From contig JAFEBQ010000051.1 in NCBI GenBank assembly GCA_018242585.1, forward strand, positions 1 through 64,000: a stretch of DNA of 64,000 nt, read 5' to 3'. The DNA comes from Planctomycetota bacterium (GTDB lineage Bacteria > Planctomycetota > Planctomycetia > Pirellulales > PNKZ01). Below are positions 1 to 64,000 of the stretch, piece by piece; position 1 is the stretch's first letter, and the number at the start of each line of letters is the position of its first letter. A program made the position numbers and the translations under genes. The notes below the pieces were generated by a model. The model made no database searches and was not told the origin of the DNA. It worked only from the letters and a program-made list of their open reading frames with translations.

Positions 1-767
1 TAGGTGTCGACGATGATCTTGCGACCCGTCAGACCGCAATCGCCGTGCGGGCCGCCGACCACGAACCGGCCCGTCGGGTTGATGTGATACTTGATCTTGC
101 TGGTGGTCAGCCCCTCGGGCAGCAACGGCTTGATGATCTCGTTCTTGACCACGCGGCTGATCTCTTCGTTCGACACGTCCGGATCGTGCTGCGTCGAGAC
201 CACAATCGTGTCGATGGCCACGGCCCGGTTGCCGTCGTACTGAACGGTGACCTGGCTCTTGCTGTCCGGACGCAGCCAGGCGACGCGGCCGCTGCGGCGG
301 GCTTCGGTCAGGGCGTTGGTAATGCGGTGCGACAGGGCGATCGGCAGCGGCATCAGCTCGGGCGTGTCGTTGCACGCATAGCCGAACATCATCCCCTGGT
401 CGCCGGCGCCAATGTCCTTCCCCTTGGTCTGGTCTTCGTTCACGCCGACGGCGATGTCCGGGCTTTGCCGGTCCAAGCAGACCATCACGGCGCAGGTGTT
501 GTAGCAGATGCCCTTGTGGTCGTCGTCGTAACCGACGTCCTTGATCACTTCGCGGACGACGTCGGTGTAGTTGATCGCCGCCTTGGTGGTGATCTCGCCG
601 GCGATCACGGCCACGCCGGTGGTGACCAGGGTTTCACAGCCGACGCGGCTCAACGGGTCTTGGGCCAGCAGCGCATCGAGAATGCCATCGGAAATCTGGT
701 CGGCCAGCTTGTCGGGATGACCCATGCTGACCGATTCGCTGGTGAATAAGTAATTGCCGCTCGCCAC
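1..767 (-). CDS. metK: S-adenosylmethionine synthase, 3' end cut by window edge
   Basis: Makes S-adenosylmethionine from ATP and methionine in the cytoplasm. The first 255 codons are present and the C-terminal third lies outside the window. Reading from a GTG at 767, the product starts with the family signature: a short lead, then FTSESVS, GHPDK and ADQISD, the ATP/methionine-binding start of MetK. A GGAGG at about 774-779 sits a normal distance upstream and decides this GTG start. A TATAAT-like -10 lies at 815-820. The antisense reading frame at 45-749 is a GC-driven shadow. The family call is near certain; only the exact start is open, as an ATG a few codons downstream (SMGHPD) lies inside the conserved region. 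Confidence 0.95.
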
Positions 768-814
768 GTGGGAACCTCCGTAGTATTGATGCGCGTTCGC
801 CCATTTCGCCCAAA

Positions 815-820
815 ATTATA
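815..820 (-). promoter_or_regulatory. Putative -10 box for metK
   Basis: On the minus strand this reads TATAAT, a perfect -10 hexamer in an otherwise GC-rich stretch, 48 bases upstream of the metK GTG. No good -35 is visible at 16-18 bases. This is inference from sequence only. Confidence 0.45.
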
Positions 821-892
821 CCGACTATTAACGGGGCGAAAACGGCAAATATGTTGAGAAACGCCGAGGATCGTCAGCCATTTTCGCGCCGT

Positions 893-2044
893 TTATGGCG
901 GCTTGACGCCGGACGGCCCCTGCAAGCGTCCATGCAGGTAGACATCCGGGCCTAGCAGTTCGACTTTCATGGCCGCCAGCCAGCGCGACGCCGCCGGGTC
1001 GGCAATGCCGACGCCAGCGATCGGGCTGGCCGCTTTGGCCCCGCCGAACAGCCGTGGAGCAATAAAGGCGTGGACCTCGTCGAGTTCTCCCGAGTCGAAC
1101 AGCGAGCCCAGCACTTCGCCTCCCCCTTCGACCAGCACGTTGGTCATCCGCCGCCGGCCAAGCTCGTCGAGCAACTCGTGCCAGGCGGCCGTCGGCTCGG
1201 CTGACGCCACGCGGAACAATTCACAGCCCGCCCCTTCCAATTGTCGGCAGGCCGAATCGGTCGCGCCGGCGGTCACCACGACCAGCGTTGGCACCTCGCG
1301 GGCCGAGGCCACGACCTTGGCCGTCACCGACAGCTTGGCGTGACGATGCAGGATGACGCGCGTCGCCGTCCGCGGCCCCGCCGGACGCGCGGTCAATTCG
1401 GGATCGTCGGCGTCAACCGTGCCGCGGCCGACGGCAATCGCGTCGACGCGGCCGCGCAAGGCGTGTACGACGGCGCGCGACGCCTCGCTCGATATCCAAC
1501 GACTCGCCCCGGTATGCGTGGCGATCTTGCCATCGAGCGTCATCGCCCATTTACCGATCACCCAGGGGCGACCGCGCGTGACCAGCTTCAGATACGGCGC
1601 GTTCAACTCGGCGGCCTTGTCGCCGTGGACGCCGCAACTGACTTCGATACCGGCCGCCTGCAACTCGGCGATTCCCTTGCCGGCCACGGCGGGGAACGGA
1701 TCGAGCTGGGCCACGACCACGCGCGCCACGCCGGCGGCAATGACCGCGCGTGTGCAGGGAGGGGTCTTCCCTTGATGGCAGCAGGGTTCGAGCGTGACGT
1801 ACATGGTCGCGCCGCGAGCGCGCGGGCCAGCCACGGCTAGAGCTTCGACCTCGGCGTGCGGGCCACCGAACTGGCGGTGCCAGCCTTCGCCGATGATCTC
1901 GGCCCCGTGAGCGAGCACACAGCCGACCATCGGGTTCGGCTCGACCAGCCCCTGGCCACGCAGCGCCACGTCGAGCGCCCGTTGCATGTGCCAGGCGTCG
2001 AGCGCGGCTCGTTCAGTCAGCACTTGTTCGTCGACATCACCCAT
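893..2044 (-). CDS. ribD: Bifunctional riboflavin deaminase/reductase RibD
   Basis: Riboflavin synthesis: deaminates the pyrimidine intermediate, then reduces its ribosyl side chain. The 383-residue product has the N-terminal deaminase with zinc ligands His63 (HAE), Cys88 (EPCC) and Cys97 (PPC), the 25 and 9 residue spacing seen in E. coli RibD. The C-terminal reductase begins near residue 160 with a K-A-M-T-LDGKIAT stretch and continues through SRWIS and VGRGTV. The open frame extends to 2374, but that extension overlaps the upstream SEC-C gene in another frame and looks non-native. The ATG at 2044 begins 8 bases after that gene's stop, so the two genes are probably co-transcribed. No FMN riboswitch is visible, and other rib genes are not in the window. 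Confidence 0.93.
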   Translation of the reverse strand: MGDVDEQVLTERAALDAWHMQRALDVALRGQGLVEPNPMVGCVLAHGAEIIGEGWHRQFGGPHAEVEALAVAGPRARGATMYVTLEPCCHQGKTPPCTRAVIAAGVARVVVAQLDPFPAVAGKGIAELQAAGIEVSCGVHGDKAAELNAPYLKLVTRGRPWVIGKWAMTLDGKIATHTGASRWISSEASRAVVHALRGRVDAIAVGRGTVDADDPELTARPAGPRTATRVILHRHAKLSVTAKVVASAREVPTLVVVTAGATDSACRQLEGAGCELFRVASAEPTAAWHELLDELGRRRMTNVLVEGGGEVLGSLFDSGELDEVHAFIAPRLFGGAKAASPIAGVGIADPAASRWLAAMKVELLGPDVYLHGRLQGPSGVKPP

Positions 2045-2052
2045 CGTGCCGC

Positions 2053-4191
2053 TTAGTCCATGCCCGGCATCCAAAGGGCTGACTTCTGTTCGCCGCCGGC
2101 CGGGGCCGCCGCGGGGCCACCGGGGGTCCACAACTGGTTGGCGGGGGCGGCCGCCGCTTCGGCCGGCGCGGCACCCAAGGGTCCGGCGGCGCGCGTCACC
2201 GGGCGGCCATCGGGCCCAATTGCCCCCATTTCGTACAACAACTGCATCAAGGCTTGCCCGACGCCGGGCTCCTGAGCGTGCTTCATCTGCAAGTGCTTGA
2301 ACAACTCGCTGGCCTGTTGCTCTTCGCCGCGTTGCAGGCGGAGCATCAGCTCCGACATATCGAACCGCGCGCACGACCGGCCGGCTTTGACCGCGGCGGC
2401 GCGGGCCTGGCCCAGGTATTCCAGCACCTTTTCCGGCGCTTCTTCCAACTCGGCCAGGATGCCGTACACGCCCGCCATATCAGTTTTCTCGTGGACCTGC
2501 GGGCGTTTGAGAATCTCCTGGGCGAACTTCGACAGGGCCAGGCGCATCGACGTGAATCGCGCGCGGCGGAACGAGGTCAGCAAGTCGTCGTCCGACAGCT
2601 TCTCGGCGTCCAGGCGCGCCAGCCGGGCCAGCGACAGCCGGTCGAGCACAATGCCCGACGGGTCGATGGGCGCGACAATCGGCAAGCCCAGCCGACCGCG
2701 CAGCTCGTCAACGATGGCGGGCGTCGACGGATGTTCCAGCGACATCTCGACCAGCAGCAGTGCCGCTTGGACCTTGAGCTTCAGGTTCGGGTCGGCGGCC
2801 GCCGCTTCGGCCGTCTTGCCGCCGAACAGCTTCAGCGGTTGCTTGGGCCAGCGGTTCAACACCGCGTCGCGGCGGCGACGGACCATCAACTGGCGAACTT
2901 CGTCCGGCGGCGTATCGGGAGGCAAACGCCAGTCGATCATCAGCGCGCGCTGCCCGGCCGGAATATGGTTGATGACCTCTTCGGCCCCGGGCACGCCAAC
3001 GGCGTCGCCGGCCAACTCACTCAACAACGCTTGCGAGCCGGCCAAGTGCGGCCGATCGCACTCGCAGACCAACCGCGCCGGCTTGTCGGTCTCGCGACCA
3101 AAGACGAACGCCTCGCCCAGCACCGTCGGGACCGCGTCATAGGTGATGCCCGCGCCGGACTTGGGCAGCGGCCGATCGAGCAGGAAGTAGACGGCCCGCG
3201 GGGGCACTTCCCCTTCGGGAGCTTGCACCGCTTCGTTCGGAACGCGTTGCAGGCGCGTGTCGCCGGCCAGTCGTTCCAGCACCCGGTCAATGTCATTGAT
3301 CGGGTATTCCAATCGCAGATCGTCGATCGTGTCCTCGGCCGTGGCCGCGTCGAGCAATTGGGCCTGGGCCTCGGCTTCGATGGCGTCCTGCAATGGCACG
3401 CCCGGCACGCTGACCAGCTTGCGTAGCGCGTCGACCGTGCCGGGCACGTTCCCCAAGCGCGCCCGCAACACCGCCAGGTTTTGCCAGATGGGGGCGACGT
3501 TGCCAGCGCGGCCACTCACAGCATTCAGCCGCGCCTCGGCCGCGGACCAGTGCATGTGGTCAACGGCGCTCATGGCCGCATCGAATTCACCCTGCCACGG
3601 CGCGTCGAACGGCGGGCGCTGCAGCGGCAATTCTTCCTTGAACAAGGCCGGCATCGACGGCAGATTCATCACCCGGGCGATGAACTGGAGCGCCTGTTCA
3701 TCTTGGGGTTGAAGCTGCAGTTGCATCATCGCGTGGCTGCGCCCCGCCTGCCAATAGCCTTCGGCCAGCAGCATTTCGGCCAGCACGCCCATCGTCTCGT
3801 AGACCTGCGGCATTAGCGTGTCGTTGCTGGCTTCGAGCGCGCGTTGCAGCCAACCAATGCCCGTCAGCGAGCCTTCTTGCTGGGCGGCGACAATGGCCTT
3901 GTCGGCCAGGGCGATTTGATTGTGCGGGTGCAGGCGGACGAACTCGTTGATTGTGGCGGCCGCTTGCTCGCCCATGCCCAACTGGCTTTGCAGCGTCGCC
4001 TTCAATGACAACAAGCAGGCCCGCTCGGGATGCGTCACCAGCAGTCGTTCCACCTGGTCCAGGCAGGCTTGCCGCTGGCCGCCGTCGGCCAGCTTATAGA
4101 TTTGCTCGAGGTCATGTGCCAGGTCAGCGCAACAGAACTTGAGTTTCTTGCCAGAGCCGCAGGGACACATGGCGTACGGGTCGAGCTGCAT
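2053..4191 (-). CDS. SEC-C metal-binding motif and TPR-like repeat protein
   Basis: The 712-residue protein opens with a SEC-C motif, C9-P-C11-GSGKK then C20-C21, the small zinc-binding finger found at the end of SecA and in many stand-alone proteins. It is followed by alpha-helical TPR-like units (about residues 30-290) and a long helical remainder with no family I recognise. The last 40 residues are Ala/Pro/Gly-rich and low complexity. No signal peptide is visible, so it is probably cytoplasmic. It sits directly upstream of ribD on the same strand with an 8-base gap. Function is unknown; SEC-C proteins can bind ribosomes or SecB-like partners, but nothing here shows which applies. Confidence 0.8.
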   Translation of the reverse strand: MQLDPYAMCPCGSGKKLKFCCADLAHDLEQIYKLADGGQRQACLDQVERLLVTHPERACLLSLKATLQSQLGMGEQAAATINEFVRLHPHNQIALADKAIVAAQQEGSLTGIGWLQRALEASNDTLMPQVYETMGVLAEMLLAEGYWQAGRSHAMMQLQLQPQDEQALQFIARVMNLPSMPALFKEELPLQRPPFDAPWQGEFDAAMSAVDHMHWSAAEARLNAVSGRAGNVAPIWQNLAVLRARLGNVPGTVDALRKLVSVPGVPLQDAIEAEAQAQLLDAATAEDTIDDLRLEYPINDIDRVLERLAGDTRLQRVPNEAVQAPEGEVPPRAVYFLLDRPLPKSGAGITYDAVPTVLGEAFVFGRETDKPARLVCECDRPHLAGSQALLSELAGDAVGVPGAEEVINHIPAGQRALMIDWRLPPDTPPDEVRQLMVRRRRDAVLNRWPKQPLKLFGGKTAEAAAADPNLKLKVQAALLLVEMSLEHPSTPAIVDELRGRLGLPIVAPIDPSGIVLDRLSLARLARLDAEKLSDDDLLTSFRRARFTSMRLALSKFAQEILKRPQVHEKTDMAGVYGILAELEEAPEKVLEYLGQARAAAVKAGRSCARFDMSELMLRLQRGEEQQASELFKHLQMKHAQEPGVGQALMQLLYEMGAIGPDGRPVTRAAGPLGAAPAEAAAAPANQLWTPGGPAAAPAGGEQKSALWMPGMD

Positions 4192-4225
4192 GAATCGTTT
4201 CGCTTTTCTCTAGGAGTGAAATGAA

Positions 4226-4253
4226 CCCGCGGCGCTGATTGCCGCGCCGCGGG
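4226..4253. terminator. GC-rich hairpin between transaldolase and SEC-C gene
   Basis: Perfect 10-bp inverted repeat (CCCGCGGCGC and its complement) with an 8-base loop, just past the transaldolase stop on the minus strand. It is followed on that strand by a modest T-rich run (TTCATTTCA). It is likely a transcription terminator or attenuator, though the U-tract is weak. Confidence 0.5.
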
Positions 4254-4301
4254 CGTGTTGAACCATAGGATCGCGCGGCCAGTGCGCGACGTGCAACCTG
4301 C

Positions 4302-5363
4302 TTAATGCGCGGCCGCGGTCATTGCCTTGCGCTTCTGCGCCACCAGGGCCAGGAACGCCTTTTGCGGATCGGCGAACTTGACCAGCCCTTCGGACATCAG
4401 CGTTTCTTCCAGCTTGACCGGATCGACCAGCCGATCGATCTCGGCCAGCACCTCGGCCGGCGGCAGCTTGTCGACTTGCCGCGTGAAGGTGAGGCCGCTC
4501 TTCTCGACGGCGTCGTTGGTGGCCGGCGGGTTGGTTTGAATGTCGCTGCCGGCCAGCGCCTCGACATACTTGGTCGGCGGGTCGGTTGGCTTCTTGGTGC
4601 CGGTGCTGGCGAAGATGATCTCCTGGTGCAGCGGCAGCCCCTTGTCGGCCCAGAACTGCTGGTTCTCGGCCCACAACCGCTTGGCGTTGACAATGCCGAC
4701 CAGGCCTTGCGCGGCTGGCGAAAGTTGTGGCACTGCTTTCTCGGTATAGACGTCCAAGCGCGAGACAAAAATGCTGTACACGCTTTTCAGGCTCTTGGGG
4801 TTCGCGCGGCGCTGCGCCCCGCGCCAGACGGCATCGCGCGCCGCCCGATATTGCCGCGCCGAGAAAATCAACGTCACGTTGATCGTCACGCCCGAGGCGG
4901 CCAGCTCTTCCAGCGCGTCGAGCCCGGCGGGCGTGGCCGGCACCTTGATCATGCGGTTGGTGTGTCCCTTGGCCCAGCGGCGCCCTTCTTCGATGTAGCG
5001 GGCCACGCGCTCGCGGTGGGGCGGGCCGGTCTGCAAGTCTTCGAGCAGCGGGTCGAGTTCAAAGCTGACATAGCCGTCGTCGCCCGCGGTTTGCTGGTTG
5101 ACGGGCGCAAAGACTTTCTGTGCGTCGGTCACGATCTGGTCGTTCAGCTTCCAGGCCAGGTCATGGTCGTTCAGCCCTTGCTGGATCAGCCGGTCAATGT
5201 CCTGGTCAAAGCGACCCGTCTTGATCAGATCGGCGACGATGATCGGGTTCGAGGTGGCGCCGGTGGCGCCAAGCGCGCGATTGCGCGCGACCAGGTCCGG
5301 GTCGATCGAATCAAGCCAAACCTTGGTGCCGCATTGGATCAGCGAGCGAATAGGCGAGGTCAT
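4302..5363 (-). CDS. tal: Transaldolase family protein
   Basis: Transfers a dihydroxyacetone unit between sugar phosphates in the non-oxidative pentose phosphate pathway. The 353-residue product carries the family signature near residues 34-42 (GATSNPIIV) and the Schiff-base lysine region around Lys140 (R-MIKVPAT). It also has the TIM-barrel stretches TINVTLIFS and a later SIFVSRLD. The open frame runs on to 5738, but the true start is taken as the ATG at 5363, with AGAGGAAA about 10 bases upstream. The upstream extension reads as non-conserved sequence. The length fits the longer bacterial/cyanobacterial transaldolase class rather than the short ~220-residue one. A glucose-6-phosphate isomerase partner, sometimes fused in this class, is not present here. 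Confidence 0.9.
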
Positions 5364-5543
5364 GGTGTCGATTTCCTCTGGGTGTGTGGGCGCAGGCTTC
5401 CGTCCCCAGTGGCATTCTAGCGATTTTTTGCTGGCATGGTGAGGATTTTCGCATTGCCAAAGCCGGGCACTCTTGGTTGATTTTGCCGGGTAAGGAAAGT
5501 AGGCTGAGCCGACGCAACACCCCTTCAGACCAGGATTTCTTGC

Positions 5544-7769
5544 ATGCGATTTCTCTGCGCGCTCGCGGCCTGGCTCGTGCCGGCGGCGCTCTTGGCGGCA
5601 CTGCCCACCGAGGGGGATGGCTTCCCCGGCTGGCAGGCGCTGCGTGTCATCCATCAACAGGGCAACCCCGACCGGATGTTCGCGGTTGACCTCGACGGCA
5701 AAGGTCGACAGGCGGTCGTCGTTGTCAACAAGCGGCAAGGTCGGCTTGATGTCTATCGCTGGACACCCCCCGCCGAACGCGAAGCGGCCAAGCCCGGCGA
5801 CCCGGCGCGGCCGAACGATTTGCCCATGGCTCCCGACTGGTCACACCACGAAGTGCCGCTCGACGAGCTGCCTTTTGATGCCGTGCCCTATGACTTGGAC
5901 GGGGACAAGCGGCCCGAGCTGCTGGTCCTGTGCGGCAATCCGATGCGCGTGCTGGCTTTCAAGCAGACCAGCCGCGATCGCTGGGAACGAAACGCCCAAT
6001 GGCAACTGCTCACCGGCACGCCCGCCGGGCATGACAAGCTGATGCTCGTCCGCCGCCCGGCGGCCGATGCGGCCGAGCTGCTGATCAGCTTTGAGCAAGG
6101 GATTCAGGTCGTGCCGCTGGCCGCGCATAGCCGGGCCACCTGGCTATCGCCGCGCGAAAGCCGCAGCCGGTTGAACTGGGGGCTGGTCGATTTGAATGGG
6201 GATGGGGCGCTCGACCTGGTCGAATGGTCGGCAACGCCCCATCAAACCATCCGCTGGTTCGAGGCGGTGGCGGGCAAGCTGCTGCCCGCCCAGGTGCTGT
6301 ACGACCACAACGTACAAGGTTTCGGCGTGTTGCCCCGGTCCAAGGGGGCGGCCGATCTGCTGTTGCTGGGTGGGACGCAAGAAGGACTGCTCCGCCGGTT
6401 CGAGCTTTCGCAAGGTGAATCGACCTCGCTCGGTCGCCACGACTCTTTACCCATGCCCGGCGGGACCAAGGCCGCCTGGTGCGGCATCAAGCTCGGCGAC
6501 CGCGCGGCCATTGTCGCCGCCGACAGTAGCCAGCCGCGCTTGCGCGTACACGACTTAACAGCCAGTGGCTGGCAAACCGAGCAGAGCTTTCCCACGCTGA
6601 GCAACGTGAAATCGCTGCTCGCGCCGACAGCTCGGCCGGGCATGCTGCTGTTGTGGATCAAGGACGGCGCCGACCTGCAACAATCGTCGTGGCAGTCGAA
6701 CCGGTTGAGCTATCCGCAACCCTTCCCGGGCGAGACCGATAGCGACGATCGCAAGATCGTGGCCCTGGAAACGGTTGGGCGGACGACCTGGTGGGCCCAG
6801 CGCGTCGGGGCGCACCTCGACTTGTACACTTGGCCCGTCGATCAGGAAAAGCCGACGCGCAAGCGGTTCAGCAACGTCGGCTCAAAGGGAACCGGTTCGT
6901 CGTCGGCCAAGATCGAAAAGGTGGTCTGGCTGGGGGGCGCGAAGATCTTGGCCCAGGTCGCCTACGCCACGACGGCCAAGTTGATGAGCGTGGACGACGA
7001 CGGCAAAGTCACCACGACCGAGCCAGCGAACCTGGCCAAGGTGGACCTGGGCGAGTTCATGCTGTTTGAAAAAGGGGGCAAGCCCGGCGAGTATCAACCG
7101 GCCCGGCTTACGGACGGCGTGTTGCAATGGCTGGGGCCGGACTTGAACCCCGTCGATCAGTTGATGTTGCCCGAGGGGCAAAAGCTGGCCGCCTTCGTGC
7201 GTCGCGCGGGCGAGACGTCGGGCTGGGCATTGGAACAAGGCGGCGCGTTCATCCACCGGCTCGAACCCGACAAGTCGGGTTTGCTGCGCGTGGCCGAGAG
7301 CTTCCGCCCGCCGCACGCCGTGCAGTTGGCCTTTGACGCGGTGCTAGGGTTGGTGCTGATCGACAGCGAGCAGATCATCCGCCTGTCGCCAGGCCGCGCC
7401 GTCGAATTGAAGCTGTTGGACAGCATCGACGGCCGCGTCGGTCGTCCCAGTGGCGTGAAAGAGGCGACGATCCATCGCATTCTGGTCGCCGATGTCGAGG
7501 GGCGCGGCGAGCCCGACGTGCTGCTGTGCGACGATCGCCGGCATCAATTGACGCTGCTGCGCCGGATGAACAAAGAGTTGAAATCGGTCGCCTCGTGGCA
7601 GGTCTTCGACGATCAGGCTTACCCCTACGGTGGCGGTCATGGCGAAGCCCGCGTCACCGAGCCGCGCGCCGTCGTCGGCTTTGATGGCGACGGCGACGGG
7701 CAGCAAGACCTGGCCCTGATCTGCCACGACCGAGTGTTGATCTATCTGGCCCGGGAGGGCGTGAAATGA
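5544..7769 (+). CDS. Secreted FG-GAP/VCBS repeat protein
   Basis: A 741-residue exported protein with an N-terminal signal peptide (about residues 1-20, hydrophobic [16 protein letters not shown]). It contains calcium-binding-type loops of the FG-GAP/VCBS kind at several places: [30 protein letters not shown] and, near the C-terminus, [10 protein letters not shown]. These repeats normally build a beta-propeller used in adhesion or ligand binding. An AGGA sits 8 bases before the ATG. Its stop overlaps the next start as ATGA, so it is translationally coupled to the protease gene that follows. It is the first gene of a three-gene secreted operon. The ligand is unknown. Confidence 0.8.
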
Positions 7770-8806
7770 GCATGACTCGTTGGGAAATTATCGCGCGGCA
7801 TGCGCTGTTCGCGGTTGGGCTGGTGTGGGCATCGCTGCCCGGTGCGGTGGTCGTCGCGGCCGAGCAGGTGACGGTCACGCTGGTCGGCGGGGCCAAGATC
7901 ACCGCTCCCTTGTTGCGTGAAAACGATGAAGGGGTGGTCCTCGACCTGGGGAACGACGTGCTCCACTTGCCGTCACGGCGCATCTTGGACGTGCAGCGTC
8001 AGACCGGCGCGGCCGGCGGCGCGGCAGCCAAGCTCGACGCCGGGCTGTTCACCACCGGCCGGCTCGAAGCGGCCGACGTGCCGACGCTAGTCAAGCGATT
8101 TGGCGACGCCGTGGTCCTGGTTCGCAGCCCCGAAGGACTGGGCAGCGGGTTCATCATCAGCAGCGAAGGGCACCTGATCACCAACTATCACGTCGTCGAG
8201 CGGCAGACCAAGCTGAGCGTCACGATGTTCCGCCGCACTGCCGCGGGCTACGAAAAGGACGAACTCAAGAAGATCAAGATTCTGGCGCTGCAGCCGCTGC
8301 GCGATCTGGCGCTGTTGCAACTGGACCTGACCGAGATGAAAGGACCGGCGCCGCGTCCGGTGGTGATCAACGACCGGGACGATTTGCACGTGGGGAACCT
8401 GGTGTTCGCCATTGGCAATCCGCTGGGGCTCGAACGGTCGGTGACGCAAGGGATCGTCAGCTCGACCACGCGGACCATCGGCCACATGCGCTTGATCCAG
8501 ACCGATGCGGCGATCAACCCCGGCAATAGCGGCGGCCCGATGTTCAATCAGCGCGGCGAGATCGTCGGCGTGGTGTGCGCCGGCGCGACCAGCTTTCAAG
8601 GGCTGGCGTTCGGCATCCCCGCCTGTGATTTGATTGATTTCCTGGTCCATCGAGAAAGCTTCCTGTATGACGCCTCGCAGCCGCAAAACGGCGTGACATA
8701 CCTGCCGCCGCCGTCGTTAAAGTCCGGCAGCCAAGTCGACACGACCGGCGACAAATCAAGATCGAGCCAGCGCGCCACCGAACCCTCGAAGAGAACCAAG
8801 CCATGA
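7766..8806 (+). CDS. Secreted trypsin-like serine protease (HtrA-type, no PDZ seen)
   Basis: A 346-residue S1C/Deg-like serine protease with a signal peptide (residues 1-32). The triad is visible: His142 in NYHVVE, Asp180 in LRDLALLQ and Ser255 in GNSGGP. The usual AIGNPLGL stretch and the QTDAAINPGNSGG block are present. Residues 34-78 form a small beta-rich region before the protease domain. The C-terminus after about residue 300 is short and Ser/Thr/Lys-rich, and no PDZ domain fits there. This is unlike typical DegP/DegQ, which carry one or two. ATGA overlaps join it to both neighbours, so the protease is made in step with the FG-GAP protein and the next protein. Its substrate is unknown. 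Confidence 0.88.
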   Translation: MSMTRWEIIARHALFAVGLVWASLPGAVVVAAEQVTVTLVGGAKITAPLLRENDEGVVLDLGNDVLHLPSRRILDVQRQTGAAGGAAAKLDAGLFTTGRLEAADVPTLVKRFGDAVVLVRSPEGLGSGFIISSEGHLITNYHVVERQTKLSVTMFRRTAAGYEKDELKKIKILALQPLRDLALLQLDLTEMKGPAPRPVVINDRDDLHVGNLVFAIGNPLGLERSVTQGIVSSTTRTIGHMRLIQTDAAINPGNSGGPMFNQRGEIVGVVCAGATSFQGLAFGIPACDLIDFLVHRESFLYDASQPQNGVTYLPPPSLKSGSQVDTTGDKSRSSQRATEPSKRTKP

Positions 8807-10761
8807 GCATTCGCCACGATGTTTCCCGACTGATTGTCCGCGCTGGCGTGTTCGTCGCCGGGCTGACCTTGGTGGTGGCCGGCGCGGCCAGCGCCGCGGA
8901 CCCGTTGCCATCGACGATCGATTGTCTGCCTGAGCGGACGATGGTGGTCGTGCGGATGCCGTCGCCGGCGGCGATGTGGCAGGCGATGAAAGAGCGGACC
9001 AAGATCGGCGCTTACATGACCGATCCCGAGCGGCTCGGCAAGCTGACCAAGATCTTTCGCGACGCCATCGGCGACGAATGGGACGAGTTTGTCCAGGACT
9101 TGGGAAAGTACCAGCTCAAGGCCGAGGACTTGCCCGGCTTGTTTCATGGCGAATGCTCGCTGGCGGTGATCTATGGCCAGGCCGATGACAAGCTGAGCCA
9201 CGCGGCGGTGCTGATCACGTTGGAACCGTCGGGGGATGTCGGCGAGCGGTTCGTGTCGGCCATCGAACAGGCCATTGAAGAACAGAAGGAAGACGAAAAC
9301 CCGATCGCGCGCGTTGACGAGCAATTGGCCGAGCAAAAGGTGATGCGATTGACGCTGCCCGCCGACGCCTTCATCGACAAGGACGACGACGACAAGGCCA
9401 AGCGGAACTACATCGACTGGCACGCGTTCATCGCCCGGGTTGGCCCGCGGATTGCCATGCTGTTCACCATGCCGGTCGACATCGACGCCGACGAGTCGAA
9501 GCCCGTTGACCAGCGCGCGGCTAGCGAGGCCGAAGCCGAGTTTGGCCGCACGACGCTGGGGCAGTACCTGGCCCAGTTGACCGGCGGGTCGAACCGCGCG
9601 TGCAAGCTGTTCAACGCGCCGGGGGCGGCCGAAGTGACGCCCGCCGGCGAGTTGGGGTCGGAATTGGCGATCGATCTGAAGCCGGCCGTCACCTGGCTGA
9701 CGTCGCTGGCCGCGGAACTCGACAAGCGTGAAAAGGACGAAGACGCGGTCAAGATTTTGCCGGTGGTCAAGGCGGCGGCGCTCGATGGCTTGGGCCCGAT
9801 TATCTATCGCGCCACGCTCGACGGCGCCGTGGCGCGGGCCGTGGGCTTCGTTTCGGCTCCGTCGCCGCGCGGCGGCGTGCTGTCGGTCCTCGACCAGACT
9901 CCGTTGCCCGCGCAACCGGCCGGTTGGGTCGCGGCCGACGTGCTTGACTATGCGCACGTCAGCGCCGACTTGGGCAAGTTGTATCGCGAGGCGAAGAACT
10001 CGCTAATCGGCTTGATTGGCGAAAAGGCCAGCGGCGCGTTCGGCGCGATCGAACTGCAATTGCAAGGGGCGCTCAAAACCGACGTCACCACGCTGCTCTC
10101 GTCGCTGGGGCAACAGCACGTGCAGGTCAATTTCCCCTTGGAAGGGGGCGCGCCGCCGGCCGGCGATCCGTTCGCCGCCCAGGCGATGAATCGCACGGCC
10201 GTGGTCTGGCACGTTAAGGACGAAGACTTGTGGCGGCGCGTACTCGAGACGATTTCCGCGGTCGGCGCCGGCAAGGTGATCGAGGAGCAAGGTTTCACCG
10301 GCATCCGCTTTGAACAAGGGGCGCTCAAAGGGGGCGTGTTCGTCGGACAGAACCACTTGGTCGTTGGCGTCGGCTCCGGCGTGCTCGAACCGGTGTTGGC
10401 CGGCTTGCGCCGCCCGCCCGAGGGGGCGGACGCACTCGCCGGCAGCGCCGATTACCGCCGGGCGCGCGAACTGCTGCCGGCGCGGAACGGGCTGTTCCTG
10501 CAGGTCAGCAACTTGGGGCTACAGTTGCAGAACTCGCGCCAGCAGATGCAGATGGCCGTCGACTTGCTAAAGCACGCCAACCTGGACAAGACCGAAGACG
10601 ACGCCACGCGCTGGCTGAACGCATACATCGAAGCGATGAAGACGCTGTTGCCGACCGGCGACGAGGCAAAGAACTTGTATGGCCTGCAAGTGATGCAAGG
10701 CTCGGCCACCGAACACGGGTTGGTGATTGAAACCGTGCTCGAGATGACGCCGCGCGAGTGA
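8803..10761 (+). CDS. Secreted protein of unknown function
   Basis: A 652-residue protein with a clear signal peptide (VRAGVFVAGLTLVVAGAASA, cleavage near residue 31). I recognise no catalytic motif. The mature part starts with LPSTIDCLPERTMVVVRMPS and alternates helical, charged segments with beta-rich ones, reminiscent of planctomycete DUF3352-like secreted proteins, but that assignment is only a resemblance. It ends the operon, with ATGA coupling to the protease gene upstream and a hairpin-rich repeat after its stop. It may be a substrate, inhibitor or partner of the protease; this is inference from gene order only. Confidence 0.7.
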   Translation: MSIRHDVSRLIVRAGVFVAGLTLVVAGAASAADPLPSTIDCLPERTMVVVRMPSPAAMWQAMKERTKIGAYMTDPERLGKLTKIFRDAIGDEWDEFVQDLGKYQLKAEDLPGLFHGECSLAVIYGQADDKLSHAAVLITLEPSGDVGERFVSAIEQAIEEQKEDENPIARVDEQLAEQKVMRLTLPADAFIDKDDDDKAKRNYIDWHAFIARVGPRIAMLFTMPVDIDADESKPVDQRAASEAEAEFGRTTLGQYLAQLTGGSNRACKLFNAPGAAEVTPAGELGSELAIDLKPAVTWLTSLAAELDKREKDEDAVKILPVVKAAALDGLGPIIYRATLDGAVARAVGFVSAPSPRGGVLSVLDQTPLPAQPAGWVAADVLDYAHVSADLGKLYREAKNSLIGLIGEKASGAFGAIELQLQGALKTDVTTLLSSLGQQHVQVNFPLEGGAPPAGDPFAAQAMNRTAVVWHVKDEDLWRRVLETISAVGAGKVIEEQGFTGIRFEQGALKGGVFVGQNHLVVGVGSGVLEPVLAGLRRPPEGADALAGSADYRRARELLPARNGLFLQVSNLGLQLQNSRQQMQMAVDLLKHANLDKTEDDATRWLNAYIEAMKTLLPTGDEAKNLYGLQVMQGSATEHGLVIETVLEMTPRE

Positions 10762-10798
10762 TTATTTCCGGCGTCAGGCGCGTTCGGCGCGGTGTTAA

Positions 10799-10936
10799 CC
10801 CCTCTCCTCCCGGGAGAGGGTGGCGGCGCTAGCCGCCGGGTGAGGGTCCACGTGGCCCCGTGCGACGCGTTCCACCAGGGCGACGGGGACCCTCATCCGG
10901 CCTTCGGCCACCTTCTCCCGAGGGGAGAAGGGTTGC
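10799..10936. repeat. Intergenic hairpin repeat, copy A
   Basis: About 138 bases made of paired CCCTCTCC/GGGAGAGGG and GGTGAGGG/CCCTCATCC arms that can form two or three hairpins. It is the same kind of element as at 13601-13856, 24947-25092 and 29064-29334, in the orientation of the 24947 copy. It lies between the convergent ends of the secreted operon and the sugar isomerase gene. No reading frame is supported here. Confidence 0.75.
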
Positions 10937-10971
10937 TACGTGCCGTGTGAAGTGAACAAAGCACATATAAA

Positions 10972-10999
10972 AGAGCCGCCGGCTTGCGCCGGCGGCTCT
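10972..10999. terminator. Bidirectional hairpin terminator
   Basis: Perfect 12-bp stem (AGAGCCGCCGGC and complement) with a TTGC loop. On the minus strand it is followed by a T-rich tail (TTTATATGTGCTTT), fitting termination of the minus-strand isomerase gene that ends at 11035. It can also serve the plus-strand operon. Confidence 0.7.
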
Positions 11000-11034
11000 G
11001 GATCGTCTTCAGGCGATGTGGCGCAACTTGCAGT

Positions 11035-12003
11035 TCACACGTCGCACAGTTGTACGGCCTGCTTCAGGCCGGCTAGCGGGTCGCGGGTGGGAATGAACTC
11101 GTGTCCCACGTAGCCTTGGTAGTTGATCTCGACCAGCTTCCGCATGATCGGCGGGAAGAAGATTTCCTGGTGCTCGTCCAACTCGCCGCGGCCCGGGTTG
11201 CCGGCCGTGTGAATGTGGCCGATCACGTCCTGGCACTGGTCAATGCGGCGGATCACGTCGCCGTTCATGATCTGGACATGGTAAATGTCAAACAGCAGCT
11301 TGGCCCGCGGCGAGCCGACGCGGCGGCAAATGTTCGCCACGTAGTCGATGTCGTCACCCTGGTAGCCGGGGTGACCCTTCATCGGGTGCGACGAGTCGCG
11401 CGTGTTGAGGTGCTCGATGCAGACGGTCACCCCCTTCTTCTCGCCGTACAGGGCCAGCTCTTTCAGGCCGCGAACGGTGTTGTCGGCCCCTTCTTCCAAG
11501 GAAATCTCGCCGCTCTTGGGGTCTTCGGCGTCGCGCCACTTGTAACCGGTAAAGGCGATCACCGCCGGAAAGCCCGCGTCGGCGCAGTCGTCGATGGTCT
11601 TCTTGGTCCGCGCTAGCACTTCTTCGTGATACTTCGGGTTGTTCAGGCCCTTCATGAACGGCGCGCCGGGCATGCCGTTCGGGGCCAGCGCGCAAATGAG
11701 CCCGTGCTGCTTCAACACCGACCAATGTTCCGGCGCGATGATCTCGATCGACTTGCAGCCGAGTTGCTTGGAGACCTGGCAGGTCTTTTCCACGTCCCAC
11801 ATCTCGCCGGCGACGTTGAAACACCAGAAGACGACCGAGTGCTTGATGTTCCCCTTCAGCGCAGTCGGACCTTCGGCGGCGTCGGCGTCGCCGGTCAGGG
11901 CGGCCGCGCCGATCGAGGCGGCCCCGGCGGCGGCGCCGGCCCGAGCCAGGAAGCTGCGCCGGCTGACATTCGAGCGGCGCGACGATTGCGAACGACGATT
12001 CAT
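11035..12003 (-). CDS. Tat-exported sugar phosphate isomerase/epimerase-like protein (hydroxypyruvate isomerase type)
   Basis: A 322-residue TIM-barrel protein of the xylose isomerase-like/hydroxypyruvate isomerase family. Residues 14-19 are a twin-arginine motif (SRRSFL) followed by an Ala/Gly-rich hydrophobic stretch, so it is exported folded. Family blocks seen include CKSIEIIAPEHW, a central VCIEHLNTRDS with the metal-ligand Glu, LLFDIYHVQIMNGD, and near the end GHIHTAGNPGRGELD and GYVGHEFIPT. Such Tat-tagged members are common in planctomycetes and their substrate is usually unproven. It lies downstream of the sulfatase on the same strand with a 60-base gap, so the two may work together on sulfated carbohydrate; this is inference. 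Confidence 0.85.
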   Translation of the reverse strand: MNRRSQSSRRSNVSRRSFLARAGAAAGAASIGAAALTGDADAAEGPTALKGNIKHSVVFWCFNVAGEMWDVEKTCQVSKQLGCKSIEIIAPEHWSVLKQHGLICALAPNGMPGAPFMKGLNNPKYHEEVLARTKKTIDDCADAGFPAVIAFTGYKWRDAEDPKSGEISLEEGADNTVRGLKELALYGEKKGVTVCIEHLNTRDSSHPMKGHPGYQGDDIDYVANICRRVGSPRAKLLFDIYHVQIMNGDVIRRIDQCQDVIGHIHTAGNPGRGELDEHQEIFFPPIMRKLVEINYQGYVGHEFIPTRDPLAGLKQAVQLCDV

Positions 12004-12063
12004 GACATGTTCCTCGTGGTTGGAAACAAGCTGGTGGTTGATGGCGGCTCGGTGAAATCGAGT

Positions 12064-13569
12064 TTAGCGAATCTTCTGATCGGGGAGCGTTTGCTTCACT
12101 CCTTCGTCCAGCGGCATTACGTCATTGACGATCCCCAGTTGCCCCAGCTGCGCGGCCAGCTCGGCCTGCAGGCGCATGAGTTGCGCCGTGTGCCGCGGGT
12201 CGCGGACCAGGTTCTTGCGCTCCTCGGGATCGCTCTTCAGGTCATACAGTTCCGCCAGATGTCGATCGGTCTTTCCGTCGCCGTGCGGGTAGTGCATGTA
12301 CTTCCAGCGCTCGGTGCGGATGCCGCGGATGTTGGGCGTGTAGGGGAACTGCTTTTCATAGTTGTAATGGTACACGAACGAAGTTCGCCAGGCCGGGTCG
12401 GCGTCGCGAACCAGCTTGACCCAGGAGCGGCCGTGAATCTTTTCGAGCGCCGGCGCGTGGCACAACTCCAACAGGCTCGGCGCCATGTCGACCGTCAGCG
12501 TCAGCGATTCGACCTGCCGGCCGGGCTTGCCGTTGGTCAGGCCCGCATAGCGGACGATGATCGGAATGCGAATGCTCGGCTCGTGCATGGTCCGCTTGTC
12601 GACCATGCCATCCTCGCCGTTCAACAAGCCGTTGTCCCCCATGAAGACGATGATCGTGTTGTCAAGCTGGCCCGTCTTTTCCAGCAGTCCGACCAGCCGC
12701 CCCACGCTGTCGTCGACCGAGAGAATCGTTCCCCAATAAGCCCGAGTCATGGCGGCAAAGTCTTTCACCGCGGCGGGGCTGTCGTCGGGAAACTTCTTGC
12801 GCCACTCGAACAGCGGGCCATAGATTCCGTGCCAGGTATACAGCCGCTGGCGAATCCAGTCGGGCTTGTCGTCCAACTCGAAGGCGCTCTGGGGGTACCG
12901 CACGTCGACCGAATCGAACGTGTGCTCGTACTTCTGCTCGGGCAGGTAAAAGCTGTGCGGCGCTTTGTGACCCAGCATCAACAGCCAGGGGCGGTCGCCG
13001 CGCTGCTGGGCGAGCCACTTCTCGGCCAGCTCGGTGACCACCGTGGTGTAGTAGCCGGGCAACGTCCGCCGCGCGCCGTCGACGTTGAACTCGGTGTCGA
13101 AGTACTTCCCCTGCCCCTTGTGGGTGACGAAGTAATCGAAGCCAGGGCGCTTCTCGTCGTTCTCCTCACCCATGTGCCACTTGCCGATGTAGGCCGTGGC
13201 GTAACCGGTGTCGTGCAGCACGCCCGGGAAATGCTTGAGCGTGTTGGGGAACTCGGTGAAGTTGTTGGTCACGCCGTGGGCGTGGGCATACAGCCCGCCG
13301 AGGATCGAGGCCCGGCTGGGCGAGCAGAGGCTCGTCGTGCAAAAGGCGTTGCGGAAGTGGACCCCTTGCTGGGCCAATCGGTCGACGTGCGGCGTCTTCA
13401 GGTAAGGGTGCCCGGCGCAGCCGAGCGCATCCCAGCGCAGGTCGTCGCAGAGAATGAACAACACATTCGGCCGCCGCGGCGCATTGGCTGCGGATGCCAT
13501 TTGCCCGATCGTAAATACGAGCAGTGCGGCGACGAGTGAGAAGACAGTGCGATGAGTTCGATGTGGCAT
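12064..13569 (-). CDS. Secreted sulfatase (formylglycine type)
   Basis: A 501-residue arylsulfatase-family enzyme. After a signal peptide (residues 1-28) come the metal-binding Asp42-Asp43 (ILCDD) and the formylglycine signature C82-S-P-S-R with the following A-S-I-L-GG. Further along are YIGKWHMG, the KAPH region and FMGDNG, all typical active-site blocks. Cys82 needs conversion by a formylglycine-generating enzyme not present here. The open frame extends upstream to 13671, but that part is translated intergenic repeat, so the ATG at 13569 is preferred; no strong ribosome binding site is seen. The substrate, probably a sulfated polysaccharide, cannot be read from the sequence. Confidence 0.93.
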   Translation of the reverse strand: MPHRTHRTVFSLVAALLVFTIGQMASAANAPRRPNVLFILCDDLRWDALGCAGHPYLKTPHVDRLAQQGVHFRNAFCTTSLCSPSRASILGGLYAHAHGVTNNFTEFPNTLKHFPGVLHDTGYATAYIGKWHMGEENDEKRPGFDYFVTHKGQGKYFDTEFNVDGARRTLPGYYTTVVTELAEKWLAQQRGDRPWLLMLGHKAPHSFYLPEQKYEHTFDSVDVRYPQSAFELDDKPDWIRQRLYTWHGIYGPLFEWRKKFPDDSPAAVKDFAAMTRAYWGTILSVDDSVGRLVGLLEKTGQLDNTIIVFMGDNGLLNGEDGMVDKRTMHEPSIRIPIIVRYAGLTNGKPGRQVESLTLTVDMAPSLLELCHAPALEKIHGRSWVKLVRDADPAWRTSFVYHYNYEKQFPYTPNIRGIRTERWKYMHYPHGDGKTDRHLAELYDLKSDPEERKNLVRDPRHTAQLMRLQAELAAQLGQLGIVNDVMPLDEGVKQTLPDQKIR

Positions 13570-13600
13570 GCAATAACCAGAATTCGATTTCGCAAGGACC

Positions 13601-13856
13601 GACAAACACCCCTCCCTTTCAGGGAGGGGCTGGGGGAGGGTAAAGACGTAACCAATCAAAGACGCTTCCACCTCACGTCGGCCAGAACCAGCCTTCTCCC
13701 CTTGCGGGAGAAGGTGGCCCGAAGGGCCGGATGAGGGGTAAAGAAGTTGTGGGTCGCGCGAGCCTGCGACTTACCCCTCACCCGGTTCGCTACGCGAACC
13801 ACCCTCTCCCACAAGGGGCGAGGGTAGGGAATGCAGCCGCAATAACCTGTATAGTT
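13601..13856. repeat. Composite intergenic hairpin repeat, copy B
   Basis: Begins with GACAAACACCCCTCCC and a CCCTCCCTTTCAGGGAGGGG hairpin. It continues through a CCTTCTCCCC/GGGAGAAGG hairpin and a CCCTCACCC...GGGCGAGGG arm to near CCTGTAT. The same order of blocks recurs at 29064-29334, including the short links between hairpins, so the two are copies of one roughly 260-base unit. This copy fills most of the 355-base gap between the sulfatase and the phosphatase and also explains the false upstream extension of the sulfatase frame. Confidence 0.8.
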
Positions 13857-13924
13857 GACCGCGCAGGCCGGGGCAACTTGCACGCTCAAGGGGGTCGCAT
13901 CATCCGCTTAAAGGCGACGAAAGA

Positions 13925-14644
13925 TTACGAACCGCGCCCAACCAGGTGCTCGGCAAGGGTCGAAGTCCGCGTCTCGCCCGCCTGGTTCGCCTGCCAGAAC
14001 TGTCCGGAGTCGACGTCCAGGCACGTCAGCCAGCCAGCGCCGTAGACCCAAGTGTCAAGGCACACGGCGTGGCCGATGTTCCGCGGCCAGCCCGACGCCT
14101 GGTGCGTGTGGCCGCAGATCACCGTCTTGCCCGAGCAGTGGGGCGCCGGGTCGGCGAACTTCATCCACCGCATTGGCGCCACCGGCTGGCGTTCCAGCGG
14201 TAGCCGCGGGTCGAGCCCGCCGTGAACGAAGATGAACCGGTCGGTCTCGAACCAATCGGTCAGGTTGGTTTCGAGAAAGTGCCAATGCTCGAGCGGGATG
14301 TCTTCAAAGACCGCGCCGCGCTCGCCGGTCTGGTAACTGTCCAGCGTTTCCTGGCCGCCCCACTGAAGCCACTCGTTGATCAAGGTGAAGTTGGTGCGGC
14401 ATTCGAGCAGCATCTCTTCGTGATTGCCGCGCAGCGGGATCAACTGTCCGCTGGCGTTCAATTCGAGCAATCGCTCGATCACGCCCCGCGTGTCGGGCCC
14501 CCGATCGACGTAATCGCCCAGCGTGACGATCCAATCGTCGGGCGTGGGCCGCACCAGGTCCAACAGCGCGTCGAGCGCCCGCGAACAGCCATGAATGTCG
14601 CCGATGGCCAGCAAACGAATCGAGTGGCTACCGGACGGCTGCAT
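13925..14644 (-). CDS. Metallophosphoesterase (PrpA/PPP-type protein phosphatase family)
   Basis: A 239-residue phosphoesterase with the three classic metal-binding motifs: GDIHG (Asp16, His18), GDYVDRG (Asp44, Asp47) and GNHE (Asn74, His75). His ligands follow in the later FVHGG and CGHTH stretches. This matches bacterial serine/threonine phosphatases of the PrpA/lambda type or diadenosine tetraphosphatases (ApaH-like); substrate choice cannot be decided here. It is cytoplasmic, with no signal peptide. It sits just downstream of sdhB with a 42-base gap on the same strand, possibly read through from that operon. Confidence 0.88.
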   Translation of the reverse strand: MQPSGSHSIRLLAIGDIHGCSRALDALLDLVRPTPDDWIVTLGDYVDRGPDTRGVIERLLELNASGQLIPLRGNHEEMLLECRTNFTLINEWLQWGGQETLDSYQTGERGAVFEDIPLEHWHFLETNLTDWFETDRFIFVHGGLDPRLPLERQPVAPMRWMKFADPAPHCSGKTVICGHTHQASGWPRNIGHAVCLDTWVYGAGWLTCLDVDSGQFWQANQAGETRTSTLAEHLVGRGS

Positions 14645-14686
14645 GGTGCGCTCGGGGCCCTGGATGGCGTGGCGAAGACGATCCGC

Positions 14687-15580
14687 TTACGACGCGCCAA
14701 ACCACTTCTTGATCGAGCGCACGGTGGCGGCCCGGCCCACGCGGCCGATCGAATCGGTCAGCGGGATATGCTTGGGGCAGACTTCCACGCAGTTCTGCGC
14801 GTTGCCGCAATCCTGAATGCCGCCGGCCAGCATCAGCGCGTCGATCCGCTCGTCGGCGGTCATCGCCCCCGTCGGGTGCGTGTTGAACAGCACGGCCTGG
14901 CTGATGGCGTGGGCGCCGACAAACGCCTCGTCGAACTCCTGGCGCTCGCGCGCGGCCAAGGCTTCGTCGGCCTCGCTGGGCTTGCGCTTGACTTCGATCT
15001 TGTTGAACTGGGGACAAGCTTCCAGGCAACAGCCGCAGCTCATGCACTCCGACAACGGGTAGCGTTCTTGCTGTTCGGCGGGCGATTGCTTGGGGCCGGG
15101 GCCCAGGTTCACATAGCCGTCCACCGGGATCCAGGCCTTGACCTTTTGCAGGGCGCGGAACAGCCGCGAGCGATTGACCATCAAGTCGCGCACGACCGGG
15201 AACTTGGTCATGGGGCGGAGTTCGATCTCGCCCGGGTTCTCGGCCAACAACTTGTCGACCAGCGCGCTGCAGGCTTGCCGCACGCGGCCGTTGATCACCA
15301 TGGTGCAAGCGCCGCAGACCTCTTCCAGGCAGTTCGAGTCCCAGCAGACCGGCGCCACGTGCTCGCCGTCGGCCGTCGTGGCCTGGGCGGCGATCCGCTG
15401 CAACACGCTGATCACATTCATGTTCGACTCGCGGGTGACGGTGTGCCGCTCCCAATAGCTGGCGCGGCCCGGCGCGTCTTGCCGCAGAATGCGAACCGCA
15501 AAGGTGGTCGGCGCGGCATGCCCATGATCGGCGTGGCCGTGATCTTCGCTGCCGTGATGTCCGTTACTGTGGTGATCCAT
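14687..15580 (-). CDS. sdhB: Succinate dehydrogenase iron-sulfur subunit
   Basis: Electron-transfer subunit of succinate dehydrogenase/fumarate reductase. The 297-residue product holds the [2Fe-2S] ligand set around Cys79, Cys84, Cys89, Cys92 and Cys104 in the NCLEEVCGAC form typical of Bacillus-like enzymes. The bacterial ferredoxin-type cysteines follow at 179-189 (CMSCGCC...C) and 258-268. Unusually, residues 3-21 hold eight histidines in a His/Gly/Asp-rich stretch not seen in standard SdhB. The ATG at 15580 is chosen because the longer open frame (to 15766) overlaps sdhA; an AGGA lies about 14 bases upstream. Last gene of sdhCAB. Confidence 0.95.
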   Translation of the reverse strand: MDHHSNGHHGSEDHGHADHGHAAPTTFAVRILRQDAPGRASYWERHTVTRESNMNVISVLQRIAAQATTADGEHVAPVCWDSNCLEEVCGACTMVINGRVRQACSALVDKLLAENPGEIELRPMTKFPVVRDLMVNRSRLFRALQKVKAWIPVDGYVNLGPGPKQSPAEQQERYPLSECMSCGCCLEACPQFNKIEVKRKPSEADEALAARERQEFDEAFVGAHAISQAVLFNTHPTGAMTADERIDALMLAGGIQDCGNAQNCVEVCPKHIPLTDSIGRVGRAATVRSIKKWFGAS

Positions 15581-15668
15581 AGCGAGTAGTTTCGTCCTGA
15601 AGCTTGCTGACTCGATGTAGCTGGTGGCAAAGACGATGGTGTGCGGGGAAATCAAATCACGGCGCCGC

Positions 15669-17681
15669 TTACGACGCGGCACCGGCGGCGGCCGCGTGGG
15701 CGCCGGCGCCGTTTGTCGCGCCGCTGCCCTTGGCCTTTTGCTGCCGTTCGTTCCAGACTTCTTCAATCTGCTCGGCGCCGACCAGCCCGTACAGTCGGGG
15801 GCGCGGCGTGACGATCGACGTGTCGACCGCTTCGTAGCTCAATTGCGGCGAGCCGTCCGGCGCGAGCGTCGCGATCGTCGTCTTGAGCCACTTGCGGGTG
15901 TTCTCTTCAAATCGATCGCACCAGTGCTCGGCTTCGACGCGACGTTCCTGCGGTGTCGCCCCCTTCAGGCCGGGCTCGGCGAAGTCGGGCTTGAAGTGCG
16001 CGCCACGGCATTCGTCGCGCTGCAGCGCCCCGAGCAGGATCGTGCGGGCCAGCGGGAACATGTCGATCAGCGCCTTGGTGAAGACCACGTTCTGGTTGGT
16101 CCAAGCGCCGGTGTCCGACAGCGAGCACTTGGCGGCCCGCTGTTGCAACTCGCAGACCGTCTGGTACGCCTCGCGCAGCACGTTGTTGTAGCGGACCACC
16201 GTGGCGGCCCGGGTCATCACGTCCCCCAGTTGCTGGTGAATCAGGTACGGGTTCTCGCCGCCGGCAGGGCGCTTGAGCAGCGCGTCGTGCGCCGCCTGGT
16301 GCTTCTTACGATTTTGCTCGTACAAGGCCGAGGGCTGGTCGCTGGCCGCGCCACCGGGAATGCTCTTGAGCCAGGTTTGAATGCCCGGCGCGGTGACCAG
16401 GCCGCTGAAAATGCAGCTCAGCAGTGAATTGGCCCCCAGCCGATTGGCACCGTGGTACTGGTAATCGCATTCGCCAATTGCGTACAGGCCCGGAATGTTG
16501 GTGACCTGGTTCTTGGGCGAGCCGATCTGTAAACCGCCGTCGGCCGAGCGCTGATAATCGACCCACAAGCCGCCCATGGTGTAATGGACGGCCGGGAAGA
16601 TTTTCATCGGGACTTCGCGCGGGTCGACCCCTTGGAACTTCTCGTAGATGTCCAGGATGCCGCCCAGCTTCACGTCCAGCACCGCGCGCGGCAGGTGCGT
16701 CAGGTCCAAGTAGACGCAGAAGCGATCCTTCTCGACGCTCAAGCCCTCTTCGCTGCAGACCTTGAAGATTTCGCGCGTGGCGATGTCGCGCGGCACCAGG
16801 TTCCCGTACTTGGGATAGCGCTCTTCGAGGAAGTAGTACCGTTCGCTCTCGGGAATCGATTTTGGATTGCGCGGATCCTGCGGCGTCCGCGGCACCCAGA
16901 CGCGGCCCCCTTCGCCGCGGGCGCTCTCGCTCATCAGACGCAGCTTGTCAGCGCCGGGAATGGCCGTCGGGTGAACCTGAATGAACTCGCCGTTGGCGTA
17001 ACGCGCGCCGGCCTGGAACGTGCGGCTGGCGGCGCTGCCGGTGCAGACCATCGACATGGTCGAACGGCCATAAATCAAGCCGCAGCCACCCACGCCCAGG
17101 ATCACCGCGTCGGCCGGGAACGAGCGAATCTGCATGGTGACCAGATCCTGGGCCACACAGCCGCGACAGATGCCGCGCTCGTCAACGATCGGCCCCAGGT
17201 AGTCCCAGAACTCGTACTTCTTGATCTTGCCCGTGCCTTCCCAGGAGCGGACTTGTTCATCGAGCGCGTACAGCAATTGCTGCCCGGTCGTCGCGCCGGC
17301 GAAGGCGGTTCGCTTGTACAACGTGCCGCCAAAGCGGCGATGATCGCGGAAGCCTTCGACCGTGCGATTGAACGGGACGCCCAGCCGATCCATCAGATCG
17401 ATGATCTTCGGGCCCCAGTCGCACATCTCCTTGACCGGCGGTTGGTGTTGCAGGAAGTCGCCACCGTAGACCGTGTCGTCCAGGTGCAGGGATTCGCTGT
17501 CTCCTTGCTGGCGAGTTTGCTCGTTGACGCTGTTGATGCCCCCTTGTGCACAGACGCTATGCGACCGCTTGACCGGAGTTAGGCTCATCAGGTCGACGTC
17601 GATGCCATACTCGGCCAGCTTCATGGCCGCGGCCAGCCCGGCCAGCCCGCCACCGACGATCATTACACGTTGCTTTGCCAT
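15669..17681 (-). CDS. sdhA: Succinate dehydrogenase flavoprotein subunit
   Basis: Catalytic subunit that oxidises succinate to fumarate. The 670 residues start with the FAD-binding fold VGGGLAGLAAA. His41 in RSHSVCAQGGIN is the expected site of covalent FAD attachment. The active-site blocks HPTAIPG, SARGEGG and HYTMGG follow in order. The length and CAB gene order match the Bacillus-type class. It starts 9 bases after the sdhC stop and ends 88 bases before sdhB, so the three form one transcription unit. The C-terminal 25 residues are Ala/Gly-rich and probably disordered. Confidence 0.97.
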   Translation of the reverse strand: MAKQRVMIVGGGLAGLAAAMKLAEYGIDVDLMSLTPVKRSHSVCAQGGINSVNEQTRQQGDSESLHLDDTVYGGDFLQHQPPVKEMCDWGPKIIDLMDRLGVPFNRTVEGFRDHRRFGGTLYKRTAFAGATTGQQLLYALDEQVRSWEGTGKIKKYEFWDYLGPIVDERGICRGCVAQDLVTMQIRSFPADAVILGVGGCGLIYGRSTMSMVCTGSAASRTFQAGARYANGEFIQVHPTAIPGADKLRLMSESARGEGGRVWVPRTPQDPRNPKSIPESERYYFLEERYPKYGNLVPRDIATREIFKVCSEEGLSVEKDRFCVYLDLTHLPRAVLDVKLGGILDIYEKFQGVDPREVPMKIFPAVHYTMGGLWVDYQRSADGGLQIGSPKNQVTNIPGLYAIGECDYQYHGANRLGANSLLSCIFSGLVTAPGIQTWLKSIPGGAASDQPSALYEQNRKKHQAAHDALLKRPAGGENPYLIHQQLGDVMTRAATVVRYNNVLREAYQTVCELQQRAAKCSLSDTGAWTNQNVVFTKALIDMFPLARTILLGALQRDECRGAHFKPDFAEPGLKGATPQERRVEAEHWCDRFEENTRKWLKTTIATLAPDGSPQLSYEAVDTSIVTPRPRLYGLVGAEQIEEVWNERQQKAKGSGATNGAGAHAAAAGAAS

Positions 17682-17690
17682 TCGATTCGC

Positions 17691-18584
17691 CTACTTCGAT
17701 CCCAGGGATGCTTGAGTGCGGGCAGCGGGTTCGCCGCTCAGGTTTTTCCATTCAGCGGCGTTCTTTTCGAGCGCTTCTTGCAGCTCTTTGATGTGTGCAT
17801 TGAGCTTGGCATTGTCGCCGGTGAGTTGTTTTTCTTTATTCAAATCAGCCAACCGGGTTTCGAGCGTGATCTTTTCCGAGGCCAGCATGGCCCGCTGGTC
17901 GACCGTCGAAAACCCGAACAAGGCCGACAAGCCCACCGTCGCCATCATCACGCCAAACGCTCCACAGACCCAGTTAGCCCGGTGCTGCGCGGCGCGGGTG
18001 GTCCACACGCCCCAGGTGATGCCCATGGTCCACAGACCGTTGGCAAAGTGGAACACGCAGGACAGCACGCCGATGGCGTAGACAATCTTGGCCCACAACG
18101 GCACCAGCGCCGCGTGCGTCGTCGAGGTGGCGACCTCGGGGTCGAACTGGCCGCCCCCCAGCTTGTGAATCGTGGGGCTCGCCCAGTCGGCGTGAATCCA
18201 ACCGTGCATGTGGAACACGTGGCCAAAGATGAAGAACAGCGCGATCCAGGCCGTGGCCCGTTGCAACGTGTAACGGACGTTGCCGACGTAATTGTACGAA
18301 GCGGTGTTGGCCGTGCCGGAACGGACGATCAACACGCCGACCAGGGCGTGAAAGATGATCGGCAGGAAGATGAACGTCCACTCCACCAGGGGGAGCGCCG
18401 GTCCAAGCGAGTGAATGGCGTCGACCGCCTCTTGAAATCGCTTGGAGCCGGCCAGCACGCTGGCGTTGGTGGCCAGATGGACGCACATGTAAGCCCCCAC
18501 CGGGATCAAGCCCGACAGGGAGTGCAGTCGCCGAATCAGAAACTCGTGCCGGGCATAGAACGACGGGGCGGGAAGAGTATCCAC
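17691..18584 (-). CDS. sdhC: Succinate dehydrogenase cytochrome b558 subunit
   Basis: Membrane anchor of the menaquinone-linked (type B) succinate dehydrogenase. The 297-residue protein has about five hydrophobic helices between residues 20 and 235. Histidines at helix positions (for example in RLHSLSG, FHALVG, GHVFHMH and CVFHF) can bind two hemes. After the last helix it carries a charged segment of about 60 residues with heptad-like spacing (residues 238-285), probably coiled coil, longer than in Bacillus SdhC. Start is GTG at 18584 with GAAGGAA about 12 bases upstream. It is the first gene of sdhCAB; a promoter candidate is annotated upstream. Confidence 0.92.
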   Translation of the reverse strand: MDTLPAPSFYARHEFLIRRLHSLSGLIPVGAYMCVHLATNASVLAGSKRFQEAVDAIHSLGPALPLVEWTFIFLPIIFHALVGVLIVRSGTANTASYNYVGNVRYTLQRATAWIALFFIFGHVFHMHGWIHADWASPTIHKLGGGQFDPEVATSTTHAALVPLWAKIVYAIGVLSCVFHFANGLWTMGITWGVWTTRAAQHRANWVCGAFGVMMATVGLSALFGFSTVDQRAMLASEKITLETRLADLNKEKQLTGDNAKLNAHIKELQEALEKNAAEWKNLSGEPAARTQASLGSK

Positions 18585-18695
18585 CTAAGACGATTCCTTC
18601 GCTAACGACGCAGCGGGGGGACAAGCGAGACGAGCGCGGTCGGCACCCGAGCGCTGGAGTGCCGCGCGAACAACGCCGACGGTCGAACGAAGGGT

Positions 18696-18723
18696 AGTAT
18701 AAGGGGCATAGGTTTGCTGGCAA
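18696..18723 (-). promoter_or_regulatory. Sigma-70-type promoter candidate for sdhCAB
   Basis: On the minus strand TTGCCA (18718-18723) and TATACT (18696-18701) are separated by 16 bases, giving a predicted start near 18689 and a leader of about 105 bases before the sdhC GTG. The remaining bases of the 18585-19046 gap hold only AT-richer sequence, a sigma-54-like site and no gene. Confidence 0.5.
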
Positions 18724-18941
18724 GCAGCCCGGCGGATCGCGCGTAACCTCAAACGAGTCTGCCTGTTTGGCAGGTTGTGACGAGCCCCGTTTTTATCCGC
18801 AAACGCGCGCTGAATCGCCCAGTTTATCTGTCAGAAATCTAATCTTCTTGTTACAAGATATTAGCCGGAGCATACTTGCATAAAGTGGGCTCCCCAGCCG
18901 CAATGTGAATGGAAAATCGCGTTCCCGGCCGGCCCGCAAAT

Positions 18942-18957
18942 TGGCACGAGCTATGCA
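18942..18957 (+). promoter_or_regulatory. Sigma-54 (RpoN) -24/-12 promoter candidate
   Basis: Reads TGGCACG, four bases, then ATGCA. This matches the sigma-54 consensus TGGCACG-N4-TTGCA at every position except one (A for the first T of TTGC). The GG and GC elements are correctly spaced. The predicted start near 18968 lies about 79 bases before the receiver-protein gene at 19047, which is the only gene it can serve. Confidence 0.6.
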
Positions 18958-19046
18958 TTAATAGCAATTGCCTCGACATTTGCGGCCGCTTTGGCAGACG
19001 CGGCTGGTGGACGAGAGCACGTGAGCCATGACGGTTCGATAGTGCC

Positions 19047-19454
19047 ATGAACCTGAACCCTGTCTCCATCCTGAGCCCTGTCTCTATCCTGATCACTGAC
19101 GACGACGTCAGTTGGCGTGAAACGCTGCGCGACGTCTTTGCCCCGCCGAACTTCATGCCCTTCTTGGCCGGCGACGGGGAAGAAGCGCTGACGATCATCC
19201 GCTCGGGCACCATCCACGTGGTACTGCTCGACATGCACATGCCGCGGCTCACCGGCTTGGAAACCGTCGAGCGGTTGAAAGAGTTCAATGCCCGCTTGCC
19301 CTGCATTCTGATGTCGGCCGAGGCGGACGATCGATTGATCGACCAGGCCCGCCGGCTACAGGTCTATGACGTGCTGCGCAAGCCAGTCAGCCGCCAGCGC
19401 GTGGTGGCCAGCGTCAGCGACGCGCTCGAACGCGCGTACCGCGAATCGGCATAG
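19047..19454 (+). CDS. Stand-alone response regulator receiver protein
   Basis: A 135-residue CheY-like protein with no output domain. It has the acidic pocket Asp18-Asp20 (ITDDD), phospho-acceptor Asp62 in LLDMHMPRLTG, the Ser90 region (ILMSAEAD) and Lys112 (LRKPVS). The very start contains a near-perfect tandem 18-base duplication giving PVSIL twice before the first beta strand, so the N-terminus is slightly longer than usual. No histidine kinase or effector lies next to it; it is an orphan driven by a possible sigma-54 promoter. It converges with the large PVC gene 39 bases downstream. Likely a phosphorelay carrier or a protein-protein regulator. Confidence 0.9.
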   Translation: MNLNPVSILSPVSILITDDDVSWRETLRDVFAPPNFMPFLAGDGEEALTIIRSGTIHVVLLDMHMPRLTGLETVERLKEFNARLPCILMSAEADDRLIDQARRLQVYDVLRKPVSRQRVVASVSDALERAYRESA

Positions 19455-19493
19455 CTCGGGTCTTCTCAAGCACCGAATCGCTTCTCCGCCGGA

Positions 19494-22400
19494 TTACTTT
19501 TCCATGGTCGGCGGTAAGACTTCCAGGACGAACTTGCGGTAGCGCACTTCGGTTGGGCCGCCTGAGTGAAGTTGCAGCGCGATGATCCCGCGCTTCGCGC
19601 CGGCTGGGTCGTCCAAGTCAACGCACAACTGGCCATTGATCCGCGTCTCGAGCTTGCTGCCGTCGGCTTTGATCTCGTACTGGTTCCATTGACCAGGGCG
19701 CAGATGCGACTCGCCCGATTTGTTCCACAGCAGCGCGCGGCCATGTTCCTCATACAACTTCCCCCACCAGCCAGGCCCGATGTCGGCCTGGTACCCCTGC
19801 ACGTCGCCATTGCTCAGAGCCTGACTGCGGAACTGAACGCCTGAGTTCCCTTGGTTGTCAACCAGCAGCACTTCGAACGCCAACTTGAAGTTCGCCACCT
19901 GCATGTCGCTGACCAGGAATTCGTTCTTTTTCAGCCCCGTCGTGCGGCCGACGAGTTCTTCGTTCTCGACGCTCCACAGCGCCGTGTTACCGGTCCAGCC
20001 CGCCAAGTCGCGTTCGTTGAACAGCGAGCGGGCGTTGTCCGCCGTGGCGGCCACCGGCACTTGCGTCGCGCTGGCCAAGTACGCGACCAGCGAGCGGATT
20101 TCACGCTCGCCGAAGGGCTTCAAGATTTCCTCGGGCATCATCGACTTGGTGCTTTCCATCCGCTCATCGATCTCTCGCTTGTTGATCACGACGGTTTCGT
20201 TGGCCGTGGCCAGGGTGATCGAGTTGGCGTCCTCTTGTTTCACCAGCCCGGTCAGCGTGCGTCCGTCGGTGGTGATGATCACCTGGGCGATGTAGTCCTT
20301 GCCGATCAGCGCGCTGGGGTCGACGATGTTCGACAAAATATAATCCAGGTTCGCCCGGTTCGAGCCGGTCAATTCCGGCCCCACCTTCCCGCCGGCGCCG
20401 AACAGCGTGTGGCATAGCGCGCAAGTTTTGACGAACACCGCCCGGCCCAGCGCCGCGTCGGGAGCGTTTTCGCGCTTGGGCTTGGCTTGCAACATTTTGG
20501 TCAACTCGACGATCTGCTTGGCCTTGTCGGCCGGCGTGTCACGCGCGGTCCCCCACACACGGGCGATCTCGGCGTCGACCTGGGCGTCCTTCAGATTCCG
20601 CAACTGGCGAATCACGTCGGCCGATAGATCGGTGCTCGGCACGCGTTTAGCCTCGACCGCCGCCAGCAGCGCCGTGCCATACGCCGGCCGCGAAGCAAGC
20701 GTGTTCAGCGCATCGACACGTTGCGGTTGCGAGAGCCGCGGATAGATGTCGAGCAGCACGCTGGGCGTATGCGGATCGTCGTACAGCGCCAGCGCCCGGA
20801 TCGCGTTGCCGCACAGGTCCGACTCGGCCACCAGCCGTTGCAGCGACGGCGCTAACCCAGGTGCGCGAATCTTGGTCAGCGCCAGCAACGCCGACAGCCG
20901 CTCGACAGTTTTTGCTTTCGGATCATCCATCACTCGCAATTGTTCGCCGATGGCCCGTGTGTCGCCGAACGTCAATGCCAGCGTGGTCGCCTGTCGGCGG
21001 ACATTGGCGTCGGAACTCGCTGAAAGCTTCTGGTACAAGGCGGACCAATTGTCAGGCATTGCCACTTGGCGAAAGCCGGCCAGCCCTTCGTTGGCGGCGG
21101 CCAGCAGGGCGGGCCATTCATCGGGCGTTTCCGCGATTTCGTCGACCATCCACCAACGCGGGCCACGGTCGCCCACGGTGAAATCCTGGTCGTTCGATTG
21201 AGCGGCGCGACGCACGATCAGCGCGCGTAGCAGCGGCAGCTTGCCGCGATGCGCGACGTCAATCGCTTCGAACGGCTCCTCAGTGAAGTATCGTTCGAGC
21301 GCGTACCAATACATCAGCGGCAAGTTGTGGTCTGTGGCGTCTTCGGCGTGCGAGACCAGATGTTCCAGAATCCCGCCGGCGCGAAAGGCGGGTAGCCGCA
21401 ATGCCGCCGACGCCAGATACAACCGCTCGACGGGAGTCGAAGGCCGCCCGGCGCGGTAGAAGTAATTCAGCACAAAGTCTTCTTCCTGAGGACGTTCCTG
21501 TTCGCATCCCAACTGAATCGTCCACGCGCGCACGTAAGGGCTCTTGTCTCCCAACGCAGCCGCAAACAGGACTTCATGACTCAACAGCCCGGTCACGTGC
21601 AACGCCCACAGCGCTCGCAAGCGCCGCGTCTCGTCAGCGTGGGTCTTGAGGATCTCGACCAGTCGCGCGCGTGCGGCCGGGTCGATCTTTCCCTCGCCAT
21701 TGCTGGCCCGTTCTTGCAGAATCCGCCGGGCGTGCCGCACGTACCAGTCGTTCTTGTGAAGCTGCAGCTCGGCCAGTTCCAGGTCGCTGAGCTTTTTCAG
21801 GTCGACCGTCACCGGCTTCGCTTGGCCATAGCTGATCTTGAAGACGCGGCCATTCGAGCGATCGTGCCCGTCGTCGCGACCGTGGTGGCATTGATTGGCG
21901 TCGTACCAATCGATCATGAACACGTTGCCGTCCGGGCCGTAGGTCAGATACAGAATCTGCGACCACATATCGTTGGCCTGCAGGAAGTCTGGCGCCCGGT
22001 CACCGACATAGCCCGAGCCGCGCGGCGCGAGTTGATCCTGGTTGATCCGCGCGCCGTGGATGTTGTTCATGAACAACTGGTCGCGGTACTTCTCGGGCCA
22101 GGCGCCGCCAAGATAGACCATCGCGCCGGCGTGGGCGTGGCCGCCACCGCTGTTGTCCGACGCGCTCCGATCGGCGTTGTTCCACTGGTTGCCGACCCAG
22201 TGACGATGCAAGGCAATCGTCTTGATGTCGTCGTAGGTGTAGGGGTTGAAGTGCTGGCCCGCTTGCCGGTGATAGCGACCGCCTTGAATCACATGGAACA
22301 GGTGCGGGATCACGCAGGCGGTCAGGAACGCCTGCCCGCGGTCGTTGAAGTCGACACCCCAAGGGTTGCTTGTCCCGTGGGCAAAGACCTCGAACTCGTG

Positions 22401-23618
22401 CCGCAGCGGCTGATAGCGCCAGATGCCGGCATTGATCGGTACGCGCTCCGCGTCGGGCGTGCCGGGCTTGCCCACGCGCGAGTGCGTGAACACACCGTGA
22501 CAGCCATACAGCCAGCCGTCGGGCCCCCAGATGAACGAGTTCAACGTCTCGTGCGTGTCCTGAAAGCCGAAGCCGTCGAGCAGCACCTGTGGCGGACCAT
22601 CCGGCACGTCGTCGCCGTCTTTGTCAGGAATGAACAGAAAGTTCGGCGCGGCGCCGACCCACACGCCCCCAAAGCCGACTTCCAGCCCGCTGACCAGGTT
22701 CAACTTTTCAGCGAACACCTTGCGCGAGTCGAAATGCCCGTCGCCGTCGCGATCTTCAAAGATCAGAATTCGGTCTCGGGCTTGGTCTTCGGTGACGTGG
22801 CGCGGATAGCTGTAGGCTTCGGCGATCCAAAGTCGCCCCCGATCGTCGATGGCCATGGCGATCGGCTGTTGCACGTCCGGCTCGCCGGCGAACAGATCGA
22901 CACGAAAACCCTCGGGCACGATCATCGCCCGAGCCGCAGCCACCGGATCGAGGCCGGCGTTCTCGTGCGCCGGCGCGGCTGGCCCCGTGTGACCACGGGC
23001 CAGCGCGATCGCCGGCCGGGCATCATGGAAGCGGAAATCGTCGAAGTTGATGTGCCCCCACGGGCCGCTGTCCTCGTCGACCACGCGAATGAACATGGAC
23101 TTGCCGCGCACGTCCTTCAGGTCGACGATCACCGGTTCCAGGTTTTCGCGATTGCGTCCCGAGATGGTGAAGAAGACCTCGTTGTTGTCCCGACGCACCA
23201 GGTCGACGCGCGTCGTCTGGTGACTGCCGCCGGCGACCAGAAAGCTGGCAAATGGCTTATCGACGGCGAACGGGACCGAAGTGAGCGTCCCTTGCGGCGC
23301 GTCCTGGCCGCGCTCGAAGGTGCCGATCCAGAAACGTCCCTGATGCTGGCTGGTCATGTCGGCGCGGCCACGCGCGGTGACCGCGTCCCCTTCGATCGGC
23401 TGCCCCGTGAAGGCGTCCCCCTCAGCGCGCCAATCGGCCAGCGTGCCGGTCTCGAAGTCAAGGTTCAGCCGGCGTCCCTGGGCGTCGGTCGGCAACTCGC
23501 CGCCACGCGCGCGAGCAGGGGATGCGTCGGCCGCATGCACTGGCACAACCAGCGTCGACAAGACGAGCAGAGCAATCGTGCGGCAAACCGAGCGCGCACG
23601 CAGGTGGCGATGCGTCAT
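19494..23618 (-). CDS. Large secreted PVC protein: propeller dehydrogenase-like, HEAT, c-type heme and DUF1080 domains
   Basis: A 1374-residue exported protein. After a signal peptide (about 1-30) comes a beta-sandwich-like region (about 50-200, LDFETGTLADW ... GHINFDDFRF). Next is a planctomycete membrane-bound dehydrogenase-type propeller (about 230-580, starting VPEGFRVDLFAGEP), then an alpha-helical HEAT-like stretch (about 610-1040). A heme site follows at Cys1066-A-L-Cys1069-His1070 with GGKVGPELTG and a PVC-type heme-domain tail. Last is a C-terminal DUF1080 (3-keto-disaccharide hydrolase-like) domain from about residue 1198 (LFNERDLAGW) to the end. The order suggests a sugar-oxidising, electron-passing enzyme acting outside the cytoplasm, but the substrate is unknown. 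Start is the ATG at 23618. Confidence 0.88.
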   Translation of the reverse strand: MTHRHLRARSVCRTIALLVLSTLVVPVHAADASPARARGGELPTDAQGRRLNLDFETGTLADWRAEGDAFTGQPIEGDAVTARGRADMTSQHQGRFWIGTFERGQDAPQGTLTSVPFAVDKPFASFLVAGGSHQTTRVDLVRRDNNEVFFTISGRNRENLEPVIVDLKDVRGKSMFIRVVDEDSGPWGHINFDDFRFHDARPAIALARGHTGPAAPAHENAGLDPVAAARAMIVPEGFRVDLFAGEPDVQQPIAMAIDDRGRLWIAEAYSYPRHVTEDQARDRILIFEDRDGDGHFDSRKVFAEKLNLVSGLEVGFGGVWVGAAPNFLFIPDKDGDDVPDGPPQVLLDGFGFQDTHETLNSFIWGPDGWLYGCHGVFTHSRVGKPGTPDAERVPINAGIWRYQPLRHEFEVFAHGTSNPWGVDFNDRGQAFLTACVIPHLFHVIQGGRYHRQAGQHFNPYTYDDIKTIALHRHWVGNQWNNADRSASDNSGGGHAHAGAMVYLGGAWPEKYRDQLFMNNIHGARINQDQLAPRGSGYVGDRAPDFLQANDMWSQILYLTYGPDGNVFMIDWYDANQCHHGRDDGHDRSNGRVFKISYGQAKPVTVDLKKLSDLELAELQLHKNDWYVRHARRILQERASNGEGKIDPAARARLVEILKTHADETRRLRALWALHVTGLLSHEVLFAAALGDKSPYVRAWTIQLGCEQERPQEEDFVLNYFYRAGRPSTPVERLYLASAALRLPAFRAGGILEHLVSHAEDATDHNLPLMYWYALERYFTEEPFEAIDVAHRGKLPLLRALIVRRAAQSNDQDFTVGDRGPRWWMVDEIAETPDEWPALLAAANEGLAGFRQVAMPDNWSALYQKLSASSDANVRRQATTLALTFGDTRAIGEQLRVMDDPKAKTVERLSALLALTKIRAPGLAPSLQRLVAESDLCGNAIRALALYDDPHTPSVLLDIYPRLSQPQRVDALNTLASRPAYGTALLAAVEAKRVPSTDLSADVIRQLRNLKDAQVDAEIARVWGTARDTPADKAKQIVELTKMLQAKPKRENAPDAALGRAVFVKTCALCHTLFGAGGKVGPELTGSNRANLDYILSNIVDPSALIGKDYIAQVIITTDGRTLTGLVKQEDANSITLATANETVVINKREIDERMESTKSMMPEEILKPFGEREIRSLVAYLASATQVPVAATADNARSLFNERDLAGWTGNTALWSVENEELVGRTTGLKKNEFLVSDMQVANFKLAFEVLLVDNQGNSGVQFRSQALSNGDVQGYQADIGPGWWGKLYEEHGRALLWNKSGESHLRPGQWNQYEIKADGSKLETRINGQLCVDLDDPAGAKRGIIALQLHSGGPTEVRYRKFVLEVLPPTMEK

Positions 23619-23784
23619 GCGAAAGTCCCTCTCGGGCAGGTGCGGCTAGGCGGGTCCGCAGGGGGCGGGCTTTCGCTTCAGCCTAATCGATCCACCGGCA
23701 CGGACCATGAAAAAATGCGCAAGCCGGTTGATGTTTTTTACCCGCGAGGGCTCGAATCCCTGCGAAATCTCCGCACACTTCACG

Positions 23785-23868
23785 GGGTGCCATGCTCAAG
23801 CCCTGAAGGCTTGAGCATGCCGTGCGAGCACTCCGCATGCTCAAACAAGAAGTTTGAGCATGGCACCC
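23785..23868. repeat. Double-hairpin element with outer arms (CATGCTCAA type)
   Basis: Outer arms GGGTGCC (23785-23791) and GGCACCC (23862-23868) enclose two hairpins. One is CATGCTCAAGCC with its complement (23791-23819); the other is CATGCTCAAAC with its complement (23836-23862). The layout, outer arms around two inner hairpins, is the same as in the unrelated-sequence element at 58386-58516. It lies in the 280-base gap between the PVC protein and epmA, which otherwise holds nothing recognisable. Confidence 0.75.
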
Positions 23869-23898
23869 AAGGAAGATGGTGCGCGGCAGTAAAAGACT

Positions 23899-24882
23899 TC
23901 ACGCGCGGTCGAGTGGGAACGGCAGCACGTCGGCCAGTGTCTGCTTGCCGGACACGAGCATCAATAGCCGATCGAAGCCCAACGCCACGCCCGAGCATTG
24001 GGGCAGACCGCGTTCCATCGCCACCAGCAAGCGGCTCTCTTCGGGCAGCGGCGCTTTGCCATCGTGAACGCGCCCCTGGTTGTTCACGCGGTTCCGCTCG
24101 CGCAGCACGGCAGGATCGAGTAGTTCGTGATAGCCATTGGCCAGTTCGATGCCATCGGCGTACAGTTCGTACCGCTCGGCCACGTCCGGCGGCCCGCGGC
24201 GCACAACAGCCAATGCCGCCTGCGACGCCGGGTAGTCGCACAATATCGCCGGCGCGCCGACTCCCAGCTTCGGTTCGATCAACTCGACCAGCAACCAATC
24301 GAGCCACAGGTCGCGCTCGTCGCGTGGAAACGTCTCGGGGGGCGTCAGGCCGCGCGCCGCGCCAGCGGCGATCAACTCGTTGACCGGGGTGTGGTGCGGG
24401 TCGATGCCGGCATGGCGCGCGAACGCCTCGGCGTACGTCAACCGCTCGGGCCGCCCACGACCGAGCGTCACCTCGACCAGATCGGCCAGCAGTTCCATGC
24501 CCGCCGCGTAGTCATCGCCGACGCGGTACCATTCGAGCATGGTGAACTCGGGATTGTGCCGCGCGCCGAATTCACCCTGGCGAAAGGCGTGGCCGATTTG
24601 ATAGATGGCCGTCGCGCCGGCCGCCAGGATTCGCTTCATGTCGAACTCAGGGGACGTCTGCAGGAACAGCCGCCGCGCGCCGGCGGCCGAGCGGACGTCG
24701 GGGCGGAATTCCGCCTCGATCGGGTCCAATTGCCGGTCGACGACCGTATCGGCCGAGAGGACCGGCGTGTCGACCTCGACGAACCCGCGCGTATCGAAGA
24801 ACTGGCGGACTTGCTGTAACAGCCGGGCTCGCAACTGAATGATCGGCCACGAAGCGCTCGGCAAGTAATCAGCGGAGGACAT
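23899..24882 (-). CDS. epmA: EF-P lysine ligase EpmA (PoxA/GenX)
   Basis: Class II lysyl-tRNA-synthetase-like enzyme that attaches beta-lysine to elongation factor P. The 327-residue protein lacks the anticodon-binding domain of LysS. It shows class II motif 2 (FRQGEFGARHNPEFTMLEWY) and motif 3 (GVALGFDRLLML), with the substrate-binding GIELANGYHEL stretch between. The ATG at 24882 is preferred over an upstream TTG at 24888, as GGCGGGA sits 6 bases before it. It lies near efp and epmB, so the whole modification pathway is local. A hairpin repeat separates it from efp. Confidence 0.93.
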   Translation of the reverse strand: MSSADYLPSASWPIIQLRARLLQQVRQFFDTRGFVEVDTPVLSADTVVDRQLDPIEAEFRPDVRSAAGARRLFLQTSPEFDMKRILAAGATAIYQIGHAFRQGEFGARHNPEFTMLEWYRVGDDYAAGMELLADLVEVTLGRGRPERLTYAEAFARHAGIDPHHTPVNELIAAGAARGLTPPETFPRDERDLWLDWLLVELIEPKLGVGAPAILCDYPASQAALAVVRRGPPDVAERYELYADGIELANGYHELLDPAVLRERNRVNNQGRVHDGKAPLPEESRLLVAMERGLPQCSGVALGFDRLLMLVSGKQTLADVLPFPLDRA

Positions 24883-24946
24883 ATTCAATCCCGCCTAGCC
24901 GCAACACGATTTACTTCGCCGCAACTCCGCAGGAGTGCGCGCCGCA

Positions 24947-25092
24947 TTTCAACCCTCGCCCCTTGTGGGAGAGGGTGGATCGCGTAGCGATCCGGGTGAG
25001 GGGTGCGCCGCGGGCTCGCGCGGCGCACCACCAGCTTCTTACCCCTCATCCGCCCTGCGGGCACCTTCTCCCACAAGGGGAGAAGGGCTCGT
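24947..25092. repeat. Intergenic hairpin repeat, copy C
   Basis: Same family as copies A, B and D. Read on the minus strand it matches the second half of copies B and D, with GGGAGAAGG, GGATGAGGGG and CCCTCTCCC blocks. It fills most of the gap between epmA and efp. No gene is visible in it. Confidence 0.75.
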
Positions 25093-25143
25093 GCGCGCTC
25101 GGTGATGACTTTCAGACGCCGCACACTTCTCAGATGCAGCGCG

Positions 25144-25713
25144 TTACTCTTTGACCCGTTCCAGGTACTCGGCCGTGCGCGTGTCGACCTTAATCAGGTC
25201 GCCAATGTTGACGAAGGCCGGGCAGATGATTTCGCCGCCCGTTTCCAGCTTGCAAGGCTTGGTCAAGTTAGTGGCGGTGTTGCCGCGCACGGCCGGCTCG
25301 CAGTATTCGATCCGCAGCACGACCTGGTTGGGCGGGCTGACGGTGATCGGGAGGTTGTTGAACAGCACCATGCTGCAGATCATCCCTTCCTTCAAATACT
25401 TCCAGCCTTCGTCCACTTGCTCGGCCGTCAACTCGTACTGCTCGTACGAGGCATTGTCCATGAACACAAAGTGGTCTTGCTGCCGGTACAGGTATTGCGC
25501 GTCGATTTCGGCGACGTCGGCGGCTTCGAGCGAGTCGCCGCCCCTGTAGGTCCGGTCCAGTGTCGTGCCGCGCACCAGGTTCTTGAGCCGGCACTTGTAC
25601 AGCGCGTTTCCCTTGCCCGGCTTCACAAAGTTGTATTCGACCATCAGGTAAGGTTCGCCGTCGATCTGAACCTTGATGCCCTTCTTGAAATCGCTGGTGT
25701 TGTACGAGGCCAC
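25144..25713 (-). CDS. efp: Elongation factor P
   Basis: Translation factor that relieves ribosome stalling at polyproline. The 189-residue protein is standard length for the three-domain fold and has the modification loop KPGKGNA with Lys34 at the E. coli position. Neighbouring epmA and epmB imply lysylation of Lys34. The start is GTG at 25713, with AAGGA 9 bases upstream. A promoter candidate (TTGACT, 17 bases, GCATAC) lies at 25737-25765. It is divergent from epmB across about 106 bases. Confidence 0.97.
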   Translation of the reverse strand: MASYNTSDFKKGIKVQIDGEPYLMVEYNFVKPGKGNALYKCRLKNLVRGTTLDRTYRGGDSLEAADVAEIDAQYLYRQQDHFVFMDNASYEQYELTAEQVDEGWKYLKEGMICSMVLFNNLPITVSPPNQVVLRIEYCEPAVRGNTATNLTKPCKLETGGEIICPAFVNIGDLIKVDTRTAEYLERVKE

Positions 25714-25736
25714 GGTGAACTTTCCTTGGTCAGGGT

Positions 25737-25765
25737 GTATGCTGAACGAATCGTGTAAAAGTCAA
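25737..25765 (-). promoter_or_regulatory. Promoter candidate for efp
   Basis: On the minus strand TTGACT at 25760-25765, a 17-base spacer and GCATAC at 25737-25742. The predicted start near 25730 leaves a short leader before the GTG at 25713. The -35 is strong and the -10 only fair. Confidence 0.5.
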
Positions 25766-25819
25766 ATCAGGTTGTCGCGTCGCCGGGCCGGCCCCACGAC
25801 GCCATTTATCGAGCCGATC

Positions 25820-26872
25820 ATGGCTATCATCGCCGACCCGCCCACCATGCGACCCCTGCCACGACGCTGGCAGCAGGAGTTGAAGGAAGCGATCCGCGAT
25901 GCCGACCAGTTGTGCCACCGGTTGGGGCTGCCGACCCATCTGGCCCGTGCGGCCCAGGCGTCGGCCCGACAGTTTCCGGTGTTCGCACCGCGCAGCTATG
26001 TCGACCGCATGCGTCCCGGCGACCCGGACGACCCGCTGTTGCGCCAGGTGTTACCCCTGGCAGCGGAGGCTCAGCCTAAGTCAAGCTCTGTGCAGCCCGC
26101 GGCCGTCCCCGAAGCCGAACGGATCTATCAGTTAGACCCAGTCGATGACCTGGCTGCCGCGTTGGTTCCCGGCCTGCTTAAAAAGTATGCCGGAAGGGCC
26201 TTAATGATAACAACGGGGGCTTGCGCCGTCCATTGCCGATACTGCTTCCGCCGGCACTTCCCCTATGACGAAACGCCCCGTTCGCTGGCCGATTGGGAGC
26301 CGGCATTCGCGGCCCTGGCGGCCGACCCGACGATCAACGAGGTGATCCTCAGCGGGGGCGATCCGCTGACCCTGGTCGACCCGCTGCTAGCGTCGCTGGC
26401 CGAGCGGCTGTCGGGCATTGCCCACCTGCGCCGGCTGCGCATTCACACGCGATTGCCGATCATGATCCCCGAGCGCGTCACGCCCGAGCTGATCGATTGG
26501 CTGCGCGGCACGCGGCTGACCCCGTGGATGGTCGTCCACGCCAACCACCCGGCCGAGCTTGATGACACGGTGGCCGAGGCACTGGCGCGCTTGATCGACG
26601 CCGGCATTCCGGTCTTGAACCAGGCGGTGCTGTTGCGCGGCGTGAACGACTCGGTCGAGACGCTGGTCGCGCTGTCCGAGCGACTGGTCGAGCTGCGCGT
26701 GCAGCCGTATTACTTGCACCAGTTGGACCGCGTGCTCGGCGCGGCTCATTTCGAAGTGCCCGTCGACGCAGGTCGGGCGCTGGTCGCGGCGCTGCGGGCG
26801 CGCTTGCCCGGCTATGCCGTGCCGCAATACGTGGCCGAGATTCCCGGCGCGTCGAGCAAGACGCCGTTGTAA
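25820..26872 (+). CDS. epmB: EF-P (R)-beta-lysine synthase EpmB (lysine 2,3-aminomutase type)
   Basis: Radical SAM, PLP-dependent aminomutase that turns lysine into beta-lysine for EpmA. In the 350-residue reading from the ATG at 25820 the cluster cysteines are Cys135, Cys139 and Cys142 (GACAVHCRYCFRRHFPY). Family blocks ILSGGDPL, RLRIHTRLP and QPYYLHQLD follow. A longer frame (to 25673) runs into efp on the other strand and is not used. No strong ribosome binding site is visible. The length fits EpmB rather than the longer catabolic KamA, and the efp/epmA context supports EpmB. Confidence 0.93.
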   Translation: MAIIADPPTMRPLPRRWQQELKEAIRDADQLCHRLGLPTHLARAAQASARQFPVFAPRSYVDRMRPGDPDDPLLRQVLPLAAEAQPKSSSVQPAAVPEAERIYQLDPVDDLAAALVPGLLKKYAGRALMITTGACAVHCRYCFRRHFPYDETPRSLADWEPAFAALAADPTINEVILSGGDPLTLVDPLLASLAERLSGIAHLRRLRIHTRLPIMIPERVTPELIDWLRGTRLTPWMVVHANHPAELDDTVAEALARLIDAGIPVLNQAVLLRGVNDSVETLVALSERLVELRVQPYYLHQLDRVLGAAHFEVPVDAGRALVAALRARLPGYAVPQYVAEIPGASSKTPL

Positions 26873-26894
26873 TAAGCTTTGCGATGCGCAAGAA

Positions 26895-26928
26895 AAAACG
26901 CCGTGGACGAATCCGTCCACGGCGTTTT
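26895..26928. terminator. Bidirectional terminator between epmB and gap
   Basis: A 15-bp perfect stem including A4/T4 ends (AAAACGCCGTGGACG and complement) with an AATC loop. The T-run at either end suits rho-independent termination of both the plus-strand epmB and the minus-strand gap gene. Confidence 0.85.
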
Positions 26929-26963
26929 GATTTTGGCAATCACTTCGCGGTTGGGAAAGACGC

Positions 26964-28028
<1,065 letters not shown>

Positions 28029-28220
28029 TCAAAAGATAAAGCTTGAATCGTCGCCCTTGGTTTCGTCGTGATGACGGGCGACGGGCGGTGCAACCGCGTT
28101 AGCAGCGCGACATTCTTGTTGGCCGGGCAAACTTCAGTGCGATCGCCCAAACCGATTAGCGGACCCACCAGCGATTCGTTCGTGGGCGCGTGCGGAACAG
28201 GGGATTATACTGGCCCCCCC

Positions 28221-29054
28221 ATGCCTGAGCAACCGCCGCCCCCTAGCACCGAAACCCCCGCCGCGCGGCCGCCGCTGCCCCGCTGGCGATTGCCGGTGGG
28301 CGTTCCCCGCAGCTTGTGGGATTACTTCCAGTCGCCCCACATCGCGCTCGACTACGACGCCTACTTTCAAGGCAACAGTTTGTTCGAGTTCGACGAGGCT
28401 TTCATTGCCAAACACCTCACGCGCCCCGGCTGGCTGGCCGACTTGGGGTGCGGCACCGGCCGACTGCTGGTGCCGTTTGCACGGCGCGGCTTTCGCGGGC
28501 TGGCCGTCGATCTGTCGGCCCACATGCTCGGCGTGGTGCGCGGCAAGGCGATGGCCGAGAACTTGCCGATCGATCTGCTGCTGGCCAACCTGGCCGAGTT
28601 GGACTGCCTCGGCGACGCGAGCATCGACTACGCGATTTGCATGTTCAGCACGCTGGGCATGGTGCAAGGCGCGTCCCTGCGCCGCCGCGTGCTCGACCAT
28701 GTGTTTCGCGCGCTGAAGCCGGGCGGAATGTTCATCCTGCACGTCCACAATCGCTGGCATCACTTGCACCAGCACGAGGGACGTCGCTGGCTGTTGGTGA
28801 ACTGGCTGCGTTCGGTGTTCTTGAAGGATAGCGAGCCCGGCGACAAGTGGTTCGACTATCGCGGCATTCCGCAGATGTACCTGCACGCCTTCACGCGCCG
28901 CGAGTTGCGCGCGTTGCTGACTGGCGCCGGGTTCGAGATTGTCGAGATGATGCCACTGGACACCGAGCGGCGGCACGCCCTGCCGCACGCCTGGTTCTTC
29001 GAGCGGCTGCGCGCGAACGGCTGGATCACGGCTTGCCGAAAACCTGTGCGTTGA
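28221..29054 (+). CDS. SAM-dependent methyltransferase, class I
   Basis: A 277-residue methyltransferase with motif I DLGCGTGRLL (about residues 73-82), then VDLS and the post-I acidic region. The substrate-binding half ends with HAWFFERL. The N-terminal ~20 residues are Pro-rich. The ATG at 28221 is chosen because upstream in-frame sequence is not conserved-looking and no Shine-Dalgarno is present. A TATACT at 28206-28211 would start transcription only a few bases before the ATG, so the transcript may be nearly leaderless. The methyl acceptor is unknown. The 204-base gap from gap holds nothing else recognisable. Confidence 0.82.
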   Translation: MPEQPPPPSTETPAARPPLPRWRLPVGVPRSLWDYFQSPHIALDYDAYFQGNSLFEFDEAFIAKHLTRPGWLADLGCGTGRLLVPFARRGFRGLAVDLSAHMLGVVRGKAMAENLPIDLLLANLAELDCLGDASIDYAICMFSTLGMVQGASLRRRVLDHVFRALKPGGMFILHVHNRWHHLHQHEGRRWLLVNWLRSVFLKDSEPGDKWFDYRGIPQMYLHAFTRRELRALLTGAGFEIVEMMPLDTERRHALPHAWFFERLRANGWITACRKPVR

Positions 29055-29063
29055 TACTGGTTC

Positions 29064-29334
29064 GACAAACACCCCTCCCTTTCAGGGAGGGGCAGGGGGA
29101 GGGTAAGAACGTGGCGAGCGAAAGACGTTTCCAATCATCACGTCGGCGCGAAGCAGCCTTTTCCCCTTGTGGGAGAAGGTGGCCCGCAGGGCCGGATGAG
29201 GGGTAAATGAAGTTGCCAATCGCGCGAGCCTGGGGCCGACCCCTCACCCGGTTTGCTGACGCAAACCACCCTCTCCCGCAAGGGGCGAGGGTAGAAAATG
29301 CGGCTCGCTGCGCTTGCCGAACCCTGTATGACTG
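29064..29334. repeat. Composite intergenic hairpin repeat, copy D
   Basis: Second full copy of the unit seen at 13601-13856, same orientation and block order (GACAAACACCCCTCCC start, CCTTTTCCCC/GGGAGAAGG hairpin, CCCTCACCC then GGGCGAGGG, ending near CCTGTATGAC). It fills the 295-base gap between the methyltransferase and the thioredoxin-like gene. Confidence 0.8.
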
Positions 29335-29349
29335 GGAGAGGTAAAACAC

Positions 29350-29970
29350 TCACCGCGAGCGGCGGCGGCGCTCGTAGCGAATCTGACAGCCGATGGCGGC
29401 GGTCTCGGCGGGTTGCGGCTTGTGGTCCGCGAGCAACGCGGTGAGCGCGTCACCCAGATAATGCTTGCTGGCCACCGCGGCGTTACTGTTGTCGTCCAGC
29501 CCGCCCATGTAGACGATCCGTCGTTCGGCGTTCAACACGAAGAACTCGGGCGTGAACGTCGCGCCGTAGTCCTTGGCGATTTGTTGGGTCGAGTCGAACA
29601 GAAAATCGAACGGCCAGTCGTGGCTGGCCGCGCGCTCTTTCATGCGCGACAGGCTGTCTTCTTCGATCTTGTTGACGTTGACGGCGACAAACGCGACTTT
29701 TTCGCTGGCGAACTTCCGCGCCAAGGCGATGATCCGGTCCTCGTAGTCGGTCGCCACCGGGCAACTCAGGCAGGTGAAGACCAGCACCACCAGACGCTTG
29801 TCCTTCAAGTCCGCGAGCGCATGCCGACGGTCATCGACGCCGATTAGATCTTTCCATTCGGGCGCGGCGTCCCCGAGCTTGAGCATCGGATTGAACTCGC
29901 CCGCTTGGGCCGACACGACGGGCGCAACAAACGCGCCCGCCAGCGCTAGGAGCAGCACATACCGAACCAT
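29350..29970 (-). CDS. Secreted thioredoxin-like/redoxin family protein
   Basis: A 206-residue exported redox protein. The signal peptide is residues 1-22 and the mature domain has the AhpC/TSA-like thioredoxin fold with a CxxC-type pair Cys67-Leu-Ser-Cys70 (FTCLSCP). TFTPEFFVLN carries the cis-Pro region. The ATG at 29970 has GGAGAA 8 bases upstream; longer frames add only a low-complexity lead. The C-terminus ends in Arg-rich residues. Probably a periplasmic disulfide reductase or peroxiredoxin-like protein; no partner gene is adjacent. Confidence 0.85.
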   Translation of the reverse strand: MVRYVLLLALAGAFVAPVVSAQAGEFNPMLKLGDAAPEWKDLIGVDDRRHALADLKDKRLVVLVFTCLSCPVATDYEDRIIALARKFASEKVAFVAVNVNKIEEDSLSRMKERAASHDWPFDFLFDSTQQIAKDYGATFTPEFFVLNAERRIVYMGGLDDNSNAAVASKHYLGDALTALLADHKPQPAETAAIGCQIRYERRRRSR

Positions 29971-30191
29971 AACCAGACTTCTCCGCCAAGTTCCGCCCGC
30001 GGAATCCGGCACGCTCGACGAACGTCGTTGACCTTGCGCGCCGGAGGCCGTTGACCAGCCCATTCTTCCCTACATTCGCTACCATTGGCAAGCTCGCTAA
30101 TCCACGCTCTAACGGAAACGTAAGCTATGGTTGTTCAATCGCCTCGATCTCGGTCGATCGACGGCGCTAGTGAACGATGTGCGAGCCGATC

Positions 30192-30722
30192 ATGAAATGT
30201 TCAGTCGCTTTGTTGAGTGTCCTGCTGTTGTGCCCGGCCGTGGCGGCTTCGGACTTCTTGATGGTTCGGCCGATGATGGACTCGCCCCAGAACCCGGTAG
30301 GCTCGGTCGCCCCAGCGGCCAGCGGCACCGGCCCGGTGCGACAATTCTTTCAGAATATCTTCGGCACCGCGCCGACCGCGGCCACGCCGGCTCCGGTAGC
30401 GGCGGCTCCCTACGCCGCGCCGGCGGCACCGCCGAACATCGTCCTGCCGACCACGCCAGCACCGGCCTACGCCGCGCCGCCGGTCGTGACGACGCCGACC
30501 TATCCGGCCCCGGTCGCGGTCGCGCCACCGGTCGCCCCGGCGCCGCAGCCCAAGCGGTGTCTGCCGCAGCCGCGCATGTGTGCCCCGGCCGCCAGTTGCT
30601 CGCCGACGGTCAATTGGCCCGGCTGTTCGCCCCAGACGACGTACGGCACACCGACGGTCATCGCCCCGGCCGCCATGGTGCCGCAGAACGTGGTGATCGC
30701 CGCCCCAGCCTACGGGTCGTAA
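30192..30722 (+). CDS. Small secreted Pro/Ala-rich protein, unknown
   Basis: A 176-residue protein with a good signal peptide (MKCSVALLSVLLLCPAVAA). The mature part is dominated by Pro, Ala and Thr (about residues 40-125), probably unfolded or wall/surface-spanning. A short Cys-containing tail follows (RCLPQPRMCAPAASCSPTVNWPGC) with four or five cysteines. The start may be ATG 30177, but 30192 places the signal correctly. I recognise no family. The region 30723-30848 after it holds no gene. Confidence 0.6.
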   Translation: MKCSVALLSVLLLCPAVAASDFLMVRPMMDSPQNPVGSVAPAASGTGPVRQFFQNIFGTAPTAATPAPVAAAPYAAPAAPPNIVLPTTPAPAYAAPPVVTTPTYPAPVAVAPPVAPAPQPKRCLPQPRMCAPAASCSPTVNWPGCSPQTTYGTPTVIAPAAMVPQNVVIAAPAYGS

Positions 30723-30848
30723 TTCGGCCCTGGCCGGCGGCTCGGTAACATCAGCCGTCGCTTGGCTTTTGCGGCTTTCTCGCGTGCATCCCGAGTGGGC
30801 CAGCCGCTAGCTGGTGGTGGTGTCGCAACATCGCGTGCAAGGGCTAGC

Positions 30849-31052
30849 CTAGCGATCGGGGCCAAACTTGGTTTCGCGCACGTTCTCTTGACTGTCGGCA
30901 TCACGGAACTTGCGCAGGTTGCTCGGCCTGGCGGTCAGGTAGTCGCTCTCTCGAAGGACGCCCAAGCATTGCTTCCGATGCTCCTTGCAATACCGCTCGT
31001 CTTTGACTGCGGGCTGGTCACAGAGTTCGCACTTTTTCTTGATCGGGGCCAT
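30849..31052 (-). CDS. Small Cys/His protein, possible zinc knuckle
   Basis: A 67-residue protein. Its first half has CELC then YC-K-EH (two Cys pairs plus His spaced like a small zinc finger) in a Lys-rich context; the second half is charged. The longer frame to 31235 adds a non-conserved lead. The ATG at 31052 has no clear ribosome binding site. It follows the toxin gene (stop 31102) on the same strand with a 49-base gap. Base composition here is lower in GC than the surroundings. It could be a real accessory gene or a chance frame. Confidence 0.4.
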   Translation of the reverse strand: MAPIKKKCELCDQPAVKDERYCKEHRKQCLGVLRESDYLTARPSNLRKFRDADSQENVRETKFGPDR

Positions 31053-31101
31053 GGCGGCATTGTAGCGGGTAGAACCGGCAAAGGCCTGCGGCGTGGGCGG
31101 T

Positions 31102-31623
31102 TCAATCACGCGGGCGAAAAGTGGGTGCGGGTTTGATCGGCGCCTTATCGAAAACCGCCTGGTAAAGCTGCGGCCTGTGCCAAGCCATAGTAACACTGCC
31201 AGAGTCGGTGACATTCGCGATGAATGGCGACTCAAACTTGTTTCCGAAGAAGTAAATGTGTTTTAGCGCCTTAACTAAAGCTTGGCCAATGGCTGGCCCT
31301 GCCATGTTTTTGCCGCTGAATACGAACGCCTTGACGTTGCCGCGAAACAACGCGACAAGTTCGAGATAATTATGCCGGAAGTCTCTGTCGCCGGTAATGA
31401 CGAGCCAATTGCGCTTGCCAACGACCGGTAGCCAAGCGGTGTCTGGCGAATCGTGTTCGAAGTGGTCGTGATGAACTTCCACCGTCGCGCCTGCGGCGCG
31501 CAATGCACCCGGAACATCGAATCGTCCTAGGCACCGATCAACAAACAGGACAACGTCACGCGGCCAAGGCGACGTTGAGTTCGCATCGGACCGCTTCTTC
31601 GATGTCGTCCGTTTTGCAGGCAT
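31102..31623 (-). CDS. PIN-like domain protein, VapC45-type toxin candidate
   Basis: A 173-residue protein with a PIN-like RNase fold: VVLFVDRCLG near the start with an Asp at the first acidic position, and ITGDRDFRHNY about 50 residues later with the next Asp/Arg pair. This is the pattern of VapC45-type PIN proteins, ribonuclease toxins paired with DUF433-domain antitoxins. Its start (31623) overlaps the end of that antitoxin gene by 68 bases; no later ATG is obvious. Codon use is less GC-rich than in neighbours. Toxicity is inference from family and pairing. Confidence 0.7.
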   Translation of the reverse strand: MPAKRTTSKKRSDANSTSPWPRDVVLFVDRCLGRFDVPGALRAAGATVEVHHDHFEHDSPDTAWLPVVGKRNWLVITGDRDFRHNYLELVALFRGNVKAFVFSGKNMAGPAIGQALVKALKHIYFFGNKFESPFIANVTDSGSVTMAWHRPQLYQAVFDKAPIKPAPTFRPRD

Positions 31624-32248
31624 AATCTTTGGCTAAATGGATCGTCGTTTCGCCAGCCTTATACCGTTCAGCGATAATTGCCGTTGGCACATGAATCTTG
31701 GCCAGAACCGGACGGCCAAAAGAATAGCGCGGATCGATCACAACTGACTTTGGACTTTCGTCAGTAATGAGCCTTGTAAATGGGTACAAGGCCACAGCGA
31801 CCTTGTTTTCCCACTTAAGCCGAGTCAAGTATTCTCGGATGAATCCCAGAATCCGTTGTCGTCCCTTCGTTCCCGCATCAACTAGCTCTTTGTCCTGGAG
31901 ATTCTCAACGAATACAGACGCGCCGCCAACTTTAAACTCCTGCTGGATGAGCGGCCTTTTCCATCCGTATTCTTGCGATACGAAATCCAGCGCGGCCCGA
32001 ATTGCCGGCATCTTGACGTGGTGGGTTCGACGCAAGGCGCTCAGTACGTGCGCCTCAGCCAAGTTGTAAAAAGACAGCATCAATACTTCAGGGTTTGGCA
32101 GATTGATCAGCGGGCAAAAATGCTTTTGGCCTGCAGTTGTCGGGTATTCGCCCCCCTTGACCCAATCGCGCAGCGTTGAAACCGGCAGACGCAGATAATG
32201 CGCAGCTAACGGCAAAGAATAGGCCGGAATCTCACGTGGATCTTCCAT
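31556..32248 (-). CDS. DUF433 domain protein, VapB45-type antitoxin candidate
   Basis: A 230-residue protein. The N-terminal half has a DNA-binding-like stretch (SLPLAAHYLRLPVSTLRDWV), a likely winged or MerR-like helix-turn-helix. The C-terminus is DUF433-like (GRPVLAKIHVPTAIIAERYKAG). This is the usual architecture of antitoxins paired with PIN-like toxins. The longest frame begins at a GTG at 32287; the ATG at 32248 is preferred as it places the HTH at the start, but no ribosome site separates them. It precedes and overlaps the PIN gene, as in TA operons, and probably autoregulates it. Confidence 0.65.
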   Translation of the reverse strand: MEDPREIPAYSLPLAAHYLRLPVSTLRDWVKGGEYPTTAGQKHFCPLINLPNPEVLMLSFYNLAEAHVLSALRRTHHVKMPAIRAALDFVSQEYGWKRPLIQQEFKVGGASVFVENLQDKELVDAGTKGRQRILGFIREYLTRLKWENKVAVALYPFTRLITDESPKSVVIDPRYSFGRPVLAKIHVPTAIIAERYKAGETTIHLAKDYACKTDDIEEAVRCELNVALAA

Positions 32249-32724
32249 CGCGAGAAGCGTATCGATTGGGAATCTGAGTTTGGCCACAGGGCACCAAGGC
32301 AGGGATGGGCGTCAGCGCGCAATCTTAAGCAGCGACTAGCCTTGCGTCAACGATTTTCCTCGACACGAACAAGCTGATAACAGTTCGCTTATGTGCGCTG
32401 TCAAATATTTTTCGACCAATTGCTTGTATGGGCCGCATTAATGTTTGCTGTGTGAGACTGACTGTAGGAATAACAAGAGCGATAAGCTCCCAGAGCATGC
32501 AACCAGCCGCTATCAAGTGGTTTCGGCACCCTTGTCGGCCGGGCGATTGCCTCCTAAACTGAGAGGCTTCTTACGTTCCGGCCCGCTGGCTGCTGATGAC
32601 TCGCCACGGCGGGGGCCAAGGCCCTTTGCGCCGGCCGGGATCGACTTCGTACATTTGCCAACTGTGTACAACTGCCAAGCGTACAACCGCCAACCGCACA
32701 ACAAACGTCGATAGGGTAACTGCC
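32249..32724. other. 476-base gap, AT-richer, no supported gene
   Basis: Short frames exist (for example 32325-32516 on the minus strand) but none shows conserved features. The first 250 bases share the lower GC of the TA pair. From about 32648 to 32701 there is a short imperfect tandem repeat with GTACAA-CTGCCAA-type units at 15- to 17-base spacing, just before the small basic protein. The transition back to genome-like GC lies near 32530. Confidence 0.5.
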
Positions 32725-33024
32725 ATGACGATGGACAAGAGCTTACGCATCCGCCGCGGGGCGACCAGCAACCGAAGCGTGTTCAATCGCGCTGAGCGGA
32801 TCACCAAGCTGAAGGAAGCCGACAAGTGGGCCGACGGCCGCAGCCCGCTGGGGCTACCCAAGGTCCGGGTCATCAAGATGATGATGAAGAAGAAGAAAAA
32901 GGCCAAGGAAGAGGGGGCCGAAGGAGCCGCCGCCGCTCCGGCCGCGGGCGCCGCCGCCAAGCCGGCTGCTGGGGCTGCCGCCGCCAAGCCCGCCGCCGCT
33001 GCCAAGCCGGCCGGCAAGAAGTAA
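32725..33024 (+). CDS. PVC-type small basic protein with Lys/Ala/Pro tail
   Basis: A 99-residue protein resembling the small basic protein family shared by Planctomycetes, Verrucomicrobia and Chlamydiae (TIGR04137-like). It has the compact core MDKSLRIRRG, FNRAERITKLKE and GLPKVRVIKM. After the core it has a run of basic residues (KKKKK) and a tail of about 40 residues made almost only of Ala, Pro, Lys and Gly, like a histone H1 tail. AGGG sits 8 bases before the ATG at 32725 (a second ATG is at 32731). A strong terminator follows. Role unknown; the tail suggests nucleic acid binding, which is inference. Confidence 0.75.
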   Translation: MTMDKSLRIRRGATSNRSVFNRAERITKLKEADKWADGRSPLGLPKVRVIKMMMKKKKKAKEEGAEGAAAAPAAGAAAKPAAGAAAAKPAAAAKPAGKK

Positions 33025-33088
33025 TTCAGGTCCATTCTGTTCGCGGCAGGTCTATCCTTTCCGCAGCAAGCAAGTGCCAGCACTTCCC

Positions 33089-33121
33089 AAGCCCAGGGGT
33101 GGCAAGCCCCTGGGCTTTTTT
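33089..33121 (+). terminator. Rho-independent terminator after small basic protein
   Basis: Stem AAGCCCAGGGG with its complement, 7-base loop, then a run of T. The arm sequence, CCCAGGGG...CCCCTGGG, resembles the hairpin at 40333-40352. Confidence 0.85.
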
Positions 33122-33305
33122 ACGCGCGTGACCGAACAGCACATCACGACCTGCACTGGGACGCGGCTCGCGGTGCTATCGCTTGGCGGTGGCCTTGTCT
33201 CGATTCCCCCCCAGCGGTTAGCATGCCGCGGCTCCGGTCTGGACTTGTTGTCAGGATGACCGCCCGATCGGAGCCTCGCCCCGTCAACGGAAAGGATTCC
33301 GTCGT

Positions 33306-34358
33306 ATGCCCACCACGCTTGCCACGCTGGCTGAATTGGTCCAAGGCACTCTTGTCGGCGATGGCGACACGCCGATCTCGGGCGCGAATCCGCAGCGCGT
33401 GGCAACGCCGGGCGAGATTACGTTGATCGATAGCAGCGAAAAGGCCCAACGCTTTGGCGCGGGTCAGGCCGCCGCCGCCGTCTGCCCGCGCGGCTTCACG
33501 CTGGCTGGCGTACCAGTGGTGCAAGTCGACGACGTCCACGCGGCGTTCACCAAAATTGTCAGCTACTTCCGCCCCGCGCGCGCGGCGGCGAAATCGGGCA
33601 TCGACCCGCGGGCGATCGTCAGCTCGACCGCGCGCTTGGCCGCGAACGTCACGGTGCATGCCGGCGCGACGATCGGCGACGATTGTGAAATCGGCTCGGG
33701 CTGCGTGATTCACTCGGGCGTGCAGATCATGGCTGGCTGCCGACTGGCCGAGAATGTCACGCTGTTTCCGAACGTCGTGCTGTACGAGAACACGCGGATC
33801 GGCGCGCGCTGCATTGTCCACGGCGGCGCGGTGCTCGGCGCGTATGGCTTTGGCTACAAGCTGGTCGATGGCCAGCACGTCTTGTCGGCCCAATTGGGCT
33901 ACGTCGAGCTGCACGACGACGTTGAAGTTGGCGCGAGCACGACGATCGATCGCGGCACCTACGGCCCCACGCTGATCGGCGCCGGCACCAAGATCGATAA
34001 CCAGGTGATGATCGCTCACAACTGCCGATTGGGTCGCGGCAACCTGATCTGCTCGCAGGTCGGCATCGCCGGCAGCACCAGCACCGGCGACTACGTGGTA
34101 ATGGCCGGGCAAGTCGGCGTGCGCGACCATGTACACATCGGCGACCAGGCCGTGCTGGGCGCCAAAGCGGGCGTCTCGAACGACGTCGGCCCGGGCATCC
34201 GGATGCTCGGCACGCCAGCCACGGTCGAACGCGATCAGAAGCTGATGATGGCCACCTATGCCAAGCTGCCCGAGTTGCGGCACCAGATCAAGCACCTGGA
34301 GGCGGCGGTCCACGCGCTTGAGAAGCTGCATCAGGAGCCCGGGCAAGCGGCGGCCTGA
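33306..34358 (+). CDS. lpxD: UDP-3-O-acyl-glucosamine N-acyltransferase
   Basis: Third step of lipid A synthesis: N-acylates UDP-3-O-acyl-glucosamine. The 350-residue protein has an N-terminal uridine-binding domain (about 1-95), then a left-handed beta-helix of hexapeptide repeats (about 100-300). Catalytic His238 lies in MIAHNCRLG and the acyl-chain block GAYGFGY is present. The C-terminal helix is about 310-345. AAGGA lies 9 bases before the ATG. The lpxI gene follows after 13 bases, so the two are probably one transcription unit. Confidence 0.95.
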   Translation: MPTTLATLAELVQGTLVGDGDTPISGANPQRVATPGEITLIDSSEKAQRFGAGQAAAAVCPRGFTLAGVPVVQVDDVHAAFTKIVSYFRPARAAAKSGIDPRAIVSSTARLAANVTVHAGATIGDDCEIGSGCVIHSGVQIMAGCRLAENVTLFPNVVLYENTRIGARCIVHGGAVLGAYGFGYKLVDGQHVLSAQLGYVELHDDVEVGASTTIDRGTYGPTLIGAGTKIDNQVMIAHNCRLGRGNLICSQVGIAGSTSTGDYVVMAGQVGVRDHVHIGDQAVLGAKAGVSNDVGPGIRMLGTPATVERDQKLMMATYAKLPELRHQIKHLEAAVHALEKLHQEPGQAAA

Positions 34359-34371
34359 ACCGCGCGTCGGC

Positions 34372-35358
34372 ATGCTCGGTCGCAAGCCGCGCGTCGCGCC
34401 ACTGGAATCCATCGAACGACGACGGCAGATCATGCTTGGCGCCCTGGCATCACCGACCGCTCGCACGACGCCCCAGGCCAGGCCGCGCGTCGGCCTGGTG
34501 GCGGGCTGGGGGCGCTATCCGATTCTGGTGGCCGAGTCGCTGGGCCGAGCCGGGTTCGACGTATTTTGCCTGGGGATCAAGGAACATGCCGATCCGGCGC
34601 TGGCCACGCGATGCGCCAGCTTTGAATGGGTCGGCGTGGCGAAGGTGGGCCGGATGGTTCGCCACTTCCAACGGCACGATGTCCGCGACGTGACGCTGGC
34701 CGGCAAGATTCACAAATCGCGACTGTTCAACCGCTGGGCATTGGCGCAACTGATGCCCGATTGGCGAACGCTGCGGGTGTTTTGTCAGCATTTCATCTTT
34801 GCCACCAAGGACCGGCAAGACGACACGCTGCTGTTGGCGGTGGTCAATGATTTTGCCTCGGCCGGGCTGACGGTGGCGCCGGCCACGAACTTTGCTCCGG
34901 AGTTGCTCGTGAAATTCCGTCAACTGACCCGCCGCGCTCCCAACCAGGCCGAGCGCCGCGACGCGATCTTCGGCTGGCAGGCGGCCAAGCAACTGGGGGG
35001 CCTCGACATCGGCCAAAGCGTGGTCATCAAGAGCCAGGTCGCGATTGCCGTCGAGGCCATCGAAGGGACCGACCGTTGCATCGAACGGGCCGGCGCGCTC
35101 TGCCGGCAGGGGCACTTCACGGTGGTGAAGGTCGCCAAGCCGCAACAAGACATGCGGTTCGATGTGCCGACCATCGGGCTGGGGACGTTGCAGACGATGG
35201 TGCAAGCCGGCGGCAGTTGTCTGGCGATCGAGGCCGGTCGCACGATCGTGCTCGACGAAATGGAAGTGGTCGAGTTCGCCGACCAGCACGGCATTTCCAT
35301 CGTGGCGCTCGACGCCCAGGGGAACTTCCCGACCGACGCCACGCCCGCCGCGGCGTGA
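34372..35358 (+). CDS. lpxI: UDP-2,3-diacylglucosamine pyrophosphatase LpxI
   Basis: Cuts UDP-2,3-diacylglucosamine to lipid X; it is the LpxI type, not the LpxH metallophosphatase. The core (about residues 38-310 from this start) shows VGLVAGWGRYP, the AGKIHKS block and QDMRFDVPTIGLGTLQTM with the AGGSCLAIEAG stretch typical of DUF1009/LpxI. Starts at 34372 or 34432 are both possible with no clear ribosome site; 34372 is used as it is closest to the lpxD stop, giving 328 residues. The lpxD neighbour supports the assignment. Confidence 0.85.
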   Translation: MLGRKPRVAPLESIERRRQIMLGALASPTARTTPQARPRVGLVAGWGRYPILVAESLGRAGFDVFCLGIKEHADPALATRCASFEWVGVAKVGRMVRHFQRHDVRDVTLAGKIHKSRLFNRWALAQLMPDWRTLRVFCQHFIFATKDRQDDTLLLAVVNDFASAGLTVAPATNFAPELLVKFRQLTRRAPNQAERRDAIFGWQAAKQLGGLDIGQSVVIKSQVAIAVEAIEGTDRCIERAGALCRQGHFTVVKVAKPQQDMRFDVPTIGLGTLQTMVQAGGSCLAIEAGRTIVLDEMEVVEFADQHGISIVALDAQGNFPTDATPAAA

Positions 35359-35458
35359 CGGTTCGTCCGGTCCCGGTCACGACCCGGCTTGCGGCGGTTG
35401 CTTTTATTGCGAAACCGTTACTTTTTTATTGGGAGGCAAGGTTACTATCGGGACCAAA

Positions 35459-35487
35459 TTGCTACCCATTGTGAGGGGGGCTAGACT
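35459..35487 (+). promoter_or_regulatory. Promoter candidate for the repeat kinase
   Basis: TTGCTA (35459-35464), a 17-base spacer and TAGACT (35482-35487). The predicted start near 35494 gives a short leader before the ATG at 35521, which has AGGG 6-7 bases upstream. Confidence 0.5.
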
Positions 35488-35520
35488 GAGTGCTTCACTC
35501 AATCGTTGGGCAGGGCAAAC

Positions 35521-38500
35521 ATGTCATCCCCTCTCGAATCGCTGGTCAAGCAACTGACCGATTCGAGCATCATTGCGCGCGGCAAGCTCGAAAACTTCAT
35601 CCCGCCCAAGGCCCAGCCCAAGGACGCCGACGAACTGATCGCCCAGTTGGTCAAGTCCGGCGACCTCACCCAGTTCCAAGCCACCCAGATCAAAGCCGGC
35701 AAGGCCAAGGCATTGATCCTGGGCAACTACACGATTCTCGATCGGATCGGCGCCGGCGGGATGGGGCAGGTGTTCAAGGCCATCCATCGCCGGATGGAGC
35801 GCCTGGTGGCGATCAAGATGTTGCCGCCCGCCATGACCAAAGACGCGGCCGCGCTCGCTCGCTTTCAACGCGAGGTCAAAGCCGCGGCCAAGTTGCGCCA
35901 CACGAACATCGTGGCCGCCGATGACGCCGACGAAGCGAATGGCGTCCACTTCCTGGTCATGGAATACATCGATGGCCGCGACTTGTCGGCCACGGTCAAA
36001 AAGGACGGCCCGCTGCCAGTCGCGAAGGCGGTCAACTACGTCCTGCAAGCGGCGCGCGGCCTGGAGTTTGCCCACGGCGAAGGAGTGATCCACCGCGACA
36101 TCAAGCCGGCGAACTTGCTGCTCGATAAGAAAGGGTCGGTCAAGATTCTCGACATGGGCCTGGCCCGCATCGAGCAACCTGGTGGAGTCCAGGCCGAATT
36201 GACCGGCACCGGCGCCATCATGGGAACGGTCGATTACATGGCCCCCGAGCAAGGCATGAGCACCAAGCATGCCGACGCGCGGGCCGATATTTACAGCCTG
36301 GGCTGCTCGCTTTACTACCTGCTCGTGGGCAAGGCGATGTACGGCGGCGAGACGGTGGCGGCAAAACTCGTGGCCCATCATACGCACCCAATCCCCGACC
36401 TGGGCGAAGGTCGCCCCGACATTCCCGAGCAGCTCGAAACCGTCTTCAAGAAGATGGTGACCAAGCGGATCGAGGATCGCTACCAGACGATGACTGAAGT
36501 GATCGCCGACCTGGAGCGGTGCCAGTCAGCGGTCCAGGAGGCCGGTTCGAGCGCGACGAGCGTTTTCAGCGCGTCCAGCACCAACCAGGCTTCGGATATG
36601 TCGATCTTGATGCAGCAAGGCGGGCTGCGTTCGATCTACGGCGAAGAATCGCCCCAAGCATTTCCGGTCGCAACACCACCTAAAAGCAAGGCCACGCCAA
36701 AAGCATCAACGGGTGGAACGGGGAATAAGAACCGGGGTCTGTTGATTGGCGCTGGCGCCGCTGGGTTCTTGTGCCTGGCTCTGGGCGTGTGGTTCATCTT
36801 CAAGGACAAGAGCGGCAAGGAAGTCGCTCGGGTCGAGCTGCCCGCTGGCGGTTCGGTGGAAGTGAAGACGGACAAACCAAAGGCCGACGAAGCTGACATG
36901 CCGTCAACATTTCCGCTTGGCGGCGGGCAAAGGATCGCCACCTACAACACACCCGCCTTTAAGAATTGGGTGGCCGTCACGTCCACTCTTTCCCCCGAGA
37001 AGCAAATCGCCGCCGTCAGCAAGAAGCTGATGGAGTTGAATCCTGGGTTCGACGGAAAGTTGGCGCATTGGGACGGGAAAGGCCCGCCCAAGATCGAGAA
37101 TGGCGTGGTCACGGGGTTAGGATTCAATGCTGTCGACGTGACCGATATTTCGCCAGTGCGCGCGTTGATGGGACTGAAGTTTCTGAAATGTTCTGGCAAC
37201 TACGTGGACAAGAGTAAGCTTTCCGATCTTTCGCCTCTCGCGGGCATGCCTTTGACGAATCTGTCTTGCGACAACACGCAGGTCTCCGACCTGTCACCGC
37301 TGCGAGGCATGAAACTGACGATTCTGTATTGCTTCCGCACACGAGTATCAGACCTATCACCACTCGAAAAGATGCCTCTGACGACCGTGTCGATTCACGA
37401 AACATTGGTGTCGGATCTTTCGCCTCTGGAAAGCTGCGGCAGCCTGAAATCCCTGCTGGTCAACGACACCAATGTCACCGCCGCCCAGGTGGCCGCTCTG
37501 CAAAAGGCTTTACCCAATTGCAAGATCGAGTGGGACGATCCAGCGAAGGCGATCAAGAAGCTCGCCTACCTCGACCCAGCGTTCCAGAAGTGGGTCGCTG
37601 AGACGCAGAAGCTGCCGTCCGACAAGCAGATTGAAGCGGTCAGCAAGAAGCTGACGGAGTTGAACCCTGGCTTCGATGGAATTGTAACCGGATTCGACGG
37701 GAAAGGCCCACCGAAAATCGAAGGCACTACCGTCACGGAATTAGGATTGTTCGTCAATAACGTGATGGACCTGTCGCCGGTGCGAGCCTTAACAACCTTG
37801 AAAGCTTTCAGTATTAAGTCGTCTAAACTAACGCCGGCAAATTTGACCGACATCACACCGCTGGCGGGAATGCAACTTAGCAACGTGATGATCTACAGCA
37901 CGCCGGTATCGGACCTGACCCCGCTTCGAGGAATGCCCTTGAAGAGACTGCATATCGGGTATACGAAAGTCTCTGACCTCTCGCCCATGCAGGGGATGCA
38001 ATTGGACTATATCTCAGTCCTAATGACACACGTCTCTGACCTGTCGCCACTGTCTGGAATGCCTTTGCACACCGTTTGGTGCGATCGTTCGCAGGTAACC
38101 GACCTGTCGCCATTGGAACAATGCAAGAACCTGACCTATGTGAATGCCAAAGAACTGAGAATCACCGCCGCCCAAGTCGCATCTCTGCAAAAAGCCCTGC
38201 CCAACTGCAAGATCGATTGGGATGGTGCGGCGACATCGGCCAAGCCCAAGCTCGCCTATCTCGACCCTGCCTTCCAGCAGTGGGTGTCCGATACGCAAAA
38301 GCTCCCGGCGGATAAGCAGATCGAAGCGGTCAGCAAAAAGCTGACGGAGTTGAACCCTGGGTTTGATGGGAAGTTGACGCCCACGATCAAGAACGGAGTG
38401 GTCACAAACATGACGGTCCTCACGGACAATGTAACCGACATTTCGCCGGTGAGGGCGTTAAAGGACCTCGACTATCTCGATTGCTCCGGAAGTGACTCCA

Positions 38501-40200
38501 ATTCTCGCAGCAATGGCAAACTTGTCGATTTGTCCCCCTTGGCAGAAATGTCGCTCACTCGTTTGTCGGTCAGCGGAACGCAAGTGACCGACCTTTCTCC
38601 GTTAAAAACACTTCCGCTGAACGAACTGAATTGCGGCACATCGCCACTAGTCGACCTCTCGCCGCTTCGTGGCACGAAGATCATGAAGCTGGCGTGTCCC
38701 AATACCAAGATCGACGATCTTTCGCCGTTGCAGGGGATGCCGCTGGTCAGTCTTCACGTGCCAAATTGCAGATATATCGATTTGTCTCCCTTGGCGGGAC
38801 TACCATTGAAGTCAATCGTCTGCGGCGGCCGTGAATCAAAGGTTACGAATATTTCCCCGCTAGCATCCTGCAAGGAATTGCAGCAGGTAGGTATTTATGG
38901 CGTAAAGGTCACCCCCGCTCAGGTCGCCGCCCTGCAAAAGGCCCTGCCCAATTGCAAAATCGATTGGGATGATCCGGCGAAGGCGACGACCAAGAAGCTC
39001 GCCTACCTCGACCCAGCCTTCCAAAAGTGGGTTGCCGAGACGCAAAAGCTCCCCGCCGACAAGCAGATCGAAGCGGTGCGCCGGAAGCTGGTGGAGTTGA
39101 ACCCCGGTTTCGACGGCAAAGTTAAGGATGTCAACATTTCGAACTTGCCCGACTCTCAAGAGCAGGTCGTCAAGGGGCTTGGAATTGTTACGGACGACGT
39201 GACCGATATTTCGCCGCTGAGGGTCTTGACGCATCTCTCGATCCTTTCGTGCCGCGGCAGCAAGCCGGGCGCTGGTCGATTGTCCGACCTATCGCCGCTC
39301 GAAGGCCTGAACCTGAATCACATCGGCTTCTCTCCAGGAATCTGCACCACTGGGATCGACGTACTGCGGCGGATGAAGAGCCTTAACACGGTTGGCATTG
39401 GCGACAAGTTCGAGCAAGTTAAGGCCGCCGATTTTTGGAAGCGTTACGACGCGGGCGAGTTCGCCAAACCTGCCATCGCCAAGAAGCTCGCCTACCTCGA
39501 CCCCGCCTTCCAGCAGTGGGTCACTGATACGCAAAAGCTCTCGGCTGAGCAGCAGATCGAAGCGGTCAGCAAGAAGCTGGCGGAGTTGAATCCGGGGTTC
39601 GATGGAAGGATCACGGGGTGGGACGAGGGAACTGAGGCGGCGATCAAGAATGGTGTGGTCACGGAACTTGCATTTGCCACTGACAACGTGGAGGACATTT
39701 CCCCAGTGCGAGCGTTAGTGGGGTTGAGGAAAATGGGATGCGATGGCAGCGTTAGGGGGAAAGGCAAGTTGACTGATTTGTCGCCGCTTCAAGGGATGAA
39801 ACTGTCAAGTCTACGATTCGGAAACACGCAAGTCACCAACTTGTCCCCGCTGCGAGGGATGCCACTAACGAGCGTAGGATGCCCCAATACGCCGGTGTCC
39901 GACTTATCCGTTCTGGAAGGGATGAAGTTGACCTTTTTTTATTGCCACTACACACAGGTGTCCGACCTGTCGCCGCTCCAAGGGATGCCACTGACGCAAA
40001 TGCAATGCGATGGCACACAAGTTTCCAATCTGTCGCCGTTAGAGAATTGCAAATCCTTGGTTTTCCTGAACACCAGAAACACCAAAGTCACCGCAACACA
40101 GATCACCGCGCTGCAAAAGGCCTTGCCCAATTGCAAGATCGAATGGGATGATCCGGCCAAGGCGGCGACATCTCAGCCCCAGCCAGCCGCGGCCAAATAG
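35521..40200 (+). CDS. Ser/Thr protein kinase with five LRR-like modules
   Basis: A 1559-residue membrane-bound kinase. Residues 70-340 form a Hanks-type kinase: glycine loop [10 protein letters not shown], Lys99 (VAIKML), HRD at 191-193 ([10 protein letters not shown]), D211 in ILDMGLA (DMG in place of DFG) and MAPEQ. A low-complexity linker and one transmembrane helix (about 407-427) follow. The extracellular part has five modules, each opening with a DPAFQ-W ... LNPGFDG header and mostly carrying DLSPL-type leucine-rich repeats (see the repeat feature). The ATG at 35521 is chosen over a TTG at 35506. A receptor kinase is likely; the ligand is unknown. Repetition on this scale invites assembly error, though each copy is distinct enough to read. 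Confidence 0.93.
36943..40173 (+). repeat. Five tandem LRR-like modules inside the kinase gene
   Basis: Modules begin at about 36943, 37561, 38251, 38998 and 39487 and are about 206, 230, 249, 163 and 229 residues long. Each starts with a stretch like [25 protein letters not shown] and ELNPGFDG. Most end with [21 protein letters not shown]. Between are units like [20 protein letters not shown] and [12 protein letters not shown] at about 22-residue spacing. The fourth lacks the LRR middle and ends differently ([16 protein letters not shown]), so it looks partly decayed. Confidence 0.85.
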
Positions 40201-40318
40201 CTCGGTGCAGCATCGATCGCATCGATGGCCTGGCCGTCGGTGCTGCGCGGAACTCCGTGGGCGCGCGCAACTCAAATGAAAACTCGCCACCCGCGCGGGT
40301 CGGCGCTCGAGGTTTCTT

Positions 40319-40358
40319 GCGGCCTTCGGCCGCCCAGGTGCAAGCACCTGGGCCACCC
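40319..40358. repeat. Paired hairpins after the kinase gene
   Basis: GCGGCC-TTC-GGCCGC followed directly by CCCAGGTG-CAAG-CACCTGGG and then CCACCC. The second hairpin resembles the terminator at 33089-33121, and the CCACCC end resembles the outer arm of the element at 58386-58516. It lies between the convergent kinase and esterase genes and may terminate both; there is no T-run. Confidence 0.55.
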
Positions 40359-40383
40359 CTGCGCCAGGGTTCTGAGGCCTGCG

Positions 40384-41196
40384 CTAGTCGTCCGACACCA
40401 GGAACTCCACCGCTTCGGGCACCCAGCCGCTGTCCCACCGATGCTTCCGCTGTTGGCTGTTGGAGTAGCCGTGCGGAATGTCCAAGCGTTCGAGCTGCGC
40501 GTGCATCGCAAAGGCCTGGTCGCGGAAGTTGTCGTACCCGAACACGCCCAGTTGTTCCCGTTCGCGCAGGGTGACGGCCCGCCGTTCGATGACGCCGGGC
40601 AGTTCGTAGTCCAAGAACTGCTCTTCGTTGGTAAAGACGATCGACATGCCGTATCTGGCCGGCGTGGTTTCGGTCAGCGGCGCATCCCAGGCGGCCGCTC
40701 GAAAGAACCGTTGCGGATGACGCAGCGCCAGGCTCCAAGCCCCCCAGCCTGATTTGCTGAAGCCGAGGAGCAGGCAGGCGTTCCCTTCGAAGCGACAGGG
40801 ATAGTTCGCCGTGATGGCGGGGAGCACGACCTTGAGCAGATAGGTTTCCTGCTGCAACTGGGGGTTCGTCGGATGGTCGCCGTACCACGGCAGATTCGAG
40901 AACGACGGGCTGATGCAGATGAGTTGATGCTTATTGTGCAGGTCGTGGCGGCGCACTTCGGCCAGACCGTCGCCATACTGGTGCTCTTCCTTGGGTTCCA
41001 CGGGCAATACCAGCAGCACGCGGTACTGACGCTCGGCGTCGAACTTTTCAGGCAGCAGCACGCGCAGTGACGTTTCGCCCGCCTGATAGTCACAGACGAT
41101 CGTGTGGCGCAAAAAGCCGTCCTGGTCGCGCTCGGCATTCGAGACTTCGGGGTCCGCGGCCAGCGCGGCCAATACGACGGCAAGGGTGGTCAGCAT
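40384..41196 (-). CDS. Secreted alpha/beta-hydrolase, esterase-like
   Basis: A 270-residue protein with a short signal peptide (LTTLAVVLAALAA). The fold and the LLLGFSKSGWG nucleophile-elbow region suggest an esterase of the PHB depolymerase/feruloyl esterase kind, with Ser147 as the likely nucleophile. The motif is GxSxS rather than the usual GxSxG. A candidate catalytic His lies near the end (KHRWDSGW). Substrate unknown. It ends close to the kinase stop (converging) and is 103 bases downstream of the yebC gene on the same strand. Confidence 0.65.
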   Translation of the reverse strand: MLTTLAVVLAALAADPEVSNAERDQDGFLRHTIVCDYQAGETSLRVLLPEKFDAERQYRVLLVLPVEPKEEHQYGDGLAEVRRHDLHNKHQLICISPSFSNLPWYGDHPTNPQLQQETYLLKVVLPAITANYPCRFEGNACLLLGFSKSGWGAWSLALRHPQRFFRAAAWDAPLTETTPARYGMSIVFTNEEQFLDYELPGVIERRAVTLREREQLGVFGYDNFRDQAFAMHAQLERLDIPHGYSNSQQRKHRWDSGWVPEAVEFLVSDD

Positions 41197-41299
41197 GGTG
41201 TGCGAACCTCGAGCAAAGGGTTGATTGGTCGGCGGCGCTGATGTCCCAGCAAGTCAGCGACATCGCCGGACGCCATCATCGTCAACATTCGTCGCCGGA

Positions 41300-42034
41300 T
41301 CAATCGGCGCTTTCGCTGGGCAAATCGACGTTGTGATAGACGTCCTGTACGTCGTCGCAATCGTTCAACATGCTGATCAGCTTTTGAAACATCGCCAGGT
41401 CGTCGGCACCAAGCTCCTTATTCCCTTGCGCGAGGAAGGTGATTTCCTGGACTTCCAACTCGGTCTTGGGAAACGCTTGTAGCAACGCCGTCTTCGCTTT
41501 GTAGAACTCGCTGGGCGGGGCAAAGATTGTCACGCGATTGTCTTTGCATTCGATTTCGCCCACGTCGACCTCGGCCCCAAACATCGTTTCGAGCACTTCG
41601 TCTTCGTTGTTTCCTGGGAACGACAGAATCGCGAGTTGGTCGAACAGATGGGCGACCGAGCCCGTGGCGCCCAATTTGGAGCCGGTCTTGGTGAAACAAT
41701 TGCGGACTTCGGAAATCGTCCGCGTGTTGTTGTCGGTCAAGCAATCGACGATGACCATCGAGCCGCCCGGCCCAAACCCCTCGTAGCGGGCCGAGACGAA
41801 GTCCTCGCCGCCGACCCCGCGCGCCTTCTCGATCGCCTTGTCAATGACGTGGGCCGGCACCTGATCGCGTTTGGCTTTTTCAATCAGGCTCCGCAACGCG
41901 GGATTGGCCTCGGGATCGGCCACGCCATTCTTGGCGACGACGTACAGCCGCTTGCCGTACTTGGAGTAGAGCTTCGATTTCTGAGCCGCCGTCTTGAAGA
42001 TGGCGTTTTTGCGGTTCTCGAAATTTCTTCCCAT
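41300..42034 (-). CDS. YebC/PmpR (TACO1) family protein
   Basis: A 244-residue YebC-type protein beginning MGRNFENRK and continuing NPALRSLIEKAK, IDKAIEKARG and YEGFGPGG, the full family signature. Members act as DNA-binding transcription regulators or ribosome-associated factors that aid translation of polyproline stretches. The latter would fit the EF-P locus in this window, but no link is shown. The length is standard. The GRNFENRK start resembles the YeeN-like branch, so I give no symbol. Confidence 0.93.
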   Translation of the reverse strand: MGRNFENRKNAIFKTAAQKSKLYSKYGKRLYVVAKNGVADPEANPALRSLIEKAKRDQVPAHVIDKAIEKARGVGGEDFVSARYEGFGPGGSMVIVDCLTDNNTRTISEVRNCFTKTGSKLGATGSVAHLFDQLAILSFPGNNEDEVLETMFGAEVDVGEIECKDNRVTIFAPPSEFYKAKTALLQAFPKTELEVQEITFLAQGNKELGADDLAMFQKLISMLNDCDDVQDVYHNVDLPSESAD

Positions 42035-42334
42035 GAGACTCTTCTTCAGCTGGTGTTCGATGGTCTGGCGTCATTGGACGGTAGCATTTTTCAGCCTGTT
42101 TTTCCAGGCGATGCGGCGACACGCCCGACCAGCCGGAAGCATGCCCGGCAGGGACATTCACCAGATTATTACGGTCGGCATCATCTTTCGGCGAGATGTA
42201 ACACGCCGCACTTGCGCCGAGTACAATGGTCCCTAACTAGCTTTGGAGCGAATCGACCAAAGCGGGATGGGGCGCAAATAGGTTCGAGCCAGCGTGAGTA
42301 TTGTCAAGCATTCTCCAGCATGCGCGAGGGATCC

Positions 42335-43288
42335 ATGTCCCCTCCTTTTGGTCGTCGTGCGTTTCTCGACCAGACGATGGCGGCCGGCGTTGGTTGCTTG
42401 GCCGCGAGTGTCGTCGGGCCAATGGCGCATGCGTGGCCTGGATCAGTCAAATCTCAGCGCTCGCTGTTCGACGGCCGGACATTCGCCGGCTGGCGGCCCA
42501 TGCCACGATTGCCGATTCCGCGCGACGTGGTGCTAGCGAACCTTCCCCCGGACCAACTCAAGGCGGCCGTTTTTCAATGGTATGAAGAGCACCACCGGGT
42601 CGAGGAAATCAAATACCGGGGGCGCTGGGAAGTGAAGGACGGCACGATCGTGAGTGGCCACAATCCGATCGATTCGATGCACGGCGCTTACCTGGTGAGC
42701 GAGGAGACGTTCTCCGACTTTGAATTGGAGCTGGAAACTCGTCCCGATTGGCCCGTGGATACGGGAATCATGGTTCGCGCGCACGAACTGGGAAACATGG
42801 GGTTTCAGGTGCTCGTCGATCACCGGCCCCACGGCTGCATTGGCGGCGTCTATGGCAACTCGATCGGGGGCTTTATTGCCGCTCCCTTTATCATGACGGG
42901 GGATCGGCTGTCCGAGATGCGGGTCGGCAATCTCCGGCAGACAGCGCCGACTGGCAGTGCGATTCCGGTTAAACCAGACTTCGGCGCGAGCTTTGATGAT
43001 TTTCTGAAGTGCTGGCGCGTGAACGACTGGAATCACTTCCGCATCCGCTGCGTGGGGCAGCTTCCGGTGATTACCACGTGGATCAATGGCACGAAGGTCT
43101 GCGAACTCAATACCGCCAAGATCAAGGCCGTTGGTTACGACCCCGAGCGCGTCGCCAAACAGCTAGGAAACGCGGGGCATCTTGCGTTCGAGGTTCACGA
43201 CGTCAGCCTCAAGAACCCGCTGCGCCGCGACCGCTGGGAAGTGGGAGCCGTTTGCCGCTGGCGAAATATTCGCATCACCGAGCTTTGA
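42335..43288 (+). CDS. DUF1080/3-keto-disaccharide hydrolase-like protein, exported
   Basis: A 317-residue protein with a Tat-like leader (GRRAFLDQTMAAGVG) and then a DUF1080 beta-sandwich domain, starting SLFDGRTFAGW and including the GRWEVKDGTIVSG, DFELELETR and TTWINGTKVCEL blocks. These are the same blocks seen at the C-terminus of the large PVC protein at 19494-23618. GAGGG sits about 4 bases before the ATG at 42335; the frame extends upstream without conservation. Probably acts on glycans outside the cytoplasm. Confidence 0.85.
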   Translation: MSPPFGRRAFLDQTMAAGVGCLAASVVGPMAHAWPGSVKSQRSLFDGRTFAGWRPMPRLPIPRDVVLANLPPDQLKAAVFQWYEEHHRVEEIKYRGRWEVKDGTIVSGHNPIDSMHGAYLVSEETFSDFELELETRPDWPVDTGIMVRAHELGNMGFQVLVDHRPHGCIGGVYGNSIGGFIAAPFIMTGDRLSEMRVGNLRQTAPTGSAIPVKPDFGASFDDFLKCWRVNDWNHFRIRCVGQLPVITTWINGTKVCELNTAKIKAVGYDPERVAKQLGNAGHLAFEVHDVSLKNPLRRDRWEVGAVCRWRNIRITEL

Positions 43289-43517
43289 GGCGCCTTCGAG
43301 CTCGACGCGCCGAGGGATTCTTCACGAAACTGCCTTTGATCCAACCGCCGCCGCCGTTAGAGGCTTCCAGCCAGTCTCCTTGTACGGATTGAATGGTCAG
43401 CGCGGTCCCCGCCGAGACCACGTCGACCACCTTGTCTTCGACCTTGATCTCGGAGCGTTGGATCACAATCACCGGCCAGCCAGAATCTGGCTTGGAGGAG
43501 CAATTAGCGTCTAGCGA
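43275..43517 (-). pseudogene. Remnant of an SH3-like domain protein
   Basis: A frame on the minus strand reads SGWPVIVIQRSEIKVEDKV, then SAGTALTIQSVQGDWLEA and GGGGWIKGSFV. This pattern is typical of SH3b-type wall or surface domains, but it has no start with a ribosome site and a stop just upstream. It looks like one leftover repeat unit of a larger protein. The reading is my inference; it may be a chance frame. Confidence 0.35.
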
Positions 43518-43616
43518 TTAGACAAATGCGGCCAGTTGTCAAGCAGAGAGGCTAGGGACTAGGGGAAGACAATCCTTCGATCGCTTAGCCGCCACTCCAT
43601 AGGAGTGCGCGACGTT

Positions 43617-43693
43617 CGCTTTCCTTCTTTGCGTCCATCGCGCCTTTGCGGTTCATTTCTCTGCGATTTCTCCGCGCCTCCGCGGTTCAATTG
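43617..43693. repeat. Common intergenic CTTTGCG/CCGCGG-type repeat
   Basis: The stretch CTTTGCGTCC, CGCCTTTGCGG, TTCATTTCTCTGCG, TCTCCGCGCCTCCGCGG and TTCAA is a widespread kind of intergenic repeat in bacterial genomes. It fills part of the 480-base gap at 43289-43769, which otherwise holds only the SH3-like remnant. Confidence 0.5.
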
Positions 43694-43769
43694 CCTTGCA
43701 TTTATCCGACGTCGTGACCGTCGTGTCGTCGTGGTCGAATACTCTTCGTCATTCGCGCTTCGGCACTCG

Positions 43770-46040
43770 TCACTTCGCCTCTTTCGGCGTCTCCGGCGAT
43801 TCGCCTTCCTTGGCCTTGGCTTCCTCGGGCTTAACCAGCTTGATGTGGCTGGGCAATTCGCCCATCGCCGGTGGCTTGCCGGAGATGATCTTGTCGATGT
43901 CGGCTTGGACCAGCCGGTAGACGTGGATCGAGTTGTTGATCTGCACGGCCGGCTCGCGCTCGCGCAAGTACGCGCACATCCGGCAGAAGCGAAGCTGCTC
44001 GAAGTTGCTGAACACCGCCTGCCAGCCTTGCGGATTCTGATTGAAGACCTGCTGCTGCGCGCCGGGTTGCCGGCCGGCCGCCTCGAACTGCTGCACGTGG
44101 CCGAGCGTCTCCTGATACATCTTTTCGTAGACGTCGTTCCAAGGACCGGGGAACGACGTGTAGACACATTGCACCATCGTGGCGCTAATGCAGTACAGCC
44201 CCGGCGTCAGCGGCTGGAGGGGATGCGCGATCTCGAAGAAACAAGGCATTAGTCGCACGTCGATCGCGCCGGCTTGCTCTCGCTTGGCATTCTTGCCAAT
44301 CCCATAGTAGTCAGGCCGCGCCGTGCCGAAGTACGACAGGTAGACGGGCGAGTTCAGCTTGTTGACGTTCTGCTGGTCGCTGAGCCAGCGCTTCAACCCT
44401 GGCAGGTCTTGGCCCCAGTCGAGCGAACTGTCGACCAGGTGCTTGTAAGCGTGGCGCGGGCCGCCGGCGATCAGATTGAAGTACGTCAGGTAGTTGGGCC
44501 ACGTCGTCAATGACTCGGCCATGTACAACCCGGTCATCACCAACACCCCGATCGCCACCCAAGGATGGGCGAATCGCCCCTGCAGTCGCGCCAGCCAACC
44601 GCTCTCGGGGCCGGGCGTTGTTGTGGACTTGGCGGGCGTGGTTGCCGGCGATTCCGCTTCGCTCGGCTCGTCGGGTCGGCGCAGCCAGCAAGCCGCCCCG
44701 GCCGCCAGAATGTACAGCGGCGGGTAGGTCGGCATGATGTGCCGATGGCCGATGTTCAAGTGGCTGGCAATGGCCGTTGCCCAGTAGATGAAGAACAGCG
44801 ACCAAAGGGGCGCCGAGCGGTACAAGTCAGGTTTGGCCACCTGCCAACGCTCGCGCCAGGTGGCCCCTTTGTCCCAGCGCAAAATCAGCCCCACCATCGC
44901 CAGCGCCAACAGCACGAACATCTCGGGGGGCGTCTTGGTCAGGAAGCAGTACGGAAAAAAGGTGCGCCAGCCATCGATGCTGAACTCGCCGTTGAAGAAC
45001 GAGCTGCGCTGTTGGGCAAAGCGAAACGTGTAGGCATAGCCGTACAGATACGCCTCGGGCAGCAAGCGGTGAGTGCGGCACAAGTCGATCACCCGCGACG
45101 GCAGCTCGTCCTCTTTGAGCAGCGTTTCCCACGAGCGCGAAGGCTCGTCCTCGGGCGTGGGGTTGACGAGCATCTCGTAGCGAAAGTTGTAGGCCGCCCA
45201 GATCAGACACCAGGCCACCACGACGTGTACCGTCGCGACCAGTCCCAACACGACGACCCGGGCGAAGCGATTGGTCACTTCGAACGTGGGGCCGAGCGAA
45301 ACCTCAAGCGGCCGACGCTCGACCAGCCGCAGGATGACCAGCACGCCGGCCATGGGAATGATTAGCGGCGCGGAAAACTTGGCCAACATGACCGCCGACA
45401 TGACGACCGAGCTGACCAGCACGCGCCACCAGGTGACTCGCTGCAGAATGGCCCACACCGAACTCTGGGCGCACAGGAAGCAAAGCGACATCACGGCGTC
45501 CGAGGTGATCAGGCTGCCGTGGCTGAGCATGGTGGGACAAAACGCGAACAGCACCAGCGCCAACATCGCCGGCCCCGTTCCCCACAGCCGCCGCGCCCAG
45601 GTAAAGACGAACAAGCCCAGCCCAACCGTGGCTAGGGCGATCATGGCCCGACCTTGGAACAACTGGCTTTCGGCCGAGACATTGTTCGGGCCGGCGTCAG
45701 TGCCGTAGATCAACTGCTCGCCCATTTGCGCCATCGCCGACTTGTGCCAATAGGGCTGGTCGAGCGTGGGAAAGTCGGGCTTCGACCACAATAGCGGCAA
45801 CGCCGCCCAGCGCTGGGGCAGGTTGCCGTTCTCGGGTTGCAGGCGGAAGTCGCCGTACAGCCAATAGCTGTAGCCCGAGACGAGGTGGAATGTCTCGTCG
45901 AACGTCACCGACTTGCCCGACCAGGCGGTCGTGGCGGCCAGAAAGTAGAACAGCAGCAAGCCCGCCACGGCCGCGCGACCCAGCCAACGACGACGGTTGG
46001 CCACCAAGGCGGGGTCGGCGGTTTCAAGCGGTTTGGCCAT
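43770..46040 (-). CDS. Membrane glycosyltransferase, GT39/PMT-like (ArnT family fold)
   Basis: A 756-residue integral membrane protein. About ten hydrophobic helices lie between residues 22 and 540, with the first luminal loop holding FDETFHLVSGY, the acidic DE pair typical of dolichyl- or undecaprenyl-phosphate-dependent glycosyltransferases (PMT/ArnT/GT83-like). The rest is a soluble C-terminal domain with a Glu/Lys-rich tail. Its start overlaps the GT2 gene by 17 bases, so the two are coupled. GT2 enzymes of this type make the lipid-linked sugar donor used by such transferases. Confidence 0.8.
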   Translation of the reverse strand: MAKPLETADPALVANRRRWLGRAAVAGLLLFYFLAATTAWSGKSVTFDETFHLVSGYSYWLYGDFRLQPENGNLPQRWAALPLLWSKPDFPTLDQPYWHKSAMAQMGEQLIYGTDAGPNNVSAESQLFQGRAMIALATVGLGLFVFTWARRLWGTGPAMLALVLFAFCPTMLSHGSLITSDAVMSLCFLCAQSSVWAILQRVTWWRVLVSSVVMSAVMLAKFSAPLIIPMAGVLVILRLVERRPLEVSLGPTFEVTNRFARVVVLGLVATVHVVVAWCLIWAAYNFRYEMLVNPTPEDEPSRSWETLLKEDELPSRVIDLCRTHRLLPEAYLYGYAYTFRFAQQRSSFFNGEFSIDGWRTFFPYCFLTKTPPEMFVLLALAMVGLILRWDKGATWRERWQVAKPDLYRSAPLWSLFFIYWATAIASHLNIGHRHIMPTYPPLYILAAGAACWLRRPDEPSEAESPATTPAKSTTTPGPESGWLARLQGRFAHPWVAIGVLVMTGLYMAESLTTWPNYLTYFNLIAGGPRHAYKHLVDSSLDWGQDLPGLKRWLSDQQNVNKLNSPVYLSYFGTARPDYYGIGKNAKREQAGAIDVRLMPCFFEIAHPLQPLTPGLYCISATMVQCVYTSFPGPWNDVYEKMYQETLGHVQQFEAAGRQPGAQQQVFNQNPQGWQAVFSNFEQLRFCRMCAYLREREPAVQINNSIHVYRLVQADIDKIISGKPPAMGELPSHIKLVKPEEAKAKEGESPETPKEAK

Positions 46041-47022
46041 GATGCTCCGGCACGGCGATCGAGTTTCGCGAATCGTGTCCGCGCGGGTCGCCGTGAACTT
46101 GCTTGATAATGTACATCGGGCGACGTTTCACTTCGTCGTAGATTCGCCCCAGATATTCGCCCAACAGGCCCATGGCCATCAATTGCACGCCCCCCAGAAA
46201 CAGCACCACGGTAATCAAGGTGGTGAACCCGGTGGGGGCCGTCTCGTAGCCCAACAGCCGCTTCAGCACGAACGAAACGGCTAGCACAAACCCACACAAG
46301 CTGACAATCACGCCGGCGCCGAACATCAGCCTGAGGGGTTTATACGAAAAGCTCAGAAAGCCGTCCATCGCGTAGCGGACCAGCCGCCAGATGTTCTGCT
46401 TGGGCTCGCCGGCGGCGCGCAACTGGCGATCGTAAAACACGGTGCGCTGGTCAAAGCCGATCCACGCCCGCAGTCCCGGTAAGAACCGGTTCTTCTCGGG
46501 CATTCGGTTCAATTCATTGACCGCCTGGCGCGACAGCAAACCGAAGATGCCGGTCTGATTGGGCAACGGGAAATCGCTGATCCAATCGATGATTTTGTAG
46601 AACAGTTCGAAGCCGATCCGCTTCAGCCCTCGTTCGGCCCGATCGCGGCGCACCGCTCGCACGACGTCGGCCCCTTGTCGCCAGCAAATGACCAACTCGG
46701 GGATCAACTCGGGCGGATCCTGCATGTCGCCGTCCATCAACACCACGGCGTCGGCGTCGGCCAGCATCAGGCCGGCCGTCAACGCCGGTTGATGACCGAA
46801 GTTGCGTGACAACTCGGCCACGCGAAAGCGGGCGTCCTGACGATTCTGCTCGACCATCAGCCGCATCGACTCGTCGCGGCTGCCGTCGTCGATGTACAAC
46901 ACCGAGCAATCAAGGTCGGTCAACTGATCGAACACCGCGCGCAGTCGGCGAAACAACTCGGGCAGGTTTTCCTGCTCGTTGTAGATGGGGATGACGACAG
47001 TCAGAGTCGCTCGGTCGCTCAT
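46024..47022 (-). CDS. GT2 polyprenyl-phosphate glycosyltransferase
   Basis: A 332-residue family 2 glycosyltransferase of the DPM1/GtrB/ArnC type. It opens with VVIPIYNEQENLPEL, has the LYIDDGSRDES and MDGDMQDPPELIPEL (DxD) stretches, and carries two C-terminal hydrophobic helices around residues 230-300. It likely transfers a sugar to undecaprenyl phosphate for the GT39-like enzyme whose gene overlaps its end. Confidence 0.92.
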   Translation of the reverse strand: MSDRATLTVVIPIYNEQENLPELFRRLRAVFDQLTDLDCSVLYIDDGSRDESMRLMVEQNRQDARFRVAELSRNFGHQPALTAGLMLADADAVVLMDGDMQDPPELIPELVICWRQGADVVRAVRRDRAERGLKRIGFELFYKIIDWISDFPLPNQTGIFGLLSRQAVNELNRMPEKNRFLPGLRAWIGFDQRTVFYDRQLRAAGEPKQNIWRLVRYAMDGFLSFSYKPLRLMFGAGVIVSLCGFVLAVSFVLKRLLGYETAPTGFTTLITVVLFLGGVQLMAMGLLGEYLGRIYDEVKRRPMYIIKQVHGDPRGHDSRNSIAVPEHHGQTA

Positions 47023-47194
47023 CGGCGGCGGGGTCGCGTTTCAAGGTGTGGCGGCACGCGCAAACACGTGCTCAGGTTTATCTTACCTGCTAGCAAGCGA
47101 TTCGCACGCGCCGATTGGGCGCTGGCCGACAGCGCGGGCCAAAAACGCTGGCCGCTGGGCACGCTCGTCAGGCCGCGAGGTTCGGTTATGACGA

Positions 47195-47950
47195 TTATGC
47201 CAGCGTGCGCCGCGCCGCGCGGCGGCGCCACAGCGCCACGGCGCTGGCTCCCCCCAGCAGCGCGAGCCACCACTTACCGGCGCCGTAGGCGACCCAGTAG
47301 CCGGCCAACTTCAGATACTCGCTCAGATAGGCGACGGCCCCCTCGCGCACTTGCCACCAGTTGTCCGGACCATACCAATCGGTCGGCGTCGAGACCATGA
47401 TGAAGCGATTGGGCAAATCGGCGAAGGCGCGCGAGACGGTCCACCGCGCGCGGCGGGTGTGAAAATCGTTGGTCACGATGGCCACCGTCGCCCGCGGCTC
47501 GCGGCGCAAGCGTTCGGCGATCAGCCGCACGTCGTCGGACGTGCTGGCGGTTTGACCGTCGAGGGTTTCGATCTGTTGCTCGGTCAGCCCGAATCTCCGC
47601 AGCGTGCGGAGCGTGATCCCGTAGTCGCCAATATCGTACGGGTCGGGCGAATCGGCCGGCAGCGACTCGGTGCGCAGCACCCAAGCCTGCCGAGCCAGGC
47701 CGGCGCGGACCCAAGCGGCCGCGACGAACGGACGCGAGTTGTAGTTGCCCGGCAGCGAGACAATGTAATCAACCCGCGTCGGCGGGCTGCCCACGTCGAG
47801 CCAGTCTCCCACGGCCAGGAGCAGCGGTCGCCGCGCGGCATAACAGCCCAGCGCCAGCCCCAAGACGATGGCGAACGCGAGCCAACGTCTGATGCGTCGA
47901 CGCGGCGGCGGTTCAACGAGCGGCACGGAGGCCTCGCTCGTAGGCGTCAA
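47195..47950 (-). CDS. DUF218/YdcF-like protein B
   Basis: A 251-residue membrane protein with an N-terminal helix (about 22-40). Its DUF218/YdcF fold contains VDYIVSLPG near the start and TNDFHTRRARWT, the usual FHxxRA block. A second hydrophobic helix lies near the C-terminus. The start is a TTG at 47950 overlapping the paralogue's 3' end by 38 bases; a GTG at 47926 is also possible. Such proteins (ElyC/SanA relatives) act in cell envelope glycan metabolism; the role here is unproven. Confidence 0.6.
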   Translation of the reverse strand: MTPTSEASVPLVEPPPRRRIRRWLAFAIVLGLALGCYAARRPLLLAVGDWLDVGSPPTRVDYIVSLPGNYNSRPFVAAAWVRAGLARQAWVLRTESLPADSPDPYDIGDYGITLRTLRRFGLTEQQIETLDGQTASTSDDVRLIAERLRREPRATVAIVTNDFHTRRARWTVSRAFADLPNRFIMVSTPTDWYGPDNWWQVREGAVAYLSEYLKLAGYWVAYGAGKWWLALLGGASAVALWRRRAARRTLA

Positions 47951-48605
47951 AGTCCCACAGTCGCAGGGGGTAGTCGCGAGCCAGCGAATTCGGCAAGGCC
48001 CAATTGATCAGGTTGATGGCCATCGAACGCACCCCATACCGCTCGCGCCACCAGCGATCGTCGTGGAAGCCCTGTTCGGGAACGGCAATCACGAAGACCC
48101 TGGCGGCCAACTCCGCCGGTAGGGTCTGCTGAATCGCGGCGCGTAGCGCGCGGCCGCCCAGGTGGTCGGCGGTGATGGCGACGGTCGGCTGGGGATGACG
48201 CTCGAGCCAACCGCCGAGCGCCTTGAGGAACCGAAACAGATTGTAGGGTTGTCCGGGAATGATTTCGATCTGGTCGTTTTGCAATCCCATCGACAGCATC
48301 ACTTGTCGAGACGTTTCGGCGCGGGGCGGCATGATCTGATACTGACTGACGCGCTCGGGAAAGATTTCAAAGATCACGACGTGGTCGGAGCGTCCCGCTT
48401 TCACCAGTCCGGCGACGAACCTGGCAGCGCTTTCTCCCCCCAATGGCACAATTGCCGTGACACGAGGGGGGGCGTCGTTGACGACCATGAAGCGCAACAA
48501 GGCACCTGGCAACCAGCAACCGAATAACGCCAGCGCGGTCAACAACGCCAGCCCGGTCGTCCAGCGGCGGCGACGTGTTGCAAGACAAGTGGCTGGCCAG
48601 CGCAT
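47913..48605 (-). CDS. DUF218/YdcF-like protein A
   Basis: A 230-residue protein with a membrane helix (about 16-40) and a DUF218-like domain. VTAIVPLGGESA is near the start and VAITADHLGGRAL in the FHxxRA position, though less conserved than in its neighbour B. It is probably a diverged tandem duplicate of B. It sits between the TPR lipoprotein gene and B on the same strand. Confidence 0.55.
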   Translation of the reverse strand: MRWPATCLATRRRRWTTGLALLTALALFGCWLPGALLRFMVVNDAPPRVTAIVPLGGESAARFVAGLVKAGRSDHVVIFEIFPERVSQYQIMPPRAETSRQVMLSMGLQNDQIEIIPGQPYNLFRFLKALGGWLERHPQPTVAITADHLGGRALRAAIQQTLPAELAARVFVIAVPEQGFHDDRWWRERYGVRSMAINLINWALPNSLARDYPLRLWDFDAYERGLRAAR

Positions 48606-48684
48606 GGTGTGACTTTGGTCTCGGCTTGTCGCGCTTGAACAGGTGACGTTGTGGCCCAGCCGCCAGGCGGAAGGCGGCGCGTGA

Positions 48685-49788
48685 TTATTTGCCAGCTTCG
48701 GGCTCGAATATCCGCTGGACGTTGCTCCGCGCGTTGGCGTCCAGGCCGCACTTCACCGCGGCCCAGTAGTCTTCTCGGGCTGGCTCCAATCGCCCCATGT
48801 TCAAGCGGGCAATACAGCGCAGGAAGTAAGCGTCGGCCACCTTGTCGTTCTGGAGCAAGACCGTGGTCGCGTCGGCCGCCGATTGCGCGTAACGCTGATT
48901 ATTCAATTGGGCCAGCGCGCGCCAGAGGTACGCCGCCAGACTTTTCGGATCGAGCTTAATCGCTTGGGACAAGTCGTCGATCGCCTTGCCGTTGAATTTT
49001 TGCCGAGTATAAATCGTCCCCCGCTGCAAATAGAGGCCGGCGTTGTGGGGGTCGAACTTGATCGCCAGATCGAAGTAGGGCACCGCCTTTTCCCACTTGC
49101 CCTGGGAGTTGTAGATGGCGGCCAGCAACTCGTAGGCGCGGGCGTTCTGGGGGTCGGCGTTGCGCAGCTTTTCGGCCGAGAGAATGGCGTCGTCCATCTT
49201 GCCGGCGTTCACCTGCTGATAGGCGATCCGCAGCAGCGTGTCCTCGGGACGTTCCGACGAACGCAAATAGGCCCAGCGCTCGGCTCGCAAGGAGATGTTC
49301 GATGATTCGGCCAGCGATTTGGGGACCGCGCTCTGGAACGGGTCGTTGCTGTTCAGTACCGCCGCGATCGGCTCGCCGCCGAGTGAGCCCTCGACCAACG
49401 CTCCCCCGGCCCCTGGGCCGGCCGCCATAGCCGTGGTGGACGGCGCAGCGCCCGGCTGGGACTGATGCTTGTCCGCGACAGGGCGCGCGGGACCGAACTT
49501 CGAGGGGGCCGTCAGGCTGCCGTCGTCGTTCGCTTGGGCGGGATCGAGCCGCAGCAACTCGGCAATCGAGTGGTTCGAGTCGGGGCCGAACTCGCTGTCG
49601 ATCTTCACCGGCGCCGGCGCCGTGGAGACGCGGCGCTCGTCACCGCAGCCGGTAAGGTGCAATGTCAGCGCGACAAATACCGCGCCGCCCGCCCATGACA
49701 GCTTGCCTGGCGTGCAGGTCGCGTGGCGCGTGGCGCGGCGGGGCGAGTTGGCGCGAACCTGGTCGCGATGCGCGCTAGGCCGAAGCAT
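48685..49788 (-). CDS. TPR repeat lipoprotein
   Basis: A 367-residue protein. An N-terminal hydrophobic stretch ends in the lipobox LTGC (in the sequence ALTLHLTGCGDE), so it is a lipoprotein with the mature part outside the cytoplasm. About residues 190-365 contain four to five TPR-like units (YELLAAIYNSQGKWEKAVPYFD, LYLQRGTIY and so on). The start ATG at 49788 overlaps the tyrosine kinase stop by 14 bases, so it is coupled. It is a likely scaffold or assembly factor for the glycan machinery. Confidence 0.8.
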   Translation of the reverse strand: MLRPSAHRDQVRANSPRRATRHATCTPGKLSWAGGAVFVALTLHLTGCGDERRVSTAPAPVKIDSEFGPDSNHSIAELLRLDPAQANDDGSLTAPSKFGPARPVADKHQSQPGAAPSTTAMAAGPGAGGALVEGSLGGEPIAAVLNSNDPFQSAVPKSLAESSNISLRAERWAYLRSSERPEDTLLRIAYQQVNAGKMDDAILSAEKLRNADPQNARAYELLAAIYNSQGKWEKAVPYFDLAIKFDPHNAGLYLQRGTIYTRQKFNGKAIDDLSQAIKLDPKSLAAYLWRALAQLNNQRYAQSAADATTVLLQNDKVADAYFLRCIARLNMGRLEPAREDYWAAVKCGLDANARSNVQRIFEPEAGK

Positions 49789-52084
49789 CGGTCGCCGACT
49801 TGGCGGGCACGACGGTTTTGGCTTCGCGGTCTTCGTCTTCGTAGTAGTCGCCATATTCGTAGTCGCGGTAGCCATAGCCGCTGATGGCGTAACGGCGGTA
49901 GCCGGTGTCGTGGCCGTAGGCGCGGTGGACTTCGACGCCGTTGACCACGATGCCCACCACCTTGGCCCCCAGGCCGTCGAGCACTTCCTTGGCCCGCACC
50001 GCGTTCGGACGCACGTGCTTGGTAATGCGGATTACCAGCAGCACCGAGTCGACGCGCGGCGCCACGGCGCACGGGTCGGTCACCGCCAACAACGGCGGCG
50101 TGTCAATCAGGATCGTGTCAAACTTGGTGCGCAGCACGTCAAGCAGTTCCTTGAAGCGATGCGAGGTCAGCAGTTCCGAGGGATTCGAGGGGCGCGGGCC
50201 GCACGGCAGCACCCACAGGTTCTCGATCTCCGTTGATTTAATCGCGTCGGGCAACTCGGCCTGGCCGGCCATCACGCTGGAAATGCCGACGTTGTTGTCC
50301 AGTCCGAACATGACGTGGATTCGCGAGCGGCGGAAGTCGGCGTCGATCAGGCAGACTCGCTTGCCCGATTGGGCAAAGCTGACCGCCAGGTTGCAGACCA
50401 GCGTGGTCTTGCCGTCGCCGGCGTCGGCGCTGGTGACTTGGATGACTTTGTGTTCCTCGCCGCGCGTGCCAAAGTAGATGGCCGTGCGGATCGAGCGGTA
50501 GGCCTCCGAGACGTTCGAGCGAGGCCGATGGTGACAGGTAATGATCTCGTCAACCTTGGAGGCCACTTCGCCCGGTTTCTTGTGGCGCTCGCGGCGGGCC
50601 GCGACCGAGTCGATGACCGGAATGTGCCCGATGACCGGCAGCCGGAGTTGTCCGCGGATTTCATCCGGCGTGCGGAAGCTCTTGTCGGCCAGATCGATCA
50701 GGTAGCCAAAGCCGATCCCGATCAACAGTCCGATCACCGTTCCGGCCGCCAGCGAACGGGGCAGGCTGGGTTCCACCTGGCCACCCATCGCCGGGTCCGA
50801 CAGCCGCTTCATGGTCACGCCGCTGGCATCGTCGTTGAGGTTCAGTTCCTCGAGTCGGCTATTGAGCGTGTCGAACATCTTGCGTAGCCGGTCGATCTTG
50901 TCGATCCAGTCGGCGTTGGCGTGCTCATAGTTCAACAGTTCCTTGGCGGCCTCCCGCTCCTTCTCGTAAGCGGCCTGCATCTCGCGATTCTTCTGATCGA
51001 GCACCCGAGATTCGTGGCGCAGCGAGTCGAGATAGACGCTCAGGAAGTGCTGCGGCGAGGTAATGACTTGCTGATCGTTGCCGGCTTGCAATTGCTGGAT
51101 CAGTTCGATGGTTTTGCGGAGGTTGCGAACCTTGGGGTGGTTTTCGCCATAGGTCAGGGCCAGATCCTGTTCCTGGATCATCAACTGGACCAGCGACTGG
51201 TCGACGAAGTTCCCTTTGGCCCCGTCCTTGTCCGGCGCGCGGTTCCCTTGGCGCTCAATGACCATCACCAGGGCCGCATTGGCGGCGGCGTTGCCTTCCT
51301 TCAAGGCGTCTTCCAGCATTTGCGTTTCGGCGCGAATGTCGGCCATCCGCAAAGTACCCTTGGACAATTGCGCTTCCAGGTCAACCAGCCGCTGGACGTG
51401 CGGGTTCTTGCCATGCTGGTCGAAATAGACCAGCGGGGCGGTCTTGCGCCATTCTTGGTATTCGCGCTTGGCGTTTTCGATCTTTTCGGTCGTGCTCTGG
51501 ACCGCCTGGGTCAGCAAGCGAATCGTGTCCTTGCTGCTCTGCGACGATCGTTCGGCCAGCAAGTCGGCGTAGGCTTGCAAGATGGCGTCAACGACCTTGG
51601 GAGTGTCCAGCGGGTCACTGCTGCGATAGGCCACGGTCAACACCGCCGCGTCCTCGGTGTTCATGGTCGGACCACCCTTGGTCACCTTGACGCCGCCCTG
51701 GATCACGCCTGCCGCCTCGGCGGCGGTATTGCAGTTGATCGAACTGAGCTTGGCCAGGTCGGCCTTGGCGGCGGCGCGCTCGAGCACCGCGCGGCTTTGG
51801 ATCGTCACCAGTTCCGTCGACAGAATGGTCGGCGGCAGCATCGACTGTTCATGCACTTCGCCATAACGCGCCAGGTTTGAATTACGGAACCCCAGCGAGA
51901 TTTGCGCCGAGGATTGGAACAGCGGGATCGCCTGCTTGAAGTACAACTGGCCACCACCGGCGCCCAGCAGCGCAAACAGAATCACGATCCACTTCCGCCG
52001 GACCATCACGGCCAGAAAGTCGCCCCGGCTCCCCGTGTCGGCAGGCAAGGAATCGACATCAAGCTTTTCCAATGTTTGGGTCAT
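49775..52084 (-). CDS. Tyrosine autokinase with polysaccharide co-polymerase domain (Wzc/BY-kinase)
   Basis: A 769-residue inner-membrane protein for capsule/exopolysaccharide chain-length control. N- and C-terminal hydrophobic helices (about 28-50 and 450-475) enclose a long coiled-coil periplasmic part. A cytoplasmic BY-kinase domain follows with Walker A SADAGDGKTTL (about 547-557), Walker A' LIDADFRR and Walker B ILIDTPP. The last 45 residues hold a tyrosine cluster of eight Tyr (GYRRYAISGYGYRDYEYGDYYED), the autophosphorylation site. It is the first gene of the glycan cluster. No outer-membrane Wza or polymerase gene is in the window. Confidence 0.93.
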   Translation of the reverse strand: MTQTLEKLDVDSLPADTGSRGDFLAVMVRRKWIVILFALLGAGGGQLYFKQAIPLFQSSAQISLGFRNSNLARYGEVHEQSMLPPTILSTELVTIQSRAVLERAAAKADLAKLSSINCNTAAEAAGVIQGGVKVTKGGPTMNTEDAAVLTVAYRSSDPLDTPKVVDAILQAYADLLAERSSQSSKDTIRLLTQAVQSTTEKIENAKREYQEWRKTAPLVYFDQHGKNPHVQRLVDLEAQLSKGTLRMADIRAETQMLEDALKEGNAAANAALVMVIERQGNRAPDKDGAKGNFVDQSLVQLMIQEQDLALTYGENHPKVRNLRKTIELIQQLQAGNDQQVITSPQHFLSVYLDSLRHESRVLDQKNREMQAAYEKEREAAKELLNYEHANADWIDKIDRLRKMFDTLNSRLEELNLNDDASGVTMKRLSDPAMGGQVEPSLPRSLAAGTVIGLLIGIGFGYLIDLADKSFRTPDEIRGQLRLPVIGHIPVIDSVAARRERHKKPGEVASKVDEIITCHHRPRSNVSEAYRSIRTAIYFGTRGEEHKVIQVTSADAGDGKTTLVCNLAVSFAQSGKRVCLIDADFRRSRIHVMFGLDNNVGISSVMAGQAELPDAIKSTEIENLWVLPCGPRPSNPSELLTSHRFKELLDVLRTKFDTILIDTPPLLAVTDPCAVAPRVDSVLLVIRITKHVRPNAVRAKEVLDGLGAKVVGIVVNGVEVHRAYGHDTGYRRYAISGYGYRDYEYGDYYEDEDREAKTVVPAKSATDASA

Positions 52085-52705
52085 TGACCGGCTGGCTCCT
52101 GGATGGACAAGTCGACCTTCCTCTGGCGGGCACGACCAGAGTCATGCGGCGTTGCCCGCTGGCGCTTACCCACGGTTACGGACGGCGTGGCGATGAACCG
52201 ACGAACATGCGATGTAAAAACTTGGCCCGGCGAACCACCAGCAAACACGCGCCGCCAGGCGAGCGACGCGCGTCCGAAGCCACCAGCCAATGCTGGCCCC
52301 AGGGAACCCTGGCAGCGGAGGCCCTGACGGCAAGTTTTCATCGTAAGCGAGTCTGCACAGGTCCGCTAGGAATTAGTCGTATCTTCTGGCCAGTTCTCGG
52401 CCTGCGGTCATTTGACTGCGCAAGGTTTAGCTATTCTGCCAGCCATACGGATTGTAGGGGGACGGGCAAGAGAATGCTGGCGCAAAGTGTGGTGCGGGAT
52501 TGCCCTCGATAAAGCTTTGACGCCGCATGCTAACCCCCGGCTAAGCTCTCTCGACACAGTTCAGGGGGAACGGGTATCTTTTGGGCCGATTTGCCGCGTA
52601 TTGACCGGCCAATGGGGTGGCAGCGCGGACTGTTCAGTTCGACACAAGGCACGTTGGCAAAGTCACTTGTGTCGCCGGTCCCCGGAATACCGAAAGAGGA
52701 AGGCC
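52085..52705. other. 620-base divergent gap, no supported gene
   Basis: Holds the promoter regions of the tyrosine kinase (minus) and the secreted protein (plus). The plus-strand frame that spans part of it is not conserved-looking, and GAGGAAGG just before 52706 marks the downstream gene's start. No clear sigma-54 or -10/-35 pair was found; a TGG-TGCGGGAT-TGC string near 52490 has the wrong spacing. Confidence 0.5.
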
Positions 52706-53638
52706 ATGAAGTCGTTGGGCTTAACGGATTGGGTACGTTCGACCGTGCTGGCTGTTGTGGCAATTGGCGTGGGCTACGCTCCCGAGCTGAACGCGGCCCC
52801 GCCGGTTCCTGGCCAAGGGATCAAGCTGACCGAAGTGGGTGACGATTTCGAGGATCCGGAATGGTCCTGGACGCCGAACCTGCCCAAGAGCAGCAAGAAT
52901 ATCGATTCGCAAATCCGCCAACCGCTGGGCCGCTCGAACAACAACCGCTTTTACGAAAGCTCGCTCCGTGGCCAGCCCGACGTCGTCAAGCGCGTTGAAA
53001 CTCCGCCAGGGGGCATCGAGGGAAGCACCGGCGCGCTGCTGCTACAAACCACGCGCAGCGGCACCCCCAACTCGGTCAGCAACCAGCACCAGCAAGACGA
53101 TTTGATCGTCAATTGCGTGTCGCGCTTGAAGGGATCGATGTCCGTGTCGCGGTCCCCCAGCATCGTGGTCCGCGTCTACGTGCCCCCGTTCGACGAGTTC
53201 GAGCAGTACGCCTCGGCGTCGTTCGGCTTCCGCGGCGACGCGCGCGGCCGCAAGCCAGGGGGAAGGGAAGTCGAATCGTACTGGCCGGGCTTCTTTATCC
53301 AGTACTTCCCAGCGAACGCCAAGCGCGAAACGCCGGCTTCGGCGGCGCTGTTGATTCGCGGCCGCGAAAGCGGCAACGATGTGAAGGTCCGCGACATCAC
53401 CGGGCCAGGCTGGTGGACCCTGGGCTTGTCGTGCAGCCCCGATGGCATGTTTCATTTCTTCGCTCGCGAAGGGGTCGAAGACCTGCGCGTCGAGGACCGC
53501 GTGGCGTCGCACTATCCATACGGCTTCCGCTGCGAGCGGTTCCAGTCGTTCTTCTTTAACATCTCGAACCTGGACAACGGCCGCAACGTGTCGACCGGCT
53601 GGATCATCGACGATCCGGCAATGTATCTGGCGCGGTAA
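52706..53638 (+). CDS. Secreted protein, unknown, beta-sandwich-like
   Basis: A 310-residue protein with a signal peptide (STVLAVVAIGVGYAPELNAA). The mature part is rich in beta-strand-like segments (SIVVRVYVPPFDEF, YWPGFFIQYFP, WWTLGLSCSPDG, FQSFFFNISNLDNG) with aromatic spacing like carbohydrate-binding or LamG/DUF1080-like sandwiches, but I cannot assign a family. GAGGAAGG lies before the ATG. It converges with the cyclophilin gene. Its position next to a glycan cluster may be coincidence. Confidence 0.6.
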   Translation: MKSLGLTDWVRSTVLAVVAIGVGYAPELNAAPPVPGQGIKLTEVGDDFEDPEWSWTPNLPKSSKNIDSQIRQPLGRSNNNRFYESSLRGQPDVVKRVETPPGGIEGSTGALLLQTTRSGTPNSVSNQHQQDDLIVNCVSRLKGSMSVSRSPSIVVRVYVPPFDEFEQYASASFGFRGDARGRKPGGREVESYWPGFFIQYFPANAKRETPASAALLIRGRESGNDVKVRDITGPGWWTLGLSCSPDGMFHFFAREGVEDLRVEDRVASHYPYGFRCERFQSFFFNISNLDNGRNVSTGWIIDDPAMYLAR

Positions 53639-53705
53639 GAGTGCGGCGGCTCCCCTGCACAAGTTGCCCAGAGCGCTTGCCGCTAACGATTGCTCGACTC
53701 GCTGG

Positions 53706-54359
53706 CTATCGTAGCCGTTTGGCCGATTCGATCACCACCGCCTGGCGCGGCAACGAAGTGAATTCCCCCTTTTGCTCGACGGGGGTCGCCGCGATGCGAT
53801 CGAGAATCTCGTTCCCCTCGATCACGCGGCCAAAGACACAATAGCCATACTGCTCGGGCGCGTCGCCCTGGTGGTCGAGCTCGACATTGTCCCCCAGGTT
53901 GATCACGAACTGGCACGTAGCGCTGTTGATCGCGCTCGGCACGCGGGCCATTGCGATCGTGCCGCGGGTGTTCTTCAAGCCGTTGTTCGCTTCGTTGCGA
54001 ATCGGATACCGGCCCGGCCGCTCGACCAGCTCTGACGTGTAGCCGCCGCCCAGCAGGGCGTAACCTTTTTCGACCTGGTGAAAGATCGTGCCGTTGTAGT
54101 GCCCGCGCTCGACGTAGGTGAGAAAGTTTTCGACCGTCTCCGGCGCGCGTGGTTGTTCAAGTTGCAACTTGATCACGCCCAGCGAAGTGCGCAGCTCGAC
54201 GACCGGCAGATCGCTTTCAGTGCTGGCTGCACCGCCAGTCGCGGCTGCGTCGGCACCGGCGGGCGATTTACCACAGCCGACACTCACCACGAACCAAGCC
54301 GCCACCAAGGTCAGTCGAACCACCAGCCGACCGATACCGAGCGCTTCCGTGCGCAACAT
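53706..54359 (-). CDS. Cyclophilin-type peptidyl-prolyl isomerase lipoprotein
   Basis: A 217-residue protein with a lipobox (VSVGC) after a signal and a cyclophilin fold: LGVIKLQL, ETVENFLTYVERGHYNGTIFH, IAMARVP, SATCQFVINLGD and FGRVIEGNEILDRI. The TCQF block replaces the usual SQF. It catalyses proline isomerisation, probably in the periplasm or outer membrane. The 357-base gap upstream contains a hairpin. Confidence 0.85.
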   Translation of the reverse strand: MLRTEALGIGRLVVRLTLVAAWFVVSVGCGKSPAGADAAATGGAASTESDLPVVELRTSLGVIKLQLEQPRAPETVENFLTYVERGHYNGTIFHQVEKGYALLGGGYTSELVERPGRYPIRNEANNGLKNTRGTIAMARVPSAINSATCQFVINLGDNVELDHQGDAPEQYGYCVFGRVIEGNEILDRIAATPVEQKGEFTSLPRQAVVIESAKRLR

Positions 54360-54529
54360 GTCTGTTTCTCCTGAACGGCGACGCGTGATAAAGGGTGCGA
54401 CAATGGGGTCTCAGGCGCAGATTCTGAGCCCTGCGCAGCGTTATCAATACCCCGCGCAGGCCCTTTCTCGCAAGATCGTTCGGCCCACGGGGCGTCGCTA
54501 GCTACGGCCTATGCGGCGATTTATCCCCC

Positions 54530-54576
54530 AAGCCGGCGACTCTGTCGCCTGGTCCGGGCGGCAAAGCCGCCGGCTT
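54530..54576. repeat. Cruciform-type inverted repeat
   Basis: Outer AAGCCGGCG (54530-54538) and its complement (54568-54576) enclose a smaller GGCGGC-AAA-GCCGCC hairpin, so competing structures are possible. It lies in the 54360-54717 gap, which shows no gene, between divergent cyclophilin and ABC operon genes. Confidence 0.5.
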
Positions 54577-54717
54577 GGTGAATTGGCGGACCATTGGCCC
54601 AGCGATCTGAATGCAATCGGTTGAGCCACTGGCGACTTTGGGCACGAACTATCCCAATCTGACGCTCGCAGCCTACAATGCAAGCAGGCTTCGCCTCTCG
54701 CGGCTGGATTCGCGCCA

Positions 54718-55686
54718 ATGACCAGCAAGACGTTCAACATTGCCGTCGTCGTGTTCTGGCTGACCTCGATGGCCTGGCTGGTCGATCAGAAGATTCTACC
54801 CACGCTGATTGTCGGCGACCCTCCCAGCTACCGGGCCTTGCTGGCCGACAAGGACAAGCCACCCGAGCCAGTCGGTTGGCGGATCACGCTGAACGACCAG
54901 CCGCTGGGTTGGGCCATCAGCCGCACGCTGCGCGACGCCGATGGGGGCCAGGAGTTCAACACGCGACTGTTCGCCGAGCGCGTCCCCTTGGCGGCCATGA
55001 CCCCGGCCTGGATCAACAGCTTCATGCGCGTGTTGCAGCAAGGAGGGCACATCCCCGACTTGCGCCTCGACGTCGATGTCAGCACACGACTGAGCATCGA
55101 CCCGCTGGGTCGGCCCTTCTCGCTCGACTCGGTGGCCGGGTTGGGCTACCGCTCGCGCAACAATACCTTGGCCGAGGGGTTCCGCATTCGCATGGACGGC
55201 AAGATCGACGATAATCGGCTTGATCTGCAAATCCGCTCGGGGGACGCATCGTACGTGACCCAGTTTTACCTGCCGCGCGATTCGTTGGTGTCGGACGCCT
55301 TGTCTCCCCAGGCGCGGTTGCCCAATTTGCGCATCGGCCAAAGCTGGTCGGTGCCGCTCTACAATCCATTCCGGCCGCCGAGCACGCCGGTCGAAATGAT
55401 GCGAGCGGCGGTCGAACGTCGCGACGACCTGGAATGGAACGGGCAATCGACGCCGACCTTGCTGATTGTCTATCGCAGCGACGTGGGCAGCGAATTGTCC
55501 AACAAAGACTTGCCGCGCGGCCGCTGTTGGGTGGCGATCGACGGCAACGTCATTCGCCAGGAAATGCAGATGGGGACCGCTCAATTGGCCTTCGAGCGGG
55601 TGGCCGCGCCGGTGCCGCCGCACCTGATCACCAACCAGCCGATCGAACCCAACGAGTTGCAGCCCTGGTGGCGTACGAAAGAATAG
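54718..55686 (+). CDS. Anchored protein of unknown function, first gene of ABC exporter operon
   Basis: A 322-residue protein with one N-terminal hydrophobic helix (FNIAVVVFWLTSMAWLV, residues 6-22) that is either a membrane anchor or an uncleaved signal. The rest is soluble-looking, with DLRLDVDVSTRLSIDPL and GKIDDNRLDLQIRSGDA in the middle and no motif I know. It is followed after 51 bases by an ABC ATPase and its permease, and may be the exporter's accessory protein. Confidence 0.6.
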   Translation: MTSKTFNIAVVVFWLTSMAWLVDQKILPTLIVGDPPSYRALLADKDKPPEPVGWRITLNDQPLGWAISRTLRDADGGQEFNTRLFAERVPLAAMTPAWINSFMRVLQQGGHIPDLRLDVDVSTRLSIDPLGRPFSLDSVAGLGYRSRNNTLAEGFRIRMDGKIDDNRLDLQIRSGDASYVTQFYLPRDSLVSDALSPQARLPNLRIGQSWSVPLYNPFRPPSTPVEMMRAAVERRDDLEWNGQSTPTLLIVYRSDVGSELSNKDLPRGRCWVAIDGNVIRQEMQMGTAQLAFERVAAPVPPHLITNQPIEPNELQPWWRTKE

Positions 55687-55737
55687 TCTCGACACCGGCC
55701 TGGACCGGTCATCGCACGCGAGCGACCGACACCCGAC

Positions 55738-56529
55738 ATGATTGAACTTCACGACGTCACCCGCACTTTCGGTCGCAAAATCGCGGTCAACCAGCTCACC
55801 CTGTCGGTGCCGCGCGGCGAGCTGTTCGCGTTCCTGGGCGAGAATGGCGCGGGCAAGACCACCACGATCAAAATGCTGGTCGGACTGCTTCGTCCCAACT
55901 CGGGAATCGTGCGTGTCTGCGGCCTGAACGTGTTTGACGCCGACCGAGCGGCCAGCCGGCTGATGGCCTATGTACCTGACGAGCCTCACTTGTACGACAA
56001 GCTTTCGGGACGCGAGTTCCTGCGATTCATTGCCGGCATGTACGGCATGAGCGACGCCGAGGCCCGCCGCCGCGCCGACGAACAGATCGAACGACTCGAA
56101 CTGAATGAGTACGTTGACGAGCTGTGCGAGTCATACTCGCACGGTACCAAGCAGCGGTTGGTGATCGGCGCGGCCATGCTGCACGACCCGGCCGTGATGG
56201 TGGTCGACGAGCCGATGGTCGGACTCGACCCGCGCAGCGCCCGGGTGGTGAAAGATCTGTTCCGCGCGCGTGCCAAGGCCGGAGCGACGATTTTCATGTC
56301 GACCCACACGCTGGCGCTAGCCGAGGAGATCGCCGACCGGATCGGAATCATCGCCCACGGGCGATTGCGCTGTGTGGGGACGCTCGACGAGCTGCGCCGC
56401 GACCACGGCGGCGGCGGCGCGGCGAGTTTGGAAGAAGTGTTTCTGCGCGTGACGCGCGACAGGCCAGCCGTTGGTGATGGCAAGTCCGCTAGTGCTGAGC
56501 CAGTCGGCGCCGAGCCAGCTAGTCCCTGA
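55738..56529 (+). CDS. ABC transporter ATP-binding protein
   Basis: A 263-residue ATPase with Walker A GENGAGKTTT (about 38-47), signature YSHGTKQRL (variant of LSGGQ) and Walker B MVVDEPMVGLDP, then the H-loop STHTLA. The C-terminal end is Ala/Ser-rich. It pairs with the permease 11 bases downstream. The substrate cannot be read. The sequence resembles ABC-2 export ATPases. Confidence 0.92.
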   Translation: MIELHDVTRTFGRKIAVNQLTLSVPRGELFAFLGENGAGKTTTIKMLVGLLRPNSGIVRVCGLNVFDADRAASRLMAYVPDEPHLYDKLSGREFLRFIAGMYGMSDAEARRRADEQIERLELNEYVDELCESYSHGTKQRLVIGAAMLHDPAVMVVDEPMVGLDPRSARVVKDLFRARAKAGATIFMSTHTLALAEEIADRIGIIAHGRLRCVGTLDELRRDHGGGGAASLEEVFLRVTRDRPAVGDGKSASAEPVGAEPASP

Positions 56530-56540
56530 ATGAAACGATC

Positions 56541-58337
56541 ATGAGCGAGCACGCGATCCCGACGATTCCGCTGCCCGGCGAGCCGGCCGCCGAGGTGGCG
56601 TCGCTGAACGTCGAAAGCGAGGCGCAGTTGTTCTGGTGGATGCGCCGCGTGGCGATCTTCAACACGCTCACCTCCGCCTTGGCCCAAGCGCGAACGCGAT
56701 TGGTTTTGGTCACGCTGTTGACCTGCGTCTTGTGGCTGGCCTTGTTTCTGGTGTTTGCCGACGGATTTCGCTTCTTGCACTGGTCGATCACTGACCGGAC
56801 GACGCACGGCGAAACCTTGCGCGCGCTGCTGAACGTCTTTTACGCCTCGCTGACGGTGATGCTCGTGTTTTCGTCGGGCATCTTGATCTATGGCAGCTTG
56901 TATCGCTCGGACGAAGTCCGCTTCCTGTTGACTACGCCGACCAGCGACGAGCGCGTGTTTGTCCACAAGTTCCAGGAAGCGATGCTCTACAGCGCGTGGG
57001 CGTTCTTGCTGTTGGGCACGCCGATGCTGGTGGCCTTTGGCATTTCCGAAGGAGCGCAAGGCTGGTTCTACTTGATCTTATTGCCGTTGCTGCTGGCGTT
57101 TGCCTATCTCCCGGGTTGCGTGGGAGCGATTTGTTGTCTGGTGATCGTGCGTTTCCTCCCGGCCCATCGTCGCAATGTGTTGGTCGCGCTGGGGGGCGTG
57201 TTGGCCGTCGGGCTCGTGATCTGGGCCTGGCAAAGCAGCCGCGGCATCGACCACGATTGGCTGTCGACGAGTTGGATTCAAGAGCTGCTGGGCCGACTCG
57301 AATTCACCGAACACCGGCTGTTGCCCAACTGGTGGCTCAGTGCCGCGCTGCTCGAAGCGGTGCGTGCCGGCCTCCATTCCAAAGGCGAGCGGGCGGCGCT
57401 CGGCGAAAGCGCGCTGTTTGCCGCGGTCTTGATCTCGAACTCCCTGTTGGGGCACGTGCTGGTCGTCCGCGCGGCGCGCTGGTGGTTCCGGCGCGGCTAT
57501 GCGGCGCTGCAGTCCAGTGGCGCGGCCCAGCGCCGACGCAACGTCGACGTATTGGAACGCGGCGCCAACTGGCTGTTCCGCTGGGTGCGGCCGCAGATTC
57601 GTTTGCTGATCGTCAAGGATCTGCGACTGTTCCGCCGCGACCCCGTGCAGTGGTCGCAGTTCCTGGTATTTCTGGCCCTGCTGACGATGTACTTCGTCAA
57701 CTCTCGCAAGCTCGGCTTCGATCTGGACTATGCCGTGCTGATTAACATGATCAGCTTTTTGAATCTGGCGATCGTCGGCTTGCTGCTGTCGACGTTCACC
57801 ACGCGGTTCATCTTTCCGCTGGTCAGCTTGGAAGGACGGCGGTTCTGGATCCTGGGTTTGTTGCCAGTTAAGCGGGACGAGATTCTATACAGCAAGTTCC
57901 TGCTGGCCGCGGTCGGCGCGACGATTCCCTGCGGCGTGCTGCTAGTGCTGGGTGACCTGATGCTCGGCGTCGGCGGCTACCTGATCGTGATCCATCTGGT
58001 GGTTTGCATGCTCTTGTGCAGCGGCCTGTCGGGCATTGCCGTCGGGCTCGGTGCGCGATTGCCCAACTTGCGTCACGAATCGCCGGCTCGCATCGCGGCC
58101 GGCTTTGGCGGCACGCTGACGTTGGTTATCAGCACGGCATATATCGTGGCCGTGGTGGTGTTGGCCGCGGTGCCGTGTCACTATTACGCTGCCACGCGCG
58201 AGCTGATCCATCCCCGCGAAGGATTGATGCCGCTTCTCTGGATCGCCGGGCTTGGCGGCAGCACGCTGCTGGGCATTCTGGCGACGGTGATCCCCCTCAG
58301 AATGGGCCTCCGCGCGTTCCGCCAACTCGAAGCCTGA
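56541..58337 (+). CDS. ABC transporter membrane protein, putative exporter
   Basis: A 598-residue permease with about 10-12 hydrophobic segments spread along its length (for example 55-75, 105-125, 160-185, 195-215, 380-400, 420-445, 465-495, 530-555 and 570-590). It starts 11 bases after the ATPase stop. I find no exact family match; the long charged loops are unlike a minimal ABC-2 permease. It likely forms the translocation half of the exporter with the gene at 55738. Confidence 0.75.
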   Translation: MSEHAIPTIPLPGEPAAEVASLNVESEAQLFWWMRRVAIFNTLTSALAQARTRLVLVTLLTCVLWLALFLVFADGFRFLHWSITDRTTHGETLRALLNVFYASLTVMLVFSSGILIYGSLYRSDEVRFLLTTPTSDERVFVHKFQEAMLYSAWAFLLLGTPMLVAFGISEGAQGWFYLILLPLLLAFAYLPGCVGAICCLVIVRFLPAHRRNVLVALGGVLAVGLVIWAWQSSRGIDHDWLSTSWIQELLGRLEFTEHRLLPNWWLSAALLEAVRAGLHSKGERAALGESALFAAVLISNSLLGHVLVVRAARWWFRRGYAALQSSGAAQRRRNVDVLERGANWLFRWVRPQIRLLIVKDLRLFRRDPVQWSQFLVFLALLTMYFVNSRKLGFDLDYAVLINMISFLNLAIVGLLLSTFTTRFIFPLVSLEGRRFWILGLLPVKRDEILYSKFLLAAVGATIPCGVLLVLGDLMLGVGGYLIVIHLVVCMLLCSGLSGIAVGLGARLPNLRHESPARIAAGFGGTLTLVISTAYIVAVVVLAAVPCHYYAATRELIHPREGLMPLLWIAGLGGSTLLGILATVIPLRMGLRAFRQLEA

Positions 58338-58385
58338 AGATCCGACACGTTAACGCAGTCATTTGTAGCCGTTTTGCGAGAGATT

Positions 58386-58516
58386 GGGTGGCCCGGCCGC
58401 TTGCGGCCGGGTCGCGCCAGCGACAAGAAAAACGTGTCTGCCGAAAGCGCTTTTGCTCGACATCGAACCTTCTTCTTGTTGCTGCGCAACACGGCCGGCG
58501 AGCGGCCGTGCCACCC
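58386..58516. repeat. MITE-like double-hairpin element
   Basis: Outer arms GGGTGGC (58386-58392) and GCCACCC (58510-58516) enclose a CCCGGCCGC-TT-GCGGCCGGG hairpin (58392-58411) and a CACGGCCG-5 base-CGGCCGTG hairpin (58490-58510). Between them a GCGCCAGCGACAAGAA stretch can pair imperfectly with TTCTTGTTGCTGCGC, with AAAGCGCTTT at the centre. The whole 131 bases thus form one long imperfect palindrome. It shares layout, not sequence, with the element at 23785-23868. It lies in the 351-base gap before mqnA, which has no gene. Confidence 0.7.
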
Positions 58517-58688
58517 GTTGAACATCAACAGTTAATGTTTTTCCTCGGCCCCGGTTATCTCTGGGTGGGCGGCCGGGCCCATTTGCTCGGTTGAGGGGGG
58601 ACGCCTGCCTCGGTAAAATCGGGCCTTCTCGTTACGCACGGTGGCGATGCCGTGGGGTGTCGTATCGTGCAGGAACCAAGCACCGCTC

Positions 58689-59483
58689 ATGAAGTCCAAA
58701 GTCCGCATCGGCGCTGTCAATTACCTGAACACCAAGCCGTTGATCTTCGGCTTCAGGCAGCTTGCGCCCCAGGCCGAGTTGGTGCTCGATTTACCCAGCC
58801 GGCTGGCCGATCGTTTGGCCGACGGCGAGCTCGACGTGGCGCTGATCCCGTCGATCGAGTTCTTCCAGCATCCTGAGTACACGATTGTTTCGGACGCTTG
58901 CATTGGCTGTCGCGGGCCGGTGCTGAGCGTCAAGTTGTTCTGCCGCGTGCCGGCCGCCCAGGTCCATAGCGTGGCGCTCGATGTCGGCTCGCGAACCAGC
59001 GCCGCGTTGACACAAATCCTGCTGCACGAGCGGTATGGTATTCGTCCCGAGATCGAGCCGTTGCCGCTCGGTGCGACGCCGGCCGACACCAATGCCGACG
59101 CGGTGCTGTTGATTGGCGATCGGGCCATGCGCGCCGGCGTGCAGCCTTCGGCCGAGGTTTGGGATCTGGGGGATGAATGGTGCCGCTGGGCGGAACTGCC
59201 GTTCGTGTTTGCCATGTGGGTGGCCCGGCCGGGCGTGGACCTGACAGGAGTTGACGAGGCCTTGGCCGCGGCGCGCGACGCCGGCGTGGCGAACTTGCCC
59301 GAGATCGCTCGGCGCGAGGCGGCGCCGCTCGGCCTGTCGCAGCCCGAGTGCCTGGGCTATCTGCGTGACAACTTGTACTTCTACCTGGGCGAGCGCGAGC
59401 GGCGCGGCCTGGAATTGTTCTATCGGTTGGCGCGCGATCTGAAGCTGGCGCCGGCGGGAGTCGAAATTGGTTGCACCGGTTGA
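58689..59483 (+). CDS. mqnA: Chorismate dehydratase, futalosine pathway (MqnA)
   Basis: First step of the futalosine route to menaquinone, turning chorismate into 3-enolpyruvyl-benzoate. The 264-residue protein begins RIGAVNYLNTKPL, the hallmark of MqnA/MqnD-type periplasmic-binding-fold enzymes. It has DVALIPSIEFF and the C-terminal YLRDNLYFYLGERERRGLELF helix. The frame is open to 58641, but the ATG at 58689 gives the family start. Its stop overlaps the mqnC start by 17 bases. Confidence 0.93.
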   Translation: MKSKVRIGAVNYLNTKPLIFGFRQLAPQAELVLDLPSRLADRLADGELDVALIPSIEFFQHPEYTIVSDACIGCRGPVLSVKLFCRVPAAQVHSVALDVGSRTSAALTQILLHERYGIRPEIEPLPLGATPADTNADAVLLIGDRAMRAGVQPSAEVWDLGDEWCRWAELPFVFAMWVARPGVDLTGVDEALAAARDAGVANLPEIARREAAPLGLSQPECLGYLRDNLYFYLGERERRGLELFYRLARDLKLAPAGVEIGCTG

Positions 59484-60570
59484 TCAGATCCTGAGCGCCG
59501 CGGTCGATGGCCGCCGACTTACGCCCGATGAAGGTCTCGAACTGCTCAAGTCGCACGACTTGACCGCGCTGGCGCGCGCGGCCGACGCGGTGACGCGCCG
59601 GCTCCATCCCGAGCCGTACCGGACGTATAACATCGACCGGAATATCAACTACACGAACGTCTGCTCGGCGGTCTGTGATTTCTGCGCGTTCTATCGGCCG
59701 CCGAAGTCGGAAGAAGGCTACGTGCTCGAGCGGGCCGACCTGCTGAAGAAGATTCAAGAGACGGTCGACCTCGGCGGCGATCAAATCCTGATGCAAGGGG
59801 GCATGAACCCGGCCCTGCCGATCGAGTGGTACGAAGAACTGCTGCGCGACATTAAGAGCCACTTCCCCCAGGTCAACATCCACGGCTTTTCGCCACCCGA
59901 GATTTACGCGCTGCACAAGCTGTCGAAGCTCTCGGTGCGCACGGTTCTCGAACGCTTAAAGGCGGCGGGCTTGGGCAGCTTGCCCGGCGGCGGCGCTGAA
60001 ATCCTGGTCGATCGTGTCCGCAATGAGCTGACCCGCGGCAAGGTGATGAGCGACGACTGGTTGAATGTCTGCCGCACCTGGCACGAAATAGGGGGCATCG
60101 GCTCGGCGACAATGATGTTCGGCCATGTCGAAACCCTGGCTGAGCGCATCGAGCATTTGGAGCGCATCCGCCAGTTGCAGGACGAGACGCGCGGCTTTTC
60201 CGCGTTTATCTGCTGGACCTTCCAACCCGAGAACACGCCGCTGGCCCATCTGCCCAAAGTCGGCTCGTTCGAGTACTTGAAGACGCAGGCCGTCGCGCGA
60301 TTGTACCTGGACAATGTGCCGAACATTCAGTCAAGCTGGGTCACGCAGGGGTTGAAGATCGGCCAGTTGGCACTGCTGTTCGGGGCCAACGACATGGGCA
60401 GCCTGATGATCGAGGAAAACGTGGTGGCTTCGGCCGGCACGGTCCATTACCTGACGCTCGAGCAAATCCGCGACGCGATCCGCGAAATCGGTTTTATCCC
60501 CCGCCAGCGCAACGTCTTTTATCAACTCATCGACCAGCCCCCCGAGATGGCGGTCGCAGCCGCGTGCTAG
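59467..60570 (+). CDS. mqnC: Cyclic dehypoxanthine futalosine synthase (MqnC)
   Basis: Radical SAM enzyme of the futalosine menaquinone route. The 367-residue protein has cluster cysteines Cys66, Cys70 and Cys73 (NVCSAVCDFCAFY), the QILMQGGMNP block and GSLPGGGAEIL. It starts at a TTG (59467) inside the end of mqnA; translational coupling is likely. A short GTCTGC/GCAGAC palindrome lies at 60593-60604, after the stop, and may end transcription. Later-step enzymes mqnB and mqnD are not in the window. Confidence 0.95.
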   Translation: MVAPVDQILSAAVDGRRLTPDEGLELLKSHDLTALARAADAVTRRLHPEPYRTYNIDRNINYTNVCSAVCDFCAFYRPPKSEEGYVLERADLLKKIQETVDLGGDQILMQGGMNPALPIEWYEELLRDIKSHFPQVNIHGFSPPEIYALHKLSKLSVRTVLERLKAAGLGSLPGGGAEILVDRVRNELTRGKVMSDDWLNVCRTWHEIGGIGSATMMFGHVETLAERIEHLERIRQLQDETRGFSAFICWTFQPENTPLAHLPKVGSFEYLKTQAVARLYLDNVPNIQSSWVTQGLKIGQLALLFGANDMGSLMIEENVVASAGTVHYLTLEQIRDAIREIGFIPRQRNVFYQLIDQPPEMAVAAAC

Positions 60571-60674
60571 ATTTATGAACTTGGCTCCGGGGGTCTGCGC
60601 AGACTCCGGGGTCGGTTTGTAATCGGGTTAGCGATCGTGCCGACAGGGCCGATCGTAGCGACGGGCGGTGGTTG

Positions 60675-61448
<774 letters not shown>

Positions 61449-61496
61449 AACGCTAACCTCCGGTCATTGACCGGGGGCTAATGTAAGAACGAACGA

Positions 61497-63746
61497 ATGA
61501 TCCGCTGCAACTGGAACAACGTGCGACTGCTCTTCTTCCGCGAGGTGCGCGATCAATTGCGCGACCGGCGGACGCTGTTCATGATTGCCGTGTTGCCGCT
61601 GTTGCTGTATCCGCTGCTGGGGATGAGCCTGTTCCAGGTGGCTCAGTTCGTCCGCGAGCAGCCGACTCGGGTGCTGTTGATCGGCGCGGATCATCTTCCC
61701 GCCGAGCCGGCGCTGGTCGATGGCGAGCGATTTGCCGCCCGGCTGTTCAGCGAAACCGACAAGGCGCAGTTCCTCGAAGTCCATCGGGCCGAGGACTTGA
61801 ACGACGAACACGAATTGAAGGGGCTCCACGCCAGCGAGCCCGACGCCCAGCAGGCCGCCGCGCGCCGCGCCGTCGAAGCGGGCTTGTTCGAGGCCGTGGT
61901 CTATGTGCCGGCCGACTTCAAGCAGCAACTGGCGCGGTTCCGCGCTTCGCTCGAAGCGGCCGCCGCGGCCCGATCGGCCGCGCCGCTCGACGCCGAGGTG
62001 CCCAGCCCGGCTGTCTTTTACAGCACCGCCAAGGAAAAATCGCAGCTCGCCTACCTTCGCGTCACGCAAGTCTTGCGGCACTGGACCGAAGAGATCGGCC
62101 AGGAGAATCTGGTCAGCTCGCGCGTGCCGCCGTCGGCCGTTAATCCGTTCAAGGTCGAAGAGCACGACGTGGCCGAGGAAGAGCAGCGGCACGCGGCCAT
62201 GTGGAGCAAGATTCTGCCGTTCATGCTGCTGATCTGGGCGTTGACCGGCGCGTTTTATCCGGCCATCGACCTGTGCGCCGGCGAGAAGGAACGCGGCACA
62301 TTGGAAACGCTGCTCAGCAGCCCGGCCGAGCGCGATGAGATCGTCTGGGGCAAGCTGCTCACGGTGATGACCTTCAGCGTGATGACCGCGGCGCTGAACG
62401 TGGTGAGCCTGGGCTTCACCGGCTTACTGGTGGTGCGCCAGTTCCCCGAGTTGGGCCCGCCGCCGCCGTTAGCGCCCGTCTGGCTGGCGATTGCCCTGTT
62501 GCCGATGTCGGCGCTGTTCAGCGCGCTCTGCCTGGCCTTGGCGGCGCTGGCTCGCAGCACCAAGGAAGGACAATACTACCTGATGCCGCTGGTGTTGGTC
62601 ACGTTGCCGCTGGTGATGCTACCGATGGCGCCGGGCGTGGAGTTGACGCTGGGTAACAGTTTGATTCCGGTGACAGGTGTCGTGCTGCTGTTGCGGACGA
62701 TGCTCGAAGGCGATTACCTGCAGGCGTCGCTCTACGTGGGACCGGTCATCGCCGTGACACTGGCGTGCTGCCTGTTCGCCGTGCGCTGGGCCGTCGATCA
62801 ATTCAACAGCGAAGCGGTCCTGTTTCGCGAGAGCGAACGGCTCGACCTGACCGCCTGGATGCGGCACCTGGTCCGCGATCGAGGCGACACGCCGTCGGCC
62901 GCCGAAGCGGTGCTGTGTGGCGTGGTGATCTTGATGTTGAACTTCTTCCTCAGCTTGGCACTGGGCGAAAGTCGCGAGGGGAAAGACCTGGTCACCCTCG
63001 CGCTGGTCACGCAATTGGCCGTGGTCGCCACGCCGGCACTGCTGATGACGGTCATGCTGACGCGCAGCCCGCGCAAGACGTTGCTGCTGCGCTGGCCGGC
63101 GTGGGCGAGTCTGCCGGCGGCGGCGCTGCTGGCCGCGGCGCTCCACCCGGCGGTCAGTTGCCTGAACGTGATCGTCCAGCGGCTGTATCCGATCAGCGCG
63201 TCGCTCGAGAAAGAACTGCACAAGCTGCTGGCCCAAGCGCCGGACATGACGACGTTGATCCTGGCGCTCGGCGTCGCGCCGGCGATCTTTGAAGAGCTGG
63301 CGTTCCGCGGCTTTGTTCTGTCGGGCTTCCGGCACCTGGGGCACAAGTGGCGGGCGATCGTGCTGAGCAGCTTGTTCTTTGGCGTCTCGCACGGCGTGTT
63401 CCAGCAATCGGTCGTGGCGTCGCTGGTCGGTGTGGTGATCGGCTATCTCGCGGTCCAATCGGGGAGCATTCTGCCGGGCATGCTGTTCCACGTCACGCAC
63501 AACAGCCTGGCCTTGCTCAGCACGCAGGTCACGCCAGCGCTGCGCGAGAACCATCCGCGCCTGGCCTGGTTGCTGATGGACCCGCGATCCGAAGGGTTCC
63601 CCTATTCGCCGGTGGCGGTGGGATTCGGCGTGTTGCTGGCCGCGCTGGTGTTGTTCTGGTTCCGCTCGCTGCCGTACCGGCGCACCGATGAAGAGCTGCT
63701 GCAAGAAGCGCTCGAACAGCAAACATCGCACCCCGCGCTGGGGTGA
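61497..63746 (+). CDS. ABC-2/NatB-type permease fused to CPBP intramembrane protease
   Basis: A 749-residue membrane protein. The N-terminal ~460 residues are an ABC-2 (NatB-like) permease, with a first helix near residue 30 and a long periplasmic domain, then five or six helices (240-430). The C-terminal ~280 residues contain a CPBP (CAAX/Abi-type) metalloprotease: EE in FEELAFRGFVL (about residues 600-610), FFGVSHGVFQQ and FHVTHNS are the usual motif set. The 48-base link to the ATPase gene supports one exporter. This fused form is common in planctomycetes and rare elsewhere, from memory. Substrate and protease target are unknown. Confidence 0.88.
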   Translation: MIRCNWNNVRLLFFREVRDQLRDRRTLFMIAVLPLLLYPLLGMSLFQVAQFVREQPTRVLLIGADHLPAEPALVDGERFAARLFSETDKAQFLEVHRAEDLNDEHELKGLHASEPDAQQAAARRAVEAGLFEAVVYVPADFKQQLARFRASLEAAAAARSAAPLDAEVPSPAVFYSTAKEKSQLAYLRVTQVLRHWTEEIGQENLVSSRVPPSAVNPFKVEEHDVAEEEQRHAAMWSKILPFMLLIWALTGAFYPAIDLCAGEKERGTLETLLSSPAERDEIVWGKLLTVMTFSVMTAALNVVSLGFTGLLVVRQFPELGPPPPLAPVWLAIALLPMSALFSALCLALAALARSTKEGQYYLMPLVLVTLPLVMLPMAPGVELTLGNSLIPVTGVVLLLRTMLEGDYLQASLYVGPVIAVTLACCLFAVRWAVDQFNSEAVLFRESERLDLTAWMRHLVRDRGDTPSAAEAVLCGVVILMLNFFLSLALGESREGKDLVTLALVTQLAVVATPALLMTVMLTRSPRKTLLLRWPAWASLPAAALLAAALHPAVSCLNVIVQRLYPISASLEKELHKLLAQAPDMTTLILALGVAPAIFEELAFRGFVLSGFRHLGHKWRAIVLSSLFFGVSHGVFQQSVVASLVGVVIGYLAVQSGSILPGMLFHVTHNSLALLSTQVTPALRENHPRLAWLLMDPRSEGFPYSPVAVGFGVLLAALVLFWFRSLPYRRTDEELLQEALEQQTSHPALG

Positions 63747-63791
63747 TTCGCGGGCACCTCGTGCCTGAACACGCTTATCCGAGGCCTCTCG

Positions 63792-63986
63792 TCAGTCTCT
63801 CGATTGACGATACGTATGACTGGCGAGCAGCGCAGTCAGTGCATAGCACACGCTGAACACCGAACAGAAAAGCAAAAAGAACAAATAGTACGTAAGGTTT
63901 TGCAGACCGTTCGTATCGATGTCTGGGGTGACCGTGCTGTAGAACATCAGGAGGTTGATGTCACACAGAGGAGGCTCTTCGAACAC
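63792..63986 (-). CDS. Small hydrophobic protein, possibly partial
   Basis: A 64-residue frame starting at a GTG with no ribosome site; the frame is still open at the window edge, so the true start may lie beyond. It has one strong membrane segment (LTYYLFFLLFCSVFSVCYALTALLA). Base use is lower in GC than the neighbours. Unassigned. Confidence 0.35.
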   Translation of the reverse strand: MFEEPPLCDINLLMFYSTVTPDIDTNGLQNLTYYLFFLLFCSVFSVCYALTALLASHTYRQSRD

Positions 63987-64000
63987 TACGATGTATGTGC

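Follow-up and report, generated by a model that had tools for sequence, protein, structure and literature searches.

A gene in the 64,000-nucleotide stretch of DNA analysed here (the window) quite probably encodes a single-pass receptor-like Ser/Thr kinase of planctomycetes whose ectodomain, periplasmic or outer, is built from cassettes and comprises five LRR solenoids. The initial annotation had proposed a large receptor-like kinase with a repeated LRR ectodomain, and domain content, hydropathy topology, predicted folds and relatives all back this proposal. The reading frame runs without interruption from 35506 to 40200 on the forward strand, and the ATG at 35521 is the likely start codon, giving a protein of 1559 aa (Table 1).

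Table 1. Features of the kinase gene, with positions in the window and the corresponding residues of the protein.
Feature	Position	Strand	Residues	Basis
Whole gene, receptor-like Ser/Thr kinase, 1559 aa	35521..40200	+		Open reading frame
Hanks-type kinase domain, all catalytic motifs, DMG variant of DFG	35728..36495	+	70-325	Pfam PF00069 (Pkinase) E 3.6e-49; motifs
Single transmembrane helix	36736..36801	+	406-427	Hydropathy
Module 1, membrane-proximal class, header YNTPAFKNW, tail A	36943..37566	+	475-682	Pairwise alignment, tail typing, header tree
Module 2, header YLDPAFQKW, tail A	37567..38256	+	683-912	Pairwise alignment, tail typing
Module 3, header YLDPAFQQW, tail A, longest LRR stretch	38257..39003	+	913-1161	Pairwise alignment, tail typing
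Module 4, fewest LRRs, tail B	39004..39492	+	1162-1324	Pairwise alignment, tail typing, tail-B alignment; fold pLDDT 89
Module 5, header YLDPAFQQW, tail A	39493..40197	+	1325-1559	Pairwise alignment, tail typing; fold pLDDT 97.8

The kinase domain retains its catalytic motifs, including the glycine loop, the conserved Lys and Asp residues and APEQ. The substitution of DMG for DFG, already read from the sequence in the initial annotation, is ordinary in this genome: among the 24 of 30 kinase loci taken from it in which the triad is readable, 14 have DMG, five DFG, four DLG and one DYG, and DMG is found in all sister kinases bearing the same modules. Since DMG is the local norm, it gives no reason to suspect an inactive enzyme, and by its motifs the kinase of the 1559-aa protein is apparently active. 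The single transmembrane helix, likewise proposed before, corresponds to the sole stretch exceeding 1.2 on the Kyte-Doolittle scale, a hydrophobic helix of 22 residues C-terminal to the kinase. Hydropathy and analogy with a family analysis of planctomycete kinases (PMC11032199) would thus place the N-terminal kinase in the cytoplasm and the C-terminal ectodomain in the periplasm or outside the cell.

We further note that lpxD and lpxI lie directly upstream of the kinase gene on the same strand (window 33306-35358), and that no promoter or terminator pattern is found upstream of the kinase gene. LpxI is present in all seven relatives searched and has no kinase ORF beside it in the flanks read, so these neighbours are probably uninformative on function.

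The ectodomain (residues 475-1559) is made up of five modules that all align with one another in pairwise BLASTP at E values of 1e-31 to 1e-86, far beyond chance. Each follows the same plan of a 38-aa header, a linker, several 21-residue LRRs with the consensus DLSPLxGMPLTxLxCxxTxVS, and a tail. The shared header pattern is DPAFQxW..LNPGFDG, and one of the two tail types, tail B, has the pattern EFWKxYDAGEF. A header DPAFQ-W had been ascribed to all five modules; this holds for modules 2, 3 and 5, while module 1 has the divergent form given in Table 1 and belongs to a separate class. Header and linker together (102 aa) match no Pfam family even at an E value of 1, and show convincing sequence matches to solved structures only in their LRR-like second half.

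A draft genome of 56 contigs invites the suspicion that misassembly of a repeat created or collapsed modules. The longest exact run of DNA common to any two modules is 23 nt, which makes a collapsed or expanded assembly repeat unlikely. In the linker and LRR parts, codon identity at conserved amino acids is 0.41-0.48 against a saturation expectation of 0.37-0.40, and such near-saturated synonymous codons, together with the short exact runs, indicate that the modules are old, distinct copies. Comparable multi-module kinases also occur in independent assemblies, and we regard an assembly artefact as almost certainly not the source of the repeats.

Structure prediction of the ectodomain was carried out module by module and gave confident folds for the two modules 5 and 4. 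The model of module 5 (AlphaFold2, 34 sequences; pLDDT 97.8, pTM 0.92) has helices at residues 4-14 and 18-32, one strand per LRR, and a C-terminal helix and strand. Its closest folds are the Roco LRR of Chlorobaculum tepidum (Z 20.7) and internalins B and A (Z about 19), in structural alignments that begin at about residue 10-17 of the model, and Foldseek returns matches at E 8e-9. Profile matches to 5il7 and 2omx (E <1e-66) identify the repeats as 21-22-residue LRRs of the SDS22/internalin type. Module 4 finds only weak internalin matches in Foldseek (best E 0.01), as expected for a module with so few repeats. The ectodomain is thus predicted to be a string of five LRR solenoids that are capped separately. 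Each consists of a two-helix N-cap contributed by the header, LRRs of the internalin/SDS22 type and one of two C-caps.

Analysis of conservation within 460 LRR units of the family indicates a constant frame, with entropy minima of 0.4-0.5 bits at D1, L2, P4, L5 and L10, and maxima of 3.3-4.0 bits at positions 12, 14, 16, 17 and 19. In module 5 the predicted strand (residues 106-108) falls on unit positions 12-14. LRRs that bind ligands usually show such a constant frame beside a variable strand face. The variable concave face would fit ligand binding, although relaxed constraint could also be a source of its variability. We infer that the concave faces of the solenoids probably bind one or more ligands, whether protein, peptide or glycan, in the periplasm or beyond it, and that such binding would alter, across the membrane, the dimerisation or association, conformation or activity of the kinase domains. 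The number and type of cassettes would then set the specificity and reach of the receptor.

The module is found well beyond this gene, as a check suggested in the initial annotation had asked. It is matched in 11 of 40 genomes in a sample of relatives, in 10 of 294 genomes sampled evenly across the phylum, and at 73 loci among about 85,000 species genomes, which belong mostly to planctomycetes, with some Verrucomicrobia and Lentisphaerae. Within its own genome, seven kinase genes carry the module, the six paralogues sharing the layout of the window gene. Pfam scans of five of these sister kinases identified FGE-sulfatase, NPCBM, PD40 with C-type lectin, and 3-keto-disaccharide hydrolase as extra domains in one kinase each, and LRRs only in the fifth. 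Several sister kinases pair cassettes of the module family with further domains of periplasmic type.

Taking the 73-locus set together with the own genome, 85 ORFs bear modules, of which 60 contain a kinase motif, seven run off a contig end and 18 show no motif by pattern; a few of these 18 are chimeric or are kinases whose motif diverges. Proteins that carry these LRR modules and an apparent signal peptide but lack a kinase are encoded at L141 (1730-3508) and at L082, L092, L095, L104, L110, L119 and L120; by their sequences they would be kinase-free receptor-like proteins. The signal peptides on several of these ORFs support an extracytoplasmic place for the module. In a further ORF, on a Planctomicrobium MAG contig (L077 7349-8981, CAMAVF010000048.1), the N-lobe of a kinase is joined straight to an LRR tail; the remaining kinase and the transmembrane helix are missing, as would follow from a deletion or a chimera.

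The existence of relatives that combine the modules with apparent signal peptides and have no kinase, along with the adhesive role of internalin-type LRRs in solved structures, lends some weight to a scaffold or adhesin, in which the LRR string would anchor the cell surface, matrix or a partner protein and control of the kinase by a ligand would be secondary or absent. This we consider unlikely, given the kinase motif in 60 of the 85 module-bearing ORFs and the intact catalytic motifs of the window gene, and a receptor-like kinase remains the preferred reading.

The origin of the modules was approached through a tree of 38 headers, most forks of which are unresolved since the header is a short sequence. 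In five of this genome's kinases (the window gene, two on C12, and one each on C3 and C10), the first modules nevertheless cluster together with support of 98/95. A topology that unites the five window modules in one clade is rejected (AU p 0.006), since module 1 falls among membrane-proximal modules from other kinases, and one tandem origin for all five is rejected with it. A clade of modules 2-5 is not rejected (AU p 0.45). The initial proposal that the modules arose by tandem duplication thus fails for the full set of five and can stand for modules 2-5, which may represent a tandem expansion. These patterns suggest that the membrane-proximal class, to which module 1 belongs, was inherited with the kinase architecture, and that the growth of the distal class took place in part within this gene, with exchange between sister genes as a possible second source.

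Header DNA is 69-87% identical among the window modules, and the 38-codon headers (for example, window 39493-39606) show synonymous identity above expectation both within and between genes. Within genomes the synonymous excess is 0.14-0.16 in the header versus 0.02-0.07 in the linker; between genomes the header excess is 0.08, about half of the within-genome value. Since the excess is partly present between genomes, codon constraint may explain it, and gene conversion need not be the sole cause of the similarity of header DNA, much of the excess being common to different genomes. A bolder scheme would make the header and the two tails constant joints of exchangeable cassettes, with LRR blades of variable concave face being swapped, lengthened and re-capped between the kinases of one genome. 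The intermixing of modules from different genes in the tree and the header excess within genomes speak for this scheme, to which we nevertheless give a distinctly low probability; if true, cassette exchange would diversify a bacterial receptor repertoire by a logic like that of lamprey VLRs or plant receptor families.

With 163 aa, module 4 is the shortest of the five, and its middle LRRs are missing, as the initial annotation had recognized; the further suggestion that it is a decaying copy is contradicted by several features. Its tail B (..EFWK..) is canonical, closing 56 modules among the sequence-search relatives and the own genome, compared with 33 closed by tail A, and a sister kinase of this genome has a second module that ends in AAEFWKKYDAGEF. 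Alignment with 26 tail-B modules shows that in module 4 the header and first LRRs pass straight into the tail, the middle LRRs being absent. The predicted fold is closed, with both caps present (pLDDT 89, pTM 0.83). Relative to modules 2, 3 and 5, its header has a pn of 0.06-0.11 at a ps of 0.50-0.58, and such low pn at high ps indicates purifying selection. We find none of the marks of a pseudogene in module 4, namely stops, frameshifts, relaxed constraint or a missing cap. Module 4 thus looks like a short yet complete cassette with an alternative C-cap, and decay is rejected on the strength of tail B, the selection on its header, the tail-B alignment and the confident predicted fold.

A truncated module of another kind lies on contig C12 near 366000 (L024 5475-5608), where the remnant of a third-module header, about 35 aa followed by TAA, is placed after the stop codon of a sister kinase. 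A short tandem repeat of the GGGACTAGGGACTAG type stands before this remnant (L024 about 5500-5608). Judged by its sequence, it does look decayed, unlike module 4.

Taken together, these results leave little room for an ectodomain that arose within this gene by duplication of one ancestral module into five tandem copies, the fourth of them decaying. Such an origin would accommodate the DNA identity of the headers, the tolerated clade of modules 2-5 and the missing middle LRRs of module 4, but it conflicts with the rejection of the five-module clade and with the canonical tail, open frame, constrained header and confident predicted fold of module 4, and we judge it highly unlikely.

Among known systems, the protein is closest to the single-spanning planctomycete Ser/Thr kinases, in which a cytoplasmic kinase is commonly partnered with periplasmic WD40, TPR, sulfatase-modifying or DUF1080 domains (PMC11032199). 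It shares with the kinases described there an intact N-terminal Pkinase domain (PF00069), one transmembrane helix after it and C-terminal repeat or other domains predicted to lie outside, and two of the described partners, FGE-sulfatase and DUF1080 (the 3-keto-disaccharide hydrolase), recur in sister kinases of its own genome. The account differs in that its main text contains no mention of LRR or leucine, and we found no description of the header or of planctomycete LRR kinases in the literature searched. The nearest named NCBIfam kinase model is that of the PASTA kinases (PknB/Stk1), yet the score of 305.5 bits falls below the cut-off of 450 and Pfam and NCBIfam detect no PASTA repeats in the 1559-aa protein, which thus falls outside this group. 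The likeliest reading is a periplasmic receptor kinase of an established planctomycete type, fitted with a capped-LRR cassette that itself has no Pfam entry.

The solenoids resemble the internalin/SDS22-type LRRs of Listeria InlA and InlB and of the C. tepidum Roco protein in their 21-residue consensus, helical N-cap and overall fold (Z about 19-21). They differ from internalins in that several separately capped solenoids are present in one chain and are joined to a kinase; Pfam and NCBIfam detect no internalin Ig-like domain or wall anchor, and the N-terminal kinase stands in their place, setting the protein apart from the internalin family.

To our knowledge, almost none of the inputs of the large sets of membrane Ser/Thr kinases in planctomycetes are known, and the recurrent, separately capped LRR cassette offers an expressible, putative ligand-binding unit for finding them. 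With plant LRR receptor kinases the protein shares an LRR ectodomain, a single transmembrane helix and a cytoplasmic kinase. Unlike the plant proteins, where an N-terminal LRR region is followed by the membrane helix and a C-terminal kinase, the window protein carries its kinase at the N-terminus and its LRRs at the C-terminus, belongs to another LRR subtype and has no signal peptide. Because the order of parts is reversed, a plant-like mode of working would hold at most by analogy and not by homology of architecture. These comparisons suggest that receptor kinases with LRR ectodomains have also been built in bacteria, with their parts in the order opposite to that of plants.
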